A stretch of 64,000 nucleotides of DNA from the NCBI GenBank assembly GCA_013112575.1, contig JABFGG010000004.1, forward strand, positions 310,001-374,000. The letters are read 5' to 3'. Shown piece by piece: positions 1 to 64,000 of this stretch. Made by a program: the position numbers and the translations under genes. The notes beneath the pieces were generated by a model. It made no database searches. It was given only the letters and a program-made list of their open reading frames with translations, and was not told where the DNA came from. The DNA comes from Chloroflexota bacterium. GTDB taxonomy: Bacteria; Chloroflexota; Anaerolineae; Anaerolineales; UBA11579. Every line of letters begins with the position of its first letter. The stretch's first letter is position 1.

Positions 1-1158
1 ATGCCAGGAGCCATCGGCTTGCTGTAATAACCCCCACACCTTTCCGCTGCAAAAATCACCGTAGACGTAAACGCCCTGCCAGGCATCCAGTGTCGCACCA
101 CGGTAGACGTAGCCGCCCGTGACAGAACAGCCATCCTCGCGCGTGTATTCTGCCACCGGGTCGATCAGGGTAAGTCCATCGGGGATGGGGCCTTCGAAGA
201 TGGTGGAAGCTTCTTTTAAATCCCAGCCAAAGTTTGCGCCTGGCGCGGAATCTGCAGGCAGGAAATCGATCTCTTCCCAGGCGTTCTGGCCTACATCGCC
301 AATGTAGAGATCGCCGGTCAGGCGGTCGAAGCTGAAACGCCAGGGGTTGCGCAGACCATAAGCCCATATCTCGTCCCCAAAGGGATTGTCCGTTGGTATG
401 GCGTATGGTTCGCCGTTGTCTACATCCAGGCGCAGGAGCTTGCCCAACAAAGTGTCCAGTGATTGGGCGTTGCCGTCAGGGTCATTGGCCAGGCCGCCAT
501 CGCCCAGGCCGATGTAAAGGTAACCATCCGGCCCAAAAGCCAAACCGCCGCCGTTGTGATTGGCATAGGGCTGGCGCACCTGCAATAAACGGGTTTCCGT
601 GCCGGGATCGGCCAGGTTTGGATCGGCAGAGACGCGGTAGCGAGCAATAACAGTGTCGCCGCGGGCATCACTGTAATTGACGAAGAAAAAACCGTTTTCA
701 GCAAAACGCGGATGGAAGGCCAGGCCGAGCAAGCCCTGTTCATTGGAACCATCGTTGACGCGCTCGGTGATGTCCAGGAAGGGAGTGCCAGACTTCTGCC
801 CGTTTTCCAGTATCCAGATGCGCCCTGGCTGCTCGACCACGAAGAGGCGACCCGTGCCATCGGCCGGGCTTTGCAGGTCGAGGGGGCGTTCAAAGTTATC
901 GGTTACCAACTCCCAGGTATATGCGTCCGGGTCAGGCGGTTGGCTGACCGTGCCGCGGTCGGGGATGGGTGTTGAAGTTGCAAGTGGGCCAGAGGCAACG
1001 AAGGTAGGCAGCAGTGTGGTTTGGGGTGGGGGTGCGGCTGAACCTCCGAAGTTAGAGATGGAGAAAAAGCCCCAGCCGATAAGGGCCAGGATCAATATGA
1101 CGACAATGGCTACTGCAATCAGTGCAATGCGCAGCCAGCGGCGCGGGCGTTTGGTCAT
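1..1158 (-). CDS. PQQ-type sugar dehydrogenase (GSDH family), C-terminus cut by window edge
   Basis: The gene runs off the left edge; 386 codons are visible without a stop. The product should be an extracytoplasmic beta-propeller oxidoreductase of the glucose/sorbosone dehydrogenase family, which uses PQQ to oxidise sugars. Residues ~8-32 form one hydrophobic segment with no lipobox Cys, so it is probably anchored by a transmembrane helix, followed by a Pro/Thr-rich linker to ~75. Family motifs visible are LGLAFHP (~144-150), NHNGGGLAFGPDGYLYIG (from ~200), GLRNPWRFSFD and GDVGQNAWEE. The ATG lies 5 bases after the stop of the upstream paralogue, so the two are probably co-transcribed. The substrate cannot be told from sequence. 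Confidence 0.9.
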   Translation of the reverse strand, partial: MTKRPRRWLRIALIAVAIVVILILALIGWGFFSISNFGGSAAPPPQTTLLPTFVASGPLATSTPIPDRGTVSQPPDPDAYTWELVTDNFERPLDLQSPADGTGRLFVVEQPGRIWILENGQKSGTPFLDITERVNDGSNEQGLLGLAFHPRFAENGFFFVNYSDARGDTVIARYRVSADPNLADPGTETRLLQVRQPYANHNGGGLAFGPDGYLYIGLGDGGLANDPDGNAQSLDTLLGKLLRLDVDNGEPYAIPTDNPFGDEIWAYGLRNPWRFSFDRLTGDLYIGDVGQNAWEEIDFLPADSAPGANFGWDLKEASTIFEGPIPDGLTLIDPVAEYTREDGCSVTGGYVYRGATLDAWQGVYVYGDFCSGKVWGLLQQADGSWH

Positions 1159-1163
1159 TGTGG

Positions 1164-2459
1164 TCAAGGCTGGCCCAGTTCGAAGATAGCTCCTGAATGG
1201 TCAACCAGGAACAACTCGCCGCTCTCTTCTTCGCCAAATGAACTGATGCTGTAGGGTGTACGGAAGATGATCTCATTTTGCCAGTTGCCATCCGCATCCT
1301 GCATCAGGCCCCAAACGATGCCTGAACAAAAATCACCATAGATGTAAACGCCATACCATTCAGGCCAGGCCAGGCCACGGTAGACGTAGCCACCTGTCAC
1401 TGAACAACCGTTGCCCTGAGGGGATTCGGTATGGGGGTATTCGGCTACGGGGTTGATCAACTGCAAGCCTTCTGGCGGTGTACCTTCATAGAAACTGGTA
1501 CCTTCAAAGAACTTCCAACCCAGGTTAGCCCCGGCGCCCTCACCCGTTGCAAGATAATGGATCTCTTCCCAGGCATTCTGGCCGACGTCTGCAATGAACA
1601 ACTCGCCAGTCAAACTGTCGAAGCTGAAGCGCCAGGGATTGCGCAGGCCATAAGCCCAGACCTCCGCAGCCCCGCCGCCATTGACAAAAGGATTGTCAGC
1701 CGGGATGCCGTAGCGTTCGCCACTGTCCACATCGAGACGCAAGAGGCTGCCAAGCAGTGTGGATGGTGTCTGGCCATTGTTGAGGGGGTCGCCGCCAGAG
1801 CCGCCATCGCCCAAGCCAATGTATAAATAACCATCCGGTCCAAAATCGAGGCCGCCGCCATTATGGTTGGCAAATGGCTGCTCTATATTGAGTAGCTGAA
1901 GCTCGCTGTCAGGATCGGCCTGGTTGGGGTCAGCATCCGAAGCTGAGAAGCGGGCGATGACCGTATCGCCACGGGCATCTGTGTAGTTGACGTAGAAATA
2001 GCCGTTGTCGGCGTAATTGGGATGGAAGGCCAGCCCTAATAACCCCTGTTCAAATCCGCCATCATTGACGCGGCCGGTAATGTCCAGGAAGGGGGTGTTG
2101 AGCTTTTCGCCAAACTGGATGATGTTGATGCGCCCAACTTGCTCAACGATAAAAATGCGTCCCGAGCCATCGCCGGGATGTTGCAGGTCGATGGGCTTGT
2201 CATAATCGCCCGCCACGAAGTTCCAGGCATAGGCGCTGGCATCAGGGATAGAGGTGACGGAGGCGAGATCATCTGTTTGCGGTTCTTCCACTGCGGGTTC
2301 TACTACACGTTGCGTGGCGGGCGGGTTTGTGGGGACGATAGGTGGGGCCTCGGTGGGTGAGAGAGGGGTTGGCGTGTTGATGCTGCGGTTGCAGGAAAGG
2401 GAAACAAACAAGATCACCAGCGGCAGACTCAGCCGCCGCCAGGCAGGGGATATGGGCAT
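1164..2459 (-). CDS. PQQ-type sugar dehydrogenase lipoprotein (GSDH family)
   Basis: This is a 431-residue paralogue of the gene downstream, with the same motifs (LGLAFHPNYADNG, NHNGGGLDFGPDGYLYIG, GLRNPWRFSFD, GDVGQNAWEE) and a C-terminal propeller blade ending GAIFELGQP. The N-terminus is a lipoprotein signal with the lipid Cys at ~23 (VSLSC), then a Thr/Pro-rich linker of about 45 residues, so it should sit tethered outside the cytoplasmic membrane. I chose the ATG at 2459 rather than a longer in-frame extension because it begins the signal peptide and lies 1 base after the stop of the preceding DUF1232 gene. Role inferred: periplasmic-side sugar oxidation feeding electrons to the respiratory chain. 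Confidence 0.9.
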   Translation of the reverse strand: MPISPAWRRLSLPLVILFVSLSCNRSINTPTPLSPTEAPPIVPTNPPATQRVVEPAVEEPQTDDLASVTSIPDASAYAWNFVAGDYDKPIDLQHPGDGSGRIFIVEQVGRINIIQFGEKLNTPFLDITGRVNDGGFEQGLLGLAFHPNYADNGYFYVNYTDARGDTVIARFSASDADPNQADPDSELQLLNIEQPFANHNGGGLDFGPDGYLYIGLGDGGSGGDPLNNGQTPSTLLGSLLRLDVDSGERYGIPADNPFVNGGGAAEVWAYGLRNPWRFSFDSLTGELFIADVGQNAWEEIHYLATGEGAGANLGWKFFEGTSFYEGTPPEGLQLINPVAEYPHTESPQGNGCSVTGGYVYRGLAWPEWYGVYIYGDFCSGIVWGLMQDADGNWQNEIIFRTPYSISSFGEEESGELFLVDHSGAIFELGQP

Positions 2460-2460
2460 G

Positions 2461-2808
2461 TTATTCCTCTTTGGTCTCGGGGGGTTCTGCTTGCGGATCA
2501 CGCAGGGTGCTTTCAACGATATTGGTGAGGGCGGCGCGATGCTCGGCGACGATCTCAGGCGGGCACAACTCTATGAATAAATTCATCCCCAGCCACATGA
2601 CGGCGATATCGTCAATGGGAGTAGGGATGTCGAAAGGCAAAATGAAATAGACCAGGGAGCCGAAAGGAATGAACTTGAGCCAGGTTTTGACCCTATCGTC
2701 CTGGAGCAAACGCAAGACCAGACGGAGGTAGTCGGCAACATCCCCAAAGAAACCTCCACCCGGGTAGCGAATGATGCGGCGTTTGTCAGAGCCGCTCTGG
2801 TCGGTCAT
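2461..2808 (-). CDS. DUF1232 (YkvA-like) membrane protein
   Basis: A protein of 115 residues. The central segment VYFILPFDIPTPIDDIAVMW matches the DUF1232 core, where a hydrophobic stretch with a P-x-D motif is followed by a second Asp pair and a hydrophobic helix. The family has no established biochemical role. It lies between a similar gene (6 bases upstream) and the sugar dehydrogenases (1 base downstream), so all four appear to form one operon. The conserved tail CPPEIVAEHRAAL is shared with the neighbour, showing tandem duplication. Function unknown; membrane association is inferred. Confidence 0.75.
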   Translation of the reverse strand: MTDQSGSDKRRIIRYPGGGFFGDVADYLRLVLRLLQDDRVKTWLKFIPFGSLVYFILPFDIPTPIDDIAVMWLGMNLFIELCPPEIVAEHRAALTNIVESTLRDPQAEPPETKEE

Positions 2809-2814
2809 GTGGGC

Positions 2815-3183
2815 TTAGGATTCCTTGGGGGCGGCTTCGGAAAACTCGCCTTCGACGATGTCGTCAGGCGAGGCGGGGGATGCTTCAATGGTTTCGCCGC
2901 GCAGAGCAGCGCGATGTTCTTCCACTACGTCGGGCGGGCACATTTCAATAAAGCTGTAAATGCCCACACCAATGACAGCGAAGTCGTCAATGGGCGTAGG
3001 AAAGTCGAACGGCGACACGAGATAGACCAATGTACCAATGGGCAAAACCTTCAACAAAGGACTAACACGCGAATCGCCCATGAGGCGTAAAAGCAGGCGG
3101 AATTGATCCGTAAGGTTGCGGATGAAGCCGGGGTCCTGTTTGCTGGGTACCAGGCTGCGACCGCTATCATTTTGTTCTGACAT
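2815..3183 (-). CDS. DUF1232 (YkvA-like) membrane protein, paralogue
   Basis: A 122-residue protein. The core LVYLVSPFDFPTPIDDFAVI and the tail CPPDVVEEHRAAL align with the gene immediately downstream, so the pair is a tandem duplication. The start at 3183 (MSEQN) is chosen because GGAGG sits 5 bases upstream; a longer in-frame extension lacks such a site. It is the first gene of a probable four-gene minus-strand operon ending in two PQQ-type dehydrogenases. The link between DUF1232 proteins and sugar oxidation is not established and may only be co-transcription. Confidence 0.75.
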   Translation of the reverse strand: MSEQNDSGRSLVPSKQDPGFIRNLTDQFRLLLRLMGDSRVSPLLKVLPIGTLVYLVSPFDFPTPIDDFAVIGVGIYSFIEMCPPDVVEEHRAALRGETIEASPASPDDIVEGEFSEAAPKES

Positions 3184-3456
3184 ATCTTCCTCCAACTGTT
3201 GTGTAACGCAAAACACTAATCTCCAAGGTTACTCACCGATAAGTGCGCAACACAAGCATTATACCTGACCGCTTATTGGCGAATTCTTGGACGGGTATTA
3301 GCAAAGCATTAATAACGCTTCGCGTTGTCCTAAGTCCAGATGGTCGAGTGGTCTGATTAGTTTGTGGAGGGTGTCACGGAGTTTGGCAATCCCTGGATGT
3401 CATCCAATCAGCAGCCATTCTTTGATTGGGGGGAATGAACTAACGTGATGGAAATA
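3184..3456. other. intergenic region, no gene recognised
   Basis: This gap separates two minus-strand genes. A TATAAT on the minus strand (3258-3263) may be the -10 box of the DUF1232/dehydrogenase operon, but no good -35 box lies at the usual distance. No coding potential, tRNA or clear terminator was seen. Confidence 0.35.
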
Positions 3457-4002
3457 TCACCAGATATATGCCAATGGTTGATGCGGTTCAGGTGGCAGGT
3501 CGATCACAATGGTATTCCCTGGCCGAACTTCACCGCCATTCAGGATTATTCCCATTACTCCCGCTTTGCGAACGAGGTTGCCTTGCTCATCTTGATACAC
3601 AAGTTCTTTCAGCAAGCCTTTTTGAAAGTCATCGATCTGAACGCATGGGTTGCGCAGGGCTGTCAATTCAACTATTGCCTGTGAGCCTATTCGCAATTTG
3701 GTGCTGGTTGGCAAAGCAAGGAGATCAACGCCCCTGGTTGTAATGTTTTCTCCCAACTCGCCGGGATTTACAGAAAATCCTTTCGTATTCAGTTCCTCAA
3801 ATAGTTCGGTATGCATCAGATGCACCTGGCGAATATTTGGCCGGGTAGCGTCTTGTTTTGCTAAAAAGCGATGTTTGACGAATTCTCCGGCATGTGCGTC
3901 GCCTTCAATACCAAAGCCTTCGATCAGATTGATTTTTGGTTGAGTTGATTTGCTAAAGGTATGTTGAGCGCTGCTACTAACCGCGATTACGGTGGGATCC
4001 AT
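3457..4002 (-). CDS. MOSC domain protein
   Basis: A single-domain MOSC protein of 181 residues. MOSC domains bind sulfurated molybdenum cofactor or related ligands through a conserved Cys, seen here in LRNPCVQID (~120). Other family features are GIEGDAHAG (~31-39), the R-x-V-H-L start of the second strand, PGELGENITTRGVDL, and the C-terminal hydrophobic GVMGIILNGGEVRPGN. It is like the small stand-alone YiiM/MOSC proteins, with a presumed cytoplasmic role in molybdoenzyme or sulfur-carrier chemistry. It is transcribed alone. A moaA homologue lies about 8 kb away, but nothing links the two directly. Confidence 0.88.
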   Translation of the reverse strand: MDPTVIAVSSSAQHTFSKSTQPKINLIEGFGIEGDAHAGEFVKHRFLAKQDATRPNIRQVHLMHTELFEELNTKGFSVNPGELGENITTRGVDLLALPTSTKLRIGSQAIVELTALRNPCVQIDDFQKGLLKELVYQDEQGNLVRKAGVMGIILNGGEVRPGNTIVIDLPPEPHQPLAYIW

Positions 4003-4130
4003 TGTTCAATTCCAATTCTTATTCACAGGTAACTTCTTATTAATTATCTTACAACATTTAGCATGCACCATTGCTGTTGATCCAGACAACTACGACCAAT
4101 AAGACTAAGTTACAATACGCGGCTTGGCTT

Positions 4131-5045
4131 ATGAAATCAGATAATTCAAAACTGTTTCCGTATATTGCGTTGGGGATCGGTGTCGTGGCCCTGGGCCTTT
4201 CGCCGGTCTTCGTGAGTTGGGCCAATGCTCCCGGAGCCGTGACCAGCTTTTACCGCACATTGGTGGCGGTGGTGATCCTGGCGTGGCCCTTTGCGCGGCG
4301 ACTGCGCGCCCGGGGCAGGTTGGCGCGGCACGGCATCTGGATGGCAGTGCTGGGCGGGTTGTTCTTTGCGGCCGACCTAGCGGCATGGACCAGCGGTGTC
4401 AACCTTGCAGGTGCGACCAACCCCACCTTGTTGGCGAATACTGCCCCTCTGTGGGTGGGGCTGGGGGCTTTGATCTTTTTTCGAGAGAAATTGAATATGT
4501 TTTTCTGGGCAGGTTTGATCTTAGCGATGGCAGGCGCGGTGCTCATCCTGGGATTGGACACACAGGAGTCAGTAGAGTTTGGTTTGGGTTCACTGTTTGG
4601 ATTGATCTCAGGCCTGTTCTATGGCGCGTATTTCCTGTTCACGCAGCGCGGTCGCGAGACGCTGGATTCCTTGAGCTATTTCTGGCTCTCGGCAGTGGTG
4701 TCAATGATCGCACTGCTGGTGCTGGCTTTGGTTGTGGGGAATCCACTCACAGGTTACCCCGCCTTTACTTACTGGAACTTTTTGCTGATGGGAGTGGTTT
4801 CCCAGGCGATGGGTTATCTGGCGATCAGTTATGCCCTGGGGCATTTGCCAGCTTCGATCGTATCGCCCACTTTGTTGGGGCAGCCGGTGGTGGCGGCCTT
4901 GCTGGCCGGGCCCTTGTTGGGAGAAAGGCTGACTCCTCCCGAGATTGCGGGGGGCGTGGTTGTGATCCTGGGGGTGCTGGTAATCCACCGCAGCCGCCAA
5001 CAACCCAAAAATGCATCTCACAAATTACAAGTCAGCGAGTCTTAA
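4131..5045 (+). CDS. EamA/DMT-family transporter
   Basis: A 304-residue protein with about ten hydrophobic helices arranged as two EamA repeats, the hallmark of drug/metabolite exporters such as RhaT and YdcZ relatives. The repeat ends are recognisable as NPTLLANTAPLWVGLGALIF and SPTLLGQPVVAALLAGPLL. Substrate unknown. I prefer the ATG at 4131 (MKSDN) over an in-frame extension because it starts just before the first helix. A possible -10 box TACAAT (4111-4116) lies 14 bases upstream, leaving almost no leader. The next gene is another EamA transporter 6 bases downstream, so they probably form a transporter pair. Confidence 0.88.
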   Translation: MKSDNSKLFPYIALGIGVVALGLSPVFVSWANAPGAVTSFYRTLVAVVILAWPFARRLRARGRLARHGIWMAVLGGLFFAADLAAWTSGVNLAGATNPTLLANTAPLWVGLGALIFFREKLNMFFWAGLILAMAGAVLILGLDTQESVEFGLGSLFGLISGLFYGAYFLFTQRGRETLDSLSYFWLSAVVSMIALLVLALVVGNPLTGYPAFTYWNFLLMGVVSQAMGYLAISYALGHLPASIVSPTLLGQPVVAALLAGPLLGERLTPPEIAGGVVVILGVLVIHRSRQQPKNASHKLQVSES

Positions 5046-5051
5046 TAGTAT

Positions 5052-5993
5052 ATGGCGACGAAAACAAATAACTCCCAGTTGAATGCCGACCGGCCCATTA
5101 CGGTTGCCGGGTTGATCAATCTGTTGATCGTGTATATCGTGTGGGGCAGCACCTACCTGGCCATCCGTATTGCAGTTCGCGAGGGGGCCGGTTTTCCACC
5201 TTTCACTATGGCGCTGATGCGCGTGGTTGTGGCCGGGGCTATCTTGCTCATGCTGGCCAAACTGCGTGGGCGCAGCCTGCGTATTGGCCGTAAGGAGTTC
5301 TTGGTGCTGTTCGGTTCCGGCATTCTGTTGTGGACGGGTGGCAATGGCCTGGTGACTTTTGCCGAGCAGCGCTCGGAATCGGGCCTGGCCGCGCTGATCG
5401 TAGCTTCTGTGTCGATCTGGACGGCGATCATTGAAGCGCTGGTTGACCGCAAGCGGCCCTCCTGGCTATTGATCGCCTCGCTGGTTGTGGGTTTTGTGGG
5501 CATCGGTGTATTGACTTACCCGGTGTTGAGCAGTGGTATAGAAGCTGACATTCTTTCTGTTTTTATCTTGATCGGAGCAACGGTCAGTTGGGCAATGGGC
5601 ACCGTTTTACTGGCGCGCAATCCGCTGCCGGAAGATTTCAGTGTACAGGTGAGTTCGGGGTACCAGATGTTATCAGGGGCTGTGGGCTTCATTGTGCTGG
5701 TCTTGTTGACCCGTGAGCCCCTACCGACACCGACGGCCGAAGCCTGGCTGGCCTGGGGTTACCTGGTCTTATTTGGGGCAGTGCTGGCCTATACGGCCTT
5801 TGTAAGTGCTCTGCGCCAACTGCCCACCAGCATCGTGATGACCTACCCGTATGTCAATCCAGTGGTGGCGGTCATTCTGGGAGCCATCATCTTGCAGGAA
5901 GAGATCACAATATGGACTCTTGCAGGTAGCGCTTTAATCCTTTTAGGTGTAGCAGGAGTGTTCCGGGCGCGGGCGCGCCGGGCAAAAGATTAA
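5052..5993 (+). CDS. EamA/DMT-family transporter
   Basis: A 313-residue EamA-type exporter with about ten transmembrane helices. The opening IVYIVWGSTYLAIRIAVREG is the classic N-terminal EamA motif, and the second repeat ends PYVNPVVAVILGAIILQEE. It starts 6 bases after the preceding EamA gene and is surely co-transcribed with it. The two sequences are diverged, so they may be independent exporters or a heteromeric pair; sequence does not decide. The substrate is not predictable, though amino acids or their derivatives are common in the family. Confidence 0.9.
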   Translation: MATKTNNSQLNADRPITVAGLINLLIVYIVWGSTYLAIRIAVREGAGFPPFTMALMRVVVAGAILLMLAKLRGRSLRIGRKEFLVLFGSGILLWTGGNGLVTFAEQRSESGLAALIVASVSIWTAIIEALVDRKRPSWLLIASLVVGFVGIGVLTYPVLSSGIEADILSVFILIGATVSWAMGTVLLARNPLPEDFSVQVSSGYQMLSGAVGFIVLVLLTREPLPTPTAEAWLAWGYLVLFGAVLAYTAFVSALRQLPTSIVMTYPYVNPVVAVILGAIILQEEITIWTLAGSALILLGVAGVFRARARRAKD

Positions 5994-6098
5994 GCTGGGA
6001 TTCGAGATTGGGGGCAGTTCACGCACGGAAAGATACAACTAAACGGTCAAAAATCCGTATACTATGAATAGAAGTATTTATCTATAAGGAGTCGTTCG

Positions 6099-6608
6099 AT
6101 GGATCAAGAACGTAGAGGAAATCTAGCCATTGGCAGCCTGCTTTTATTGGTGGGTGCCTGGTTTTTAGCCATTCAATTCTTCCCCGATTTCGCCCTGGCG
6201 GTACGTATGGAATATGCCTGGCCAGTGTGGATCATCGGTGTGGGTGCCACCTTTTTGTTGATCGCAGCACTGACGCGCACGCCCGGCTTTGCCGTACCGG
6301 CCGCCATCATCGCGGGTGTCGGCGGCCTTTTGTATTATCAGAATGCTACGGGTGATTGGGCCAGTTGGGCCTATGCCTGGACGCTGTTCCCTGGCTTTGT
6401 GGGCGTGGGTACCTTCTTGATGAACGTGATGGAAGGCAAGTTCCGTGAGGCGGTCAGTGAGGGTTTGGGCCTGCTGTTCATCAGTGCCATTTTGTTTGCC
6501 ATCTTCAGTTCATTCCTGGGTGGGCCTGCCTTCCTGGGCGATTACTGGCCGGTGCTGCTCATCCTGGCGGGTGGCTGGATGTTGTTACGCAGTTTTTGGA
6601 AGCGGTAG
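6099..6608 (+). CDS. DUF5668/LiaF-like transmembrane domain protein
   Basis: A 169-residue membrane protein built of short helix pairs. The N-terminal NLAIGSLLLLVGAWFLAIQ followed by WPVWIIGVGATFLLIAAL, and the C-terminal YWPVLLILAGGWMLL, resemble the DUF5668 repeat found in LiaF-type and other envelope-stress membrane proteins, where helix pairs with W-P motifs recur. AAGGAG lies 8 bases before the ATG, and a TATACT box is visible ~40 bases upstream. Stand-alone transcription is likely. Role unknown; an envelope-related function is only a family-level guess. Confidence 0.65.
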   Translation: MDQERRGNLAIGSLLLLVGAWFLAIQFFPDFALAVRMEYAWPVWIIGVGATFLLIAALTRTPGFAVPAAIIAGVGGLLYYQNATGDWASWAYAWTLFPGFVGVGTFLMNVMEGKFREAVSEGLGLLFISAILFAIFSSFLGGPAFLGDYWPVLLILAGGWMLLRSFWKR

Positions 6609-6633
6609 ATAGTTAGTAGTTATTGGATATTGG

Positions 6634-6660
6634 TAAGGGCAGGTTTCAAACCTGCCCCTA
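6634..6660. repeat. palindromic intergenic repeat, copy 1 (possible bidirectional terminator)
   Basis: Arms GGGCAGGTTT and AAACCTGCCC flank a single C. The outer TAA/CTA ends nearly match the TAGGGGC...GCCCCTA frame of three other copies in this window. It lies between the convergent genes ending at 6608 and 6702. Confidence 0.6.
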
Positions 6661-6701
6661 CATCGTTTTATAAGAGTGTCATATTTCTGGGACGCTAGAA
6701 T

Positions 6702-7311
6702 TCATTTCGATATTTCAACTCTTAAAAATTCAGCACCATCTTCTGGATACCAGTACGGAGCACTAGTACTACTTAGTATAATAACGTTCCCCAAATAAGT
6801 CCCAGAATAGGAATTACCTCCATATATTGATTTTACACTAAACCATATAGTATTGCTGCTTATGTAATACTCACCGATTTCCCACTCCCAATTAAACTTT
6901 TCTTTAGCAAACCATTTTTCAATATCTTCCCAAATTTGTATGACAGTTCCTTCACTGCAAATTGTTACCATTCCAACAGTACCATCCATGTAAAAACGCA
7001 AAAAATCAATAAGGTTTGTACAATTTTCTGAGGGACCAAATTCTACAGCAAAGACCCCAGATATACCCCCCCTTTTGGTTTTCCTCAGGCGTTGGTCCAA
7101 ATTCAAATGGACTTGTAAGTGCTGGCAGCATAAATAATGTAGCCGTTGCACTTGGCACAGGTGTCCAGGTTGAGGAGGGTTCTGGAGTGCGTGTTTCCGT
7201 TGGCAAGGGGCTGGGGGCTAAGGTAGCAGTCGGCTCAGGTCGAGGCGCGCAGCTACTTAATAGTGCGGCTATCCAAATTGCTGTGAGTGTAATGAACGTT
7301 TTCGTATGCAT
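6702..7311 (-). pseudogene. frameshifted lipoprotein of unknown function
   Basis: The N-terminal part (from 7311) has a clear lipoprotein signal with lipobox LLSSC followed by a Pro/Thr-rich linker. The C-terminal ~110 residues (to 6702) continue in another frame and are rich in Trp, Tyr and Ser. The switch falls at a run of seven C on the plus strand (7066-7072, seven G in the gene); six G would join the halves as KGG-ISGVFAVEF. This may be a sequencing error, a real null allele, or phase variation by slippage. No family was recognised. The region is clearly AT-richer than its neighbours, suggesting acquired DNA. Confidence 0.65.
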
Positions 7312-7411
7312 ATTTCTCCCTTCAAATTCACTCTCCAGTATACGCTATAATGCCACCCATCCCAACGCCCCCAATTTTGGGCTGTTGTAATACAAATCGT
7401 TAGGCAATTTC

Positions 7412-7714
7412 ATGGGACGTAAACTGCCTCCAAAAGAATTAGAACTCTACAAACGATGTGATGAGGTCCTTCACTACATCTGGGACCCTATTGGGGTAGC
7501 TGGCGCGCCGGGGGCACGCACTGAGTACCATTCATACCTTCCCCAGGTCTTTGCTCTTGTAAGGGATGAGTCAGACGCCGACCAGATTGTGGAGTATCTA
7601 ACCATGGTTGAGGAGAAAAGGATGGGGCTGGCGGCGAACAAGGAACGCGCCAGAGCAGCAGTCGATCGGCTTCTCCAGTGGCGCGAGTGGATTTGGGAGT
7701 ACCCCCCTCAATAA
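7412..7714 (+). CDS. conserved-looking small hypothetical protein
   Basis: A protein of 100 residues, charged and probably cytoplasmic, with no signal peptide or membrane helix. It starts KLPPKELELYKRCDEVLHYI, then WDPIGV, and is mostly alpha-helical by composition, ending RLLQWREWIWEYPP. I do not recognise the family with confidence. Small proteins of this composition are sometimes immunity or accessory proteins, but no toxin partner is visible. It follows the frameshifted lipoprotein divergently and may belong to the same acquired island. No strong ribosome-binding site is seen before the ATG. Confidence 0.6.
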   Translation: MGRKLPPKELELYKRCDEVLHYIWDPIGVAGAPGARTEYHSYLPQVFALVRDESDADQIVEYLTMVEEKRMGLAANKERARAAVDRLLQWREWIWEYPPQ

Positions 7715-7766
7715 AGTGATGCAGTCCTAATATCTACTTACTTCTTCCGTTCTCCTACCCAATCAT

Positions 7767-7797
7767 ACTTGTCCGACAAGTACTAGGACCACCCCCT
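7767..7797 (-). repeat. dispersed repeat with GntR-type palindrome, copy A
   Basis: The minus strand reads GGGGGTGGTCCTAGTACTTG followed by TCGGACAAGT. The same block occurs on the plus strand at 57584-57611. The part at 7767-7781 is a perfect inverted repeat, ACTTGTC-C-GACAAGT, similar to the operators of the MFS gene at 53535. It lies in the 205-base gap before the PIG-L gene, and no promoter is evident around it. Confidence 0.6.
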
Positions 7798-7919
7798 ACA
7801 CAAATACATAACTTTCGGTATCCACATTAGTGAAGTAATCGCCTTGAATTTTTCCCGAACATCCATTGTCACCGATGGACTATAATGCCACCTATTCCGT
7901 CTTAATTGCATAGGAGCCT

Positions 7920-8636
7920 ATGGACAGCAACAATTTTCCCCAACCTGAACGCGTACTGGTGATCTCTGCCCACCCCGACGACCCTGATTTTGGGGCTGCA
8001 GGGACGGTGGCTTTATGGACTGCTCAGGGAACGGAAGTGATTTACGTTATCGCCACGGATGGCAGCAAAGGCAGCTCTGACCCCGAGATGACGGGCGAAC
8101 GACTGGTGGAGATGCGGCAGGCAGAGCAGCGCGCCGCGGCAGCAGAGGTGGGCGTCAAAGATGTGCTTTTCCTGGGTTACCCGGACGGGGCCACTAAGAA
8201 TACGGAAGAGCTGCGGCGTGACCTGGTGCGGCTCATCCGCCAACATAAACCAGACCTGGTCATCACGCATGACCCTACGGTGCGTATCCGCGCTAACAAT
8301 TACTTGAATCACAACGACCACCGTGCCGTGGGCGACGCTGCTTTGGATGCCATCTTCCCGCTGGCGCGTGATCGCCTGAACTTCCCGGAGCATGAAGCTG
8401 ATGGGCTAGAGCCGCATAAGGTGCTGGACATCTTCCTGACCTTTTCCGAAGAGGCCAACTACTGGGTGGATATCAGCAGCGTGATGGACAGGAAGGTCAA
8501 AGCCCTGCGCCAGCACGTCAGCCAGTTCGAGGACCTCGATGAGCTTGAGAAGTACCTGCGTGAACGCACACGTAAAGTGGCCCAACATATGTCGGCGGAA
8601 TATGCCGAGTCTTTTCGGCGCGTGCAGATCAATTGA
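7920..8636 (+). CDS. PIG-L/LmbE-family N-acetylglucosamine deacetylase-like hydrolase
   Basis: A 238-residue zinc hydrolase of the LmbE/PIG-L family, which removes acetyl groups from N-acetylglucosaminyl conjugates. The zinc and catalytic motif AHPDDPDFG (~17-25) and the distal HNDHRAVG are both present, as is the central VITHDP strand. Related enzymes include MshB and BshB in low-molecular-weight thiol synthesis, and lipid or glycan deacetylases, so the exact substrate is open. A TATAAT box lies ~35 bases upstream. The next gene starts 23 bases downstream and may be co-transcribed. Confidence 0.9.
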   Translation: MDSNNFPQPERVLVISAHPDDPDFGAAGTVALWTAQGTEVIYVIATDGSKGSSDPEMTGERLVEMRQAEQRAAAAEVGVKDVLFLGYPDGATKNTEELRRDLVRLIRQHKPDLVITHDPTVRIRANNYLNHNDHRAVGDAALDAIFPLARDRLNFPEHEADGLEPHKVLDIFLTFSEEANYWVDISSVMDRKVKALRQHVSQFEDLDELEKYLRERTRKVAQHMSAEYAESFRRVQIN

Positions 8637-8659
8637 GGCGCAATAAGTGAAAGATCAAA

Positions 8660-9247
8660 GTGACTGATTCTCATGAACCCTTGCTGGGTGAACGTTTTGA
8701 GCAGGCCCTCAGCTACGCGGCGCAACTACATCGCCAGCAAAAGCGCAAGGCCAGCCAGGTACCTTACATCGCACATCTGATGAGCGTGACCGCGCTGGTG
8801 TTGGAGGATGGCGGCTCTGAGGATGAGGCCATCGCGGCCTTGCTGCATGACGCCGTTGAAGACCAGGGCGGGCAAAAGACTTTAGATTACATTCAAAAGA
8901 CTTTTGGTGAAGAAGTGGCCGAGATCGTGGAGGCCTGCACTGACGCCTACGTGCAGCCCAAGCCGCCCTGGGAAGAACGTAAACGCCAGCATATCGAGCA
9001 TACGCAACATGCTGCGCCATCCGTGCAGCGCGTGGTGCTGGCAGACAAAGTACACAATGCGCGTGCCATTGTGCGCGACCTACGTATGAAAGGGCCAGAG
9101 GCATTTGATGTCTTTAGAGGCGGGCGAGAGGGGACGTTGTGGTATTACCGCAGTATGTTGGAGGCACTAGTGTCTTCACCGTCTGCGTATTTGTTAGATG
9201 AGCTACGCAGGCTGGTTAGTGAAATGGAAACCTCTTTGAACGCTTAG
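8660..9247 (+). CDS. HD-domain hydrolase related to SpoT/MESH1 (small alarmone hydrolase-like)
   Basis: A 195-residue single-domain HD protein. The order of motifs matches the (p)ppGpp hydrolase half of RelA/SpoT: H in PYIAHLMSV, HDAVED (~72-77), EACTDA, and LADKVHNARAIVRDL. It lacks a synthetase domain, so it resembles the small alarmone hydrolases (MESH1/SAH), which degrade (p)ppGpp or NADPH; which one cannot be told from sequence. The start is GTG at 8660; no in-frame ATG gives a complete N-terminus. It follows the PIG-L gene by 23 bases. Confidence 0.82.
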   Translation: MTDSHEPLLGERFEQALSYAAQLHRQQKRKASQVPYIAHLMSVTALVLEDGGSEDEAIAALLHDAVEDQGGQKTLDYIQKTFGEEVAEIVEACTDAYVQPKPPWEERKRQHIEHTQHAAPSVQRVVLADKVHNARAIVRDLRMKGPEAFDVFRGGREGTLWYYRSMLEALVSSPSAYLLDELRRLVSEMETSLNA

Positions 9248-9297
9248 GGACACAGAGGTTGTACTACCTGAACCAAACGTATATCCGGGGAAAAGAT

Positions 9298-9729
9298 CTA
9301 TTCTTCTACTATTGAGGGTGAGCTCCTGGCAAGCAGCCAGGGCATAACAAAAATGGCCGTAAGTCCAAAGACGATGTGCAGGGGGACGGTGATGATGTCG
9401 AAACCCTCAGGCAGCATGGACAGGGCAGGGGAGGGCGCTGGGCCAATGCCCAGGTGGGGCAGCACCGAAATGAGCACAAAAACGGTCACACCAATCGCCA
9501 ATAATAGGCGCGCTTTACTCGTCACATAAGAAAGGCCGAAATAGGCCAGCGCAGCCAGTAGATTGGGCAAGAGGGAGGCCACCAGAATGGAGACAAGGAT
9601 GACCGCTGCCCAGCCGTATCCCCCAATAGATGTAATGACCAAGTAGATCAGGATGTTCAGGACTGCAGCGACCAGCCCTGCGTATAATCCGGTCCTCAAG
9701 AATTGCATGAGACTGTGTGATGGTTTCAT
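9298..9729 (-). CDS. four-helix membrane protein (DUF6069-like)
   Basis: A 143-residue protein with four predicted membrane helices: LYAGLVAAVLNILIYLV, a helix around AAVILVSILVASLLPNLLAAL, LLLAIGVTVFVLISVL, and IVFGLTAIFVMPWLLA. The layout, with LPNLLAALAYF and a polar loop after helix 3, resembles the DUF6069 family of small membrane proteins. Role unknown. It lies 24 bases downstream of the DUF1858-like gene on the same strand, so it is likely under the same TetR-type operators. Confidence 0.6.
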   Translation of the reverse strand: MKPSHSLMQFLRTGLYAGLVAAVLNILIYLVITSIGGYGWAAVILVSILVASLLPNLLAALAYFGLSYVTSKARLLLAIGVTVFVLISVLPHLGIGPAPSPALSMLPEGFDIITVPLHIVFGLTAIFVMPWLLARSSPSIVEE

Positions 9730-9753
9730 ATTGTGGCTCCTGGCTTGGAACGC

Positions 9754-9987
9754 TCAAGCATTGTTTTCTGCCTGTTTGGTAGCGATGGCAGTGTTGAGGG
9801 TATTGAGGAATTCATCCAGGGGGACGCGATGAACTTTGGCAGCTATTTCAACTGTCAGGGCTTTGGTCAGCATGCGGCGGAACGAGTAACGCGCCACACG
9901 CTTGACGCCAAATACTTCCATGACATCGGCAATATCCCCATACTCTTCTAAAATTGCGGATACGCGTGTATCTTTGGTGATCTCCAT
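9754..9987 (-). CDS. DUF1858-like small protein
   Basis: A 77-residue protein beginning MEITKDTRVSAILEEYGDIA, which resembles the DUF1858 domain (an ITKDTxVxxIL opening, then a helix ending in a short Gly-containing loop). DUF1858 members often have a Cys pair after the loop; this one has GVKRVARYSFRRML instead, so a metal-binding role is unlikely. The start at 9987 is set by GAAGGAG 6 bases upstream. It is divergent from the TetR-type gene at 10110 and shares its operator region. Confidence 0.6.
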   Translation of the reverse strand: MEITKDTRVSAILEEYGDIADVMEVFGVKRVARYSFRRMLTKALTVEIAAKVHRVPLDEFLNTLNTAIATKQAENNA

Positions 9988-10013
9988 TTTCTGCTCCTTC
10001 GTAAAATAACTAA

Positions 10014-10084
10014 TACTTATGCAAGTATCGGCTTGCAAATGATTGTAGCACGCACTTGAATGCAAGTCAATACTTGCTTATAAT
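10014..10084. promoter_or_regulatory. divergent promoter with TetR-type inverted repeats
   Basis: Plus-strand promoter: TTGAAT (10056-10061), 17 bases, TATAAT (10079-10084), reading into the TetR gene. Inverted repeats of 5-4-5 form are TACTT-atgc-AAGTA (10014-10027) and ACTTG-aatg-CAAGT (10054-10067), 40 bases apart. A third, GCAAGT-caat-ACTTGC (10062-10077), overlaps the second. A weak minus promoter, TTGCAA-17-TATTAG, spans the first repeat. The likely reading is that the TetR protein represses itself and the divergent pair. Confidence 0.65.
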
Positions 10085-10109
10085 AGAGGTTCATAAATAT
10101 GGAGCAAAG

Positions 10110-10670
10110 ATGCCAAAAGTAATCGACGAAGACAAACTTTTCTTAGATGTAATTCACACACTGGTACGACTGGGGATAAACAAAGCCACCACAAAACAGC
10201 TTGCTGAAGCCGCCGGCGTCAACGAGGTGACCTTATTCCGTAAATATGGCAATAAAGCCAGTTTAATCCGTTCGGCTTTTCAAAGCATCCTGGTGTCTTC
10301 CCCCATGAATGACCTGAGCTATAGCGGGGACCTGGAGGCTGATCTTGTCGAAATCGTGGCAGCCTATAAAGAGACCAGCTTACTTTATGGAGAAGTCATT
10401 CCGTTGCTCATCTCGGAGATCCCGCGTGACCCTGAACTAAAGGAATTGCTGGAGCCATTCTTCTCTGTTGTGCGGTCCATTATGGAGATCATCCAGAGAT
10501 ACCAGGGGGATGGATTGCTAATCGACGAACCGGGATTTTCGGCGGTAAGTGCTTTGTTGGGTCCGATCATCGTAGGCAAAATGTTGCAGCGCACTAACCC
10601 TTATCTTCCGGTCAGCGAGGTAGAACCTGAAATGTATGTAGCGGCCTTTCTTGAGGGAAGAAAAAAATAA
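10110..10670 (+). CDS. TetR/AcrR-family transcriptional regulator
   Basis: A 186-residue regulator. The N-terminal helix-turn-helix is clear: IHTLVRLGINKATTKQLAEA, AAGVNEVTLFRKYGNKASLI. The C-terminal ~130 residues form the variable ligand and dimerisation domain. The ligand is unknown. I place the start at 10110 (MPKVID), just before the first helix of the domain; an upstream in-frame extension would overlap the promoter. It probably controls itself and the divergent DUF1858/DUF6069 genes through the inverted repeats in the shared 122-base gap. Confidence 0.88.
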   Translation: MPKVIDEDKLFLDVIHTLVRLGINKATTKQLAEAAGVNEVTLFRKYGNKASLIRSAFQSILVSSPMNDLSYSGDLEADLVEIVAAYKETSLLYGEVIPLLISEIPRDPELKELLEPFFSVVRSIMEIIQRYQGDGLLIDEPGFSAVSALLGPIIVGKMLQRTNPYLPVSEVEPEMYVAAFLEGRKK

Positions 10671-10779
10671 TAGTCAGCTAGACTAGACCTTGTAGCCATA
10701 CTGAAACGTAATACAAGAATCTGCGTATAAATAATATAAGTCCTGAGCTTGTGTTTAATTGACCTGAGAAGGAGTTGTT

Positions 10780-11751
10780 ATGAGTGAGAACAGCCCGGCG
10801 CGCCCCATCTGGTATTACCCTGCTTATATATTCTGGAATTTTGCCGAACGGCGCTTACGTTTTGTCTGGCGTCTTGGTGGCTTTATCCTGTTATTCAGTA
10901 TTATCTCCTCAATAGTAAGTATCTTGCTGTTTTTCATTGTTGGTGAGGATCCGCCCCCATTTTTAATTCAATCCCAATTTAACTTGTATGCGTTTCTTGC
11001 TGTATTGTTGGCTGTGCGTTGGTTTGACCGAAGAAAGTTCTCCGATACTGGCATTTACTTTGATAAGAATTGGTGGATCGATTTAGGCTTCGGTTCTTTG
11101 TTAGGCGCGCTTCTCATGGCAGCCATCTTTTTGATCCAATTGACTGCCGGTTGGGTCAATATTAGCGACACTTTTGTCTCCCCCGGTTCTGTCCCCTTTG
11201 CTTTAGCAATTCTTGTTCCACTTCTTGTATACGTTGGGGTTTCTCTTACCGAAGAATTGCTGTTTCGTGGCTATCTATTGCTGAACCTGGCGGAAGGTTT
11301 GAAATCGCGGTTTATCAATCCACGCCTTGCAATTGTCCTGGCATGGGTGCTGACCTCAGCATTGTTTGGCATCGCCCACGCCACAAATCCTGAGGCAAGC
11401 ACGATCAGTTCATTAAATATCGCTGTTGCAGGTATTTTTATCGGTCTGGCCTACGTCTTGACGGGCAGCCTGGCGATACCCCTCGGCATTCACCTCACCT
11501 GGAATTTCTTTCAGGGCAATGTGTTTGGTTTTCCGGTCAGTGGCACAAACAACTTTTCCACAACGGTATTTGCCATCGAGCAGCGTGGCCCGCTGGCCTG
11601 GACAGGCGGGGCCTTTGGCCCTGAGGCAGGCATCATCGGTTTGTTGGCCATGCTTGCAGGCAGCCTATTGACCCTGTGGTGGCTGCGCTGGCGTTATGGG
11701 AAAATCGGTTTACATACAGCCATCGCCGAAGCGCCTCAAAGATCCGCTTAA
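10780..11751 (+). CDS. CPBP-family intramembrane metalloprotease
   Basis: A 323-residue integral membrane protein with about eight helices. The CPBP/Abi (type II CAAX protease-like) motifs are all present: EELLFRGYLLLNL (~165), FGIAHATNPEA (~200), and the His-containing AIPLGIHLTWNFFQGN (~235-250). Homologues cleave prenylated or other membrane substrates, or take part in bacteriocin immunity; which applies here is unknown. The ATG follows GAAGGAG by 8 bases. It lies 109 bases after the TetR gene and probably has its own promoter. Confidence 0.88.
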   Translation: MSENSPARPIWYYPAYIFWNFAERRLRFVWRLGGFILLFSIISSIVSILLFFIVGEDPPPFLIQSQFNLYAFLAVLLAVRWFDRRKFSDTGIYFDKNWWIDLGFGSLLGALLMAAIFLIQLTAGWVNISDTFVSPGSVPFALAILVPLLVYVGVSLTEELLFRGYLLLNLAEGLKSRFINPRLAIVLAWVLTSALFGIAHATNPEASTISSLNIAVAGIFIGLAYVLTGSLAIPLGIHLTWNFFQGNVFGFPVSGTNNFSTTVFAIEQRGPLAWTGGAFGPEAGIIGLLAMLAGSLLTLWWLRWRYGKIGLHTAIAEAPQRSA

Positions 11752-11822
11752 TAGGCTGTTAATCGTCGAGGGGAGCAAACTGTTATAATTGCGCTTCTGG
11801 CCAATATTATTGTTTGAATCCT

Positions 11823-12830
11823 ATGCAAACCCTTGACACATTTAACCGCCCCCTGCGCGACCTGCGCATTTCTGTAACAGACCGCTGCAACTTCCGCTGC
11901 ACGTACTGTATGCCCAAGGAAATCTTTGGGCCGGATTACACTTATCTAAAGAAAGATGAAGTGGTCTCCTTTGAGGATATCGCGCGGCTGGCGCGTGTCT
12001 TTGTCGATCTGGGGGTAAACAAATTGCGCCTGACGGGTGGCGAGCCGCTCATGCGCCGTGACATTGAAAACCTGATCGATATGCTAGCGAACATTCCCGG
12101 CGTAGATGATCTGGCTTTGACCACCAACGGTTCATTCTCCCCCAAGCGTGTGCGCAGCCTGAAAGATGCTGGCCTGCGCCGTATGACGGTTAGCCTGGAT
12201 GCTCTGGATGACCCCACTTTCAAGGTCATGAACGATGTGGACTTTCCAGTGGAGAAGGTGCTGGAGTGGATTGACGCATCTGCCGAACTCGACTTTCAAC
12301 CGGTCAAGGTCAACATGGTGGTGAAGCGCGGCGTCAACGAACACAGCATCTTGCCGATGGCACGCTACTTTAAGGAGCGTGGGCATATCTTGCGTTTGAT
12401 CGAATACATGGATGTAGGCAACAGCAATGGCTGGCGTCTGGATGACGTTGTCTCTGCCAAAGAGATGGTCGAACATGTTAATACTGAATTGCCATTGGAA
12501 GCCTCTGACCCCAACTACCAGGGGGAAGTGGCGCGACGCTATCGTTATAAAGATGGCAGCGGTGAACTGGGTATCATCGCTTCGGTGACCCAGGCATTTT
12601 GTGTGGACTGTACACGTATTCGCCTTTCGGCGGACGGCAAACTTTATACCTGTTTGTTCGCCACAAAAGGGCACGACCTGCGCGCTTTGCTGCAAGACGG
12701 GGCGAATGACGATGAGATGCGTCAGGCGATACAAACTATCTGGACACAGCGCAATGACCGCTATTCTGAGATCCGCGCAGAGAATACGTCTGAGAAACCC
12801 AAGATCGAAATGTCCTTTATTGGAGGCTAA
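11823..12830 (+). CDS. moaA: GTP 3',8-cyclase (molybdenum cofactor synthesis), radical SAM
   Basis: A 335-residue protein. MoaA catalyses the first step of molybdopterin synthesis, rearranging GTP by a radical SAM mechanism in the cytoplasm. The N-terminal 4Fe-4S motif is C22-x3-C26-x2-C29 within DRCNFRCTYCMPK, followed by the LRLTGGEPLMR substrate/SAM strand. The second cluster Cys residues are in FCVDCTRIRLSADGKLYTC, and the chain ends in the expected Gly-Gly (SFIGG). The ATG at 11823 is preferred to a TTG three codons earlier. No other moa genes are adjacent. The HAD gene starts just after its stop. Confidence 0.95.
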   Translation: MQTLDTFNRPLRDLRISVTDRCNFRCTYCMPKEIFGPDYTYLKKDEVVSFEDIARLARVFVDLGVNKLRLTGGEPLMRRDIENLIDMLANIPGVDDLALTTNGSFSPKRVRSLKDAGLRRMTVSLDALDDPTFKVMNDVDFPVEKVLEWIDASAELDFQPVKVNMVVKRGVNEHSILPMARYFKERGHILRLIEYMDVGNSNGWRLDDVVSAKEMVEHVNTELPLEASDPNYQGEVARRYRYKDGSGELGIIASVTQAFCVDCTRIRLSADGKLYTCLFATKGHDLRALLQDGANDDEMRQAIQTIWTQRNDRYSEIRAENTSEKPKIEMSFIGG

Positions 12831-12835
12831 ACCCT

Positions 12836-13573
12836 TTGGTTGCGAATGGCTATACAACCCTTATCTTTGACCTGGACGGCACACTACGCCACAATCGTCC
12901 CGAAGGCCATCAGGTCTTTTGGGCGCGTGCTGCAGAATTGGGCGCACCGGCAGCCGAAGAGAACCGCCGTCAGGCGCAACGTTGGGGACACCAGTATTGG
13001 ACCAACTCCGGTGATCTGATTGATGACCTGGAACTCTATGGGCGCGACAACCCTGAATTCTGGCTGAACTATGCGCAACGTCACCTGATGGCCTTGGGCA
13101 GTTCACAAAAGCAAGCAGCAGAACTGGCTCCATTGATCAATCAACATATGCGCGAGGAATTCGAACCGGAGGATTGGGTCGACCCGCAGACGCCGGAAAT
13201 GCTGGAAGGGTTCAAAGAACAGGGCTATGCGCTAGGCGTGGTCACAAACCGCGATGAACCAGTGCAGGATTATCTGGATGAAAAAGGAATCGGGGGCTTC
13301 TTTGATTTCATCCTGGCTGCCGGGGAGATCGGTATTTGGAAACCCGATAGCCGCGTCTTTGAGCACGCGTTAAAAGAGATGGGTGCGGAGCCTGGAATGA
13401 GCGTTTATATTGGGGACAATTACTTTGCGGACGTGCTCGGGGCGCAGAGTGCTGGCATCCAACCGGTGTTGGTGGACCCCCACAAATTCTTCCCGGAAGC
13501 CGAATGCCCGGTGGTGGATACGATCATCGAGTTGCCTGCTCTCCTGAATAACGGTTTCAAACCTAACTTATAA
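12836..13573 (+). CDS. HAD-superfamily hydrolase
   Basis: A 245-residue phosphatase-like HAD protein. Motif I is FDLDGTL (~11-17), motif II the Thr of VVTNRDEP, motif III the Lys of IWKPDSRVF, and motif IV GDNYFADVLGA. A helical cap follows motif I. It resembles the phosphoglycolate phosphatase/YjjG group; the substrate is not predictable. The start is a TTG, supported by GGAGG 9 bases upstream within the end of moaA (stop 12828-12830), so the two genes are translationally close. Confidence 0.88.
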   Translation: MVANGYTTLIFDLDGTLRHNRPEGHQVFWARAAELGAPAAEENRRQAQRWGHQYWTNSGDLIDDLELYGRDNPEFWLNYAQRHLMALGSSQKQAAELAPLINQHMREEFEPEDWVDPQTPEMLEGFKEQGYALGVVTNRDEPVQDYLDEKGIGGFFDFILAAGEIGIWKPDSRVFEHALKEMGAEPGMSVYIGDNYFADVLGAQSAGIQPVLVDPHKFFPEAECPVVDTIIELPALLNNGFKPNL

Positions 13574-13583
13574 TATTTCGATT

Positions 13584-14183
13584 ATGCTGAAACGCGCTCG
13601 ATTACCGCGCGCCTTTTTTAACCGCCCAACCCTTCAGGTTGCGCGCGAGTTGCTGGGCGCATATCTGATCCACGTAGACAATGGCCAACGCGTGGGCGGC
13701 ATGATCACTGAGACCGAAGCCTATTGTGGCGAAACAGACTTAGGCGCGCATGCCAAAGCCGGGCGCACGCCGCGCACCGAGGTGCTGTATGGCCCGCCTG
13801 GGCATGCTTACGTCTACTTCACGTATGGCATGCACTGGTTGTTCAATACGGTCACCTGCCCGGAAGGCGTACCGGAGGCGGTGCTGATCCGGGCTATCAA
13901 GCCGAGGGAGGGCCTCGAACTTATTGCTCAACGGCGCGGCAAACAGCCGAGAAAGGCTTGGACGGATGGCCCGGCGAAACTGACACAGGCATTGGGGATT
14001 GGAAAGCAGTACAATAAACTGGATTTTGTGGCCAAGGATTCGCCAATACGCATAGAAAAGGGCGAGCCTATCCCTGACAAAAGCGTGACGACAGGCCCGC
14101 GCGTGGGTTTATATAGTGTGCCGGAGCCCTGGAAGAGCAAGCCCTGGCGTTATCTTGTAAGTAGTAATTTGCAATTGGGATGA
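13584..14183 (+). CDS. 3-methyladenine DNA glycosylase (AAG/MPG family)
   Basis: A 199-residue base-excision repair enzyme that removes alkylated purines. Family signatures: LARELLGAYLIH-like VARELLGAYLIHVDNG, ITETEAYCGETDLGAHA with the catalytic Glu, RTEVLYGPPGHAYVYFTYGM with the DNA-intercalating Tyr region, and the late DGPAKLTQALGI. The length is normal. A perfect TATAAT (13569-13574) overlaps the end of the HAD gene and lies only 9 bases before the ATG, so transcription from it would give an almost leaderless mRNA; no Shine-Dalgarno is visible. Confidence 0.93.
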   Translation: MLKRARLPRAFFNRPTLQVARELLGAYLIHVDNGQRVGGMITETEAYCGETDLGAHAKAGRTPRTEVLYGPPGHAYVYFTYGMHWLFNTVTCPEGVPEAVLIRAIKPREGLELIAQRRGKQPRKAWTDGPAKLTQALGIGKQYNKLDFVAKDSPIRIEKGEPIPDKSVTTGPRVGLYSVPEPWKSKPWRYLVSSNLQLG

Positions 14184-14233
14184 ACTATCTTTTTGTTGTG
14201 GTTTCAATAACCAATTGCTAAAGAGGAGATCGC

Positions 14234-15016
14234 ATGTCTGGATTACTGGAGAACAAAACTGCCCTGGTCTTCGGGGTTGCCAATGAACGCTCGATTGCCT
14301 GGGGCATCGCGAAAGCCTTTAGTGAGCATGGTGCCAATGTGGGCATCAGCTATGCTGGCGAGGCGCTGGCAAAACGCGCCATCCCCCTGGGTGAATCAAT
14401 TGGCTCTACTTTCATCGAATCCTGTGACGTCTCCAGTGATGAAGAGATCGCGGCTGTGGCTGATAAGGCCAAGGCCCATTTTGGCGAGATCGATTATCTC
14501 GTGCATGCCATTGCCTTTGCCAAACGTGATGAGCTTTCCGGTGCGTACTTCAGCACAAGCCGCGATGGTTTCCAGATGGCTATGGACATCAGTGTGTATT
14601 CCCTGACTGCCTTAGTGCAGGCTTACCAACCGATGATCCGCGAGGGGGGCTCGATTATGACCATGAGTTATTACGGTGCGGAGAAAGTGGTGCCCAGCTA
14701 CAACGTGATGGGGGTTGCCAAGGCAGCCCTCGAAGCTTCTGTGCGTTACCTGGCGCGCGACATGGGCAAACAAGGTGTGCGTGTCAATGCTATTTCCGCT
14801 GGCCCTATCCGCACGCTGGCAGCTTCGGGCGTGTCCGGCTTCCGTGATAACTACAAGCGTTTTGTGGACGTTGCGCCGATAGCTAAGAACATCACTACCG
14901 AAGATGTGGCCGGAGCTGCTGTGTTCCTGGCGTCTGATTTGTCATCAAGCATCACTGGCGAGGTGTTGTATGTAGATGGTGGTTTCAACATCATCGGCAT
15001 CGCCGAAGAAAATTAG
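14234..15016 (+). CDS. fabI: enoyl-[acyl-carrier-protein] reductase (NADH), FabI type
   Basis: A 260-residue short-chain dehydrogenase that performs the last reduction in each fatty-acid elongation cycle, using NAD(P)H. FabI rather than FabG is shown by the modified nucleotide loop [11 protein letters not shown] (~14-24), the [13 protein letters not shown] segment, and the Tyr-x6-Lys catalytic pair in [13 protein letters not shown]. The [13 protein letters not shown] substrate loop and [10 protein letters not shown] end are typical. AAGAGGAG precedes the ATG by 6 bases. It is likely monocistronic, with a long inverted repeat beginning at its stop codon. Confidence 0.95.
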
Positions 15017-15067
15017 TGTTCCGTATTCCTGCACTGCAACTCGTAGAATCAGGATTGACGGAACACT
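15015..15067. terminator. long inverted repeat at the fabI stop codon
   Basis: AGTGTTCCGT (15015-15024) pairs with ACGGAACACT (15058-15067), and inner TCCTG/CAGGA arms can extend the stem. The left arm includes the fabI stop. There is no run of T after it, so it may act as an mRNA-stabilising 3' hairpin rather than an intrinsic terminator. Confidence 0.5.
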
Positions 15068-15150
15068 TTAAACTTTATCAAAGTTGAAGAAGTGGTGCAA
15101 AACCAGCACCTTGTTTGGCAGATATTGTTGGATAGATATGGGTTTTTACT

Positions 15151-15180
15151 TTGACAAAGTATCAGAGCAGTTATTAGAAG
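15151..15180 (+). promoter_or_regulatory. possible bactofilin promoter
   Basis: A perfect TTGACA (15151-15156) is followed after 18 bases by TAGAAG (15175-15180), a weak -10 box, about 50 bases before the bactofilin ATG. Confidence 0.35.
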
Positions 15181-15228
15181 AGTATAGGTTTGCAAGCCGA
15201 TTTGGCATTATTGGGTTAAATTAAGAGC

Positions 15229-15747
15229 ATGTTTCGTAGACGCGATGAAGAACAGGCCGATACCCAGGCCGCCCAACCCGAGCAGCGCATTACTTCTGTG
15301 CTGGGAGATGGCACTACCTACCATGGCAAATTAACCGGTCGTGGCGGCGTGCGCATTGAAGGCGCCTTTGAGGGTGAGATTTCCCTGGAAGGTATGCTGG
15401 TGGTGGGCACGACGGGCCGCGTGACCTGTGAAGACCTGCGTGCCAATACCGTAGTGGTGGCTGGGGCCGTGCGCGGCAACATCACCGCCGAAAAGGTCGA
15501 GATCCGCGCTAGCGGGCGCGTGTGGGGTGACGTGGTCACCATCGCGTTTTCCACGGAAGAAGGCGCTTTCCTGCGCGGCCAGATCCGTATGGAAGAAGAG
15601 ATCGAGTTGGGCACTGAGGAAGAACCACAAGCTGAAGAGATAGGGGAAACAGAGGAAGAAGTTGTAATGGAAGAAGCGGATGGGAAGGAAGAAAAACCGA
15701 AACCCAAACGCAAACGTGCCAGCAAAAAAGCAAGTACGAAAAACTAG
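15229..15747 (+). CDS. bactofilin (polymer-forming cytoskeletal protein)
   Basis: A 172-residue protein. Residues ~20-125 form the bactofilin beta-helix: ITSVLGDGTTYHGKLTGRGG, then repeated VRIEGAFEGEISLEG, LVVGTTGRVT and VVVAGAVRGNITAEKVEI rungs. Bactofilins polymerise without nucleotides and organise cell-wall or envelope proteins at the inner membrane. The C-terminal tail has a Glu-rich stretch (~125-155) then a Lys/Arg-rich end (KPKPKRKRASKKASTK), a polyampholyte that could bind DNA or wall polymers. It is monocistronic, ending in a clear terminator. Confidence 0.93.
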   Translation: MFRRRDEEQADTQAAQPEQRITSVLGDGTTYHGKLTGRGGVRIEGAFEGEISLEGMLVVGTTGRVTCEDLRANTVVVAGAVRGNITAEKVEIRASGRVWGDVVTIAFSTEEGAFLRGQIRMEEEIELGTEEEPQAEEIGETEEEVVMEEADGKEEKPKPKRKRASKKASTKN

Positions 15748-15773
15748 AGGCAGCTCAGGCTGCCTTTTTATTT
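15748..15773. terminator. intrinsic terminator after bactofilin
   Basis: AGGCAGC (15748-15754), loop TCAG, GCTGCCT (15759-15765), then TTTTATTT. It lies between convergent genes. Confidence 0.85.
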
Positions 15774-17682
15774 AAGAGGGGTTTTGGACCGTAGAAGTAT
15801 CCGATAAGAGGGTAACGCATAACCCCAACCACAGCGCAGTCATAGCAGGCATAATGAAGCGGTGCATGCCGCCTGTCAGATAACAACTCAAGTCGCAGGC
15901 TCCCGTGACGTTGTAAGAGGTGATGTAAAGCAGACCAATGACCGCCGCGGTTGTGATCAGGCCGTTTGCGATTAATAAGTTCATCTTGAAGGCACTACGC
16001 TGCGTAATTAGAACTGCTAGCAACAAAAGTGTGATACCGAAACCCAATATGCCCCAATCCTTGAACGAATAGAAGGCGTCCGTAAAGAAGAAGCTTATGG
16101 TCGTAGCCAATTCATAGAGATGCAGGTCGCCTGTTAACATCTGGTTGAACATCTCCGATAAGGTGGCCCCGGCCCTCAAATCGCCAGCATAGATCAAATT
16201 TGATGTGCCTAGCCACAGGCCAGTAAATAAGCCAAAGGGGGCCAGCAAAGCAAGCGCCAGTTGTTTGCGATGCCCCATGTCCCACTGCCACCACCCCATG
16301 AGCAATACAAAGAGCAACCCCAGAGCAGAAAGTGCGATGCCTTCCGGTCGTGTCCACATGGCAAATGTGAATAAAAAGCTGGCCAATATGCTGCTTGCCA
16401 GCTTCTTATTGAAGTTGTTCTCTTTATCAAATGCGGCCATGCCGATGATGGTGGCAGCCACGAAGGAAAAGCTGTTGGGCAGGTTGGCGTAGGAGGTCTC
16501 AGCATGCCTGATGACCACCGGCGCGGTTGCCACGGCCAGCACAGACAGCCCCGCACTATGCTTGGGGATGCGCTGGCGCAAGAACTCATAACCCAAGAAC
16601 ATCAGGCTGAGCAAATATAAGGGGAACATCATCTTTGAGGCGGGCAATAGCTCCCCGAACCACTGCTTAAAGGTGCCGATCAGGATGAAATTGTGCAGGG
16701 GGTAATCGATGGTGCTGGTGCCCCAATTGGAAACACCTGCCGACAAACCTGCTTCGGCAATACCGTAGCCTTTCGGCCCCCATAAGACCATCTCGTCTCC
16801 GAAGAAAAAGCCTTTGCCCACGGCCGTCAGCATCAGCAGGCCGCTGAGTGCAACAAACAAGATGTGCCAGATATCTATTGAAAACTGTGGGGCTGGTACC
16901 GAAGGCAGGGGACGCGTGAACCAATAGATTGCTAGGCAAAGCAGTCCAGCGAGGATATAGCCTATGAGGGTGGCATTCCCAAAGCTCAGTCCTAAGAGAC
17001 TGAGGAGATATACAAGTACAGAATACAATCCGAGCGCTGAGCCATAGCCAATGGCGCCGCGTGCCAGAATTTGCATGTTGCCCAATATGTTGGTCAGTGC
17101 CAAAGTTCCGAAAGAAGTAAGGAGTAGGAGTGAGAGCACCGGAGCGACGGCCTGCAAGGCCATCGCCGCGAAACTTTGAAAGACGGGCAAGGCAGTTCCA
17201 GCACCGGGCTCAGCAACTGCCGGTAAATAAATGCCCAGAGCGTTGCTGTGCATCAGCAGCCTGGAGTTGTCTTCAGTCAGATCTCCGGGGAATGTACCGG
17301 GGTCAAGGATCAGGATGTAAGCGTCCGTGCGGCTGAAGTTTGAGAGGCAGCCATCATCCCCTCGAATGCAATTGAGCACTTCTCGGGGGAACAAATAGAA
17401 CTGCATCAGAGGAGTGCGGTACAAAGGGGAGGGTGTGCTGTCGGAAGCCGGTAATACTATTTGCGCCTCTGGCGGGACGTGTTCGTGCACAAAGGCAATG
17501 TAATCGGCAGCTTCCTGGTTGATGGTGAAATTGGCACTGCGCCAGAGCGCATGCTGCCCCGCGCTTTTCCATATGCGGGTTATGTCGCCCTGATACCCCT
17601 GGAAGAAGATCCACAGCTGATAAACGGTCCCCAAAGCTAAGGCAAGCAGGAATAGCGAACGTAATTGCTTCTTGGAGATCAT
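15772..17682 (-). CDS. polytopic membrane protein, probable GT-C-type glycosyltransferase
   Basis: A 636-residue protein. One N-terminal helix is followed by an extracytoplasmic region (~30-165, with FVHEHVPPEAQIVLPASDS), then about twelve more membrane helices. The overall design (long multi-helix protein with WGPKGYGIAEAG and TRPEGIALSALGLLF loops) is like bacterial GT-C glycosyltransferases that move sugars from polyprenyl carriers on the outer face. No textbook catalytic motif is certain. It is 22 bases downstream of an NDP-sugar epimerase gene on the same strand, which supports a role in surface-glycan or glycolipid synthesis. Confidence 0.6.
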   Translation of the reverse strand: MISKKQLRSLFLLALALGTVYQLWIFFQGYQGDITRIWKSAGQHALWRSANFTINQEAADYIAFVHEHVPPEAQIVLPASDSTPSPLYRTPLMQFYLFPREVLNCIRGDDGCLSNFSRTDAYILILDPGTFPGDLTEDNSRLLMHSNALGIYLPAVAEPGAGTALPVFQSFAAMALQAVAPVLSLLLLTSFGTLALTNILGNMQILARGAIGYGSALGLYSVLVYLLSLLGLSFGNATLIGYILAGLLCLAIYWFTRPLPSVPAPQFSIDIWHILFVALSGLLMLTAVGKGFFFGDEMVLWGPKGYGIAEAGLSAGVSNWGTSTIDYPLHNFILIGTFKQWFGELLPASKMMFPLYLLSLMFLGYEFLRQRIPKHSAGLSVLAVATAPVVIRHAETSYANLPNSFSFVAATIIGMAAFDKENNFNKKLASSILASFLFTFAMWTRPEGIALSALGLLFVLLMGWWQWDMGHRKQLALALLAPFGLFTGLWLGTSNLIYAGDLRAGATLSEMFNQMLTGDLHLYELATTISFFFTDAFYSFKDWGILGFGITLLLLAVLITQRSAFKMNLLIANGLITTAAVIGLLYITSYNVTGACDLSCYLTGGMHRFIMPAMTALWLGLCVTLLSDTSTVQNPS

Positions 17683-17704
17683 TGGTCAGTAGTGGGTTCG
17701 GAAC

Positions 17705-18652
17705 TTAGCCAGTAGGTTTATCGGTGACGGCCTGCAGGCGGGTATCGGCTTCAAGGGTGAGGTTCAGGCCCTCTTCCAAGCTGATGCGCGGCATGTAACC
17801 CAGTTTGTCACCTGCTATGCTTAGATCGGCGCACATGCGTGATACACCGGCATCATTGCGCGGCGTATAAATCATCTCGGCTTTGCTGTCCGTTATCTCC
17901 AGCACCAGACGTGCCAGGTCGCGCATACGCGTTTCGTAGCCACTCCCGACGTTGATGACCATCTGGTCGATGTCTGGGGCGGTTGAAGCGCCGACCATGG
18001 CACGCACTACATCGTCGATATACACAAAATCACGCGTCTGGCGGCCATCGCCATGCAGCACCAGGGAGCCGCCGCGCACGGCCTGTTTGAGGAAATTGGG
18101 AATCACGGGGGGATGGGAGGGGGGCAGATGCTGGCCGGGGCCGAAAGCGTTAAACACGCGCAGGCTCACGGTTTCGATGCCCCATAGGGAGCCAATGGTG
18201 CGCACGTAATACTCGGCGGCCAGTTTGGAGACGGCGTAGGGGGAGCGCGGTACGGGTACGGCGTCTTCAGTGAGGGGTTGGTCTTCCTGGTTGCCGTAGA
18301 CTGAACCGGAGGAAATGAAGACCACACGGCGCACACCCACGTCGCGCATGGCTTCCATCAGGCTGACGGTACCGCCCACGTTAACGGCATTGTATTCACG
18401 AGGGTAAAGGATCGATTCTGAGACCAGCACGCGAGCTGCAAGGTGGTAGACACAATCGACGTCCTGCAACAGGGTCCACAGCTTGGGGCGGTCGTTGACA
18501 TCGCCGCGGGTGAAATGCACGTCTTCGTGCAGGGCATCGGGGTTGCCGGAAGAGAGGTCGTCGATGCCGCGCACATTGTGGCCTTCACGGCCCAATTGAT
18601 TGGCAAGTGCTGCGCCGAGGAAGCCGGCCGCTCCGGTAATCAGGTAGTTCAT
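17705..18652 (-). CDS. NAD-dependent NDP-sugar epimerase/dehydratase
   Basis: A 315-residue extended short-chain dehydrogenase. The Rossmann motif ITGAAGFLGAALA (~5-17) binds NAD, DDLSSG marks the NDP-sugar 4-epimerase group, and the catalytic Ser and Tyr-x3-Lys are in SSGSVYG and PYAVSKLAAEYY. GalE-like UDP-glucose or UDP-GlcNAc 4-epimerases are the closest description; NDP-sugar dehydratases are an alternative. It probably supplies an activated sugar to the membrane protein encoded 22 bases downstream. Confidence 0.9.
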   Translation of the reverse strand: MNYLITGAAGFLGAALANQLGREGHNVRGIDDLSSGNPDALHEDVHFTRGDVNDRPKLWTLLQDVDCVYHLAARVLVSESILYPREYNAVNVGGTVSLMEAMRDVGVRRVVFISSGSVYGNQEDQPLTEDAVPVPRSPYAVSKLAAEYYVRTIGSLWGIETVSLRVFNAFGPGQHLPPSHPPVIPNFLKQAVRGGSLVLHGDGRQTRDFVYIDDVVRAMVGASTAPDIDQMVINVGSGYETRMRDLARLVLEITDSKAEMIYTPRNDAGVSRMCADLSIAGDKLGYMPRISLEEGLNLTLEADTRLQAVTDKPTG

Positions 18653-18765
18653 TTTGGTCTATTGTACGCTTTGGTGAGCCCGAAATCGCGTGGGGCGCGA
18701 TTATAGCATGAGAGCATGATTAAACCGCTTTGCACATGTGAAGGGCCCCAACAGGCTGTAGTATC

Positions 18766-20091
18766 ATGCTGCACATGCCCTGGCTCCGTCGTTATCATCT
18801 TCTTCGCAACTGGTTATGGGTCTTTGCTTTTATCCTGTTATTAGGGCCCAGTGCCCAGCCGCCAACTGATTCCTTTGAGCGTATCCGGGCTTACACGCGC
18901 CAGATAGAATTCGATTACATTGATTGGGGCCTGCGCGCTCTGGGATTGAAGATAGGGCAGGCTGCGCTAGGGGTGGAAACGTACATCTCCGAAGATGACA
19001 GCCATACTATCGTGATGGATTACCTCGATATGGTGGCGCGTATCCAGCAGGCTGAAGGGGACTTGCGCAGAATCTATACCGACCCCAATGTAGAAGATGT
19101 TGAAGCTGCTACAGCAGACCTGGGCGCTGAATTGGATGACCTGTACGCTCAACGCCAACGTCTAGGCCCCCTGGCCGAAGCAGTATTCCAGAGCCAACTC
19201 AGTGCCACGGTAAGTGACTTGGGGTTCACCCCCGGAGGACAACCCTTGCCGCCAGTGTTGTATCGCAGTACGCCATTGCCCTGGGCCTTGGTCGTGTCGC
19301 CCCGCGAGGTCATCCAACAGGAAGCCAACATCTCGCTTCAAGTGGAATTGAACGTAGAAGACCACGTGGTTTTGGAAGGGGATATTGAAGCCGGGCTGGA
19401 TATGTCCGCTCTGGTCGTGCCAGTGGGCGGTATCGGCTTCTATCCCACCATGATCGCCCAAACCACCAACCTCAACTGGATGAGTGAGGTGGTAGCACAT
19501 GAGTGGATCCACAATTTCCTGACCTTACGCCCCCTGGGTGTGCTTTATACTCAGTCTCCTGAGCTGCGCACCATCAATGAAACTGTCGCCAGCATCGCCG
19601 GGAAAGAGATCGGGGGCCAGCTTTTGTTGCGTTATTACCCCGAGTTCTACGTACCCCCTCCACCCCCTAGCCCTCCCCAAACAGGAAACGATGAGGCTCC
19701 ACCTGGACCTCCTCCGGAGCCGCCAGCCTTCGATTTCCGGGCTGAGATGCGGGAGACCCGTGAGACAGCCGATGAACTGCTGCTTGAGGGCCGCATTGAA
19801 GAAGCCGAAGAGTACATGGAGGCCCGCCGCCTGATATTCTGGGAGAATGGCTACCAGATCCGTAAACTCAACCAGGCTTATTTTGCTTTCTACGGGGCTT
19901 ATGCCGACCAGCCGGGCGGGGCCGCCGGCGAAGACCCTATTGGTGAGGCCGTCCGGCAGGTGTGGGCTGACAGTAATTCGGTCTTTGATTTTGTCAATAG
20001 CATGAGCTGGGTCACCAGCGTAGATGGTTTGATGCAATTGGCCTATGGGGAAGCTAATCTTCTAGATGAAGGGGTTGTATACTTAGGCTGA
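18766..20091 (+). CDS. membrane-anchored zincin-like metalloprotease, family unknown
   Basis: A 441-residue protein. An N-terminal helix (LLRNWLWVFAFILLLGPSA) anchors or exports it. A helical region (~35-135) is followed by a beta-rich part. VVAHEWIHNFL (~242-252) is a zinc-protease HExxH, and NETVASIAGKEIG about 25 residues later supplies a plausible third ligand Glu, as in gluzincins. A Pro-rich segment (~298-320) and a charged helical region (ELLLEGRIEEAEEYMEARR) follow. I do not recognise the family. The ATG at 18775 (MPWLRR) is an alternative start. It is divergent from the epimerase gene. Confidence 0.7.
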   Translation: MLHMPWLRRYHLLRNWLWVFAFILLLGPSAQPPTDSFERIRAYTRQIEFDYIDWGLRALGLKIGQAALGVETYISEDDSHTIVMDYLDMVARIQQAEGDLRRIYTDPNVEDVEAATADLGAELDDLYAQRQRLGPLAEAVFQSQLSATVSDLGFTPGGQPLPPVLYRSTPLPWALVVSPREVIQQEANISLQVELNVEDHVVLEGDIEAGLDMSALVVPVGGIGFYPTMIAQTTNLNWMSEVVAHEWIHNFLTLRPLGVLYTQSPELRTINETVASIAGKEIGGQLLLRYYPEFYVPPPPPSPPQTGNDEAPPGPPPEPPAFDFRAEMRETRETADELLLEGRIEEAEEYMEARRLIFWENGYQIRKLNQAYFAFYGAYADQPGGAAGEDPIGEAVRQVWADSNSVFDFVNSMSWVTSVDGLMQLAYGEANLLDEGVVYLG

Positions 20092-20136
20092 AAAACCAAA
20101 TCACCTGGCAGCATTGAGGGAAAAGGATACCCTTTG

Positions 20137-20787
20137 ATGGCCATAAAGCTCAATCAATTACCCATTGTGACCGTATGGTACAAGCCTGAAGAAACCATCC
20201 GCCGCGTGCTGGATGGCAAAGCCTTCCTGGGGACCGAAACTCTTCTGGGTGTCTATACGGTTGTAGTCGCAATTCAATTTCCGCCAGGTATCACCTTGTC
20301 GGAAATTGACCAGTATTGGTGGGGTCCTCTTTACATTATGGTTATTAGCCTGGCTGTTGCTTCATTTTTTACTCAGATTGAAATCTACGGAGTTACTGCC
20401 ATAGTTCAATGGTTTGGAAGTTTGATGGGGGGCGTGGCTATATGGGATGCAATCAAAGCCGTGGTGGCCTGGAATAAATTCACGTATATATATTTTTATC
20501 TTTTATGGTTATTAATAAGGCGCTTGTTGCTTCCAGAAGTTTTTCCGATTAGTCTGGCCAGACTAAATGTTTATGCTTTCGGCCTGACGAGCGTTGATTG
20601 GCTCGGATTATTACTGGTCGTAGCTTTCATAGGAATTTTGATTTGGCGCTTTGTGATCTACTCGCGCATGATCGCCACTGCACATCAAATCAATGTCTGG
20701 CGTGGAGTAGCCCTTGCACTCGCACCGTTCACCATGCTTGTGGTCATTATTGGTGCGTTTATTCTTCTCTTGACAGCCACACGATGA
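20137..20787 (+). CDS. Yip1-like multi-helix membrane protein
   Basis: A 216-residue protein. The opening VTVWYKPEETIRRVLDGK, with W-x-P then E-T-I-R, resembles the start of bacterial Yip1-domain proteins, and five or so hydrophobic helices follow, including LDSHTMN-free LLVVAFIGILIWRFVIYSRM. Function is unknown in bacteria. The ATG at 20137 directly follows a TTG codon; AAAGGA is ~10 bases upstream. It starts 45 bases after the zincin gene and ends 86 bases before the putative selenoprotein, so the three might form one unit. Confidence 0.55.
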   Translation: MAIKLNQLPIVTVWYKPEETIRRVLDGKAFLGTETLLGVYTVVVAIQFPPGITLSEIDQYWWGPLYIMVISLAVASFFTQIEIYGVTAIVQWFGSLMGGVAIWDAIKAVVAWNKFTYIYFYLLWLLIRRLLLPEVFPISLARLNVYAFGLTSVDWLGLLLVVAFIGILIWRFVIYSRMIATAHQINVWRGVALALAPFTMLVVIIGAFILLLTATR

Positions 20788-20873
20788 ACTAAAGGGGAGA
20801 TTCATCCGCTACTCATATCGCCTCTAAGCCTACTGGTACAATTCCCGCCTATATGCCAAATAAAGGAAATTAC

Positions 20874-22133
20874 ATGAAAAAGCCACAAATTCTCGGCTTT
20901 GCGCTGCTGGCCTTGCTGCTTGCGGCCTGCGGGGGGGCGACCACTGCTGCTCCCGAAGCAGAAGCTATTGAGCCAATTGTTGAAGAGGGTCCGGCTACTC
21001 CCATCACCAGCAAACTGGCCACCTGCTCGGCGGTCAGCTCCATTGACCTCACCGATGAAGAATCTCTTTTCCCGGAAGTTACGTCTGAGGATTGGATTCA
21101 CGGCCCTGAAGATGCCACTGTGACGATCGTGGAGTACGGCGACTTCCAGTGACCGGGCTGTGCAGCACTTGCGCCCGTGTTGGCGCAACTCGAAGCTGAT
21201 TTCCCGGATGACCTGCGTGTTATCTACCGTCACTTCCCACTGCTGACCACACCAGATGGTGAGGTCTTCCACGATAAGGCTGCCGAAGGTGTGCAGGCTG
21301 CTGAGGCCGCCGGGCTCCAGGGTAAATTCTGGGAGATGCACGACCTGCTCTTTGAAACGCAGTCCGAATGGTCCGGCTTTAGCGAAGAGGAATTCGTGAC
21401 CTGGGTCTTTGACCAGGCCGAAACCCTTGAATTGGATGTCGAGCAGTTTGAAGCAGATTACAACAGTGAAACTATTGCCGCTATCCCGCAAGAAGCCTAT
21501 GATTTTGCGATCGAGACCGGCATTCCCGGTACACCATTTTTGTTGATCGACGGGCGTATTTACAGCGGCCCGCGCGGTTACCTTAATTTATCCACGATCA
21601 TCGAATTGCAATTGCTGGCCCAGCGCCACTTCACCGAATGCCCCCCGATGACCGTGGATGCGACCAAAGAATATATTGCTACTATCGCCACGGAGAAAGG
21701 CGATGTGGTGGTGGAATTGTTCCCAGATGTAGCGCCTATCGCTGTCAACAGCTTTATCTTTTTAGCGGAAAATGATTGGTTTGATGGCGTCACCTTCCAT
21801 CGTGTGTTACCGGGGTTTGTCGCCCAGGCAGGTGACCCTACCGGCACAGGTGCTGGAGGACCCGGATATTTCTTCAGCATAGAGACTTCTTCGGCCCTGG
21901 GTTTTGACCGCGCTGGTTTGTTGGCTATGGCTAACTCTGGTCCTACGGCCAACGGCAGCCAGTTCTTTGTTACGATGGGGCCTGCCACTCACCTGAATGG
22001 TGGTTTCACCATATTTGGTGAGGTTCTTGAAGGGATGGAGGTGGTTGAAAGCCTGACGCCGCGTGATCCTGAACAAGAACCCTTTGCCGATCCGGGAGAT
22101 TTGATCGTGGATGTGACCGTGGAGGAGCGCTAA
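20874..22133 (+). CDS. putative selenoprotein: lipoprotein with DsbA-like thioredoxin and cyclophilin domains, TGA read as Sec93
   Basis: A 419-residue reading frame with one internal TGA (21150-21152). Signal peptide with lipobox LLAAC at ~20. A DsbA-like domain (~75-250) begins TVTIVEYGDFQ, where homologues continue C-P-x-C; here it continues TGA-P-G-C, making U93-P-G-C96. The rest of the fold is intact: VIYRHFPLL, AAGLQGKFWEMHDLLF, and cis-Pro loop GIPGTPF. A cyclophilin prolyl-isomerase domain (~262-419) follows with VTFHRVLPGF, QAGDPTG, GSQFFVTMG. A SECIS-like hairpin follows the TGA. The start at 20874 has AAAGGA upstream. A nonsense mutation is the alternative, but the Cys position and hairpin argue against it. 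Confidence 0.85.
21150..21188 (+). other. UGA selenocysteine codon and bacterial SECIS-like hairpin
   Basis: TGA at 21150-21152. The stem TTGCGCC (21169-21175) pairs perfectly with GGCGCAA (21182-21188), closing the 6-base loop CGTGTT. The loop starts 23 bases after the TGA and has G as its second base. This fits the known bacterial SECIS rule: a short stem-loop 16-37 bases after UGA with a G in the first two loop positions. Selenocysteine insertion would need SelB and tRNA-Sec, which are not in this window. Confidence 0.8.
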
Positions 22134-22139
22134 ACAGCA

Positions 22140-23399
22140 ATGACGAGTAGCGAAACAGTTCAAGACAAGCAGATCCATTGGCCGTCTGTGTTTCAGTTTG
22201 GCTTGGCGGGCCTGGCTTCAGCAGGTTTGTTGACCATTGCAGGCTCTATGTTCTTCGCAGGCTTGCTCCAATTTATTGACCCGAGCAGTGCGGGGCCTGC
22301 GGCGGCTGCCACAACCATGATGGTCGCCGCAGGCATGGCGACGGGCGGGTTGTTGGCGTTGCCAGTAGCCGCCTATGGCTTGGCGCGCGTCCTGGGTAGC
22401 AACTTGCCATTGCCCAATAAATTGCCCAGTTGGTGGCGTTGGGTCATACTGGTTAGCTTGGTCGTCTTTGTGTTCGTCGTGTTGATCGGTTTCCTGGTCT
22501 CAAGTGTGGAGGCTGTGGCCTGGTTGGCGCTGCCGCCTCTGCATGTCCTAGGGATGAGCCTACCAGTGTTGTGGCTGGTTTGGATCGGCACACGTAAATT
22601 GATCGGCGGTTCGGCCCAACGCAGCTGGGGCGTCTTTGGGGCGGGCCTTGTCATGGGGCCTTTCTTTATCCTGATCCTGGAACTAGCGCTGATGGTGCTA
22701 CTCTTCCTGATGGCCTTTTTTGTGCTCATCTTTGTGGCCGCCGCCAACCCAGAGATCGTGACCACGCTGGATAGACTCGCAATACAGCTGCAGACGCTCC
22801 CCAGTGACTCGCGACGTGCACAGGTGCTCCTCGGCCCTTATATCCTCAGGCCAGAATTGTTGTTGGGTTCTCTGTTCTTTATTGCAGTCTGTGTACCACT
22901 GATCGAGGAAGCCTTGAAGCCCATCGGGGTCTGGCTGCTGGCAGGCAGGAAGCTGACCCCGCGCGATGGCCTGGCCCTGGGGATGCTGAGTGGGGCGGGC
23001 TATGCCCTGTTCGAGAACCTTTTGCAGGGCGCTATGCCAGAAGCCTGGCCGACCCTGGCTATTGTGCGCATCGGCACCAGTGTGATGCACATCTTTACCG
23101 CGGGGCTAACAGGTTGGGGGCTGGCCCTGGCCTGGCGGGAACGCAGCTATTTAAAGTTGGGGCTGGCTTATTTCCTGGCTTCCCTGATCCACGGATTGTG
23201 GAATGCCAACGCCATCATTTTCTCATTCACCATGCTCTCACTGGAAATTGATGGCCCGTTAGATTTGCCTATCTTCTGGGTGGCTGCGGCTCCCGCGACA
23301 CTAATTGTGTTGGCCCTTGGGACCCTGGGAGGCTTGCTCTTTGCAAATCGAAGATTGCGGGAGCCCGAAGTCGAAGTAGAAGTAGAGCCTGCTGCTTAA
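22140..23399 (+). CDS. PrsW-like intramembrane protease
   Basis: A 419-residue protein with about nine helices. The PrsW signature is visible: VPLIEEALKPIGVWLL with the Glu-Glu pair, GAGYALFENLLQ, SVMHIFTAGLTGWGLA with His, and ASLIHGLWNANAI with the second His. PrsW cleaves anti-sigma factors in site-1 proteolysis in Bacillus; targets here are unknown. It starts 6 bases after the putative selenoprotein, so the two are co-transcribed, which hints at an envelope-stress or protein-quality link. A 28-base palindrome follows its stop. Confidence 0.85.
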   Translation: MTSSETVQDKQIHWPSVFQFGLAGLASAGLLTIAGSMFFAGLLQFIDPSSAGPAAAATTMMVAAGMATGGLLALPVAAYGLARVLGSNLPLPNKLPSWWRWVILVSLVVFVFVVLIGFLVSSVEAVAWLALPPLHVLGMSLPVLWLVWIGTRKLIGGSAQRSWGVFGAGLVMGPFFILILELALMVLLFLMAFFVLIFVAAANPEIVTTLDRLAIQLQTLPSDSRRAQVLLGPYILRPELLLGSLFFIAVCVPLIEEALKPIGVWLLAGRKLTPRDGLALGMLSGAGYALFENLLQGAMPEAWPTLAIVRIGTSVMHIFTAGLTGWGLALAWRERSYLKLGLAYFLASLIHGLWNANAIIFSFTMLSLEIDGPLDLPIFWVAAAPATLIVLALGTLGGLLFANRRLREPEVEVEVEPAA

Positions 23400-23405
23400 T
23401 AAAAA

Positions 23406-23433
23406 ATAGGGGCGAGGCATGCCTCGCCCCTAT
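23406..23433. repeat. perfect 28-base palindrome, intergenic repeat copy 2
   Basis: ATAGGGGCGAGGCA is followed directly by its exact reverse complement. It lies between the convergent stops at 23399 and 23451 and shares the TAGGGGC frame with copies at 6634, 35046 and 58983. Confidence 0.7.
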
Positions 23434-23450
23434 AGTAAGTTTTCTTGAAA

Positions 23451-24872
23451 CTAGTTAATCGGGGTTATCGTGATACGGATAACGTTTTCGGGGTAATCAA
23501 AGCCATCGGCAACTAACACAACAGAGCCACCTTCATCTGCACCGGTATTCGGGCCAGCCTGTCGCGGGGCCTGGTCAATGCCAAAGCCAGGCAACTGGTT
23601 GACTTCCGTGCCCGCGTCCCACAGCAAGAAGAGGTCAGTGACATCGCCGCTGATCGCTTCGCCGTTCTCATCGAAGAGCGAGATGCCAGACTCTGCCGGA
23701 GCATAGAAGAGGTCATTGGACTGCACCAGCATGGTCGCCAGGGAGAGATAGTAATCTGCTGAGGCCGTCACCACGAACTCGTAGGCATTGCCGGGGGTCA
23801 GCGGGCCGGGGCCATCTGCGCCTGCGGGGGTGTTGAACACGCCCAGCGAAACCACACCCATGTAATCCTGCGTAGCGTCGGCCAGGCCGGAAGGATCGCC
23901 GTCTTCGGCCAGGGCTTCCAGCCCATCGCCGCGGTCAGCTTCACCCTCGGTGAAGAACACGCCGGGTTCTGTGTGGATGGCCCAAACGCCGGGGGCCAAC
24001 AACACGGTCACGCCACTGCGAGCAGTCAGGGCCTCACCCAATCCGGCGGGGTTGCCGTCTTCGGCCAGGGCTTCCAGACCCTCGCCGCGGTCAGCCTCAC
24101 CAGCTGTGAAGAGCGCGCCGGGTTCAGTGTGTACTACCCACACGCCGGGGGCCAACAGTAGGGACTCGTCGCTGGAGATGTTCTCGACACGTGCACTGAA
24201 CTGGTTCTCGCCTGTATTCTCGATGCTCACCAGGATGTTGTCGCTGACTGCCGGGTAGCTAAAGCCATCATCCACCAGTTGCACCACACCGTCTTCGGCT
24301 TCACCAGTGTCCGGGCCAGCCTGCCGCGGGGCCTGGTCTGCGCCTGCGCCGGGTTCCTGGTTGACCTCGGTGCCGACGTCCCATAGGGCGATCTGGTCAG
24401 TCACGTCACCACTGATGGGGCTGCCATCTTCGCCATACAGCGCAATACCCGTTTCATCAGGAGCATAGAAGAGGTCGTTGGACTGCACGAACATGGTGGC
24501 AAAGGACAGGGACTGGCCGGGGGCCGCATTGAAGTCGAAGGTGTAAGCCGCGCCGGGGGCCAATGGGCCGGGCTCACTGGCTTCACTGGGGGTGTTGAAC
24601 ACGCCACTGCCTGCGAATTCAAAAGCGTCCGAGATATTCTCGATGCGGACGGTGAAATCGAGGTGGGGAGCCATATCATCCATGGAGTCCTCTTCCATCA
24701 TTTCATCGTCCATCATCTCGTCTTCGGACATTTCATCTTCAGCCATTTCCTCATCCATGGCTTCTTCAGCCATCGATTCTTCGGTTGGGGCTTCCGGGGT
24801 AGGAGTGGCCCCGCAAGCGGCCAGCAAAAAAGCTACCAGCACACCTGCAATAAGGATCTGATTGCGAAACAT
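23451..24872 (-). CDS. spondin-domain lipoprotein
   Basis: A 473-residue lipoprotein (lipobox LLAAC, Cys ~20). A Met/Asp/Glu-rich linker (~30-68) precedes two spondin_N-like domains. Each has the pattern F-x-V-x-I-E-N-I-S, SFATMFVQSNDLFYAP, and AISGDVTDLFLLWDAGTEVN. Between them a segment with APGVWVVHTEPGALFT and GLEALAEDGNP occurs twice in tandem. Spondin_N domains in bacteria are secreted and of unknown binding partner. AAGGAGG lies 7 bases before the ATG. Phased CTTACA repeats upstream suggest control by the divergent two-component system. Confidence 0.85.
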   Translation of the reverse strand: MFRNQILIAGVLVAFLLAACGATPTPEAPTEESMAEEAMDEEMAEDEMSEDEMMDDEMMEEDSMDDMAPHLDFTVRIENISDAFEFAGSGVFNTPSEASEPGPLAPGAAYTFDFNAAPGQSLSFATMFVQSNDLFYAPDETGIALYGEDGSPISGDVTDQIALWDVGTEVNQEPGAGADQAPRQAGPDTGEAEDGVVQLVDDGFSYPAVSDNILVSIENTGENQFSARVENISSDESLLLAPGVWVVHTEPGALFTAGEADRGEGLEALAEDGNPAGLGEALTARSGVTVLLAPGVWAIHTEPGVFFTEGEADRGDGLEALAEDGDPSGLADATQDYMGVVSLGVFNTPAGADGPGPLTPGNAYEFVVTASADYYLSLATMLVQSNDLFYAPAESGISLFDENGEAISGDVTDLFLLWDAGTEVNQLPGFGIDQAPRQAGPNTGADEGGSVVLVADGFDYPENVIRITITPIN

Positions 24873-24929
24873 ATTTCGTCCTCCTTAGGACTAGGGTTTT
24901 TTTATCCGGCATTAGGATAGGCAGGGCAG

Positions 24930-24967
24930 CTTACACAAAGCTTACAGGTGCTTACAAGGGCCTTACA
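24930..24967. promoter_or_regulatory. four phased CTTACA repeats (response-regulator binding site)
   Basis: CTTACA begins at 24930, 24941, 24951 and 24962, giving steps of 11, 10 and 11 bases, one helical turn each. Direct repeats with this phasing are how OmpR/PhoB-type regulators bind. They lie 58-95 bases upstream of the spondin lipoprotein start. On the minus strand a TATCCT could serve as -10. Confidence 0.7.
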
Positions 24968-25025
24968 CGATGTTGAGGCCAGTATTAGGATGGCCTGGCC
25001 GTATTTAATCTCAGGTGCATTTCGG

Positions 25026-25058
25026 TGTAAGATTTGCGTAAGGAAGCATTTCTATAAT
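25026..25058 (+). promoter_or_regulatory. response-regulator promoter with two inverted copies of the same box
   Basis: TGTAAG (25026-25031) and CGTAAG (25037-25042), the reverse complement of the CTTACA box, are 11 bases apart. A perfect TATAAT follows at 25053-25058. No -35 consensus is present, so activation by the regulator itself is plausible. Confidence 0.65.
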
Positions 25059-25091
25059 GCGAACATGCAAACTGCTTATATGGAAGAAAAC

Positions 25092-25790
25092 ATGAATACA
25101 AAAACAGCCAGCGGCGGTATTCTGGTCGTCGATGATGAAGTCACCATCCGTGAGGTGGTGCGCCGTTACCTGGAGCGTGATGGTTTCAGTGTGCGTGAGG
25201 CCGCCGATGGTTACGAGGTCCTGGACCAGATCGAGGAACGCGAACCGGAATTGATCGTGCTTGACTTGATGTTGCCAGGTATCGATGGCCTGACGCTGTG
25301 CCGCCAGATACGGCAGAAACATCGCATTCCCATCATCATGCTGACAGCCAAAGGGGAAGCCGTCGACCGTATCCGCGGCCTGGACCTGGGTGCGGATGAT
25401 TACGTGGTCAAGCCCTTCAACCCGCAGGAACTGGTTTCGCGTGTCAATGCCGTACTGCGTCGTGTGCAGGAACCCGCTTTCCCCGAAGGTGACCCTATCG
25501 AGTTCGAAGGCTTGAAGATCGACCCGGCGGCACGTATGCTCTATGTAGATGGCAAAGGTGTGGCGGTGACTGCCAAAGAATTCGACCTTTTGTGGTTATT
25601 TACCAGCCATCCGGGCCGCGTGTTCACCCGCGAGCAGTTACTGGATAAGGTGTGGGGCGAAGGCTATTACGGTGACCCCTCTACCGTTACGGTGCATATC
25701 CGCAGGCTGCGTGAAAAGATCGAAAAGGATGCCTCTACCCCCAAATACCTTGTCACGGTGTGGGGCGTGGGCTACAAGTTCGAAGGTTAG
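25092..25790 (+). CDS. OmpR/PhoB-type response regulator
   Basis: A 232-residue regulator. The receiver domain (~8-122) has the acidic pair D14-D15, the phosphoacceptor D58 in IVLDLMLPG, the Thr of MLTAKGE and the Lys of YVVKPF. The C-terminal winged helix (~135-230) ends with TVTVHIRRLREKIEKD and VWGVGYKFEG. Partner kinase follows 2 bases after its stop. I take ATG 25092 because GGAAG lies 5-6 bases before it; in-frame ATGs at 25065 and 25080 are possible, the first only 6 bases after a TATAAT. Confidence 0.95.
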   Translation: MNTKTASGGILVVDDEVTIREVVRRYLERDGFSVREAADGYEVLDQIEEREPELIVLDLMLPGIDGLTLCRQIRQKHRIPIIMLTAKGEAVDRIRGLDLGADDYVVKPFNPQELVSRVNAVLRRVQEPAFPEGDPIEFEGLKIDPAARMLYVDGKGVAVTAKEFDLLWLFTSHPGRVFTREQLLDKVWGEGYYGDPSTVTVHIRRLREKIEKDASTPKYLVTVWGVGYKFEG

Positions 25791-25792
25791 GT

Positions 25793-27043
25793 ATGCGCTT
25801 CTTGCAAACTAATTTCCGCAGTTACATCATCAGCATCATCACCGTGATGATCATCACGGTGGCTCTTACGTTCATCATTATGCGCCCCCCGATGAGCGAG
25901 TTGATGTACCTGGCCTTGTTGTTGGGTGTCACGACCTTGGGCTCGGCCCTCATCGGTTACCTGTCCTACCGCTTTGGCTGGTGGCGGCAGTTGCGCAGTG
26001 TACGTCTGACCCTCATCCTGGGCTACGTCCTGGCGTCGGGGTTGACCTTGTTCAACGTATGGGTCACTGCGCGTTTGATGTTCATCAACGACCACGACCT
26101 GGCCCTTGCCAGTCTCTTGTTGTTGTTTGCCGGGGGCATTTCGGTATCTTTTGGTTATTTCTTTTCAAATTCCATCGAAGACAGCATTCGTAGTTTTGTG
26201 CAGGGCACCAAGAGCATCCGTGAGGGGGATTTCTCCGCCCGTGTTGAGGTCGAAGGCCACGATGAATTCGCCCAATTAAGCGAGACCTTCAATAGTATGG
26301 CCGCCCGTTTGGAAGAGGTCGAAGAAGCTAAACAGGCTTTTGAAGCCATGCGCCGCGACCTGATTGCCTGGGTATCCCACGACCTGCGCACGCCCTTGTC
26401 CTCGCTCAGCGCCATGCTGGATGCTATGGCCGACGGCGTGGTAACAGACGAGGCCACCGTGCAGCGTTATTTCCAACAGGGTCAGGAGGAGATCGCGCGT
26501 ATGAGCCGCCTGATCGACGACCTCTTCGAACTGGCCCAACTGGATGCCGGCAACCTGGACTTCGACCCCCAACTGAACCCCATCAGTGACCTGATCTCGG
26601 ATACCTTAGGCTCATTTGCGGCGCGTGCCCAGTCTAAAGGCGTGCAAGTGGCAGGAGCGGTGTCCTCTGAAGTTGGACTGGTGTGGATGGCCCCCGACAA
26701 GATCAACCGCGTCTTGAATAACCTTCTCGAGAACGCCATCCGCCACACACCGGAGGGCGGGCAGGTTTCCATTGAAGTCGAAAGCGAACCGGAAAACGTA
26801 GTGGTTTCCGTGGCAGACAACGGTGAGGGCATTGCCGAAGAAGATCTGCCGCGTGTTTTCGACCGTTTTTACCGCATTGAAAAAAGCCGTAGCCGAGACC
26901 GTTATGAAAAGGGCGGGGCCGGTCTGGGCCTGGCGATCGCTAAAGGCCTGGTGGAGGCGCATGGGGGCGAGATCTGGGTGGAGAGTGAAGTTGGTGCGGG
27001 TACACGCATGCGTTTCTCTCTGCTGACTTCTGCCCCAGCATAA
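25793..27043 (+). CDS. sensor histidine kinase
   Basis: A 416-residue membrane kinase paired with the regulator just upstream. Four predicted helices (~9-30, 36-58, 72-95, 103-124) give little extracellular sequence, so it probably senses something in the membrane. A HAMP domain (~125-180) is followed by HisKA with H196 in WVSHDLRTPLSS, then HATPase: NRVLNNLLENAIRHTP (N box), VADNGEGIAEEDLPRVFDRF (G1/F) and GGAGLGLAIAKGL (G2). The start ATG lies 2 bases after the regulator's stop. It ends in a strong terminator. Confidence 0.95.
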   Translation: MRFLQTNFRSYIISIITVMIITVALTFIIMRPPMSELMYLALLLGVTTLGSALIGYLSYRFGWWRQLRSVRLTLILGYVLASGLTLFNVWVTARLMFINDHDLALASLLLLFAGGISVSFGYFFSNSIEDSIRSFVQGTKSIREGDFSARVEVEGHDEFAQLSETFNSMAARLEEVEEAKQAFEAMRRDLIAWVSHDLRTPLSSLSAMLDAMADGVVTDEATVQRYFQQGQEEIARMSRLIDDLFELAQLDAGNLDFDPQLNPISDLISDTLGSFAARAQSKGVQVAGAVSSEVGLVWMAPDKINRVLNNLLENAIRHTPEGGQVSIEVESEPENVVVSVADNGEGIAEEDLPRVFDRFYRIEKSRSRDRYEKGGAGLGLAIAKGLVEAHGGEIWVESEVGAGTRMRFSLLTSAPA

Positions 27044-27061
27044 GTGTTTTAAAAGTAACTC

Positions 27062-27096
27062 AAATCCCGCTTGTGCTTATGCAGGCGGGATTTTTT
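27062..27096 (+). terminator. intrinsic terminator after the two-component operon
   Basis: AAATCCCGC (27062-27070) pairs with GCGGGATTT (27085-27093), followed by a run of six T. Confidence 0.88.
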
Positions 27097-27112
27097 ATAT
27101 ATTCAGCATCCA

Positions 27113-27160
27113 TTGACAAAATCGTGCTCCGCAATTATAGTTAACCATATGGTTAACTAT
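27113..27160 (+). promoter_or_regulatory. near-consensus promoter overlapped by a perfect 24-base palindromic operator
   Basis: TTGACA (27113-27118), 17 bases, TATAGT (27136-27141). The -10 box runs into the perfect palindrome ATAGTTAACCAT/ATGGTTAACTAT (27137-27160). This is the form of ArsR/SmtB-type operators, often found before AHSA1 genes. A repressor bound here would block the strong promoter. No ArsR gene is in the window. Confidence 0.75.
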
Positions 27161-27180
27161 TTTCAGAAGGAGATTTAACA

Positions 27181-27621
27181 ATGGCAGATGTACTTCATCA
27201 GGTTGGTATGAGCGCTTCCCAGGAGCAGCTCTTCAGCGCCCTGACTCAGGAAAGTGAGATCAAGCAGTGGTGGTCAGAGCACAGTTCGTTCAAGACAGAG
27301 GTTGGCTCCGAAGCCAGCGTGAGCTTTTATGGGGGCATGGTCGAATTCAAATTGCGTGTGGCTGAGTTGGAACCCGGCAAGAAAGTGGTTTGGAACGTGG
27401 AGGGTGGTCCCCCGGATTGGGAGAATACAGTCATCACCTGGACGCTCTCCGAGGGCGAGAACGGCCAGACCAGTGTGCATCTGGCCCACACGGGCTTCCC
27501 CTCAACGGAGGGCAATTTCGCCGGGGTCAATTACAACTGGGGCTGGTATATGACCAGCCTGATGTTCTACCTGCAGAAAGGCGAAGGTATGCCACATACT
27601 GACGCCGATATGCCAGCGTAA
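27181..27621 (+). CDS. AHSA1/SRPBCC-family protein
   Basis: A 146-residue single-domain START-like protein of the AHSA1 group. Features: VGMSASQEQLFSALTQESEI, the WW of IKQWWSEHSS, LRVAELEPGKKVVWNVEGG, and a late GWYMTSLMFYLQKGEG. SRPBCC domains bind small hydrophobic ligands; AHSA1-type members are often co-regulated with ArsR repressors. Exact role unknown. AGAAGGAG precedes the ATG by ~9 bases. It is monocistronic, with a palindrome-controlled promoter before it and a terminator after it. Confidence 0.88.
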   Translation: MADVLHQVGMSASQEQLFSALTQESEIKQWWSEHSSFKTEVGSEASVSFYGGMVEFKLRVAELEPGKKVVWNVEGGPPDWENTVITWTLSEGENGQTSVHLAHTGFPSTEGNFAGVNYNWGWYMTSLMFYLQKGEGMPHTDADMPA

Positions 27622-27637
27622 GTTGAGCTGATAAAAG

Positions 27638-27667
27638 AAAAGCACTCCTAAACTGGAGTGCTTTTTT
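27638..27667 (+). terminator. intrinsic terminator after the AHSA1 gene
   Basis: AAAAGCACTCC (27638-27648), GGAGTGCTTTT (27655-27665), run of T. It lies between convergent genes and can serve both strands. Confidence 0.9.
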
Positions 27668-27689
27668 GATTCACATACTTTGCAATTCA

Positions 27690-30224
27690 TTAATTTCCAG
27701 GAGGCTCCAAACGCAACCGCGCAACGGCACTCTCCTCAATGATCGTAAAGTCAAAATTCATGGGATGGTACTCGATCAAGCGCCACATGTCGGCCATGTC
27801 GATGTAATTGGCATGATAAGGATGGCCCGACTGACCGGTGGTGAGGATCGCCAGCGAGTTCTGGAAATTGCCCAGGTCCACGATCATGCGGTAGGAGGGA
27901 TTAGAGCCTTCCAGTTGATAATGCTCGTTGAAGCTGCGCCAGTTGGTGTTGTTGATGGTGTCACTGCTGCCAGATGTGGCAAAGGGGCCGCGGTCAAACA
28001 ATAAATTGATGCCGGGGAAATTGTTCATGAACTGGTGGTTGAAACTGATGGTGTGCTGCTGGCCCCAGTTCCAGGAGGCGCTGTCTGCCCCGAAAGTCTC
28101 GATCAACTCAGTCACAGCATTTTCAAAGGCGCTCAGCAGAATGGTGTCGCGATCCTCGGCAATGGACGTGGCCTGGTTGATCCACCAGCTACTATCCGGC
28201 TCTTCCAGCAGATTCTGCATGACGATGAACCAACGATTGCTGCCATTGGGCCAGTAGTCTTCCGGCAGTTCGTCATAATAGGTTTCTGCTAACAAGTTAT
28301 CCCAGATTGCGGCGAACAACATGGCGGCCGGCTCATCCATGTCCATATGTCCGTCCCAGGCTCCAAGGAGCTCCTGGGCTGCAACCAGTTCGGGCTGGTC
28401 AACTGGCAGGTCCATCAGGTGAGGCAGCAGCACTTCCGTGCCGATCAGGTAGGTATCGCCCTGCATCTGTTGCATGTAGTCTATGCTGATGGGGCCGGGT
28501 GCATTTTCGATCAGGTCGATAACGCGTTGGGCGCGGTAGCCATAGGCCCAAGTATCCGCCAGATGGTAAGGATAACTATCATCGACCACCGCGTTGTTGG
28601 CTGTCACGATGTAACCTTCGGGCGGGTTGTAGCTGAAAGGCAGTTCTTCGAAAGGAATAAAGGCGACCCATTCATTGTCATCTGTCCAGCCGGGTACAGG
28701 GGAGCGCCCATCGTGCTCCGGTTCCCTCACCGGGATGCGGCCCGGCATCTGGTAGCCGATATTGCCCTCTATGTCTGCATACAGCAGGTTCTGGGCGGGC
28801 ACGGCGAAGCCCATGGCAGCCTGTCGGAACTCGTCCCAGTTCTGGGCGCGGTTGAGGCCAAATACGGCCGGTAAGGTCAGCCCTGGCTCTAAAGCCGTCC
28901 AGCGCAGGGCAATAGCGTAATTTTCTGGCAGCTCAATGCCTGCCTGTTCCTCAAAGTTCTCCAGCTTACCGTAAGTATCGGTGATGATGGGGCCGTGGCG
29001 TGTCAATAAAACGTTGACCTCAACGGGGTCACCACTGCCGGTATTGATGGTTTCGGTAAGTACTTCCATGTCCACCCATTGCTCGTTAACCTCATATTGC
29101 AGGGGGTTGTCCGGGTTGATCTTTTCGATGTAGAGGTCCATCACATCAGGGCCTGTGTTGGTAAAACCCCAGGTGATGCGGTCGTTGTGGCCGGTGACGA
29201 TCATAGGATTGCCCACGAAGGAAAAGCCCACCAAGTCATGCGGGCAATCGGGGCCTTTGGGGGTGCAGTGCAAACCGTTCTGATACCAGATGGGCGGGAT
29301 GTTGGCACTCAGGTGTGGGTCGTTGGCTAACAATGGCATGCCGGTATCGGTCAAGGCCCCCGAGAGCACCCAACTGTTGGAGCCGGTGCTTTCATCGGCA
29401 GCCACTCCCAGGGCAGCATCTGCCTGCGCGAAACGCGCCGCCACTTCCAGCATGGCCTGGCTGACGTCCGGCATAGCTTGGGCCGTTGCATTTGTGCCCG
29501 GCTGTATGGACGGGTTGGCTAACTGAAAATCAGGCACGATGATTGGCATGTCGCTGGGATAGGATGGGTACAGGCTATCGACGTCAAGTTGTAAACGCTC
29601 CAAAGAGCTTAGGAGGATGGCGCGCTCGATCTCGGTGTCCATATTGCCGCGCAGGTCCCAGGCCATAGCTTTGGCCCAGGTCAGGCTGTGCAGCGGTGTC
29701 CAGGGTTCGGGCTCATAGCCAGCATTAAGTAAGGGCAGGAACAGGTATTCCAGACCCATGACTGTGCCACTGTGGGTGGCGATGTAGGCATTGACCCCAT
29801 CCGCATAAGCTTGCAGCAAGGCCAGGTCTTCCGCAGGCAGTTGGGCTAATTCTTCACGCGCCACACGCTCCCAGCCCAGGGTGCGCAGGAAAATGTCCGT
29901 GTCCAGGCCATTGCTGCCGATCAACTCTGACAGCCGCCCGGCGCTGACGTGGCGCTGGAAATCCATTTGCCAGAAGCGGTCTTGCGAGTGCACGTAGCCC
30001 TGGGCAAAGAAGAGGTCGTGCTCGGTTGTGGCGTAGATGTGGGGGATGCCGAATTCGTCGCGGTAGACGTCCACTGGCCCTTCGAGACCCGCTACTTTAA
30101 ACTGTCCCTGGTGTTGGGGGAAGCCGCGCCTTATTGAAAGGGGAACTGCAATAATGATCCCTGCCAGTACGATAGCCAGCACACCCCCCACGCCGATAAG
30201 TACGTTACGCACCATTCGCCGCAT
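27690..30224 (-). CDS. penicillin acylase-family N-terminal nucleophile amidohydrolase
   Basis: An 844-residue enzyme precursor. One N-terminal helix (NVLIGVGGVLAIVLAGIIIA) anchors or exports it. The alpha part contains VYRDEFGIPHIYA and FFAQGYVHSQDRFWQMD. The new N-terminus after self-cleavage should be Ser282 in GSNSWVLSG, and NDPHLSANIPPIWYQ is the start of the beta chain. Family members hydrolyse acyl-amide bonds in penicillins, acyl-homoserine lactones or polyamine conjugates; this one is outside the cytoplasm, substrate unknown. GGAG lies 7 bases before the ATG. Confidence 0.93.
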   Translation of the reverse strand: MRRMVRNVLIGVGGVLAIVLAGIIIAVPLSIRRGFPQHQGQFKVAGLEGPVDVYRDEFGIPHIYATTEHDLFFAQGYVHSQDRFWQMDFQRHVSAGRLSELIGSNGLDTDIFLRTLGWERVAREELAQLPAEDLALLQAYADGVNAYIATHSGTVMGLEYLFLPLLNAGYEPEPWTPLHSLTWAKAMAWDLRGNMDTEIERAILLSSLERLQLDVDSLYPSYPSDMPIIVPDFQLANPSIQPGTNATAQAMPDVSQAMLEVAARFAQADAALGVAADESTGSNSWVLSGALTDTGMPLLANDPHLSANIPPIWYQNGLHCTPKGPDCPHDLVGFSFVGNPMIVTGHNDRITWGFTNTGPDVMDLYIEKINPDNPLQYEVNEQWVDMEVLTETINTGSGDPVEVNVLLTRHGPIITDTYGKLENFEEQAGIELPENYAIALRWTALEPGLTLPAVFGLNRAQNWDEFRQAAMGFAVPAQNLLYADIEGNIGYQMPGRIPVREPEHDGRSPVPGWTDDNEWVAFIPFEELPFSYNPPEGYIVTANNAVVDDSYPYHLADTWAYGYRAQRVIDLIENAPGPISIDYMQQMQGDTYLIGTEVLLPHLMDLPVDQPELVAAQELLGAWDGHMDMDEPAAMLFAAIWDNLLAETYYDELPEDYWPNGSNRWFIVMQNLLEEPDSSWWINQATSIAEDRDTILLSAFENAVTELIETFGADSASWNWGQQHTISFNHQFMNNFPGINLLFDRGPFATSGSSDTINNTNWRSFNEHYQLEGSNPSYRMIVDLGNFQNSLAILTTGQSGHPYHANYIDMADMWRLIEYHPMNFDFTIIEESAVARLRLEPPGN

Positions 30225-30316
30225 GACACTCTCCTATTGATTTGTAGATAAATAAACCCGAAATGCGGGTTGGAATGATTTTTTAGTTTGTTTCTTTAAT
30301 TACCAGTAAGAGGATG

Positions 30317-30694
30317 TTACTCAGTCCCCATCGCCACTACAAATGCTACGGCATGCTCTCTCGTGTGGCTCAGGCTGAGCGACCAGGTGGTCAGCCCATG
30401 TTTGTCGGCCAGTTCCTGCGCTGCGCCGTGCAGTAGCAGTTGTGGTTCTTTGCGGGCCCCGCGCAACACCTCGATCTCTTGCCAGGTGATATCGCCAATG
30501 CCTGTACACAGGGTCTTGGCTACAGCTTCTTTGGCCGCATAGCGCACGGCCAGTGAGGTGATGTTGTCGCCGACCTGTTCCAATTCCTTTTCCGTATAGA
30601 TGCGTTTCAGGAAGCGATCGCCGTGGCGCTCGATGGCGCGTTCCACGCGTTCGCATTCGATCAGGTCAACGCCGGTGAAAAGGGGGGCGGGCAA
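30317..30694 (-). CDS. acpS: holo-[acyl-carrier-protein] synthase
   Basis: A 125-residue enzyme, normal length for AcpS. It transfers 4'-phosphopantetheine from CoA to acyl carrier protein. The Mg-binding Asp is in FTGVDLIECERVERAI, the paired Glu in RYAAKEAVAKTL, and the late SLSHTREHAVAFVVA strand is typical. A much longer ORF exists, but its extra N-terminus overlaps the M16 gene. A TTG at 30694, 4 bases after that gene's stop and with AAGGA ~8 bases upstream, gives a normal start (PAPLFTGVDL). It is the last gene of the M16 operon. Confidence 0.9.
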   Translation of the reverse strand: MPAPLFTGVDLIECERVERAIERHGDRFLKRIYTEKELEQVGDNITSLAVRYAAKEAVAKTLCTGIGDITWQEIEVLRGARKEPQLLLHGAAQELADKHGLTTWSLSLSHTREHAVAFVVAMGTE

Positions 30695-30698
30695 ATCG

Positions 30699-31994
30699 CT
30701 ATTCCTTGGTGGGCCCGGCAATGGCAATAGCCAGCCTGTCAGGGTCGAGATAATTAGCCGCCGCCGCCAGCACATCCTCGCGGGTGATGGCATTGATCAG
30801 GTCAGGGTACTGACGGTAATAGTCCAGCCCCAATTTGTGGCGCTCCAGGTTGAGCAATGCGCCCGCCACGCCACCGTTCGATTCGAGGGACAGCGGCAGA
30901 CGCCCGATGTAGTTGGCCTGGCTGTCGCTCAGTTCCTCTTCCGTGACCTTTTCCGTCACAAAGCGTTTGACCTCTTGTTTGATCAGGTCTGCGGCTTTTT
31001 GTTCATTGCTGGGATCCACTCCAGCCGTCACCGTCCAAGGGGCTGGGCCGATACCACCGCTGACGCTGCTGTAGGCGTAATAAGCTAGTCCCGCCTGCTC
31101 GCGTACCACGTCGCCGATGCGGCCCATCAGGCCGAAGCGCCCCAGGATGTTATTGCCCACGGAGGCCGCCAGGAAGTCCGGCGACTTGCGGGCCGGGCCA
31201 ATGGTGCCCATTACCAGGTCAGACTGGCTTTTGCCGGGGATATCCACGCGCTTTTCGACTTGATTTTGTAGTGTCTTGGTAGGTGGTAACTCTGGCACAG
31301 GTGGCTGGTCAGGATTGCTCCAATCGCCCAGCGTGGCTTTGACTTTATCAACCACATCATCCGTATCGATCCCGCCAACAATAGAGAGCACCATGCCTTG
31401 TGGCCCATAGTGCTTTTTGTGGAAAGTGTGCAGGTCGTCAACGCCGATGGCCTGGATGGTTTCGGGGTAACCGTCATCGGGGCGGCTGTAAGGATGGTCT
31501 GGGTAGACCAGTTTGTCAAAAGCTAATGAAGACATGCTGCCAGTATCCTGGGCGCGCATGGCCAGCCCGGTGAGCATCTGCGCTCGCAGCCGCTCGATCT
31601 GTTCTTCAGGGAAGGCGGGTTGGCGCAGGGCTTCGTTGGCCAGGGCCAATAAGAGTTCCAGGTCTTCGACCAGGGCTTTGCCACTGAAACCAGCGGTGTG
31701 TGTGCCGCCACTGAAGCCCAGGCTGGCTCCCGCCGATTCCAGGTCGTCATAAATGGTTTGGAAATCGCGCTGGCCGGTGCCGCGCATTAATGAGGATGCC
31801 ACAAAATCGGCCAGTCCCAGTTTTTCGTCGCTGTCGAACAGGCTGCCTGCCGGTAAATAGCCCTGTATGACCACCGAGCCGCTGGTGGGGTTGGCGCGGC
31901 TGAGGATCGTGATACCGTTGTCGAGTTCAACGCGGATGATGTCGTCGGGGCCGGGGATGGCCTGGCGGGCAGTTTGGTCCATGGTGGCGCTCAT
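30699..31994 (-). CDS. M16-family peptidase-like subunit lacking the zinc motif
   Basis: A 431-residue M16 (pitrilysin/processing peptidase) protein. The fold is evident from LDNGITILSRANPTSGSVVI and later GLAYYAYSSVSGG, but where active subunits have HxxEH this one reads LGLADFVASSLMRGTG. It is therefore the non-catalytic partner, comparable to the alpha subunit of bacterial M16B heterodimers. Its ATG overlaps the stop of the active subunit gene by 4 bases (ATGA), which argues for stoichiometric synthesis. Likely soluble; no signal peptide. Confidence 0.9.
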   Translation of the reverse strand: MSATMDQTARQAIPGPDDIIRVELDNGITILSRANPTSGSVVIQGYLPAGSLFDSDEKLGLADFVASSLMRGTGQRDFQTIYDDLESAGASLGFSGGTHTAGFSGKALVEDLELLLALANEALRQPAFPEEQIERLRAQMLTGLAMRAQDTGSMSSLAFDKLVYPDHPYSRPDDGYPETIQAIGVDDLHTFHKKHYGPQGMVLSIVGGIDTDDVVDKVKATLGDWSNPDQPPVPELPPTKTLQNQVEKRVDIPGKSQSDLVMGTIGPARKSPDFLAASVGNNILGRFGLMGRIGDVVREQAGLAYYAYSSVSGGIGPAPWTVTAGVDPSNEQKAADLIKQEVKRFVTEKVTEEELSDSQANYIGRLPLSLESNGGVAGALLNLERHKLGLDYYRQYPDLINAITREDVLAAAANYLDPDRLAIAIAGPTKE

Positions 31995-33274
31995 GCTGCC
32001 CCTCCGGTGGGCTGGTACACGCCCAGTGTGCGGTTGGCGGGCCGCAGATATTCCTGCGCAGCGCGCTGCACGTCTTCAGGCGTCACTGCCGCCAGCTTGT
32101 CGATGTAATTGAGGAACCAGTCGTAATCGTCGAACATCTCGGCAAAGCCTAGCCAGAAAGCCTGGTTGGTAATGCTTTCACTGCCGTAGGCAAACAGGGC
32201 GCGGGCCTGTTTGACGGCGCGAGCGATCTCCTCGGCGCTGGGGATCTCATCCTGCACCTGGGCGATCTGTTCATCGTAGGCAGCAATGAGCTCATCTGCG
32301 CTGCGTTCGGGATGCACGGTCATGGTCACGCTATATAAGAATGGTTCGATGGTTGCCAGCAGGCCGCCATTGACGCTGACCGCCAGCTCCTTCTCGACCA
32401 GCTCGCGGTATAGGCGGGAAGTCTTATTGGAAATGCCCCCGCCAAACATGTTGAGATTGCTGGGGCCATTCAGTAAACTGTCCAGTACGGTCAGCGCATA
32501 AAAATCGGGGTGCTTGCCCTCTGGTGCCCGGTAAGCTATTTTCACGAAGGTGGTTTCGCCAGGGCCTTCCACGGTCAAACGTCGTTCACCGCTTTGGTCT
32601 GGTTCGTCTCTACCTACGCGCGGTGGCTCGTTGCCTGCCGGGATAGGCTCAAATAACTCTTTGACACGCCCCAACATCTGATCGGAGTCAAAAGCCCCCG
32701 CAATAGCCAGCACGGCGTTGTTGGGCACGTAATAACTTTTGTAATGCTTGTAGAGGTCGTCGCGGCTCATGTTCTCCAGGTCTACCATGTCACCGATGAC
32801 TTCGTGGTGATAGGAATGCACCCGGAAAGCGGCCGCCTGGATCTCTTCGTCCAGCAGGAAGAGGGGGTGGTTCTCATTGCCCTGCCGTTCGGAGATGATC
32901 ACCGTGCGTTCGGAAGCCACCTCTTCGGGATCGAAGATGCTGTTGGCCATGCGGTCGGCTTCCAGGCGCAATGCCAGGTCGATCTTGTCAGCGGGCATCG
33001 TTTCAAAATAAGCCGTCCAATCGATGTAGGTCATGGCGTTCCACACGCCGCCCTCGCGGGAAATGGCTTTGTCCAGCACATTGGCGGGAAACTCGGGTGT
33101 GCCTTTGAACTGCATGTGCTCGACCCAATGGGACACCCCGGTGATGCCGGGGCGTTCGTCGCGTGAACCCACGCGATACCACAGCCAATGGCTGATGATG
33201 GGGGCGGTGTGGATCTCTTTGAGCAACACCGTGAGGCCATTGCTGAGTGTATGTTTGCTGTAACTAGTTGTCAT
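31991..33274 (-). CDS. M16-family zinc peptidase, catalytic subunit
   Basis: A 427-residue M16B peptidase. The zinc motif HxxEH is H49-W-V-E52-H53, with the distal Glu in the region around EEVASERTVIISE (~125-135). NGLTVLLKE and GSRDERPGITGVSHW are standard flanks. It should act as a heterodimer with the product of the overlapping downstream gene. I use ATG 33274 (MTTSYSK); the longer frame would need a TTG start. No signal peptide is seen, so the protease is probably cytoplasmic. Confidence 0.93.
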   Translation of the reverse strand: MTTSYSKHTLSNGLTVLLKEIHTAPIISHWLWYRVGSRDERPGITGVSHWVEHMQFKGTPEFPANVLDKAISREGGVWNAMTYIDWTAYFETMPADKIDLALRLEADRMANSIFDPEEVASERTVIISERQGNENHPLFLLDEEIQAAAFRVHSYHHEVIGDMVDLENMSRDDLYKHYKSYYVPNNAVLAIAGAFDSDQMLGRVKELFEPIPAGNEPPRVGRDEPDQSGERRLTVEGPGETTFVKIAYRAPEGKHPDFYALTVLDSLLNGPSNLNMFGGGISNKTSRLYRELVEKELAVSVNGGLLATIEPFLYSVTMTVHPERSADELIAAYDEQIAQVQDEIPSAEEIARAVKQARALFAYGSESITNQAFWLGFAEMFDDYDWFLNYIDKLAAVTPEDVQRAAQEYLRPANRTLGVYQPTGGAA

Positions 33275-33475
33275 GTAAATCGGAGCTCTCAACCTCTAAG
33301 ATAATTTATTGTACCGCACACGGAAAGGCGGCTTTTGAGTGTCCTCTAACATAACACTCGTTCTCGGAAAAGTTGCCTTCAGAACGGGATTTTTGTAAAA
33401 GATTAAGATTAATCAAATGTTGGACAAAACTTAGACAATTCTAATGTAAAATCTGTGCAAAACATGATATTATCT

Positions 33476-33499
33476 CACCAGTTCAAAATTTTACTGGTG
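33476..33499 (+). promoter_or_regulatory. 5' leader inverted repeat before the FAS1 gene
   Basis: CACCAGT (33476-33482) and ACTGGTG (33493-33499) flank an AT-rich 10-base spacer, ~32 bases before the ATG. It may be an operator or an mRNA hairpin. Nothing else of note was seen in the 257-base gap apart from AT-rich promoter-like sequence. Confidence 0.45.
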
Positions 33500-33531
33500 C
33501 CAAAAAAGGTGCCCAATTTCGGAGGAACAAC

Positions 33532-34932
33532 ATGAAGAAGTTTTTACCCCTTTCCCTGCTGCTCGTTTTTGCGCTTATCCTGGCAGCCTGTGGCAGCGCC
33601 CCCGCCACAGAAGCCCCCGTGGCTGAGGAACCGGCTGTTGAAGAAGAGCCGATGGAAGAACCGATGGAAGAAGAGATGGCCAGCATTGTGGACATCGCCG
33701 TCGGTGATGAGCGCTTCAGCACACTCGTGACGGCGCTTACAGAAGCCGGCCTGGTAGAAGCCTTGCAAGGCGAAGGCCCCTTCACAGTATTCGCCCCCAC
33801 GGATGACGCTTTTGCCGCTCTGCCCGAAGGCGCTTTGGAAGGTCTTTTGGCTGACACCGATGCCCTCAGCAACGTTCTGCTGTACCACGTTGTAGAAGGT
33901 AAGGTCCTGGCTGCTGACGTGGTTGGCCTGGATGGTGTAGATGTTGAAACGCTTTCCGGCGACACTGTTGCCGTGAGTGTGGATGGTGATTCTGTTCAGA
34001 TCAATGACTCCAACGTGATCATCACAGACATCGAGGCTTCTAATGGCGTGATCCACGTGATCGATGCGGTATTGCTCCCTGGCGCTGAAGAGGCCATGGA
34101 TGATATGGAAGAAATGACAGAGACCATCGTAGACATCGCTGTGGCTGATGAGAACTTCAGCACGCTGGTGACCGCTCTGTCAGAAGCTGGTTTGGTAGAA
34201 GCCCTGCAGGGTGAAGGCCCCTTCACCGTGTTTGCCCCCACCAATGACGCCTTTGCAGCTTTACCTGAAGGTGCTTTGGATAGCTTGCTGGCTGACACCG
34301 ATGCTTTGAGCAACGTGCTCTTGTTCCACGTAGCGGAAGGCAAGTTCCTTGCTGAAGACGTAGTGGCTGCTTCCGGCCAGACTATCGGTATGCTCAATGG
34401 TCAGTACGCCCAGATCCTGGCTGAAGATGGTGTCACCATCGCTGGTGCCCCGGTCAGAGTCACGGACATCCAGGCTGCCAATGGTGTTATCCACGTGATC
34501 GACGCTGTTATGCTCCCGCCTGAGTCGCAGACCATCGCCGACGTTGTGGTTGCTGATAGTCGCTTCAGCACCTTGCTGGCCGCAGTAGATGCCGCCGGCC
34601 TGGTCCCCACGCTCTCTGGCGAAGGCAGCTTCACAGTCTTTGCCCCCACGGATGATGCTTTTGCCGCCCTCCCCGAAGGCACGCTTGACGGCCTACTGGC
34701 TGACATCGATGCCCTGACCGGCGTGTTGCTTTACCACGTGCTGGATGGCGAGGTATTGGCCGAGACCGTCGTGACCCTGGATGGTGAAGAAGTAGCCACG
34801 CTCAACGGCGCCAACATCACCATCAGCATTGATGGCGACTCCGTCAAGGTCAATGATGCCAATGTGATTATCACAGACATCCAGACCGATAACGGCGTGA
34901 TCCACGTGATCGATGCAGTCTTGGTTCCCTAA
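33532..34932 (+). CDS. lipoprotein with three FAS1 (fasciclin) domains
   Basis: A 466-residue lipoprotein (lipobox LILAAC, Cys20) with a Glu/Met-rich linker (EEPMEEPMEEEM). Three FAS1 adhesion domains follow at ~51-183, ~198-332 and ~336-466. Each has FTVFAPTxDAFAALPEG (H1), a central VLLYHVxEG, and the end NGVIHVIDAVxLP (H2). FAS1 proteins mediate cell-cell or cell-matrix adhesion on the outer surface. The domains are so alike, even in DNA, that recent tandem duplication is likely. GGAGG is 6 bases before the ATG. A strong terminator follows. Confidence 0.95.
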   Translation: MKKFLPLSLLLVFALILAACGSAPATEAPVAEEPAVEEEPMEEPMEEEMASIVDIAVGDERFSTLVTALTEAGLVEALQGEGPFTVFAPTDDAFAALPEGALEGLLADTDALSNVLLYHVVEGKVLAADVVGLDGVDVETLSGDTVAVSVDGDSVQINDSNVIITDIEASNGVIHVIDAVLLPGAEEAMDDMEEMTETIVDIAVADENFSTLVTALSEAGLVEALQGEGPFTVFAPTNDAFAALPEGALDSLLADTDALSNVLLFHVAEGKFLAEDVVAASGQTIGMLNGQYAQILAEDGVTIAGAPVRVTDIQAANGVIHVIDAVMLPPESQTIADVVVADSRFSTLLAAVDAAGLVPTLSGEGSFTVFAPTDDAFAALPEGTLDGLLADIDALTGVLLYHVLDGEVLAETVVTLDGEEVATLNGANITISIDGDSVKVNDANVIITDIQTDNGVIHVIDAVLVP

Positions 34933-35001
34933 GAAGGTTTTTTATCCGAGTGAAGCTGGCAGGTGAACAAAGCTTATCGTTAGACTGCCAGCCTAACTAA
35001 C

Positions 35002-35035
35002 AAGAGCGGCTCAATTCGAGCCGCTCTTTGTTTTT
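35002..35035 (+). terminator. intrinsic terminator after the FAS1 gene
   Basis: AAGAGCGGCTC (35002-35012), loop AATTC, GAGCCGCTCTT (35018-35028), then TGTTTTT. Confidence 0.9.
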
Positions 35036-35045
35036 CATTAAAGAG

Positions 35046-35075
35046 TAGGGGCCGGTTTCAAACCGGCCCTTTCTT
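35046..35075. repeat. palindromic intergenic repeat, copy 3
   Basis: TAGGGGCCGGTTT, one C, AAACCGGCCCT, then TTCTT. It has the same frame as copies at 6634, 23406 and 58983 and again lies between convergent genes. Confidence 0.65.
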
Positions 35076-35090
35076 TATAAACGTGGCACT

Positions 35091-35744
35091 TCAGGCCAGG
35101 GGGATAACGTAAAACAGGACCGCGAAAAAGTGCAGCAAACTCCCTGTCAGCACAAATAAATGCCAGATGGCATGATGGTAAGGTAACTTGCGCCACACGT
35201 AGAAGATGATGCCACCGGTGTAAGCCAGGCCGCCAAGCAGTAAAAGCAAGAGACCCCCGGCGGCAACTGTAGCTAACATGGGTTTGATAGCCACCACTAC
35301 AAGCCAGCCCATGCCAGCGTATAAGATGATGGACAAAAAAGACCACTTCTTCAGCATGGTCACCTTAAAAACGATGCCCAGGGCTGCCAGCCCCCACACC
35401 ACCCCGAAGATCGTCCAGCCCCACACGCCCCGCAGGTTGACCAATGTGAACGGTGTGTACGTCCCGGCGATCAGCAGGAAGATAGCCGAATGGTCCAGCA
35501 CGCGCAGCACGCTCTTGGCACGCGGCAGTTGTATGCTGTGGTACAGCGTGGATGAGGTGTACAAAAGGATCAGGCTGGCTCCAAAAATGCTCACGCCCAC
35601 AATGTGCCAGGCGTTGCCAAACACGCTGGCAAAGGCCGTCAGCACAGCCAGGCCACCAATTGATAGGACAATGCCAACAGCATGCGTAATGCTGTTGGCA
35701 ATTTCTTCGCCCAAACTGTAGCGGGGCAATTCACTGGAGTTCAT
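35091..35744 (-). CDS. hemolysin III/PAQR-family membrane protein
   Basis: A 217-residue seven-helix protein. Hallmarks of the YqfA/hemolysin III family are EEIANSITHAVGIVLSI, the Ser and His of SSTLYHSIQLPRAKSVLRVL followed by LDHSAIFLLIAGTYTPFTL, and the paired His near the C-terminus in LPYHHAIWHLFVLTGSLLHF. Relatives of adiponectin receptors bind zinc at these His residues and may be hydrolases; the bacterial role is unclear. Start at 35744 (MNSSEL) has no Shine-Dalgarno; a minus-strand TAGAAT (35753-35758) sits 8 bases upstream, suggesting leaderless transcription. Confidence 0.92.
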   Translation of the reverse strand: MNSSELPRYSLGEEIANSITHAVGIVLSIGGLAVLTAFASVFGNAWHIVGVSIFGASLILLYTSSTLYHSIQLPRAKSVLRVLDHSAIFLLIAGTYTPFTLVNLRGVWGWTIFGVVWGLAALGIVFKVTMLKKWSFLSIILYAGMGWLVVVAIKPMLATVAAGGLLLLLLGGLAYTGGIIFYVWRKLPYHHAIWHLFVLTGSLLHFFAVLFYVIPLA

Positions 35745-35769
35745 AATCAGCGATTCTAACACCCTAAGC

Positions 35770-36129
35770 TTAATCTTGGCCTTGTTTGCCTCCATTGCTA
35801 CGAGATAGCTTTGGACCGATCACGGCGATTCCCAGGACAGCTACCCCAATGATGCCAATCGTGCTGAAGATGCCGCCAAGCCCCTCGCCGCCTTCAAAGT
35901 CATCATCTTCGCCATCTTCCCCACTTTCCCCCTCTTCATCTTCATGTTCTTCACCCTCATCGTCTTCGCCGTCGAAAAAGCCGTATTCGTTTTCGTCATT
36001 TTCGCTTTCACCGGCAAAGGCCAGGGCTGGTGTGTTTTGGGCCAGGGCATACACCCCGCCGAAGATCAGCCCGATTACGAGGGTCACCACGATCAATCCA
36101 GTGACCCAATGATTGAATATTTTTTTCAT
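35770..36129 (-). CDS. secreted/membrane protein with acidic linker, unknown
   Basis: A 119-residue protein. An N-terminal signal or membrane helix (VTGLIVVTLVIGLIFGGVYAL) is followed by a strongly acidic stretch of about 45 residues almost wholly Glu, Asp and Gly, then a second helix (IFSTIGIIGVAVLGIAVIG) and a short polar end. Nothing enzymatic is visible. AGGAG lies 6-7 bases before the ATG at 36129. It follows the DUF4405 gene by 31 bases, so it may be its acidic extracytoplasmic partner. The acid tract could bind cations. Confidence 0.65.
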   Translation of the reverse strand: MKKIFNHWVTGLIVVTLVIGLIFGGVYALAQNTPALAFAGESENDENEYGFFDGEDDEGEEHEDEEGESGEDGEDDDFEGGEGLGGIFSTIGIIGVAVLGIAVIGPKLSRSNGGKQGQD

Positions 36130-36160
36130 GATTTTCTCCTTCAGTGATTGATGAGTTGTT

Positions 36161-36673
36161 TTAGCGATCCTTCGCAGGGACTGTAATTGCATTGGGAATC
36201 GCTTTTTTGCTTTTGTTACTTTGCATCATTGGCTGCACGATGTAACGCTTGACTGCATTCATGATCCAATGCCAGTGCAGTGCGATGTGCAATGCCACCA
36301 GGCCGATGACCAGATTGGTGGATAGGTGGTGCAAGCCCTCCCACAGGCCGCCTCCCGGGCTGGCTAAGCCCAGCGTTGCCATCACACTTTCTGAGATCAT
36401 CAGGCCGCTGCCGATCACGGTTGTGAACGACACCAGTAAGCCCAAGTTCAGCAGGTAGTTGATGCGCGCCTGCCGGGCCAGTTTGCCAAAGAAGCGCTGG
36501 GTCGTCGCCACCACCCATTTCCAGTGTAGTAGCAAATGCACCATTAAGGCCCCGCCCAGGGCGATGCCCAGCCATTCGTGGATGGTCTGCCCGGTAGCTT
36601 CCTGTGCTACCGCTAGCAGAAACGCGGCTGCGATACCGACATCGATCAGTAGATTCTTTTTGGTTTGATTCAT
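36161..36673 (-). CDS. DUF4405/cytochrome b-like four-helix membrane protein
   Basis: A 170-residue protein with four helices. His residues repeat inside helices and at their ends: TIHEWLGIALGGALMVHLLL, HWKWVV, HHLSTNLVIGLVALHIALHW. This matches DUF4405, whose helices look like those of b-type cytochromes, so heme binding and electron transfer in the membrane are likely by family but not proven. AAGGAG 7 bases before the ATG at 36673 decides the start over a GTG two codons earlier. It is the first gene of a two-gene unit. Confidence 0.82.
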   Translation of the reverse strand: MNQTKKNLLIDVGIAAAFLLAVAQEATGQTIHEWLGIALGGALMVHLLLHWKWVVATTQRFFGKLARQARINYLLNLGLLVSFTTVIGSGLMISESVMATLGLASPGGGLWEGLHHLSTNLVIGLVALHIALHWHWIMNAVKRYIVQPMMQSNKSKKAIPNAITVPAKDR

Positions 36674-36848
36674 ACTCACTCTCCTTGAAGCTCGACATTG
36701 CAGGCAGGATACAAATCAAATCTGGGTTTCGAATGGAAAAGATGTGGAGAAATTCTGGAGACGATTAAATACAGATAAACTTTGACTTATGATGCGTTTA
36801 CTCTCTACTTGTAACGCTTTCACTTCCAGCCTGAGCTATACTTCTACA

Positions 36849-38015
36849 ATGGAAACTTACACCAGCCACTTCACACGCCTCGTCTGCCCCGAATGCGGCA
36901 ACCCCTTCGATGCAACCGTTTTGCAGACCTTTTGCCACGATTGCATGTCGCCCATTCTGGCCGAGTATGACCTCGAACGCCTGGGTGAAAAGCTCACCCC
37001 AGCCGAATTGCGCTCACGTCCCAAAGGCTTGTGGCGCTGGAGTGAGTTGCTGCCTGTACAGCAGGCGCAATATCGCCTGACTTTGGGTGAGGGTGATACC
37101 CCTCTACTGGCTGCACCACACCTGGGTGCTTCCATTGGCCTCAAAAACCTCTATATTAAGGACGAATCCAGTAATCCCACTGCCACTTTTAAAGCGCGTG
37201 GCCTCGTCATGGCCGTGGCGCGTGCCGTTGAATTGGGCGTTGAAGAATTCGTCATCCCTACGGCAGGCAATGCTGGTGGGGCGCTGGCGGCATATGCTGC
37301 CGCGGCGGGTAAAGCCTCGCACGTCTACATGCCGCAAGACGCGCCCAATATTAATCAGGTGGAGGTGCGTGCATTGGGTGCTGACCTGCAATTGGTGGAA
37401 GGCCTCATCACCGATGCTGGCAGATTAGCAGGACAAGCGCGTGATGAGCACGGCTGGTTCGACGTTTCCACCTTCAAAGAGCCTTATCGTGCTGAAGGCA
37501 AAAAGACCATGGGCCTCGAGCTGGCTGAAGATTTTGACTACGAACTGCCCGACGTGGTCGTTTATCCCACGGGAGGTGGTACCGGTCTGGTGGGCATGTG
37601 GAAAGCCTTTGACGAGTTGGAAAAGCTGGGTTGGATTGGCTCCCAGCGCCCGCGCATGGTCAGTGTGCAGGCGGCGGGATGTGCTCCTATCGTACGCGCT
37701 TTCGAAACCGGTGCAGAACGGGCCGAACCCTGGGAAGACGCCCACACGCATGCTTCGGGCTTGCGTGTTCCTGTAGCCTTTGCCGACCGTTTGATCTTGC
37801 GGGCATTACGCGAAAGTCAGGGCACGGCGGTAGCCGTACGTGATGAAGATATCAGGGCGGCAGAGGCTGAAATGGCGCAAAAAACAGGCATTTTTGCCGC
37901 TCCTGAGGGCGCCGCCACCTGGGCGGCTGCCAAACATTTGTTCGGGGGTGGCTGGATCGACCCGGATGCCCGCGTGGTATTATTTAATACGGGCAGCGGG
38001 TTAAAATATATTTAG
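36849..38015 (+). CDS. thrC: threonine synthase (PLP-dependent)
   Basis: A 388-residue enzyme converting O-phosphohomoserine to threonine. A zinc-ribbon-like N-terminus (LVCPECGNPFDATV and FCHDC, ~12-38) precedes the fold type II PLP domain. The Schiff-base Lys is K115 in SNPTATFKARGL, and the phosphate-binding loop is TAGNAGGALAAYAA. PTGGGTGLVGMWKAF is the glycine-rich loop. Start at 36849: a TATACT box (36837-36842) ends 6 bases before the ATG, so the A of ATG is the expected +1, a leaderless start. The next gene is 6 bases downstream. Confidence 0.92.
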   Translation: METYTSHFTRLVCPECGNPFDATVLQTFCHDCMSPILAEYDLERLGEKLTPAELRSRPKGLWRWSELLPVQQAQYRLTLGEGDTPLLAAPHLGASIGLKNLYIKDESSNPTATFKARGLVMAVARAVELGVEEFVIPTAGNAGGALAAYAAAAGKASHVYMPQDAPNINQVEVRALGADLQLVEGLITDAGRLAGQARDEHGWFDVSTFKEPYRAEGKKTMGLELAEDFDYELPDVVVYPTGGGTGLVGMWKAFDELEKLGWIGSQRPRMVSVQAAGCAPIVRAFETGAERAEPWEDAHTHASGLRVPVAFADRLILRALRESQGTAVAVRDEDIRAAEAEMAQKTGIFAAPEGAATWAAAKHLFGGGWIDPDARVVLFNTGSGLKYI

Positions 38016-38021
38016 AGGTAT

Positions 38022-40109
38022 ATGACAGAAGAAGTAGTAAGAGAGACTGGTGGCACACGTGCCTCCCTGCAACTTCTATATGAGATCAGTCGTGAGTTTG
38101 CGCAAGCGCTTGATCTGCGTACGGTCTTGCAGCGCGTATTATTTCTCTCCCTGAAGACGGTCAAAGGGGAAAGTGGCAGTATTATCGTGCTGGACGAAGA
38201 TGGGGAATTACGTGATTCGGCTATTATCCATGCCGGCAATATGATGGATCGCAATACCCAACAGTTAAAAATGGCCTTACAGCAGGGCCTCATGGGCTGG
38301 GTTGTAGAGAACCGTGAAGCGACGCTGGTTTCCGACACCAGCCGTGACCGCCGCTGGTTGCGTGGTAAATATGATGACCCCGATACAGGAGCACGTTCCA
38401 GCGTCAGCGCTCCCCTGCTGGTGCGCGACCGTCTGGTTGGGATCATGACCCTCAGCCATCCGCAAAGCGGCTTTTTCACTGATAACCACCTGGAACTGGT
38501 GCAGACCATTGCCGGACAGGCTGCCATTTTTGTACTCAACGCCTCCTTATACGATGAAAGCCAGCAGCGCACACGCGTGATGACGGCCCTGGCCAATAGT
38601 GCTGCCTCCATCAATGCCAGCCTCAACGTTGACGACGTTTTGCAAAGTATCCTGGAGCAAATTGTAGAGGCCCTTGAGGTCGATGCCGTTTCCCTGGCCC
38701 TTGTGGATGAAGAAGCCGGGGAGTTGGAGTTTAAGGCGGCCACAGGCTCTGGCCGGGATAGTATCCTCGGTTTGCGTATCAAAATGGGACAGGGTGTGGC
38801 AGGCTGGGTGGCGCAAAACGAAGAAGCCATCATCGTCCCCGATGTGCAAAAAGACCCCCGTTTTTATAACAAAGTGGACCGTCAAACCGGCTTCCTGACG
38901 CGTGCCATTGCCTGTGTGCCTATTCGCAGCCAGGACAAGGTCATCGGCGTGATCGAGGCGCTTAACCCTACCGGCAAGGGCTTTGGCCCTGATGCCCTGG
39001 TCGTGATGGATGGCATCGGCCACCTCGCTGGATCGGCCATCGACCATGCCCGCCTCTTTGAGCAGGTGGAAGTGGCTCGCAGTCGTTACCTGGAATTGTT
39101 TGAGGATAACGTTGACCCCATCCTCGTCACCGTTGCCGACGGCAAAGTGGTTGAATCCAATCGCAGCGCCCAGCGCATGTCGGGTTTCCTGGAAGCTGAA
39201 TTAAAGACCATGAACGTGCACCAGTTGCATGCCGTTGATTGGGAAGTGTTAGGTCAAAACTACGATAACCTGGCGGGCCAGCATCCCCTTTCTTATGAGT
39301 CTTCCTTACAAACAAAAGATGGCGGTTCTATTGACATTGAAGTCTACGTGCGGCGTGTAAATATTGCCGACACCGACCACTTCCAATGGATATTACATGA
39401 CATCACGGAGCGTAAACGCTTCGACAAGCTGCGTGAAGACCTGGCGTCCATGATCTATCATGACCTGCGCTCTCCCTTGGCCAATGTGGTTTCGGGCCTG
39501 GACGTTTTGCAAAGTATGCTGGAAAAGGAAGATCCCACCGTACAATCCGTCATCGATATTGCTATACGTTCTACGGAACGTGTGCAGCGCCTCTCCAATT
39601 CCCTGCTGGATACGATGCGTATGCAATCCGGGGAAAACCTGGGCAACCCGGAACCCGTCACGGTTGAAGAAATTGTGCGCGATGCTGTAGAGGCAGCCCT
39701 CCCTGGGGCCAATAACAAAGAGCAGCAGATCAAGGTGGCCCTGTCTGCCAGCTTGCCCTCCATCATGGTCGATGCCGATATGATCAAGCGCGCTCTCATC
39801 AATTTGTTGGAGAATTCTGTCAAATATACGGACAAAGAGGGCGTCATCACTGTTGGCGCCAAGCGTAAAGGTGGCTGGTTGCACATCTTTGTGCGCGACA
39901 CGGGGCGCGGTATCCCCCCGGATAAGATCGATACTATCTTTGATAAGTTCACGCGTGTGCGTGAAGGAGCTGCAGGTTCTACCGCGGGTCTCGGCCTGGG
40001 GCTGGCTTTTTGTAAGCTGGCTGTCGAAGGACATGGTGGCAAGATCTGGGTAGAAAGTGAATTTGGCAAAGGCTCCACTTTTACCTTCAGTGTGCCTGTC
40101 GCCAGCTAA
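38022..40109 (+). CDS. GAF-GAF-PAS sensor histidine kinase
   Basis: A 695-residue soluble hybrid-less sensor kinase. Two GAF domains lie at ~20-165 and ~185-340 (each with a GWVV/GWVA-x-N core and a conserved ARSSVSAPLLVRDRLVG-like strand), then a PAS domain (~345-460, ending WILHDITERKRF). HisKA has H480 in MIYHDLRSPLAN. HATPase shows ALINLLENSVKYTD, VRDTGRGIPPDKIDTIFDKF and GLGLGLAFCKLAVEG. No membrane helix, so it senses an internal ligand or redox/light state. It starts 6 bases after thrC. No response regulator is adjacent. Confidence 0.93.
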   Translation: MTEEVVRETGGTRASLQLLYEISREFAQALDLRTVLQRVLFLSLKTVKGESGSIIVLDEDGELRDSAIIHAGNMMDRNTQQLKMALQQGLMGWVVENREATLVSDTSRDRRWLRGKYDDPDTGARSSVSAPLLVRDRLVGIMTLSHPQSGFFTDNHLELVQTIAGQAAIFVLNASLYDESQQRTRVMTALANSAASINASLNVDDVLQSILEQIVEALEVDAVSLALVDEEAGELEFKAATGSGRDSILGLRIKMGQGVAGWVAQNEEAIIVPDVQKDPRFYNKVDRQTGFLTRAIACVPIRSQDKVIGVIEALNPTGKGFGPDALVVMDGIGHLAGSAIDHARLFEQVEVARSRYLELFEDNVDPILVTVADGKVVESNRSAQRMSGFLEAELKTMNVHQLHAVDWEVLGQNYDNLAGQHPLSYESSLQTKDGGSIDIEVYVRRVNIADTDHFQWILHDITERKRFDKLREDLASMIYHDLRSPLANVVSGLDVLQSMLEKEDPTVQSVIDIAIRSTERVQRLSNSLLDTMRMQSGENLGNPEPVTVEEIVRDAVEAALPGANNKEQQIKVALSASLPSIMVDADMIKRALINLLENSVKYTDKEGVITVGAKRKGGWLHIFVRDTGRGIPPDKIDTIFDKFTRVREGAAGSTAGLGLGLAFCKLAVEGHGGKIWVESEFGKGSTFTFSVPVAS

Positions 40110-40199
40110 TCCGTCTTTTTCCTGTTCCTCCGATTTGATTTGCATTTCATAAAACGTTAGAATGGGGGCATCTTAGAATAGACTGGTCAATACACCGTT

Positions 40200-41051
40200 A
40201 TGAAAAAACTTGAAAAGAATATTTATCTCGAAGATCAATACCCTGGCGTTACCCTGGGTGCCTTGGTGCTCCCACAGGGTACTGTGATGATCGACGCCCC
40301 ACCCCGCCCCGACGATGGCCGTGCCTGGCTGGCATCCTTGCGTGGCCTGGGTACTAGCCAGGATCGTTTGCTTGTGGTGTTGGATGCCCATCCCGACCGC
40401 GCCCTGGGCGCACGTGCCATGGAGAGTTCGGTCATGGCGCAGGATGAAAGTATCTCTATTTTTAACCAACGTACCTCGATTTTTAAAGCCCAGATGCAGG
40501 GCAGCGGCTCGGAGTGGGAAGAGTGTGGTGGCCTTAGCGGCATTCGCTGGCTACCGCCTAACCTCACCTTTGATGATCATGCTGTGGTGCGTTGGGGCAA
40601 TGAAGACATCCATTTGGAACATCACCCTGGCCCCCAACCCGGAGCTGCCTGGCTGGTGATCCCTGATCGTCAACTGGCCTTTGTTGGCGATGCTGTGCTG
40701 CTCAAGCAGCCACCCTTTTTGGAGCATGCCGATATTCCTGTATGGATCGATACGCTCGACATTCTACTGAAGAAACCCTATAAAGATTACACGCTGATCA
40801 GCAGCCGTGGGGGTGCTGTGCCGCAAGCCGAGGTTCGCAACCTGCGCGGCTTCTTGAAAGACATCCAGACGCGTATGGAACGTCTGGCTAAGCGTAAAGC
40901 TTCCCCTTCCGAGACGGAAAAGATGGTGGACAAATTGCTGCAAAAGTACAAATATCCCGCCAAGTATCGCGATAAGTATGCGGCCCGCCTGCGTCACGGT
41001 ATCTACTACTACTACGCCAATCACTATCACCCTGTTCCCCAAGATTCATAG
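40200..41051 (+). CDS. metallo-beta-lactamase-fold protein with degenerate metal site
   Basis: A 283-residue protein with the MBL beta-sandwich pattern: PGVTLGALVLPQGTVMIDAP at the start and LAFVGDAVLL near 165. But the HxHxDH motif reads D62-A-H64-P-D66-R67, the third motif lacks His (PGPQPG instead of PGHTPG), and the last His region reads LISSRGG. Only one Asp pair and one His are left, so it is probably not a normal di-zinc hydrolase. A helical C-terminal part follows. Transcribed from its own promoter region; the asparaginase gene starts 14 bases after its stop. Confidence 0.7.
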   Translation: MKKLEKNIYLEDQYPGVTLGALVLPQGTVMIDAPPRPDDGRAWLASLRGLGTSQDRLLVVLDAHPDRALGARAMESSVMAQDESISIFNQRTSIFKAQMQGSGSEWEECGGLSGIRWLPPNLTFDDHAVVRWGNEDIHLEHHPGPQPGAAWLVIPDRQLAFVGDAVLLKQPPFLEHADIPVWIDTLDILLKKPYKDYTLISSRGGAVPQAEVRNLRGFLKDIQTRMERLAKRKASPSETEKMVDKLLQKYKYPAKYRDKYAARLRHGIYYYYANHYHPVPQDS

Positions 41052-41065
41052 TCCCTTCATCCCCG

Positions 41066-42109
41066 ATGCCGAACACTGCCTACGAACCTGTCTTTGAACT
41101 GACCCGCGGGGATACGCCCGAGTCCCAGCATTATGGGGTTGTCGCCGTGGTCAATGCACAGGGCGAGCTGGTGGCTTCCGTGGGTGACCCGGATATGGTC
41201 ACCTTCACACGCTCCACAGCCAAGCCTTTCCAGGCCTTGCCGTTCATCGAAGCGGGCGGCCATAAGCATTTTGGGTTTTCCCAAAAAGAAATTGCCCTGA
41301 TCTGTGCCTCCCATTCTGGTACTTCTGCCCACGTGCGCGCTGTACAGAAGCTGCATCGAAAAGTGGGCCTGGATAAAGATATGCTGCAATGTGGCGTGCA
41401 TTATCCCTATCATGCCAAATCAGCCCACAAGATGCGCGCTAAAGGAAAAACGCCGCGCGTTTATCACCACAATTGCTCCGGCAAGCATAGCGGCATGCTT
41501 GCCTTTGCTAAATTCCAGGATTGGCCTCTCGAAAGTTATTTGGAAATTGAACACCCTGTTCAACAGGCTATTTTGAAAAGCTTTGCCTCTATGTGCGACC
41601 TGGACCCCAACAATGTGCCTATAGGCATCGACGGCTGTTCTGCGCCCAACTTCGCGGCCCCTTTACAAAAGGTTGCCTTGGGTTATGCCCGCCTGGCAGA
41701 CCCTGCGGCTTTGCCGGACTCACGTGCTGAAGCCTGCCGCACAGTTTTTTCCGCTATGACCAGCCGCCCAAAAATGGTGGCCGGACCCAAGCGCCTCGAT
41801 ACTCGCTTGATGCAGGTCACCAAAGGCCGCGTCCTGATCAAACAAGGGGCAGAGGGCTATCTCGGTATGGCCCTGTTGCCGGATGCTATTGAACCCGGCT
41901 CACCGGCTTTGGGCATCGCCATGAAAATCAGCGATGGTGATCCTCGCAGCCGCGCTCGCCGTGCCGTTGCAGTCGAGATCTTGCGGCAGTTGCATGCGCT
42001 GTCAGATAAAGAACTGGATGCACTAGGTAAGATGGGCCCGTCCATTGATGTGCTCAACTGGCGCAAACGCGTGGTGGGGGAAGGCCGTACAGTTTTTCAA
42101 CTCAATTGA
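41066..42109 (+). CDS. asparaginase II-family protein (AnsA-like, PF06089 type)
   Basis: A 347-residue protein of the Rhizobium-type asparaginase family, which is unrelated to E. coli AnsB. Conserved blocks: TRSTAKPFQALPFIEAGG, ICASHSGTSAHV, NCSGKHSGMLA, GIDGCSAPNFAAPL and KQGAEGYLGMALLP, with Ser-Lys pairs that serve as nucleophile and base. It hydrolyses asparagine to aspartate and ammonia in the cytoplasm. It follows the MBL-fold gene by 14 bases, and its stop overlaps the start of nth (TGATG), so three genes form a unit. Confidence 0.92.
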   Translation: MPNTAYEPVFELTRGDTPESQHYGVVAVVNAQGELVASVGDPDMVTFTRSTAKPFQALPFIEAGGHKHFGFSQKEIALICASHSGTSAHVRAVQKLHRKVGLDKDMLQCGVHYPYHAKSAHKMRAKGKTPRVYHHNCSGKHSGMLAFAKFQDWPLESYLEIEHPVQQAILKSFASMCDLDPNNVPIGIDGCSAPNFAAPLQKVALGYARLADPAALPDSRAEACRTVFSAMTSRPKMVAGPKRLDTRLMQVTKGRVLIKQGAEGYLGMALLPDAIEPGSPALGIAMKISDGDPRSRARRAVAVEILRQLHALSDKELDALGKMGPSIDVLNWRKRVVGEGRTVFQLN

Positions 42110-42813
42110 TGGAAAGTAATCAAGATCTTGCCAAGCGTGCTTTGAAGGTCCATGAAACCCTGTTGGACTTTTACGGCGTGCCCGAATGGCGCAATCCTTT
42201 GCCTGCCCTGGATGAATTGGTTTCCACCATCCTGTCGCAGAACACCAGCGACACCAACCGTGACGTGGCCTTTTTTGCGCTCAAAGACAAATATCCTGAT
42301 TGGGAAACTGTGCGCGATGCCCCAGAAGAAGAGGTGATCGACACCATCCGTCCGGCGGGCCTGGCCAATCAAAAAGGGCCGCGCATTCAGAATGTCTTGC
42401 AACGCATTACGGAACTGCGCGGCGAGTTGAACCTGGATTTCCTCAAAGAATATTCTTCAAAAGAAGCGCGCGATTGGCTGACCCAGTTCAAAGGGGTTGG
42501 TCCCAAGACGGCGGCCATCGTGCTGCAGTTTTCTTTAGATAAGCCCGCTTTCCCGGTGGACACGCACGTCTACCGCCTGACAGGGCGCATTGGCCTACGC
42601 CCTCAAAAGATGAGCGCCGATAAGGCCCACGATTATTTTGAGGATCTGATGCCGTCAGAAACTTTTTACACGGCCCATCTCAACATCATTCGCCTGGGAC
42701 GCGAGATCTGCAAAGCCCGTAAACCCATGTGCCCGGATTGTCCTTTGCAAACCCTGTGTGATTATTACGCTATCAACTACGATGAGGAAGGAAATCTCAT
42801 TGAGCCATCCTGA
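42109..42813 (+). CDS. nth: endonuclease III (DNA glycosylase/AP lyase)
   Basis: A 234-residue base-excision repair enzyme. The helix-hairpin-helix reads FKGVGPKTAAIVL with the catalytic Lys, and VDTHVYRL carries the catalytic Asp. The 4Fe-4S ligands follow the standard C-x6-C-x2-C-x5-C spacing in CKARKPMCPDCPLQTLC. The ATG at 42109 overlaps the asparaginase stop (TGATG). The 3' end overlaps the start of a histidine kinase by about 14 bases. Confidence 0.94.
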   Translation: MESNQDLAKRALKVHETLLDFYGVPEWRNPLPALDELVSTILSQNTSDTNRDVAFFALKDKYPDWETVRDAPEEEVIDTIRPAGLANQKGPRIQNVLQRITELRGELNLDFLKEYSSKEARDWLTQFKGVGPKTAAIVLQFSLDKPAFPVDTHVYRLTGRIGLRPQKMSADKAHDYFEDLMPSETFYTAHLNIIRLGREICKARKPMCPDCPLQTLCDYYAINYDEEGNLIEPS

Positions 42814-43615
42814 CACACCTATTCAACAGGCCCTCGACTTGCTGGCTGAACTTGACCTGCCAGATGAGACGCGCCAGCAATTGACTACATACCTGACTTC
42901 CGCCTCAGATGAGTTGGCCGCAGCGCATGAAGAAAAGGCCAAGTTCGTATCGGTCGTGACCCACGAACTGCGCATCCCTATGACCTCCATCCAGGGCTAT
43001 ACCGACCTGATGCGTCAGGAAGCCGTTGGCCCGGTCACCGACCAGCAAAAAGAATTCCTGGGTGTGATCCGCAACAACGTTGAGCGCATGTCGGCTCTGG
43101 TTGGCGATCTGTCCGATATCTCCAAGTTGGAAGCAGGCCGCCTCGTCATTGACCCGGCTCCTTTGCCCCTATACGGCTATGTCGAAGAGGTCTTGAAAGA
43201 CTTGCGCCCACAGATGGAAGCAAAAGGGCAGGTGTTGGAAGTTGACGTACCGGAAGATTTGCCGCGTGTGGTGGCCGACCCACAACGTTTGCAGCAGATC
43301 ATCGCCAACCTGCTGCGTAATGCCCATCTGTATTCATCGGAAGACAAGCCCATTCAGGTCAAGGCCCTTGAGCAAAATGGTTTTGTACGCCTGGAAGTCA
43401 TGGATCAAGGTGTTGGGATTGGTGAAGAAGACCAGCAACATATATTCCAGCAGTTCTTCCGCTCTGATGATGCTGCTGTGCGTGAAGAGCCGGGCTGGGG
43501 CCTGGGTCTGCGCGTCGCCAAATTACTCACCGAAGCCTTCGATGGTCACATTGGTTTTGAGAGCCAGTTGGGGGCAGGTAGCACCTTTTGGGTGGAATTG
43601 CCCATAGATAAATAA
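42800..43615 (+). CDS. soluble sensor histidine kinase (orphan)
   Basis: A 271-residue kinase with a short N-terminal coiled-coil (~15-45, DELAAAHEEKAKF), HisKA with H55 in VVTHELRIPMTSIQGY, and HATPase with QIIANLLRNAHLYSSE, VMDQGVGIGEEDQQHIFQQF and GWGLGLRVAKLL. No sensor domain or membrane helix, so it may receive input from a partner. TTG 42800 has AGGAAGGA ~8 bases upstream; ATG 42782 in the same frame is an alternative. It overlaps nth. The gene ends before two convergent hairpins. Confidence 0.85.
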   Translation: MSHPDTPIQQALDLLAELDLPDETRQQLTTYLTSASDELAAAHEEKAKFVSVVTHELRIPMTSIQGYTDLMRQEAVGPVTDQQKEFLGVIRNNVERMSALVGDLSDISKLEAGRLVIDPAPLPLYGYVEEVLKDLRPQMEAKGQVLEVDVPEDLPRVVADPQRLQQIIANLLRNAHLYSSEDKPIQVKALEQNGFVRLEVMDQGVGIGEEDQQHIFQQFFRSDDAAVREEPGWGLGLRVAKLLTEAFDGHIGFESQLGAGSTFWVELPIDK

Positions 43616-43634
43616 ACTGCTTTGGTAAATCATG

Positions 43635-43661
43635 TTAAGAGTTTGCGCAGCAAACTCTTAA
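43635..43661. terminator. perfect 12-bp stem hairpin between convergent genes
   Basis: TTAAGAGTTTGC (43635-43646), loop GCA, GCAAACTCTTAA (43650-43661). No long T run, but it sits just after the histidine kinase stop. Confidence 0.6.
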
Positions 43662-43684
43662 ACGAACCAGTTTTGCTGGTTCGT
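43662..43684. terminator. second hairpin between convergent genes
   Basis: ACGAACCAG (43662-43670), loop TTTTG, CTGGTTCGT (43676-43684). It abuts the first hairpin and the 3' end of the lipoprotein gene on the minus strand. Confidence 0.55.
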
Positions 43685-44841
43685 CATTCCCCTAACGATG
43701 TCCCCGCTGCACAATCCTCACACTGCACGTTCTCTACATCTTCCCCATTCGCCAACGCCGTCAACCAATCGATTAAGCGCACTCCTTCCGTTTCCTGCGT
43801 ATACAGGTTGGCGCGTGGCGTGAAGCAATGTAACTCCCCAGCAGCCATATAATAACGGAAATTATCGGTGCTGCTCGCAATGCTGTCGATGTGCGTTTGC
43901 AGGTCACGGCCAAAGTTCTTCTGCTGCCCATCCAGTGCCGAATAGAAGCGGATCTGCACGGCATCAAAGGCCGAGTTGATCTCGCCAAAAGTGTAATTAG
44001 GGTAATGATTAGCGACGGCGGTGTAGTAGTCGGCAGTCAGTAGCTCGCCGGGAATGATTGTCTGCAATTCAGGAATCCATTCGGGGAAATTGTCGTGGGC
44101 CCCGTAACCCGATTGTAGGTCCAGTGCGTCAGGGTCCACCAGGGCCAGTGAGTCGCCCACCTGGGTGATAGGCACGCCAGGATATTGTTCGATAACGTAG
44201 GCCGAATGTACGATGGAACCGATCGCCCCGGCGCTGCAACCGGTCATGAAGATCGATTCTGGATCGGGTACGTTGTTGTAAGCCCAGTCCAGCCCGGCGC
44301 TTGCGTTCACAAAGCCGCGGTGATAGATCTCTAGTGTGCTGCCGTCCGAGCGTTCGTATTCCCGTAAATTGTCCCCCCAGTACACATCGCCCGTGCACGA
44401 GGGCATATATACGATGGTGTGGTCTTTGAAGGGGTTCGCCTCGTTATTCAGCGCAAAAATGCCTCCGGCACGCGAACCTGGATCGTCGGCAGATGTGACG
44501 TCATCATCGTAATAGGTGCTGCCAGGGGCACAGGTTTCGGCATTCCAGCAACCGCCACCTCCTTGAAAGAATAGCAGCAGTTTGTCATTGCTGCCCGGGC
44601 GCACCCAATAGGCATAAGGTGTATCGTGCGCGCAACGTGTCTCCCCGCCTGGCTCGATCTTGGTCCAGCCCTCTGGTAATTCCGCCAGCGAGGGTAACCC
44701 TTCGAGGCTTTCATCATTGGTTGGAACGATTTCAGCGGGAGTGCTGGCCGGAGTGGGTAAATCGGTTGGCGTATTGATTTGTGGGCTGCTGCAGGCGGTG
44801 AAGATTAGAATGGGTACAAGGAGGAGGAAATATCTTTGCAT
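43684..44841 (-). CDS. pectin acetylesterase/Notum-like lipoprotein hydrolase
   Basis: A 385-residue lipoprotein (lipobox FTACS, Cys ~16) with a Thr/Pro-rich linker. The alpha/beta-hydrolase region has KLLLFFQGGGGCWNAETC (oxyanion strand), VYMPSCTGDVYWGD, and the nucleophile elbow GCSAGAIGSIVHSAY. This is the pectin acetylesterase (Notum) pattern, a carboxylesterase that removes acyl groups from polysaccharides or lipid-modified proteins. The acid Asp (EWIPEL region) and final His (GELHCF) are in place. It should act outside the membrane. Cys residues suggest several disulfides. Confidence 0.85.
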   Translation of the reverse strand: MQRYFLLLVPILIFTACSSPQINTPTDLPTPASTPAEIVPTNDESLEGLPSLAELPEGWTKIEPGGETRCAHDTPYAYWVRPGSNDKLLLFFQGGGGCWNAETCAPGSTYYDDDVTSADDPGSRAGGIFALNNEANPFKDHTIVYMPSCTGDVYWGDNLREYERSDGSTLEIYHRGFVNASAGLDWAYNNVPDPESIFMTGCSAGAIGSIVHSAYVIEQYPGVPITQVGDSLALVDPDALDLQSGYGAHDNFPEWIPELQTIIPGELLTADYYTAVANHYPNYTFGEINSAFDAVQIRFYSALDGQQKNFGRDLQTHIDSIASSTDNFRYYMAAGELHCFTPRANLYTQETEGVRLIDWLTALANGEDVENVQCEDCAAGTSLGE

Positions 44842-44864
44842 GTTGCAAGTATACCCACAATAGC

Positions 44865-45668
44865 TTACTCGTCGATGAGTGAAATTCGTTTTCGAATGTA
44901 CTCGACCAGATAATCTTGCTCTTCAATGATATTTTCACTAAGTCGCCCTGCCACAACCGGCAACATCCACGCCTTTAGCTCTTCCCGTTTGTAGGGACTG
45001 TGCTTGAAATAATGCCTTAGATACATCCGGTTCATTATTTCTCGTAACACAATAAAGAACCTTCGGGCAGGTAAATCATCTGGAATAGCACTCATCGTGG
45101 TGAGTAGCACCGTGCGAGCCACGTCAGCCAACGGATGTCCACTGCTTGCGTCCACCCAGTCTATGATCACCGTTCCATTTGGCGTCACCATGATATTGTC
45201 TGGATGGAAATCCCCGTGCAGTAACTTATCGGCTTCCGGTAATTCATCAATGTAGGCCACCAGCTTTTCTTTTTGTTTTGCATCCAGCCCCGCGGCCTCC
45301 TCAATTTTTTTCTTCAACCGCGTGGATTGAGAAGGTAATCCGCTAACCTGTCGCTGGTGCATGTCCAGGTGTAGTTCTGCCATTTGCCTGGCCAAGCGGG
45401 GGAAGGCCCACCTGTGTCTCTGAAACCATTGCAGCAGGGTTTGCCCCTCGATGAGTTCATAAATAATGGAGGGGCGGCCTTCTTCCTCGATCAGCTCGTA
45501 CACTTTGGGAACAGCAAGGCCCGTTTGCTGGGCTATGCTGGCCTTATTAAATTCGTATTCTGCATCCCCGGCAGGCCAGCCGGGCAAAAATTGTTTGAGC
45601 ACTTTCCCCTTTTTCCAGGTGTAGATTTCCGCGGTGCGGCCTTTGGCGAGTAATTTTCCTTTTCTCAT
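44865..45668 (-). CDS. aminoglycoside phosphotransferase-like kinase (APH family)
   Basis: A 267-residue protein kinase-like phosphotransferase. The glycine-rich/Lys region is KGRTAEIYTW...VLKQF, followed by the hinge IIYELIEGQTLL. The catalytic loop LLHGDFHPDNIMV (Asp in HGDFHPDN) and the metal-binding IIDWVDASSGHPLADVAR are complete. APH-family kinases phosphorylate small molecules such as antibiotics, choline or homoserine; a resistance role is not implied. It is divergent from the thiamine operon, with the riboswitch promoter in the gap. Confidence 0.88.
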   Translation of the reverse strand: MRKGKLLAKGRTAEIYTWKKGKVLKQFLPGWPAGDAEYEFNKASIAQQTGLAVPKVYELIEEEGRPSIIYELIEGQTLLQWFQRHRWAFPRLARQMAELHLDMHQRQVSGLPSQSTRLKKKIEEAAGLDAKQKEKLVAYIDELPEADKLLHGDFHPDNIMVTPNGTVIIDWVDASSGHPLADVARTVLLTTMSAIPDDLPARRFFIVLREIMNRMYLRHYFKHSPYKREELKAWMLPVVAGRLSENIIEEQDYLVEYIRKRISLIDE

Positions 45669-45688
45669 TGCATGATTTTACCGCTTGC

Positions 45689-45718
45689 TTGACACCTTGC
45701 AACATCCAAGGATATACT
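45689..45718 (+). promoter_or_regulatory. promoter of the thiamine operon
   Basis: TTGACA (45689-45694), 18 bases, TATACT (45713-45718). Transcription would start about 10 bases before the TPP aptamer. Confidence 0.8.
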
Positions 45719-45733
45719 CCCAATACAATTGAA

Positions 45734-45826
45734 TTGCACGGGGAGCCTGGAGTTGCAGGCTGAGAGGTAGAAAATGATTCTACGACCCGCGAACCTGATC
45801 CGGATCATACCGGCGGAGGGATGCAG
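45734..45826 (+). ncRNA. TPP riboswitch aptamer (THI element)
   Basis: The conserved THI-box blocks are in order: GGGGAGCC (P2 start), GCTGAGAGG (pyrimidine-binding side), GACCC, GAACCTGATCCGGATCATAC, and CGGCGGAGGGA (pyrophosphate side). P1 closes as TGCA (45735-45738) with TGCA (45822-45825). The aptamer binds thiamine pyrophosphate and lies directly before thiN. Confidence 0.95.
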
Positions 45827-45837
45827 CCTTGCCAACC

Positions 45838-45873
45838 AAAAAACCTCCGCCACCAGCGGAGGTTTTTCTTTTG
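45838..45873 (+). promoter_or_regulatory. riboswitch expression platform: terminator/SD-sequestering hairpin
   Basis: AAAAA-CCTCCGC (45839-45850), loop CACCA, GCGGAGG-TTTTT (45856-45867) then CTTTTG. The GGAGG (45858-45862) in the 3' arm is the Shine-Dalgarno for TTG 45871, 8 bases away. The 5' arm CCTCCGCC (45844-45851) can instead pair with GGCGGAGG (45812-45819) inside the aptamer. So TPP binding should favour the hairpin and switch thiN off. Confidence 0.8.
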
Positions 45874-46506
45874 AGCGCAGTTATCTTTGCTAATGGGGAA
45901 TTGCTCGACGAGCAACAAGCTCTGCGGCGTGCGGCACTTGCTGACATTGTCATCGCCGCCGATGGGGGGGCGCGTCACTGCCTGGCGTTAAATATCGTTC
46001 CCCAGTTTGTCATTGGCGACCTGGATTCGCTCAATGAGGTCGAATTGCGGCAATTGGAAGAATTTGGGGCGGAGATTATCAAGCATGAAATCCGCAAGGA
46101 CGAAACCGACCTCGAGTTAGCCTTCCTCCACGCCCTGCAATTGGGCATAAATGACGTCACTGTGTTGGCAGGTTTGGGTGGCCGTTGGGATATGAGCCTT
46201 TCCAACCTCTTGCTGCCTGCCTATGACAAACTCCACGGTCTGAATATTCACTACGTTCACGGAAACACCAGCATCTTTCTGGTGCGCGATGAGGTTAGTT
46301 TTGAGGGCCAACCTGGCGATACCGTCTCTCTGGTTCCCGTAGGTGGGGATGTGACTGGCATCACCACCAAAGGCCTTGAATACCCTCTACAAGACGAACA
46401 CCTTTACCTGGGTGCCACGCGTGGCATCAGCAATCAGATGACCGGCACCACTGCCACCGTTAATGTAAAAACCGGCCTGCTCTTATGCATCATTGAAAAG
46501 CACTAA
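45871..46506 (+). CDS. thiN: thiamine pyrophosphokinase
   Basis: A 211-residue enzyme that pyrophosphorylates thiamine to TPP using ATP. Motifs: VIAADGGARHCLAL, FVIGDLDSLNEVEL, the metal-binding KDETDLELAFLHAL, and GGRWDMSLSNLLL with VSLVPVGGDVTGITTKGLEY. The start is TTG 45871, placed by the GGAGG in the riboswitch hairpin 8 bases upstream; a longer frame from 45829 would translate through the hairpin and gives a low-complexity start. First gene of the thi operon. Confidence 0.93.
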   Translation: MSAVIFANGELLDEQQALRRAALADIVIAADGGARHCLALNIVPQFVIGDLDSLNEVELRQLEEFGAEIIKHEIRKDETDLELAFLHALQLGINDVTVLAGLGGRWDMSLSNLLLPAYDKLHGLNIHYVHGNTSIFLVRDEVSFEGQPGDTVSLVPVGGDVTGITTKGLEYPLQDEHLYLGATRGISNQMTGTTATVNVKTGLLLCIIEKH

Positions 46507-46586
46507 TCTAAGATCGCCTTCAACCATAATAAAGTTCAAACCAAATGGACAATGGACTTTGGATAACAATTACATCAGGAGTTACA

Positions 46587-47627
46587 GTGAAAACGAAACA
46601 ACTACTATCCATCCTTTTATTGGTTTTTGTCGCCGCCGCCTGCGCTGCGCAGCCTGACGAACCCCGCCAGCTGACCGTCATGACCCACGACTCTTTCGAG
46701 GTTTCTGAAGCCGTCGTGACCTCCTTCGAGGCCGTCAATAACGTCGAGGTCATCTTCCTCAAATCCGGCGATGCCGGTTCCATGGTCAACAAAGCCGTCT
46801 TGTCCGGCGATGCCCCGCTAGCCGACGTGCTTTATGGTGTGGACAACACCTTCCTCAGCCGTGCTCTGGAAGGTGACATCTTTGAGCCCTACGCCGCCCC
46901 CCTACTTGCAGACATCCCCCATGAGTTTGAATTGGATTCTCAAAACCGCGCCCTGCCCGTCGACTTTGGTGATGTCTGCCTGAATTACGACAAAGCCTAC
47001 TTTGCCGATAACGACCTCGCCCCACCCTCCAGCCTCGAAGACCTGACCAAACCCGAATATGCCGGGCTGCTGGCCGTCCAGAACCCCGCCACCTCTTCGC
47101 CCGGCCTGGCTTTCTTGTTGGCAACCGTGGGTCATTTTGGGGAAGAAGCTTACCTGGATTATTGGCAGGCCTTGGTCGAAAATGACGTCAAGGTTGCGGG
47201 CGATTGGGAGACCACTTACTACACCGAGTTCAGCCGCTGGGGTGGCGAACGGCCCATTATCGTTTCCTATGGTTCCAGCCCACCTGTTGAACTCATCTTT
47301 GCTGAGGATCCCCTCGACGAACCGCCCACCCAGGCCGTGGTTGCCGACGGTACCTGCTTCCGGCAGATCGAATTCGTTGGTATTTTGAAGGGCACCGCCA
47401 ACCGCGACCTGGCCGAAGCCTGGATCGATTTTATGCTGTCCCCCGCTTTCCAAGAGGATATGCCTTTGCAGATGTTCGTCTTCCCCGTCAATCCCAATGC
47501 GGAACTGCAGCAGGAATTCGTTGATTACCTGTCTGTCCCCGACAGCCCGGTCTTTGTCGATCCGGAGGATATCGCCACCAACCGCGAAACCTGGATCGCC
47601 GACTGGACAGAAACGGTCCTGCGCTGA
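46587..47627 (+). CDS. thiB: thiamine ABC transporter substrate-binding lipoprotein
   Basis: A 346-residue binding protein (TbpA/ThiB). Lipobox VAAACA (Cys ~17). Family blocks: TVMTHDSFEVSEAVVTSFEA, the FLKSGDAGSMVNKAVLSG thiamine-phosphate loop, PLADVLYGVDNTFLSRAL, VDFGDVCLNYDKAYF and LEDLTKPEYAGLLAVQNPAT. It captures thiamine or its phosphates outside the membrane and hands them to ThiP. The start is GTG 46587, with AGGAG 6 bases upstream. It follows thiN by 80 bases; thiP comes one gene later. Confidence 0.94.
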   Translation: MKTKQLLSILLLVFVAAACAAQPDEPRQLTVMTHDSFEVSEAVVTSFEAVNNVEVIFLKSGDAGSMVNKAVLSGDAPLADVLYGVDNTFLSRALEGDIFEPYAAPLLADIPHEFELDSQNRALPVDFGDVCLNYDKAYFADNDLAPPSSLEDLTKPEYAGLLAVQNPATSSPGLAFLLATVGHFGEEAYLDYWQALVENDVKVAGDWETTYYTEFSRWGGERPIIVSYGSSPPVELIFAEDPLDEPPTQAVVADGTCFRQIEFVGILKGTANRDLAEAWIDFMLSPAFQEDMPLQMFVFPVNPNAELQQEFVDYLSVPDSPVFVDPEDIATNRETWIADWTETVLR

Positions 47628-47633
47628 TTTCAT

Positions 47634-48158
47634 ATGCCTGCCCACAAATACGCCCGCATTGAACGTGAACGTCGCTATCTGGTCAAGCAATTGCCTGAAG
47701 ATTTAGACCAGCACGGCGAGTTTACGCGCATAATTGATAATTATGTCAATGCAACGCGTCTGCGCTTGCGGCGCATCGAAACGTCTGATGGTGAGGTCAT
47801 TCAATACAAACTGGGTCAGAAATACCTGACGGACGATGATGACCTGGAAAACACGGTCATGACCAACCTCTATCTGGATGCAAAGGAGTATGGTCTGCTC
47901 TCCGAACTGCCCGCAGCCGGGCTGGTCAAGCGCCGCTACACCTACATGTATGCCGGGCAGCGTTTTTCGCTGGATGTCTTTGAAGAGCAGTTGGATGGCT
48001 TGGTCTTGTGTGAGATTGAATTGCCTGAAGATGAGGTTGCTGATATTGACTTGCCGCCCTTTGTTGGTCGCGACGTGACCCAGGACGCGCGTTTCACGGG
48101 GGGCGAGCTGGTGGAGATGTCATTTGATAATGTTCAGGAATTAACCCGCATGGTGTAA
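47634..48158 (+). CDS. CYTH-domain protein, possible thiamine triphosphatase
   Basis: A 174-residue triphosphate tunnel enzyme of the CYTH family. The N-terminal signature ExExK appears as E-R-E-R-R in IERERRYLV, so the Lys is Arg. Basic tunnel strands follow: ATRLRLRRIE, IQYKLGQKYL, GLVKRRYTYMYAG, then LDVFEEQLDGLVLCEIEL with the acidic metal residues. Family members hydrolyse inorganic triphosphate or thiamine triphosphate, or make cAMP. Its place between thiB and thiP, 6 bases after thiB, favours thiamine triphosphatase, but this is inference. Confidence 0.82.
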   Translation: MPAHKYARIERERRYLVKQLPEDLDQHGEFTRIIDNYVNATRLRLRRIETSDGEVIQYKLGQKYLTDDDDLENTVMTNLYLDAKEYGLLSELPAAGLVKRRYTYMYAGQRFSLDVFEEQLDGLVLCEIELPEDEVADIDLPPFVGRDVTQDARFTGGELVEMSFDNVQELTRMV

Positions 48159-48160
48159 GA

Positions 48161-48194
48161 GCGACCGGCAACCTGAGCTTTGCTCAGGCGTCGC
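48161..48194 (+). other. intra-operon hairpin before thiP
   Basis: GCGAC...CCTGAGC, loop TTT, GCTCAGG...GTCGC (inner arms 48172-48178 and 48182-48188, outer 48161-48165 and 48190-48194). There is no T run, so it may stabilise or separate the mRNA segments rather than end transcription. Confidence 0.5.
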
Positions 48195-48210
48195 CCTAAT
48201 AAAATCATCG

Positions 48211-49926
48211 ATGAATAGAAACCTCATCCAACGAAACTGGCGATTGGCAGCCCTGTGGTTTCCACCGCTGCTCTTCCTGGCGCTGTTCTACTTTTACCCT
48301 CTGACCAGTATCCTCGGATTGAGCTTCCGGCAGGGGGACGCTGGCTTGCTGGGGGTCTGGCGAGATGCGCTGGCTTCGTCCTCTGTATGGAATGTGCTGG
48401 ATTTCACCTTCTGGCAGGCTACGCTTTCCACAATTCTGACCCTTCTGGCCGGGCTGCCCGCTGCCTATCTCTTTGGGCGCTATCGTTTCCCTGCTAAGGC
48501 CCTGTTGCGCGCCATCTTTAATGTGCCTTTTGTGCTGCCCACCGTGGTTGTGGCCGTGGCTTTTAACGCCTTGCTGGGGCCGCGTGGCTGGCTCAACCTG
48601 GGCTTGATGGAATGGTTGGGGCTGACATCACCGCCCATTAACTTCCTCAATACCTTCTGGGCCATTCTCGTTGCCCACGTTTTCTATAACACCAGTATCG
48701 TGCTGCGTATGGTGGGTGATTTCTGGTCGCGGCTCGACCCGCGTCTCACCGAAGCTGCCCTGGTCTTTGGGGCCAATCGCTGGCAGGCCTTTCGCTACGT
48801 CACGCTGCCATTGTCCTTGCCCATTATCGCAGCCGCGGCGGTGCTGGTTTTTATCTTTGATTTCACTTCGTTTGGGGTTGTGCTGCTGTTGGGCGGCCCG
48901 CAGTTCGCCACGCTGGAAGTGGAGATCTTTTATCAGACCACCGGCCTGTTCAACCTGCCGTTGGCTGCCGTCTTGTCCGCCATCCAGTTGCTGACCACCC
49001 TGTTGTTGACCGTGCTCTACGCTCGCCTAAGTGCCCGCGCCTCCCAACCGATTTCTATTGAGATCGAAGAGGCCAGTCAGAAGCCTTTGTCTAGCAGGCG
49101 CGCTCGTTTGCTTGCCGGGGGCCTGATTGCCGCTATGTTGCTGTTCTTTAGCTCACCACTGGTAGCGCTTGCCAGTCGTTCTCTGGCGCGCCTGGAACCA
49201 GACCGCCAGCAACGCAGTGTGGAGCGAGGTTTGACCCTGGACTTTTACCGCGAATTAGGCGCTGACCGCCGTGCGTCCTTGTTCACTGTGCCGCCTGCCA
49301 CGGCTATCGCCATCTCCCTGGGCTATGCAGCTGGCACTGTGGTGCTGGCTTTGGCCTTGGGTTTGCCTGCTGCCTGGGCCTTGTCGCGCCACAAGCGGGC
49401 CATCCTCACCCGTCTCGTGGACCCCCTATTGATGCTGCCTTTGGGGACCTCAGCAGTCACCCTGGGCCTGGGTTTTATCATCGCACTGGATCAGCCGCCC
49501 CTCGATCTGCGTGCTTCCCCTCTACTGATCCCCATCGCTCACACTTTGGTGGCGTTACCCTTTGTAGTGCGCAGTCTGGTTCCGGCCCTCAATAGCATTG
49601 AGCCTGAACTGCGCGAGATTGCTGCCACTGAGGGGGCCAATGCCTGGCAAGTCGTGCGTTACGTCGACCTGCCCCTGGTGGGCCGCGCCGTTTTGGTAGC
49701 GGCCACCTTTGCCTTCACGATCTCTTTAGGCGAGTTCGGAGCCACGGCCATCATCGCCCGCCCAGAATTCCCCACCATACCCATTGCCATCTTCCGCCTG
49801 CTGGGTCAGCCGGGCGCACTCAACTATGGCCAGGCCCTGGCTTTAAGCACAATCTTGATGGCCGTGGCTGCAGGGGGGATGCTCTTGATCGAGCGAGTGC
49901 GCATTGGGGAGAGCGCCGAGTTCTAG
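48211..49926 (+). CDS. thiP: thiamine ABC transporter permease
   Basis: A 571-residue duplicated permease with about twelve helices, normal for ThiP. The two halves each carry an EAA loop that contacts the ATPase: TEAALVFGANRWQAFRYVTL (~190) and EIAATEGANAWQVVRYVDLP (~470), and each half has a FTSFG/LGEFGAT helix motif. It moves thiamine across the inner membrane with ThiB. No ATPase gene (thiQ) lies nearby: the next genes encode small membrane proteins, so the ATPase must come from elsewhere. Start has no clear Shine-Dalgarno. Confidence 0.93.
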   Translation: MNRNLIQRNWRLAALWFPPLLFLALFYFYPLTSILGLSFRQGDAGLLGVWRDALASSSVWNVLDFTFWQATLSTILTLLAGLPAAYLFGRYRFPAKALLRAIFNVPFVLPTVVVAVAFNALLGPRGWLNLGLMEWLGLTSPPINFLNTFWAILVAHVFYNTSIVLRMVGDFWSRLDPRLTEAALVFGANRWQAFRYVTLPLSLPIIAAAAVLVFIFDFTSFGVVLLLGGPQFATLEVEIFYQTTGLFNLPLAAVLSAIQLLTTLLLTVLYARLSARASQPISIEIEEASQKPLSSRRARLLAGGLIAAMLLFFSSPLVALASRSLARLEPDRQQRSVERGLTLDFYRELGADRRASLFTVPPATAIAISLGYAAGTVVLALALGLPAAWALSRHKRAILTRLVDPLLMLPLGTSAVTLGLGFIIALDQPPLDLRASPLLIPIAHTLVALPFVVRSLVPALNSIEPELREIAATEGANAWQVVRYVDLPLVGRAVLVAATFAFTISLGEFGATAIIARPEFPTIPIAIFRLLGQPGALNYGQALALSTILMAVAAGGMLLIERVRIGESAEF

Positions 49927-49949
49927 CCGTTTCATGGTTAAATTAGGTT

Positions 49950-50291
49950 ATGGGAGCCTGGTTTAATCGAAAATACGAGGACAACCGCGAGCCGGAGATC
50001 ATTGCACGCGAGCGCCAGGTCTGGCGTAGGCGCTGGGGTTGGACCTTTGTTATGGGTATCTCAACTGCTCTCTTGGGTGGTTTGATTGGATTGTCAGAAA
50101 GTATTGAACTGATGTTTCGGTTCATTATCTTGGGCCTGATCTTAGGTCTTGTAGGAGGCTGGGTTGCCGGTTCAGTGGATCTCTGGTCCAGGAACAACCC
50201 TCAGGGAGGAAAAGGGCAAGGGAAGCATGGTGGGTTTTTTTCGTCTGAACCATATTATATGAGTGAAGAATTTGATGAGGAAGAGAAGTAA
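49950..50291 (+). CDS. small two-helix membrane protein
   Basis: A 113-residue protein with a basic N-terminus (REPEIIARERQVWRRRW), two helices (TFVMGISTALLGGLIGL and FRFIILGLILGLVGGWVAG) rich in small residues, and an acidic tail. It is a paralogue of the next gene. Function unknown. A TTAAAT box lies 6 bases before the ATG, so it may be leaderless. It lies 23 bases after thiP and could be read through from that operon. Confidence 0.6.
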   Translation: MGAWFNRKYEDNREPEIIARERQVWRRRWGWTFVMGISTALLGGLIGLSESIELMFRFIILGLILGLVGGWVAGSVDLWSRNNPQGGKGQGKHGGFFSSEPYYMSEEFDEEEK

Positions 50292-50610
50292 AAGAAACGA
50301 CGTTAAAGCTAAAGAAAACCAAGCCGCTGCACTGCGTCAACGTCGCTGGTTGTTGACTATCACTCTTGGCATTTCTGCTGCCCTGCTTGGCGGTCTGGTG
50401 GGGTTGGCAGCGGATACGCGCACCATGTTTATGTTCATGGCAATCGGTTTTATTTTTGGCGCATTTGGTGGCTGGGTGGGCGGTTCTGCAGACATATGGC
50501 CCACCAATATAGACAAACAAGGGCACTGGACTAAGGGTTACTGGCGCAACATGCCACCTGAAGTGGAGCGTTTTGAAAACTATATAGCTCCTGATGATGA
50601 AGAAGATTAG
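50275..50610 (+). CDS. small two-helix membrane protein, paralogue
   Basis: A 111-residue protein with the same plan as its neighbour: a basic start (QAAALRQRRW), helix TITLGISAALLGGLVGLAA, helix MAIGFIFGAFGGWVGGSADI, then an acidic tail. The ISxALLGGLxGL and GGWVxGS motifs are shared, showing a tandem duplication. ATG 50275 overlaps the end of the upstream gene by 17 bases. Function unknown. Confidence 0.6.
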   Translation: MRKRSKRNDVKAKENQAAALRQRRWLLTITLGISAALLGGLVGLAADTRTMFMFMAIGFIFGAFGGWVGGSADIWPTNIDKQGHWTKGYWRNMPPEVERFENYIAPDDEED

Positions 50611-50617
50611 GAATGAG

Positions 50618-51079
50618 ATGAAAAGCATTGACGTCATCAAGCTCGACCACGAGGGGCGAGAAACCTTCCGTTATCAGGGACAGGTGCTAAAGCAGGATCA
50701 AGACAAACTGGTGCTTGAAGCCTATTTTGGATTTGAAGAAGTGGTTGTGGAGGATTTAATAATTATTAAAGGGGATCGCTTTGTTGAGCGCTTTTACAGC
50801 GATCGCTGGTACAACATCTTCGAGATACACGCTGGGGAGGATGACCAACTCAAGGGTTGGTACTGCAACATCGGCCATCCTGCCGTTTTCGAGAACGGGA
50901 GTGTGTCCTACCGTGATCTGGCCCTCGACCTGCTGGTATATCCGGATGGCAGGCAGGTCGTGCTGGATGAAGATGAGTTCGCTACCCTGGACGTTTCTGA
51001 GGAGATAAAGCAGCAGGCCCGTCAGGGCTTACGGGAATTACAAACCTACATTGAACGCATAAGAAAAGACCTGTCTTAG
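50618..51079 (+). CDS. DUF402 domain protein
   Basis: A 153-residue protein of the DUF402/FomD-like group. Seen: a beta-barrel core with FGFEEVVVEDLIIIKGDRFV, FYSDRWYNIFEIHAG, KGWYCNIGHPAVF, and the Asp/Glu cluster YRDLALDLLVYPDG plus VLDEDEF, which in family members binds divalent metal and diphosphate. Relatives are nucleoside diphosphate or phosphonate-nucleotide hydrolases; substrate unknown. The start 50618 has TAGGAA 6 bases upstream and follows the previous stop by 7 bases. Its stop lies in the loop of a terminator. Confidence 0.85.
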   Translation: MKSIDVIKLDHEGRETFRYQGQVLKQDQDKLVLEAYFGFEEVVVEDLIIIKGDRFVERFYSDRWYNIFEIHAGEDDQLKGWYCNIGHPAVFENGSVSYRDLALDLLVYPDGRQVVLDEDEFATLDVSEEIKQQARQGLRELQTYIERIRKDLS

Positions 51080-51094
51080 ATAGACAGGTCTTTT
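51064..51094. terminator. intrinsic terminator between convergent genes
   Basis: AAAAGACCTGTCT (51064-51076), loop TAGAT carrying the stop codon, AGACAGGTCTTTT (51082-51094). Symmetric, so usable on both strands. Confidence 0.85.
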
Positions 51095-51113
51095 GAATTT
51101 ACAAAGAGTGAAA

Positions 51114-51431
51114 CTAGATTAGCGGGTGTAGCAGGTAACTGGTTTCAAGGCTAAAGATGAACAATGGGAGGCCAAACAGGAATGCCAACACAACACAAAT
51201 AATCAGCACCGTGAAAACCAAATTAGCATAACCCAACAGCAATCCGGCCAGTGCCATGCCGTCTCCTGAAAGCGCCCCAGCACTTTCATTGATCTCGCGA
51301 CGGGCCATGTGCCCCAGGATAATGGCCACGATAGCTCCTACAGCAGGAAAAATCACCCACGATCCTATACCGGCGATCAGGCTGATTACCGCTAGAGTGC
51401 TATTCTGTGCTGGGTAAGGGGTTTCGGACAT
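51114..51431 (-). CDS. DUF4190 membrane protein
   Basis: A 105-residue two-helix protein. LAVISLIAGIGSWVIFPAVGAIVAIILGHMARREI and DGMALAGLLLGYANLVFTV are the standard DUF4190 pair, in which a GHxAxxEI loop joins two helices. Role unknown, membrane-bound. The start 51431 (MSETPYP) is chosen over an ORF extension of 25 residues that overlaps the next gene. It follows the DUF4126 gene by 23 bases. Confidence 0.85.
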   Translation of the reverse strand: MSETPYPAQNSTLAVISLIAGIGSWVIFPAVGAIVAIILGHMARREINESAGALSGDGMALAGLLLGYANLVFTVLIICVVLAFLFGLPLFIFSLETSYLLHPLI

Positions 51432-51454
51432 GCTGAGTCGTGCTCCTTGCTTAC

Positions 51455-52051
51455 TTAAGCTGCGCCCTGTTGTTCGCGCGCCATACGCTCGTTTTCCTTC
51501 TTCCACATGCGCCAGATCAGCCAGGAAACCACCAGCACCAGCACTGCGCCAATGATCACGGGGATCAAGATTGCCAGGATGGACAGCACAGTGGCTAAGA
51601 TATCTTCCAGGATGCTCACAAAGATATTGCCTGTACCGCCTGTGGTGGCGGTGACGGTGGGCCGCAAAGCGCCTGCTTTAGCCACGTGCACGCCGCCTGC
51701 TACCAGCAAACCCGCTGCCAGGGACAACACAGGATGGATATCGGTCACAACCTGCGCGCTGGCCGCGAAGGCCACGGCACCCGCTGCAGGGCGCACAAAG
51801 GTCTGGATTGCGTCGTTAATATGGTTGATGGCGGGGACTTTATCGGCAAAGAACTCTACGATGATCAACACCACCAGCAGCGCAATGATCCACCAGCTTT
51901 CCAGTGTGTTCCAGGGTTCTTTAAGTGTTAATAGGTTGGTGAAACGCCCCAGCAGGGAAACTGCCAGCAGGGGGATGTAGGCGTTCAGGCCGGCGCTGGC
52001 CGAAAGGCCAAAGGCCGAGAAAATACCGGTCAAAAGCGAGCCAACGTCCAT
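51455..52051 (-). CDS. DUF4126 membrane protein
   Basis: A 198-residue protein with about five helices. It begins FGLSASAGLNAYIPLLAVSL and continues FFADKVPAINHINDAIQTFV, ALRPTVTATTGGTGNIFVSI and a C-terminal helix pair, which is the DUF4126 layout. Function is unknown in this family, membrane protein of the inner membrane. GAGGAG is 8 bases before the ATG. It is the first gene of a two-gene minus-strand unit with the DUF4190 gene. Confidence 0.85.
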   Translation of the reverse strand: MDVGSLLTGIFSAFGLSASAGLNAYIPLLAVSLLGRFTNLLTLKEPWNTLESWWIIALLVVLIIVEFFADKVPAINHINDAIQTFVRPAAGAVAFAASAQVVTDIHPVLSLAAGLLVAGGVHVAKAGALRPTVTATTGGTGNIFVSILEDILATVLSILAILIPVIIGAVLVLVVSWLIWRMWKKENERMAREQQGAA

Positions 52052-52208
52052 CTTCTCTTCTCCTCACAAAAGTGAAACGATTATCAGCCCAGATTTTATC
52101 ATTTGTGTATATATAGAATATTAATGACTACTGCTCAGTTTAGTTGGTTCTTGAACATTGCAAAAGAGAAATTGAGAGAGCCTGGGCTATCATGTTGCAA
52201 CAAATCAC

Positions 52209-52240
52209 AAAAAAAGGGCTGTCCATTGGTGGACAGCCCT
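52209..52240 (-). terminator. intrinsic terminator of the MFS gene
   Basis: On the minus strand AGGGCTGTCC, loop ACCAAT, GGACAGCCCT followed by a run of seven T (plus coordinates 52240 down to 52209). It lies 24 bases after the MFS stop. Confidence 0.88.
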
Positions 52241-52263
52241 CTAATATTTGAAGCGTTATGTGC

Positions 52264-53535
52264 TCAGTCAGTTGCGGCCAATTCTACTTTGGATTTATCC
52301 AATGCAGTTAATTGTGGTGATCTTAGTGCAAAGGTCATGGCTGCTGCGAGAATGAGCATTGTGGCAGCCAGGAGATAAGCATTATCAAAACTGCCTGTTG
52401 TATCTTTAATTGTGCTGGCAATTTGTGAAACCATAAAACCACCCAGGCCCCAGGCGGTATAAACGATGCCATAATTTGTCGCCAAATTTTTGGGTCCGTA
52501 AAAAACTTTCATCAGTGCGGGGAATACAGCCAGGTTTGCCCCGTAATTTGCCCCTATCAGGGCAACGAAAACAAATAAAACAAAGGGATTGGCCAGCACG
52601 CTGTTTGCCGCTTTGAAATATAAGGCGCTGATCAACAGGGCTTGAGCAATGAAGGCGATGATCAACACATTGGTGCGGCCAATTTTGTCAGAAAGCATTC
52701 CGTATAAAACACGTCCACCACCATTGCCGATGGCAAGCACAGAAACAGCGATCGCAGTTAGCGCGGGGAGACCGATCTGATCTTTGACGATAGATGCAAG
52801 ATTGCCAATGATCATCAGTCCAGCACCACTCCCAAAGGCAAAAGCAACCCAGATCACATAGAATTGCCAGGTGCGGGTCGTTTCACGAACAGTGAAGTCG
52901 ATCAGCGAGCTTTTTGCAGTTGTTTCAATCGTGTCTTCTTCTTCAAGGACAAAGTCTTTGGGCGGGAACTTGATGAATTGAGCAAAACCAACAACCACAA
53001 CCAACATGCCGATGCCCAGGTAGAGCATGGTTGTTTGCAAGCCAAGTGATGCCATCATTGCGCGTGCCAGGGGAGCGACCCATGCACTGCCCATACCAAA
53101 ACCGGCAACGACGATACCGGAGATTAAGCCGGTTTTAGAGGTGGGAAACCATTTTAGAGCAGCAGGTCCAGCTGAACCATAAACAAAACCGATACCAGAG
53201 CCCAAGAGAACGCCAAAAGCAAGTGTGAAAACCAATGAGGAATTGGAGAAACTTGAAATGATCACGCCAAGACCAGCCATCAGACCACCAGCGCTAACAA
53301 TAGCTCGCGGACCAAAACGATCCAGTAAGCGAGCACCGACGAAGGTCATAACCGAAAAGACTACAATGGCTACCGCATAAGGTAAGGATTGTTGTGATTC
53401 TGTCCAACCCCATTCAGCAGGGATGTTGGCTTTGAAGATGCTCCAGGCATAAAGAACACCTAAAGCCAATAGTGCTCCGGTCCCGGCAAAAGTGACTAGC
53501 CAGCCCTGGTTTTTAACCGTGTTTGGGTTTTGCAT
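52264..53535 (-). CDS. OxlT-like MFS transporter
   Basis: A 423-residue twelve-helix transporter of the oxalate/formate antiporter-like MFS group (also seen for lactate and other monocarboxylates). GVLYAWSIFKANIPAEWGW and the MFS loop GARLLDRFGPR (~64-74) are characteristic, as are GSGIGFVYGSAGPAALKWF and GRVLYGMLSDKIGRTN. The central loop (~200-225) is acidic. It is monocistronic, with a near-consensus promoter overlapped by TTGTCTGACAA operators, so regulation by a GntR-type repressor sensing the substrate is likely. Confidence 0.9.
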   Translation of the reverse strand: MQNPNTVKNQGWLVTFAGTGALLALGVLYAWSIFKANIPAEWGWTESQQSLPYAVAIVVFSVMTFVGARLLDRFGPRAIVSAGGLMAGLGVIISSFSNSSLVFTLAFGVLLGSGIGFVYGSAGPAALKWFPTSKTGLISGIVVAGFGMGSAWVAPLARAMMASLGLQTTMLYLGIGMLVVVVGFAQFIKFPPKDFVLEEEDTIETTAKSSLIDFTVRETTRTWQFYVIWVAFAFGSGAGLMIIGNLASIVKDQIGLPALTAIAVSVLAIGNGGGRVLYGMLSDKIGRTNVLIIAFIAQALLISALYFKAANSVLANPFVLFVFVALIGANYGANLAVFPALMKVFYGPKNLATNYGIVYTAWGLGGFMVSQIASTIKDTTGSFDNAYLLAATMLILAAAMTFALRSPQLTALDKSKVELAATD

Positions 53536-53559
53536 ATTTTGTTCTCCTGTTTACACAAC

Positions 53560-53608
53560 TTGTCTGACAACTCCATAAGATTGTATTGATTTGTCTGACA
53601 AGTGTCAA
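53560..53608 (-). promoter_or_regulatory. MFS promoter with two GntR-type operators
   Basis: On the minus strand: TTGACA (53608-53603), 17 bases, TACAAT (53585-53580). TTGTCNGACAA palindromes lie at 53591-53601, inside the promoter spacer, and at 53560-53570, just after the start of transcription. Their centres are 31 bases apart, three helical turns. This is the form of FadR/GntR-family operators. Confidence 0.8.
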
Positions 53609-53830
53609 GGAAATGTCTATACAGAGAATAGATCAACAAATATTTTGTTCACAAGTTCTTTTGGAATGCAGATGGGAACGATGACAATCTGAAATCCCCT
53701 TTTCTTAAATTGGTTCAGTTTTTCTGAGTGATTACCAGGCTGTTTACTACCCAGACTACTTAGACTAACATGAGTACTTTTGTGTGGGTATCCACGATGG
53801 ATAAAAATACGGTAAGATTCGCGCCGGATT

Positions 53831-55063
53831 ATGTTGAAGCGAATATCTTTCTTCAGTGCATTTTTGTTGGTCACGCTGGCTTGTGGCGCGGGTACTACCC
53901 AGCCCACCGATCTGTTGACCCCTGAGCCCACCCCCACCGACGTCATCTTCCCAACGCCCACCCCCGAACCCACCGTTCCCCCTACGGCCACAGAGATACC
54001 GCCCACTGTAGAGGTCAGCGCCCCTATTCCGCAAGAGGGTTACGGGCCGGACAATTTCCCGGCCAACGTCAACCCGCTCACCGGACTGGTGGTCGATGAT
54101 GCCACCATCCTGGATCGCCGCCCCGTTTCCGTCAAAGTCAACAATTACCCGCGCTCCAACCGTCCACAGTGGGGTTTGTCGCTTGCTGACATCGTCTACG
54201 AGTATTATCACAACAATGAGATACCGCGCTTCCACGCCATCTTTTACGGCCAAAATGCCTCACAGGTTGGCCCCATTCGTTCTGCGCGTTTATTTGACGA
54301 TTATCTGGTCGACGCCTATGACAGCATCCTTAACTATGGCAGCGCCGATTTTCGCATCCGGGATCGCCTGGCCGCCAGTGGTTACGGCAATCGCTTGGTC
54401 GTGCTATTGGAAGGTTCCTGCCCGCCCACCCCCGTCTGTCGCTACGAGCCTGCTGTCCTGAATTATCTGGTCTCAGATACCGCAGAACTGACCAAATGGG
54501 TCACCAATCTGGGTGTCGAGAATGGCCGCCAGAACCTCGATGGCATGGCCTTCCAGGACCAGGTGCCGGCCGCCAGCCAGGGACAGGTGGACCGTGTTTA
54601 CATTCGTTATTCCTATGCGGCCTATTCCTTCTGGGAATACGACCCTGGCCTTCGTATCTACTATCGCCACCAGGACACCCGCGAAGATATCGGCGGTGCG
54701 GGTGAGGGCTACGCCTTGCTCACAGACCGCCTCACCGGCTATCACATCGCTGCCGATAACGTGGTGGTGCTGATCATTCCCCACTTCTACAATCACTATC
54801 AGCCGCCCAGCAACGGCACGCCCGCTGTTGAGGTGGTGGATATGAATTTCGTGGGCACGGGCAAAGCTTATGCCTTCCGCGATGGGCAGTCCTACGAACT
54901 GGAGTGGGTGCGCCCCACCGATGGCTCGACGATCTATTTGCAATACCCCGACGGCACACGCTGGCCTTTTAAGCCAGGCACCACCTGGTTCCAGGTCATG
55001 AGCGACCTAACCCTGCTGGAAAAGGTCGAGACCGTGTGGCGTTTCCAGTTCGCCATCCGCTAG
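53831..55063 (+). CDS. DUF3048 (YerB-like) lipoprotein
   Basis: A 410-residue lipoprotein (lipobox VTLACG, Cys ~17) with a Pro/Thr-rich linker (~24-70). The N-terminal DUF3048 domain has NVNPLTGLVVDD, RRPVSVKVNNYPRSNRPQWG, LSLADIVYEYYHN and GPIRSARLFDDY. The C-terminal domain (~230-410) contains SYAAYSFWEYDPGLRIYYRH and ends TWFQVMSDLTL. YerB homologues are of unknown enzymatic role at the cell surface. A TAAGAT box lies close to the ATG. A second DUF3048 gene is found two genes on. Confidence 0.9.
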   Translation: MLKRISFFSAFLLVTLACGAGTTQPTDLLTPEPTPTDVIFPTPTPEPTVPPTATEIPPTVEVSAPIPQEGYGPDNFPANVNPLTGLVVDDATILDRRPVSVKVNNYPRSNRPQWGLSLADIVYEYYHNNEIPRFHAIFYGQNASQVGPIRSARLFDDYLVDAYDSILNYGSADFRIRDRLAASGYGNRLVVLLEGSCPPTPVCRYEPAVLNYLVSDTAELTKWVTNLGVENGRQNLDGMAFQDQVPAASQGQVDRVYIRYSYAAYSFWEYDPGLRIYYRHQDTREDIGGAGEGYALLTDRLTGYHIAADNVVVLIIPHFYNHYQPPSNGTPAVEVVDMNFVGTGKAYAFRDGQSYELEWVRPTDGSTIYLQYPDGTRWPFKPGTTWFQVMSDLTLLEKVETVWRFQFAIR

Positions 55064-55131
55064 AAGCGGCTACAATGGGGGTACAGATAAAACAACTCGA
55101 TTCTTTTATTCAGGCCCGTAGTTACAACTTA

Positions 55132-55176
55132 TGTCATTCCGAGTGATTGAGCGCAGCGAAGAACGAGGAATCCCTC
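55132..55176. repeat. imperfect inverted repeat of the CATTCC...GGAATC type
   Basis: TGTCATTCCGAG...CGAGGAATCCC with a GCGCAGCGAAG centre. Short dispersed repeats with these ends are common in bacterial genomes; only one copy is in this window. Confidence 0.5.
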
Positions 55177-55231
55177 AAGAGTCGATTAGAACAGCTACAC
55201 ATCTAAACACCACCATTTACGTGAGGCACAT

Positions 55232-56173
55232 ATGGCAAGGAAATTGTTGATCGACACCGATCCTGGCATTGATGATGCCATGGCTATCTTCTACGCCCTC
55301 AACTCCCCCGAATTCGAGGTCATTGGCCTGACCAGCATTTTTGGCAACGCCTATACCGAAATCTGCACCCAGAACGCCTTGCGCTTATTAGAAATTGCAG
55401 ACCGCACCGAGATCCCCGTCGCGGCCGGGGCTGACCGGCCTTTGACGGTGGAGTTCAAAGGCCCGGCAGATTTTGTCCACGGCGCAAACGGTCAGGGTAA
55501 CGCCAACCTGCCTGCACCCAAAATACAGCCCATCAATCAAAGTGCTGCCGAGTTCATTGTCGACCAGATCAAACAGCACCCCGGCGAGGTCACCCTTGCT
55601 CCCCTTGGCCCGCTCACTAATATCGCCCTGGCCCTGCTGCTCGACCCCACCATTGTGGACGACATCCACGAGATCGTCTTGATGGGCGGCAATGCCTTTG
55701 TGCCGGGCAATGCTTCGCCTGCTGCCGAAGCCAATATCCTCAACGACCCCGAAGCTGCTGATATCGTCTTTGGCATGCAATGTCCCATCACCATGGTTGG
55801 TTTGGATGTCACCGAAAAGGTCTATATGAGTCCCGAGGTACTGGATCACATCACATCTTTTGACAACCCTGAATCCCAACATCTGGCCAAGATCCTGCCC
55901 TTTTACCACGACTTTTTCACCGGACGCCGCGGGGAGCCCGGCATTCACGTCCACGATTCGACCGTCATCAGCTACCTGCTCGATCCTGCCCTGTTCACCA
56001 CTGTGAAACATCCCATTCGCGTCGCTACTTCGGGTATCAGCCGCGGCAAGACCTGGCCTGCGGTCGGCCTGGCAGATGTGGAAAGTCCCTGGTCTGGCAG
56101 GCGCGATATCAATATATGTGTTGACGTGAATGCTGCTAAGGTCATCGAAATGGAATTGGACAGGCTGAAATAA
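55232..56173 (+). CDS. inosine/uridine-preferring nucleoside hydrolase
   Basis: A 313-residue enzyme that cleaves the N-glycosidic bond of ribonucleosides to give base and ribose. The calcium-binding motif is DTDPGIDDAMAIF (~7-19). Further blocks: VHGANGQGNANLP, TLAPLGPLTNIALAL, the PEAADIV helix, and VHDSTVISYLLDP with the late Asp. Length is typical for the IUNH family. GAGG lies ~7 bases before the ATG. It is flanked by two DUF3048 genes; a link to extracellular nucleoside use is only suggestive, since no signal peptide is present. Confidence 0.95.
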   Translation: MARKLLIDTDPGIDDAMAIFYALNSPEFEVIGLTSIFGNAYTEICTQNALRLLEIADRTEIPVAAGADRPLTVEFKGPADFVHGANGQGNANLPAPKIQPINQSAAEFIVDQIKQHPGEVTLAPLGPLTNIALALLLDPTIVDDIHEIVLMGGNAFVPGNASPAAEANILNDPEAADIVFGMQCPITMVGLDVTEKVYMSPEVLDHITSFDNPESQHLAKILPFYHDFFTGRRGEPGIHVHDSTVISYLLDPALFTTVKHPIRVATSGISRGKTWPAVGLADVESPWSGRRDINICVDVNAAKVIEMELDRLK

Positions 56174-56279
56174 GGGGAATATGGCGTAAACCTTGCATAC
56201 ATAGGGTGGAGAACCATCACAAATGTATGCCTGCATGCAACCTGTAAAAACTGCTTTAATGCGATAATCACGCTGAACA

Positions 56280-57560
56280 ATGTTGAAAAAACTGCTTATT
56301 ACCGGTTTACTGTTGGGGTTGATCTCGCTGGCTTTTATCGAGCCGGGCCAGGCGCGTCCTGCTGAAAATGAAGTGCAGTCATTCACCTTACAAGACACCA
56401 CACCAACACCCACCCCTCAACCGCAAGCCACCCCCATTGTAGCGATTCCGCTTTTGGAGAGTGGCGCCGCCTCCCTGGCCGTTGGCCCCGAGGTTTACCC
56501 GGTGGGCGTTAACCCGCTGACCGGTTTGACGGTCGCTGACCCCGCTTTGCTGGAACGCCGTCCCATTGTCGTCAAAATCACCAATTACCCGCGCAGCGTG
56601 CGCCCCCAGTCTGGGGTATCGGTGGCCGACCACGTTTACGAGTATTACATCGAGCGCGGCATCACCCGTTTTGTCGCCGTCTTTTACGGCACGGATGCAG
56701 ACAAAGCCGGTCCGGTGCGCTCGGGCCGTTTCTTTGACGAGCACGTCTTCCGCATGTACGATGGCTTTTTTGTGTTTGGCTATGCCGACTCGCGCATCAT
56801 GGATTATTTCAACGACCTGGGGCAGCACATTGAGAACAGCTTTGTGCTTGAGTCCCCCGCCGATAATAAGATCACCTGCCAGCCTAACCTGTTTGTGCGC
56901 CTGTGCCGAGACCGCAGCATCGACAGCTACAACAACCTCTTCGCCAACACCGCCGCCCTGACGCACTCCCTGCGTTTCCGGGAGCAGTACCGCGCTGCCC
57001 TTGCCGGCCAGGCTTTTTCGCCCAGCACCCCGCAGTCCTCCCAGCTTGGCCTGGAACTGCGTTTCCGCTACTCCTCCTTCATCGACAGCTATTGGCAATA
57101 TGATGAGGATTTGGGCAAGTACCTGCGTTTCCAGGAGGAAATCGGTTTCAGCGACGTCACCCGCACGCGTTACGTCCCCCATTCTGATGCCCTTACCGGC
57201 CAGCAGATCACGGCTGACAATGTGGTGGCCCTCATTGTGCCGCACAGCTATTACATCAAGACCAACACGGTGGAGATCATCGACATCGACCTGACGGGGG
57301 CTGGATTGGCTTACGTCTTTCGCGATGGTTTTGCCTACCCTGTGATCTGGCAGCGCACGGCCAGCGGTCCCTTGCAGCTTGTGGATGCCGACGGCAACGC
57401 CTTCCCCATGAAGCCCGGCAACACTTTTTATCAAGTCATCAGCGAAGAGACGGCCGTCAATGACAATGGTGCCCGCTGGGAGTTCCTCTTCAGCCTGGAA
57501 GAATTTCCCTGGGGCGGCGTGACCCCCGAAGCGCCCAAAGAAGGCCCTGAATCACAATAA
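56280..57560 (+). CDS. DUF3048 (YerB-like) secreted protein
   Basis: A 426-residue paralogue of the gene at 53831, with a signal peptide (LLITGLLLGLISLAFI) but no lipobox Cys, and a Thr/Pro-rich linker. DUF3048 motifs are kept: VNPLTGLTVADPALLERRP, KITNYPRSVRPQSGVS, ADHVYEYYIERG and GPVRSGRFFDEH; the second domain includes YSSFIDSYWQYDEDLGKYL and FPMKPGNTFYQVIS. The lipid-anchored and secreted copies suggest distinct locations for the same unknown activity. Confidence 0.9.
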   Translation: MLKKLLITGLLLGLISLAFIEPGQARPAENEVQSFTLQDTTPTPTPQPQATPIVAIPLLESGAASLAVGPEVYPVGVNPLTGLTVADPALLERRPIVVKITNYPRSVRPQSGVSVADHVYEYYIERGITRFVAVFYGTDADKAGPVRSGRFFDEHVFRMYDGFFVFGYADSRIMDYFNDLGQHIENSFVLESPADNKITCQPNLFVRLCRDRSIDSYNNLFANTAALTHSLRFREQYRAALAGQAFSPSTPQSSQLGLELRFRYSSFIDSYWQYDEDLGKYLRFQEEIGFSDVTRTRYVPHSDALTGQQITADNVVALIVPHSYYIKTNTVEIIDIDLTGAGLAYVFRDGFAYPVIWQRTASGPLQLVDADGNAFPMKPGNTFYQVISEETAVNDNGARWEFLFSLEEFPWGGVTPEAPKEGPESQ

Positions 57561-57583
57561 CGATGCAAAGCTTTGTTGCTTTG

Positions 57584-57611
57584 GGGGGTGGTCCTAGTAC
57601 TTGTCTGACAG
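57584..57611 (+). repeat. dispersed repeat with GntR-type palindrome, copy B
   Basis: GGGGGTGGTCCTAGTACTTG followed by TCTGACAG. Copy A is at 7767-7797 on the minus strand. The similarity continues weakly downstream (GATTG-x-GG). It lies 24 bases after the DUF3048 stop. Confidence 0.6.
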
Positions 57612-57773
57612 GGGCGATTGAGGTGGGAAGCGACAGCATTTCAGCTAAATAATAAGGTTCTTCTGCAAGGTATAATCCAAATCCTGTTTTAAATTTTCTT
57701 CGCAAAAAATGTAATTGGCGGATTTAGCGCATTAAGATGTCGGGCAGGTTATCAACCCATTGGGTTTCCAAAA

Positions 57774-58970
57774 ATGAGAAAGAAAAAATTGAATCAGACA
57801 ATATTCACGTTAGCAATTTCGTTAATGCTTTTGAGTGCATGTGTTCCAGCAGCAGAAAAAAACGGTTCACAAAATGATGAAGATTACATCTTGTATCTGC
57901 AGAAACAAGCAAATAAAGGTAATTTATGGTTCTATGATTTTATAACAGATCAAAAGATTTCCATTCTTCCTGATTGGGATATTAACTACTCGATCAGTGT
58001 AAATATAAACAATGAGCTTGCTTTTTCATCATCCCATGAAGGTAATAACGAGGTATATATACAAAATTACCCGTTCGCCGAAAATGATCCAATAAATATT
58101 ACCCGTGACCCATTATCGGAAGATTCGTTAGAGTCTTGGAGCCCTGATGGGCAGTATCTATTATTCCGCTCAAAAGATATAAATGGAGAATACCTCAAAG
58201 TGTGGGACGGTACGACATTTACAACCATTGGCCAATTCCAAGAACATATTAGTGAAATCGCTTGGGGATCAGACGGGAAATTGACATTCACATTATCTAA
58301 TTCTTCTAGTGCATCATCAGCAGACCCAAGCGAGATTTACCTTTGGAATGGTGAAAATTTGTCAAATGTTAGCCAAAACCCTCATGCGACAGATCGCAAT
58401 TCTGTATGGAGTGCGGATGGACGGCTTGCTTTCCTCTCACAGCGTAACGGTAAATACGGTGTTTACATTTGGGATGGTGTCTCAATTGTTGATGGGAAGC
58501 CTGATGTTAGCTCATTTATAAGTATCGCGCCGGAGTTGACCACCTATATGTCATATCCTGCCTGGACAAATTCAGGGCAGCTTGCATTTGGTGGAGATGA
58601 TGATGCCAGTCAAGCTTTCCAGATCTATGCATGGGATGGAGAAACGGTAACGAACATAAGTCAAAACCCAATTGCCGTCAACCATAGCCCAACGTGGAGG
58701 GAAGATGGATATTGGGCTTTCTCAACATCCTTTTTTATGGAATCTGGGGACCTTTTTATTCGAAATTCCCAAAATGAAACCGTAATGACTACAACCGGTT
58801 TATATGGCCCAGCCTGGAGTCATAGTGGCAAGCTTATGTTTTGCAATTATATAGACAGAGGTTTTGTTTTATCAGTATGGGATGGTACAAAGATTCGTGA
58901 AATTGTCCGGGGTGGTTATATTTACGCAACTTCGAAAAATGGGGATTATGTGTTTTGTTCAGCCGGATAA
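57774..58970 (+). CDS. lipoprotein with TolB/WD40-like beta-propeller repeats
   Basis: A 398-residue lipoprotein (lipobox LLSACV, Cys ~23). It carries repeated propeller blades with the pattern W-S-x-D-G-x-L/Y-x-F (ESWSPDGQYLLFRS, WGSDGKLTFTLS, VWSADGRLAFLSQ, WTNSGQLAFGG, WREDGYWAFS, WSHSGKLMFC), as in TolB and DPP-IV-like propellers. Function unknown, exported. The gene is clearly AT-richer than its neighbours and uses AT-ending codons, so it is probably acquired. The start lacks a clear Shine-Dalgarno. Confidence 0.82.
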   Translation: MRKKKLNQTIFTLAISLMLLSACVPAAEKNGSQNDEDYILYLQKQANKGNLWFYDFITDQKISILPDWDINYSISVNINNELAFSSSHEGNNEVYIQNYPFAENDPINITRDPLSEDSLESWSPDGQYLLFRSKDINGEYLKVWDGTTFTTIGQFQEHISEIAWGSDGKLTFTLSNSSSASSADPSEIYLWNGENLSNVSQNPHATDRNSVWSADGRLAFLSQRNGKYGVYIWDGVSIVDGKPDVSSFISIAPELTTYMSYPAWTNSGQLAFGGDDDASQAFQIYAWDGETVTNISQNPIAVNHSPTWREDGYWAFSTSFFMESGDLFIRNSQNETVMTTTGLYGPAWSHSGKLMFCNYIDRGFVLSVWDGTKIREIVRGGYIYATSKNGDYVFCSAG

Positions 58971-58982
58971 GAATAAATGTAT

Positions 58983-59007
58983 TAGGGGCGGGTTCACCCC
59001 GCCCCTA
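58983..59007. repeat. palindromic intergenic repeat, copy 4
   Basis: TAGGGGCGGG, loop TTCAC, CCCGCCCCTA. It lies between the convergent genes ending at 58970 and 59083. Copies 1-3 are at 6634, 23406 and 35046. Confidence 0.7.
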
Positions 59008-59082
59008 CACACCGAAACACATGAACCACCCATGTAATCCCAGGCCCGAAAATGCCAAAACCTGATCGCCAGTCCATCCGTC

Positions 59083-59757
59083 TTAAGGGCTGTCTTCATT
59101 TGACATGAAGTCTGAGGCGTCCAGAGGCTCTCCTGTAACATAAGAGTACGACTCAACGATCAATTGAAATGTAATTTCCAGTTCTTCGAATGACAGGGGT
59201 GTATACAGCATCACAAAACCCTCCCAGCCCTCACGCTCATCGGCCCAGGGATGGCGTTCGCCCCAGCCAGTTTCTTGCACTTCAAGGGCCCGCTCGAACG
59301 GCAAGGGGGCGTGTAAACTGCCATCGGGATGGATGTGGGCAAATTCTCGTCCGGCAACGATCGCTTGAGGCTGAACAACAGGAACACTATCAAGCAGCCA
59401 CATACCATGCGCGCCAGGCAGGGAGACGATCGTATCTCGTCTTTCAACGCCTGGTAATGAGAATGCCAGTCTGAACAATTGATCATTCACTGGAGGAACA
59501 GGCTGCACTCCGATCTGTGTATGCGGTACGGAACCGGTTGTCTCTATGCGTGGACCAGGTTTTTCAGGCAGCATGTCACCACTCCCGTCTGATTCAGCGG
59601 GCTGCTCCGTGTTTTCCACAGTTGGTGGACCTTCAGTGGGTATATTTTCTGCCACTTCAGGTGCTTCTCCTTCAGCCTGTTCAGGGTTGTTTGAGCAGGC
59701 CCCTATTAAGGCAGCAGCACTTATCGCGATAGCGATTATTTTTATCCAGTTACTCAT
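59083..59757 (-). CDS. lipoprotein with luciferase-like DUF5519 domain
   Basis: A 224-residue lipoprotein (lipobox LIGACS, Cys ~21) with a Glu/Pro-rich linker (~22-80). The C-terminal ~120 residues show the DUF5519 pattern: GAHGMWLLDS, REFAHIHPDGSLHAPLP, RALEVQETGWGERHPWA and GFVMLYTPLSFEEL, ending YSYVTGE. DUF5519 is a small domain once annotated as luciferase; no activity is established. It should be exposed outside the membrane. Transcribed alone. Confidence 0.78.
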   Translation of the reverse strand: MSNWIKIIAIAISAAALIGACSNNPEQAEGEAPEVAENIPTEGPPTVENTEQPAESDGSGDMLPEKPGPRIETTGSVPHTQIGVQPVPPVNDQLFRLAFSLPGVERRDTIVSLPGAHGMWLLDSVPVVQPQAIVAGREFAHIHPDGSLHAPLPFERALEVQETGWGERHPWADEREGWEGFVMLYTPLSFEELEITFQLIVESYSYVTGEPLDASDFMSNEDSP

Positions 59758-59913
59758 ATTGGTCTCCTGCTGATAATCCTACGCCTAAATGATTAATGCC
59801 AGATTGGATGAACGCATTTTTACGGCAAATATCGGCTATCCCGACAATTCCACACTAAAAATAAGTTTTCTAAATATTTGCTAAGAGGTGATTGTGTTGC
59901 AGTAGTTTTTTGC

Positions 59914-59942
59914 TTGATTTATGAGTAAGATAAATCTATATC
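59914..59942 (+). promoter_or_regulatory. promoter of the amphi-Trp gene
   Basis: TTGATT (59914-59919), 17 bases, TATATC (59937-59942), ~22 bases before the ATG, with TAGGAGG as Shine-Dalgarno. Confidence 0.6.
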
Positions 59943-59963
59943 ATTGGATTTTAGGAGGAATAA

Positions 59964-60245
59964 ATGTCCAAAAAAGAAATCGTGTTAATGAAAAGTGAGC
60001 AGCGTCTCGAACGTTCGGCTGTGGTTGCCTTCCTGCGCGAGCTGGCCGACAAACTTGATACTGGGACCATCACCCTCACGCAGGCCGAAGACGAGCTCCA
60101 ACTGGAGGTCCCCGCTCAGGTTGTGCTGGAGATCAAAGCTGAAGAAGAGACCAAATCGAAAGGCACGCAGCGCTCATTGGAAATTGAAATTGAGTGGATG
60201 CTGGGCGATGGAGACCCTTCTAAGCAGGCCATCTCTTTAGGCTAG
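59964..60245 (+). CDS. amphi-Trp domain protein
   Basis: A 93-residue protein: KSEQRLERSAVVAFLRELAD, LDTGTITLTQAEDELQLEVP, VVLEIKAEEETKSKGTQRSL, and EIEIEWMLG with the single conserved Trp. This is the amphi-Trp domain, small proteins with an amphipathic strand pair and a Trp near the end, of unknown role. TAGGAGG lies 6 bases before the ATG. It appears monocistronic. Confidence 0.88.
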   Translation: MSKKEIVLMKSEQRLERSAVVAFLRELADKLDTGTITLTQAEDELQLEVPAQVVLEIKAEEETKSKGTQRSLEIEIEWMLGDGDPSKQAISLG

Positions 60246-60571
60246 CCAGCACTTCACAATATCACCGGCAGCAAAGCCCCATCCTCTGCACCCTGCCATT
60301 ACAGGTTCACCTTGCGATCGGGTAGGCGAAAACGCCGCGCTTATTTGGTCTGAATGCCTAATCACTTTCCCTACATTAAGGGTACATACGGGTACATTAA
60401 ATCGCCCTTTTCTGGCCCTGGATCGCTTCCGCACCCCCACATATATTGCACCCTTTGGCCGTTACCCCCATATCCTATATTCCGGCAAAAACCCGCCAGC
60501 CAAAAACGTGCAATACCCTACATTAACTACATACGGTACATTAACAACGCAACAGCTTTGCGAAATGCTAC
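60246..60571. repeat. 326-base non-coding region with TACATTAA repeats
   Basis: This is the longest gap without a gene. CCCTACATTAA-x5/6-ACATACGG-x-TACATTAA occurs twice, around 60369-60404 and 60513-60545, giving four TACATTAA words. Similar C-rich, A/T-stepped sequence lies between. No ORF with a credible start or family is seen. It could be a dispersed repeat family, a protein-binding region or the remains of an element. Confidence 0.5.
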
Positions 60572-61348
60572 TTAGTTTTGCCAATCCCATTCATTCAGTT
60601 CACTCATGAATTGGTGGGCTGTCAGGTCCAGTTGCAAGGGCGTGATGGACACATAACCATCGTAGACTGCCCCAATGTCCGTGCCATCTTCAGAAACGCC
60701 CGTAGGTGGCTCCCCGCCGATCCAGTAGTAGGGGCGGCCGCGCGGGTCGTCACGCTGAATGAGTTCGTCACGGTAGACGCGCAGGCCCTGGCGGGTGACG
60801 CGCAGCCCTTTGAATTCATCATCTTGCAGGTAGGGCACGTTCACATTGAGGGAGGTGCCTTTGGGTAGCCCGTGTTGAATGACCTGCTCGGCCACACGCC
60901 GGCCGATGCGCGCCGCGGGGGCATAATCCTGTTGCCCGCGAAAACCATCGGGTGTTTCCAGCGAAACCGCAATGCCCGGCACACCTTCAATGGTGGCTTC
61001 CATGGCAGCTGTCACCGTACCCGAGTAGGTCACATCATGGCCCATGTTGGCATGCGGGTTAATGCCCGACACAACCAGATCGATCTTTTTATCCAGCACA
61101 CCCAGTAGGGCCAGAGCTACACAGTCCGAAGGCGCGCCATCGCTGGCAAAAGCCGAAGTGCCATCTGGCAGTTCTACCGTTTTTACGCGTAAAGGTCGGT
61201 GCATGGTCTTGACGTGCCCGGAGGCCGACCAGTTGCGGTCCGGGGCCAGGATGGTGACCTCAGCATCTTCAATCTTACGGATCTCCTGGGCCAGGGCCAG
61301 CAGGCCGGGGGCGGTAACGCCGTCGTCGTTGGTTACGAGAATGTGCAT
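60572..61348 (-). CDS. surE: 5'/3'-nucleotidase SurE
   Basis: A 258-residue acid-phosphatase-fold enzyme that dephosphorylates nucleoside 5'- and 3'-monophosphates. Metal site: MHILVTNDDGVTAPGL with D8 and D9; PDRNWSASGH and SGINPHANMGHDVTYSGTVTAAMEA segments and the C-terminal DGYVSITPLQLDLTAH are diagnostic (the last as in SurE from Thermotoga). AAGGA lies ~6 bases before the ATG. It is important for stationary-phase survival in other bacteria. Transcribed alone, divergent from the large unknown gene. Confidence 0.96.
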   Translation of the reverse strand: MHILVTNDDGVTAPGLLALAQEIRKIEDAEVTILAPDRNWSASGHVKTMHRPLRVKTVELPDGTSAFASDGAPSDCVALALLGVLDKKIDLVVSGINPHANMGHDVTYSGTVTAAMEATIEGVPGIAVSLETPDGFRGQQDYAPAARIGRRVAEQVIQHGLPKGTSLNVNVPYLQDDEFKGLRVTRQGLRVYRDELIQRDDPRGRPYYWIGGEPPTGVSEDGTDIGAVYDGYVSITPLQLDLTAHQFMSELNEWDWQN

Positions 61349-61463
61349 ACATGTCCTTTGCGTAATGCTAAATAGCAGGAATTTAGTCCCATTATGAAAC
61401 CAATGGATTTTACATGGGTTATCATATTGTAGCTAATATGTTTCCCCAGTGGAGAGAGCGGTA

Positions 61464-62948
61464 ATGACCCTATCTACCAGTGAGCCCACAATCAAACAAA
61501 CCCACCCCTGGCTGCGCGCCATGTCGATTGCCTGGGTCCCGGGGAAGGATGTCACTCCCCTGGCCGCGCAAAGCGCCGAAAAGCTGTTGGGGCACTTTGA
61601 AGCCCTGGGGCACAGCAGCGTGGACACCCCTGACGAAGATACGGACATCATCTTGACTACCGCGCCCTACGGGCAGGACCTGGGCTGGCGGGAAGCTTTA
61701 CTGTTCATGTCGCGGCGCCGCTTCGGCATCAAAGGCAAAGCCCCCACGATCTACACAATGGTCCATCTCACAAACCAGGAATTCGACGACGCCATCGCCC
61801 ATTACGATCAGGCCCTGGCCAAAGACCCGCTTGATCCTGAAGATTACACATTCCCGGGGCTGTCGGAAGCTTCATACAATGTGCTGGTAGAGCAGGGGGA
61901 ACGCGGCGGCGCGATCCTTTCCCTGCAGCGCCAGATGCAGGCGCAGGCCAAAAGCGTGCGCATCCTGCTGCTGGTAGGGGATGACGCTCCTGAACGCATC
62001 TACCATTTTGATCTGGTAGGCGCTTATCCAACCAGTGAATACGCCTGGGGCGAAGAAGCCTTTTACAATGATGCCGTCCTGCGCATCGTGACCACGGAAA
62101 GCACCGAAGAAGTCACGAAATATGAAGTGGTGGGTGACGCCCTGCCACGCAGCGAGTGGGACCAGATGACTACCCCGGAAGCCATGGCTGTCGCCGGGCG
62201 TGAGGTTGGACAGCGCAACTTCTTCACCAATATGATTCGTGTCAATGAACTCGTCAACGTCCCGGCGGTCAATGACGCCATTGCCAGCCAGTACAGCGAA
62301 GGCTGCTTCTCAACCTGGGAGCCATTGATCGGAGGGCTGGTTGCCACAGTTACCGGCAGCGCCCGCCCGGTGGACAAGGGCGCCATCACCGAGAATGACC
62401 TGGCCGTGATCGTGGGCGTCAAACCAGACGGTTTTGGGGCGCAGGTGCGCCAGGTGGAAAATAAACAAAACGACCCACCTTCTTCGGAAGCGGTGGAAAT
62501 GTATGACATGGATACCCTGCTGCCGCGTATCAAGTTGGGGAATGGCTGGGATGTGCAGGCTGAGGTTCCGGTAGTACGCTCCAAACTGCACGGCCACCGC
62601 GGCGTCGAGTCCTTCGACCCCACCAAGGTGGAGTTCGTGCCGTTGGAACCGCCTTATTACCATTACCTGGTTTCCTGCGCTACCGGCGCACAGGCCGAAG
62701 GTATTAAAGGTGCTTTCAGCCGGGCCGAGTGCCTGCTCAACCCCGATGATCCCCGTCAGGTGGCCTTTACCGTTTTGCCAGGCCACGGTGTGATGATCGT
62801 AGAGAAATGGCAGGCGGGCAAAGTGCCCTTCCAAACCATCTGGGAATATATGGATGAGGGCGCATTGGTGATCGACAAACACGTGCCACAAGGTGTAATG
62901 ACCTTTAAACAAGACGCAGATGGATTGATGCATTTGCACGAAGACTAA
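61464..62948 (+). CDS. large protein of unknown function
   Basis: A 494-residue protein without signal peptide or membrane helix. It starts near TIKQTHPWLRAMSIAWVPG and has many Gly/Asp-rich turns, e.g. LILTTAPYGQDLGWREALLF-like, LLVGDDAPERIYHFDL, VVGDALPRSEWDQMTTPEAM and the late HGVMIVEKWQAGKVPFQTIW. I recognise no family. Soluble and probably cytoplasmic. The ATG at 61464 is placed by GGAGAG ~9 bases upstream. It ends 26 bases before a phosphoesterase gene and may share its mRNA. Confidence 0.7.
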   Translation: MTLSTSEPTIKQTHPWLRAMSIAWVPGKDVTPLAAQSAEKLLGHFEALGHSSVDTPDEDTDIILTTAPYGQDLGWREALLFMSRRRFGIKGKAPTIYTMVHLTNQEFDDAIAHYDQALAKDPLDPEDYTFPGLSEASYNVLVEQGERGGAILSLQRQMQAQAKSVRILLLVGDDAPERIYHFDLVGAYPTSEYAWGEEAFYNDAVLRIVTTESTEEVTKYEVVGDALPRSEWDQMTTPEAMAVAGREVGQRNFFTNMIRVNELVNVPAVNDAIASQYSEGCFSTWEPLIGGLVATVTGSARPVDKGAITENDLAVIVGVKPDGFGAQVRQVENKQNDPPSSEAVEMYDMDTLLPRIKLGNGWDVQAEVPVVRSKLHGHRGVESFDPTKVEFVPLEPPYYHYLVSCATGAQAEGIKGAFSRAECLLNPDDPRQVAFTVLPGHGVMIVEKWQAGKVPFQTIWEYMDEGALVIDKHVPQGVMTFKQDADGLMHLHED

Positions 62949-62974
62949 ATCACAGCACACATCACCGCCATTTC

Positions 62975-63772
62975 ATGACAGCCAACCCCGTTCGTTTCCT
63001 GCATATTTCCGATACCCACATTGGGCCTAGCCGCGATTTTGAGATCTACGGTTCGCATACCTATGATTGTGTGTCGCGTTTGGTGGATACCATAAATAAT
63101 CTGCCTATCGAACCTGACTTCATTATCCACACGGGAGATGTGGTGACCGACCCCTTCCCCGAAGCCTACACCCTGTCTGCCGAGATCTTCAGTAAACTGA
63201 AAGCGCCCATTTATTATGCCTCCGGCAACCACGACCTGTCTTCTATGCTCATACCGGCTTTGCCGATGGGACCCAAAGAAGACCTACTGGTTGATGAGGG
63301 GGTGAACTGTTACCGATTCGAAGTGGGTAGCCACCGTTTCCTGGTGCTGGATGGGCGCGGGCCGGATGAGATTGACGCCAACGGCCAGTTGGCCGAAGCG
63401 CAATACCAGATACTTGAGGATGAGATTGCAGCGGATGGCCCTCTGAGTATATTCATCCATTTCCCTGCATTGGAGCTGGATACAGTATGGCTGGACCGCG
63501 ACATGTTGTTATTGGAAGGGGAACGTTTTCATAAGCTGGTGCAGCAGGCCAAGAACCTGCGCGGCGTTTTCCTGGGCCATATCCACCGTGGGGGGGCGCA
63601 ATACCGCGATGGGGTCTTGTACTCCAGCGTGGCCAGCCCCATTGGGCAGTTCTCCATGTGGCCGGAGGACCAGCAAGGTGCGGCTGCAGCGGATTCCGGC
63701 TGTACGCTTTATTACAACCTGGTGACCCTGACGGATGACACCACGATCATTAAAGAATTTGTGAGTTCTTGA
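62975..63772 (+). CDS. calcineurin-like metallophosphoesterase (Icc/CpdA type)
   Basis: A 265-residue phosphoesterase. The five metal-binding motifs are complete: LHISDTHIG (~9-17), HTGDVVTD (~52-59), ASGNHDL (~82-88), then FIHFPALELD and GHIHRGG. This is the class III cyclic nucleotide phosphodiesterase/Icc pattern, hydrolysing cAMP or other phosphodiesters in the cytoplasm. Substrate unproven. It starts 26 bases after the unknown gene and is followed 5 bases later by a lipoprotein gene, so all three may be co-transcribed. Confidence 0.92.
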   Translation: MTANPVRFLHISDTHIGPSRDFEIYGSHTYDCVSRLVDTINNLPIEPDFIIHTGDVVTDPFPEAYTLSAEIFSKLKAPIYYASGNHDLSSMLIPALPMGPKEDLLVDEGVNCYRFEVGSHRFLVLDGRGPDEIDANGQLAEAQYQILEDEIAADGPLSIFIHFPALELDTVWLDRDMLLLEGERFHKLVQQAKNLRGVFLGHIHRGGAQYRDGVLYSSVASPIGQFSMWPEDQQGAAAADSGCTLYYNLVTLTDDTTIIKEFVSS

Positions 63773-63777
63773 AGCCT

Positions 63778-64000
63778 ATGAAATCAGCCCCTGCACGTTT
63801 ACTGTTCGTCTTTTTGCCATTACTGCTGGCCTGCAACCTCCTCTCGGAAATATCCCCAACCGAACCAGAACTTGAGTTAGCAACTTCTGAACCTGACGGT
63901 CAACTGGTAACCGCGGGGCCTGAAGATCAGCCAGAGGAAACAGTATCTGCTTCCTCGATTTCCAACGTGGAAAACTGGCTCTACTTGATCGACGTCAACC
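63778..64000 (+). CDS. lipoprotein of unknown function, 3' end beyond window
   Basis: Only the first 74 codons are in the window. The start ATG at 63778 lies 5 bases after the phosphoesterase stop. The translated beginning is a lipoprotein signal (RLLFVFLPLLLACN, lipid Cys ~19) followed by a Glu/Pro/Thr-rich linker (~25-60) and then SNVENWLYLID. The mature domain is not visible, so no function is proposed. Confidence 0.8.
   Translation, partial: MKSAPARLLFVFLPLLLACNLLSEISPTEPELELATSEPDGQLVTAGPEDQPEETVSASSISNVENWLYLIDVN

Follow-up and report, generated by a model that had tools for sequence, protein, structure and literature searches.

A predicted selenocysteine-containing DsbA-cyclophilin fusion lipoprotein in Anaerolineales of the phylum Chloroflexota

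A gene encoding a DsbA-like thioredoxin domain fused to a cyclophilin domain lies in the window analysed here, a stretch of 64,000 nucleotides from a Chloroflexota bacterium of the order Anaerolineales (GenBank assembly GCA_013112575.1, contig JABFGG010000004.1, positions 310,001 to 374,000). Its reading frame is interrupted at codon 93 by one TGA, and comparison with related sequences indicates that this codon is decoded as selenocysteine (Sec), which makes the product almost certainly a selenoprotein. The gene thus adds to the known selenoproteins a well-supported member which the standard code breaks into two open reading frames (20853-21152 and 21177-22133). The features to which we refer below are as follows.

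18766..20091, + strand: upstream neighbour, metalloprotease-like (HEWIH...NETVA) and predicted to be exported, without a Pfam family match
20863..20867, + strand: AAGGA as read in the sequence, probable ribosome-binding site
20874..22133, + strand: coding sequence of the predicted DsbA-cyclophilin selenolipoprotein, 419 residues, Sec being residue 93
20874..20930, + strand: putative signal peptide ending in ...LLLAAC (Cys19), read by eye
21090..21605, + strand: DsbA-like thioredoxin domain, residues 73-244 (Pfam Thioredoxin_4 and DSBA)
21150..21152, + strand: TGA as predicted selenocysteine codon, U93 of U-P-G-C, a codon common to all 37 TGA-bearing copies
21169..21188, + strand: predicted SECIS hairpin, stem 21169-21175 with 21182-21188, loop CGTGTT at 21176-21181
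21681..22076, + strand: cyclophilin-type peptidyl-prolyl isomerase domain, residues 270-401 (Pfam Pro_isomerase)
22140..23399, + strand: downstream neighbour, PrsW-family membrane protease (63.3 bits, cut-off 23.5)

The in-frame TGA and the hairpin that follows it

An earlier sequence-only reading of this DNA had described the frame from 20874 to 22133 as open apart from the TGA at 21150, and had placed this TGA at the first Cys of the DsbA C-P-x-C motif. Both statements hold: in translation the TGA is the sole interruption (...VEYGDFQ-U-PGC-AALAPVLAQ...), and the resulting U-P-G-C lies inside the Pfam thioredoxin/DsbA domain. The ATG at 20874 is preceded by AAGGA, and an alternative in-frame ATG is present upstream at 20853. 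No tRNA genes were found within the window, and a megablast comparison with plasmids, as a check for mobile origin, gave 0 matches.

We searched 301 genomes of the order with the protein (E<=0.001) and obtained some match in 299, many of these matches being single-domain. The copies analysed were 92 from 90 loci, namely 37 flagged for a TGA among the matches listed and a selection of 55 others. In the column of codon 93, TGA is present in 37 copies, TGC or TGT in 50, and an Ala, Thr or Ser codon in five. All 37 TGA-bearing copies place their single TGA exactly at this codon, and the aligned parts of the 92 copies are otherwise free of stops. Decay of the gene, which the earlier reading had considered unlikely, is indeed difficult to reconcile with a TGA common to 37 genomes, and the Cys-containing homologues that it expected do exist, next to the five copies with neither Cys nor Sec. 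In these five (the second copy of L068, L102, L103, L105 and L106) the catalytic role may have been lost or changed. One locus, L067 (G300:C20:14409-17294), carries a Sec and a Cys fusion copy in tandem. Two further records, L111 and L112, likewise encode Sec and have the CGTG hairpin; judging by length, their contigs are those of L037 and L039.

The hairpin downstream of the TGA (TTGCGCC-CGTGTT-GGCGCAA) consists of seven perfect pairs and a six-base loop with G as its second base, just as had been claimed. The claimed distance of 23 bases, on the other hand, applies to the loop only, as the stem begins 16 nt after the TGA. A guanosine in the small apical loop, named as a criterion for bacterial SECIS elements in PMC1088965, is present. 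When both strands of the window were scanned for a TGA that has, 10-38 nt further on, a stem of at least five pairs with a loop starting CGTG (this loop being taken post hoc from the homologues), nine places were found, and at this site only were there long open frames on both sides (119 and 326 open codons, the next best place having 33 and 15).

Assignment of the hairpin as a SECIS element is borne out by its conservation and by compensatory changes in the Sec copies. The loop starts with CGTG in all 37 of them, in comparison to a mean of 5.1 and a maximum of 13 upon synonymous-codon shuffling. The stem is complete in 27 copies, has six of seven pairs in nine and five in one, so that the Sec copies pair at 6.70 of the seven positions, whereas 2000 shuffles gave a mean of 4.26 and a maximum of 4.78. 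The hairpin is largely missing from the 50 Cys copies: CGTG occurs in four, close to the shuffle mean of 3.3, and 3.44 of seven positions pair (shuffle mean 2.99, maximum 3.38), a slight excess which would fit SECIS remnants in some of them. With the tandem copy L067a omitted, RNAalifold returned for the other 36 Sec copies, unprompted, exactly the stem 21169-21175/21182-21188. In the covariation analysis 95.6% of the cells were paired. Compensatory changes were found at three of the seven stem pairs, a number reached in 8 of 500 shuffles, and the covariation score was 0.196, with values of at most 0.044 in slid controls and none of 500 shuffles as high. Out of five pair-count measures, the number of further pair types was the sole one without excess (6 versus a shuffle mean of 5.1; 136 of 500 shuffles as high).

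The minimum-energy fold of the isolated 48 nt starting from the TGA is an alternative structure (-17.3 kcal/mol) and not the hairpin (-11.1 kcal/mol). The hairpin appears in the minimum-energy fold once the first 12 nt (the TGA and the next nine) are omitted, on the assumption that these nucleotides are covered by the ribosome.

Selenocysteine machinery and other explanations for the TGA

If the TGA encodes Sec, the organism should carry selA, selB, selC and selD, as had been predicted, and all of them were found in the draft assembly of this genome (5.13 Mb, 44 contigs). The tRNA-Sec, with anticodon TCA, scored 70.9 bits, which is over the Rfam cut-off; the scores were 374.5 bits for selB (cut-off 242.25), 541.9 for selA (cut-off 267.9) and 360.3 for selD (cut-off 125). 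The selD gene (L018, G000:C9:50505-51437) itself contains a single in-frame TGA (...KCAGUASK...), which is followed by strong hairpins.

We then compared the 37 Sec genomes with the 49 genomes that yielded Cys copies alone, reading the table entries by eye. Matches to selB were counted at E<1e-70, as a proxy for the curated cut-off, weaker ones being taken as other elongation factors; for tRNA-Sec the limit was E<2e-11, so as to include G169 (1.1e-11) among the positives, and matches near E=1e-9 were regarded as doubtful. Genomes not among the matches listed for selB or tRNA-Sec were scored as lacking it, and the tests ignore kinship of the genomes. Under these rules, selB was detected in 32/37 Sec and 31/49 Cys genomes (p=0.026), tRNA-Sec in 32/37 and 30/49 (p=0.014), and at least one of the two in 37/37 and 33/49 (Fisher p = 4e-5), while presence of both did not differ significantly (27/37 versus 28/49, p=0.17). 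Sec copies are thus confined to genomes in which selB and/or tRNA-Sec was detected, and Cys copies occur with and without the machinery; the counts in the latter genomes mean that Cys copies are also found in Sec-capable hosts.

Five of the 37 Sec genomes had no selB over the cut-off, another five no convincing tRNA-Sec, and none lacked both. Assembly completeness is 63-86% for eight of these ten; the remaining two, G014 (95) and G007 (97), are among those without a convincing tRNA-Sec. A closer search of G007, G014, G123, G149 and G207 found no convincing tRNA-Sec, and ARAGORN did not report one at the doubtful match in G007. In genus g58, three genomes (G092:C112, G150:C22 and G182:C62) have the tRNA-Sec gene and the Sec fusion gene no more than about 1 kb apart.

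It could be argued that the TGA is a nonsense mutation or a sequencing error in an ordinary Cys-type DsbA-cyclophilin gene, given that the assembly is a draft in 44 contigs and that 50 of the 92 copies have Cys at this very site. Against this, exactly the same codon is TGA in 36 other genomes, the aligned parts contain no further stop, and the hairpin covaries. Because 37 genomes carry the same TGA, a sequencing error is untenable, and we rejected both error and decay, the chance of either being negligible. A different possibility is that the TGA is read as Trp or Cys without selenium, through a change of code or near-cognate read-through; after all, the gene is open whatever residue the TGA encodes. 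This we consider very improbable, and a code change was rejected, as in-frame TGA is limited to one catalytic codon, the genome has the Sec machinery, and the hairpin is kept in TGA copies but largely not in Cys copies.

One may also suppose that the main product is the truncated peptide of 92 residues, with read-through acting as a minor, selenium-dependent switch. In bacteria, read-through at UGA is as a rule incomplete, which speaks for such a scenario, as does the fact that the hairpin is not the minimum-energy structure of the 48-nt segment beginning with the TGA. However, the protein downstream of the TGA is well conserved in the Sec copies, and this scenario seems improbable, if somewhat less so than the two discussed above. 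Decoding of codon 93 as Sec, giving a full-length selenoprotein, is the reading that we retain.

Domain architecture, relatives and proposed function

The earlier reading had called the product a DsbA-like lipoprotein. The DsbA part of this description stands, with 69.9 bits to Thioredoxin_4 (PF13462; cut-off 23.2) and 50.5 bits to DSBA (PF01323; cut-off 25.6), but a C-terminal cyclophilin domain had been overlooked: Pro_isomerase (PF00160) scores 130.7 bits (cut-off 21.7) with profile positions 3-144 of 159 covered, and the protein is a DsbA-cyclophilin fusion. Cys19 near the N-terminus is invariant in the 16 rows of alignment A2 and nearly so in alignment A3 (13 rows), and the motif ending in it, LLLAAC, judged by eye, is what we take to be a lipobox. 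The active-site motif is U93-P-G-C96, and T220-P221 is invariant across the 16 rows of A2, Pro221 presumably being the cis-Pro of the DsbA-like fold.

In an AlphaFold2 model built with 13 sequences (mean pLDDT 82.5, pTM 0.68), Sec93 is located immediately before helix 94-109. Among the 50 Foldseek matches listed there were cyclophilins and large complexes, of which most were spliceosomes and one was axonemal, and none was described as DsbA; we thus compared the DsbA half by sequence instead. By sequence the cyclophilin half matched solved cyclophilins, which resemble the C-terminal domain, whereas in the fusion this domain is joined to a Sec-containing thioredoxin fold. The DsbA half shares its domain with the BdbD/DsbA oxidases, the best solved relative being BdbD (E=3.8e-11; PDB 3eu3 and others), which has Cys at the residue aligned with Sec93 and whose 3eu3 chain, at 202 residues, is without a cyclophilin domain.

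Selenium enzymes of this broad kind have been described before, the Sec fusion being a two-domain variant of them. DsbA-like and DsbG-like selenoproteins were reported in PMC1794560, PMC1088965 and PMC9312934, and PMC1794560 gives three selenoproteins for Chloroflexi. The DsbA-like UxxC selenoproteins of these papers and of a 2026 review (PMC13188914) have in common with the fusion the DSBA domain and Sec in the first position of the motif. The best NCBIfam match, over residues 10-244, is NF041057, which by its title (Rcas_1661 family thioredoxin-like (seleno)lipoprotein) is a similar protein. However, the score is 77.9 bits versus a curated equivalog cut-off of 190, and the match to this 247-position model stops before the cyclophilin domain, so the fusion is a relative of NF041057 and not a member. 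The review enters NF041057 as 'DsbG-like protein, UxxC', along with two DsbA-like forms. The words 'cyclophilin' and 'peptidyl-prolyl' are absent from PMC1088965 and from the main text of PMC13188914, as are 'Chloroflexota' and 'Chloroflexi' from the latter text, and 'isomerase' is absent from PMC1794560. We found no description of a Sec DsbA-cyclophilin fusion in titles and abstract openings of the open-licence papers retrieved, nor any open-licence paper with Rcas_1661 as a term.

We propose that SelB, together with Sec-tRNA-Sec, would bind the CGTG-loop hairpin just 3' of the UGA, resulting in Sec insertion and not in termination, a step well supported by sequence. The mature protein would then be a membrane-anchored extracytoplasmic lipoprotein, with a DsbA-type thioredoxin domain bearing Sec first (U-P-G-C), followed by the cyclophilin prolyl isomerase. 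Most likely, it would catalyse disulfide formation or isomerisation as well as prolyl isomerisation in exported proteins, perhaps being recycled by a VKOR-type oxidase, for which the genome has two matches over the cut-off. Such a folding role of the selenoprotein is, in our opinion, probable, and would suggest a part for selenium chemistry in extracytoplasmic protein folding.

Assuming that the protein is a selenoprotein, its role could still be that of a reductase, or of an enzyme scavenging peroxides or disulfides. Sec in the attacking position often serves reductive chemistry, and in-frame TGA also occurs in ResA-like and U-x-x-U thioredoxin genes of this genome, which fits this alternative. 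On the other hand, the domain is of the DsbA/BdbD type with BdbD as best solved relative, a cyclophilin is fused to it, and a VKOR is present, and hence we regard a reductive role as rather unlikely, though well worth bearing in mind. The choice between oxidase, isomerase and reductase activity is not decided by sequence.

The genes on both sides of the fusion are consistent with an extracytoplasmic role in protein folding and quality control. A homologue of the upstream protein is present in at least 28 of 41 loci, with HExxH...NExxA in 26 of those 28, and a homologue of the downstream PrsW protein in at least 22 of 41; the 41 loci include three duplicates of others, and the counts are lower bounds because the flanks are short. 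It is the HExxH motif that suggests a protease role for the upstream neighbour. Further downstream, the window encodes a spondin-domain protein on the minus strand (23451-24872; 255.2 bits to NF038123).

Gain and loss of Sec, and further selenoprotein candidates

A quick tree of the 92 rows, with the active-site stretch masked and many weak branches, shows Sec scattered, in such a way that gain and loss are not separable on it. The best tree requires 17 changes between Sec and non-Sec, versus a mean of 29.1 upon shuffling, and well-supported branches force at least seven. As the SECIS element is conserved within the order, we favour one old Sec form followed by many losses there. The Cys copy L033 (G019:C7) retains the full hairpin (TTGCGCC-CGTGCT-GGCGCAG) and is best read as an apparently recent Sec-to-Cys reversion with a fossil SECIS; its genome has tRNA-Sec and no selB over the cut-off.

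Five further copies (L225, L226, L227, L116 and L121) have TGA at the equivalent of codon 93 and, in 5/5, a different predicted hairpin with a GGT loop 38 nt after the TGA. The first three come from other orders of the class, and tRNA-Sec is present in all three of their genomes (G492, G554 and G477); L116 and L121 are from further assemblies from elsewhere. These GGT-loop copies apparently represent either a SECIS switch or an independent gain of Sec. Repeated changes between Sec and non-Sec in one order, a fossil SECIS and an apparent SECIS switch make the fusion family suitable for studying selenocysteine gain and loss.

More broadly, we tentatively suggest that Anaerolineae may possess a selenium-based extracytoplasmic thiol-disulfide system, in which the Sec DsbA-cyclophilin fusion would work with other thioredoxin-fold selenoproteins, among them a thioredoxin lipoprotein with U-x-x-U, possibly a diselenide. 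In this scenario, different lineages would specify the one Sec codon of the fusion through two dissimilar SECIS hairpins (CGTG loop 23 nt and GGT loop 38 nt after UGA), reflecting independent Cys-to-Sec gains or SECIS replacement under constant Sec use. This broader picture is a serious possibility, held with less confidence than the folding role.

Apart from the fusion, the genome of the window contains other thioredoxin-fold selenoprotein candidates (L197, L193, L206 and L224). L197 is a second DsbA-like gene, with an in-frame TGA in U-P-F-C (motif at locus position 1573) and 135 bits to NF041057, under the cut-off of 190. L193 (contig C6, minus strand, locus position 1123) is a ResA/TlpA-like gene with its TGA in HSW-U-PVC, and it adjoins the gene of a thioredoxin-like lipoprotein in which both Cys codons are replaced by TGA (U-x-x-U). 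Copies of this kind are L206 (G000:C6:1321-1704) and L207-L219. The U-x-x-U protein gave 19 matches, spread over 18 of the 301 genomes searched, 14 with TGA at both positions and five at the first alone; CGTG is found at the corresponding downstream place in 17 of the 19, and at the tip of an RNAfold hairpin, judged by eye, in 15. A CGTG loop common to this gene and the fusion is as expected if one SelB reads both. PMC13188914 gives UxxU for Prx-like, metal-binding (putative mercuric reductase) and FmdB families and Trx as UxxC, and the U-x-x-U lipoprotein is possibly an undescribed diselenide-type thioredoxin. Finally, L224 (G000:C8:118600-118911) is thioredoxin-like as well, has its TGA in W-U-PSC and carries a CGTG hairpin.
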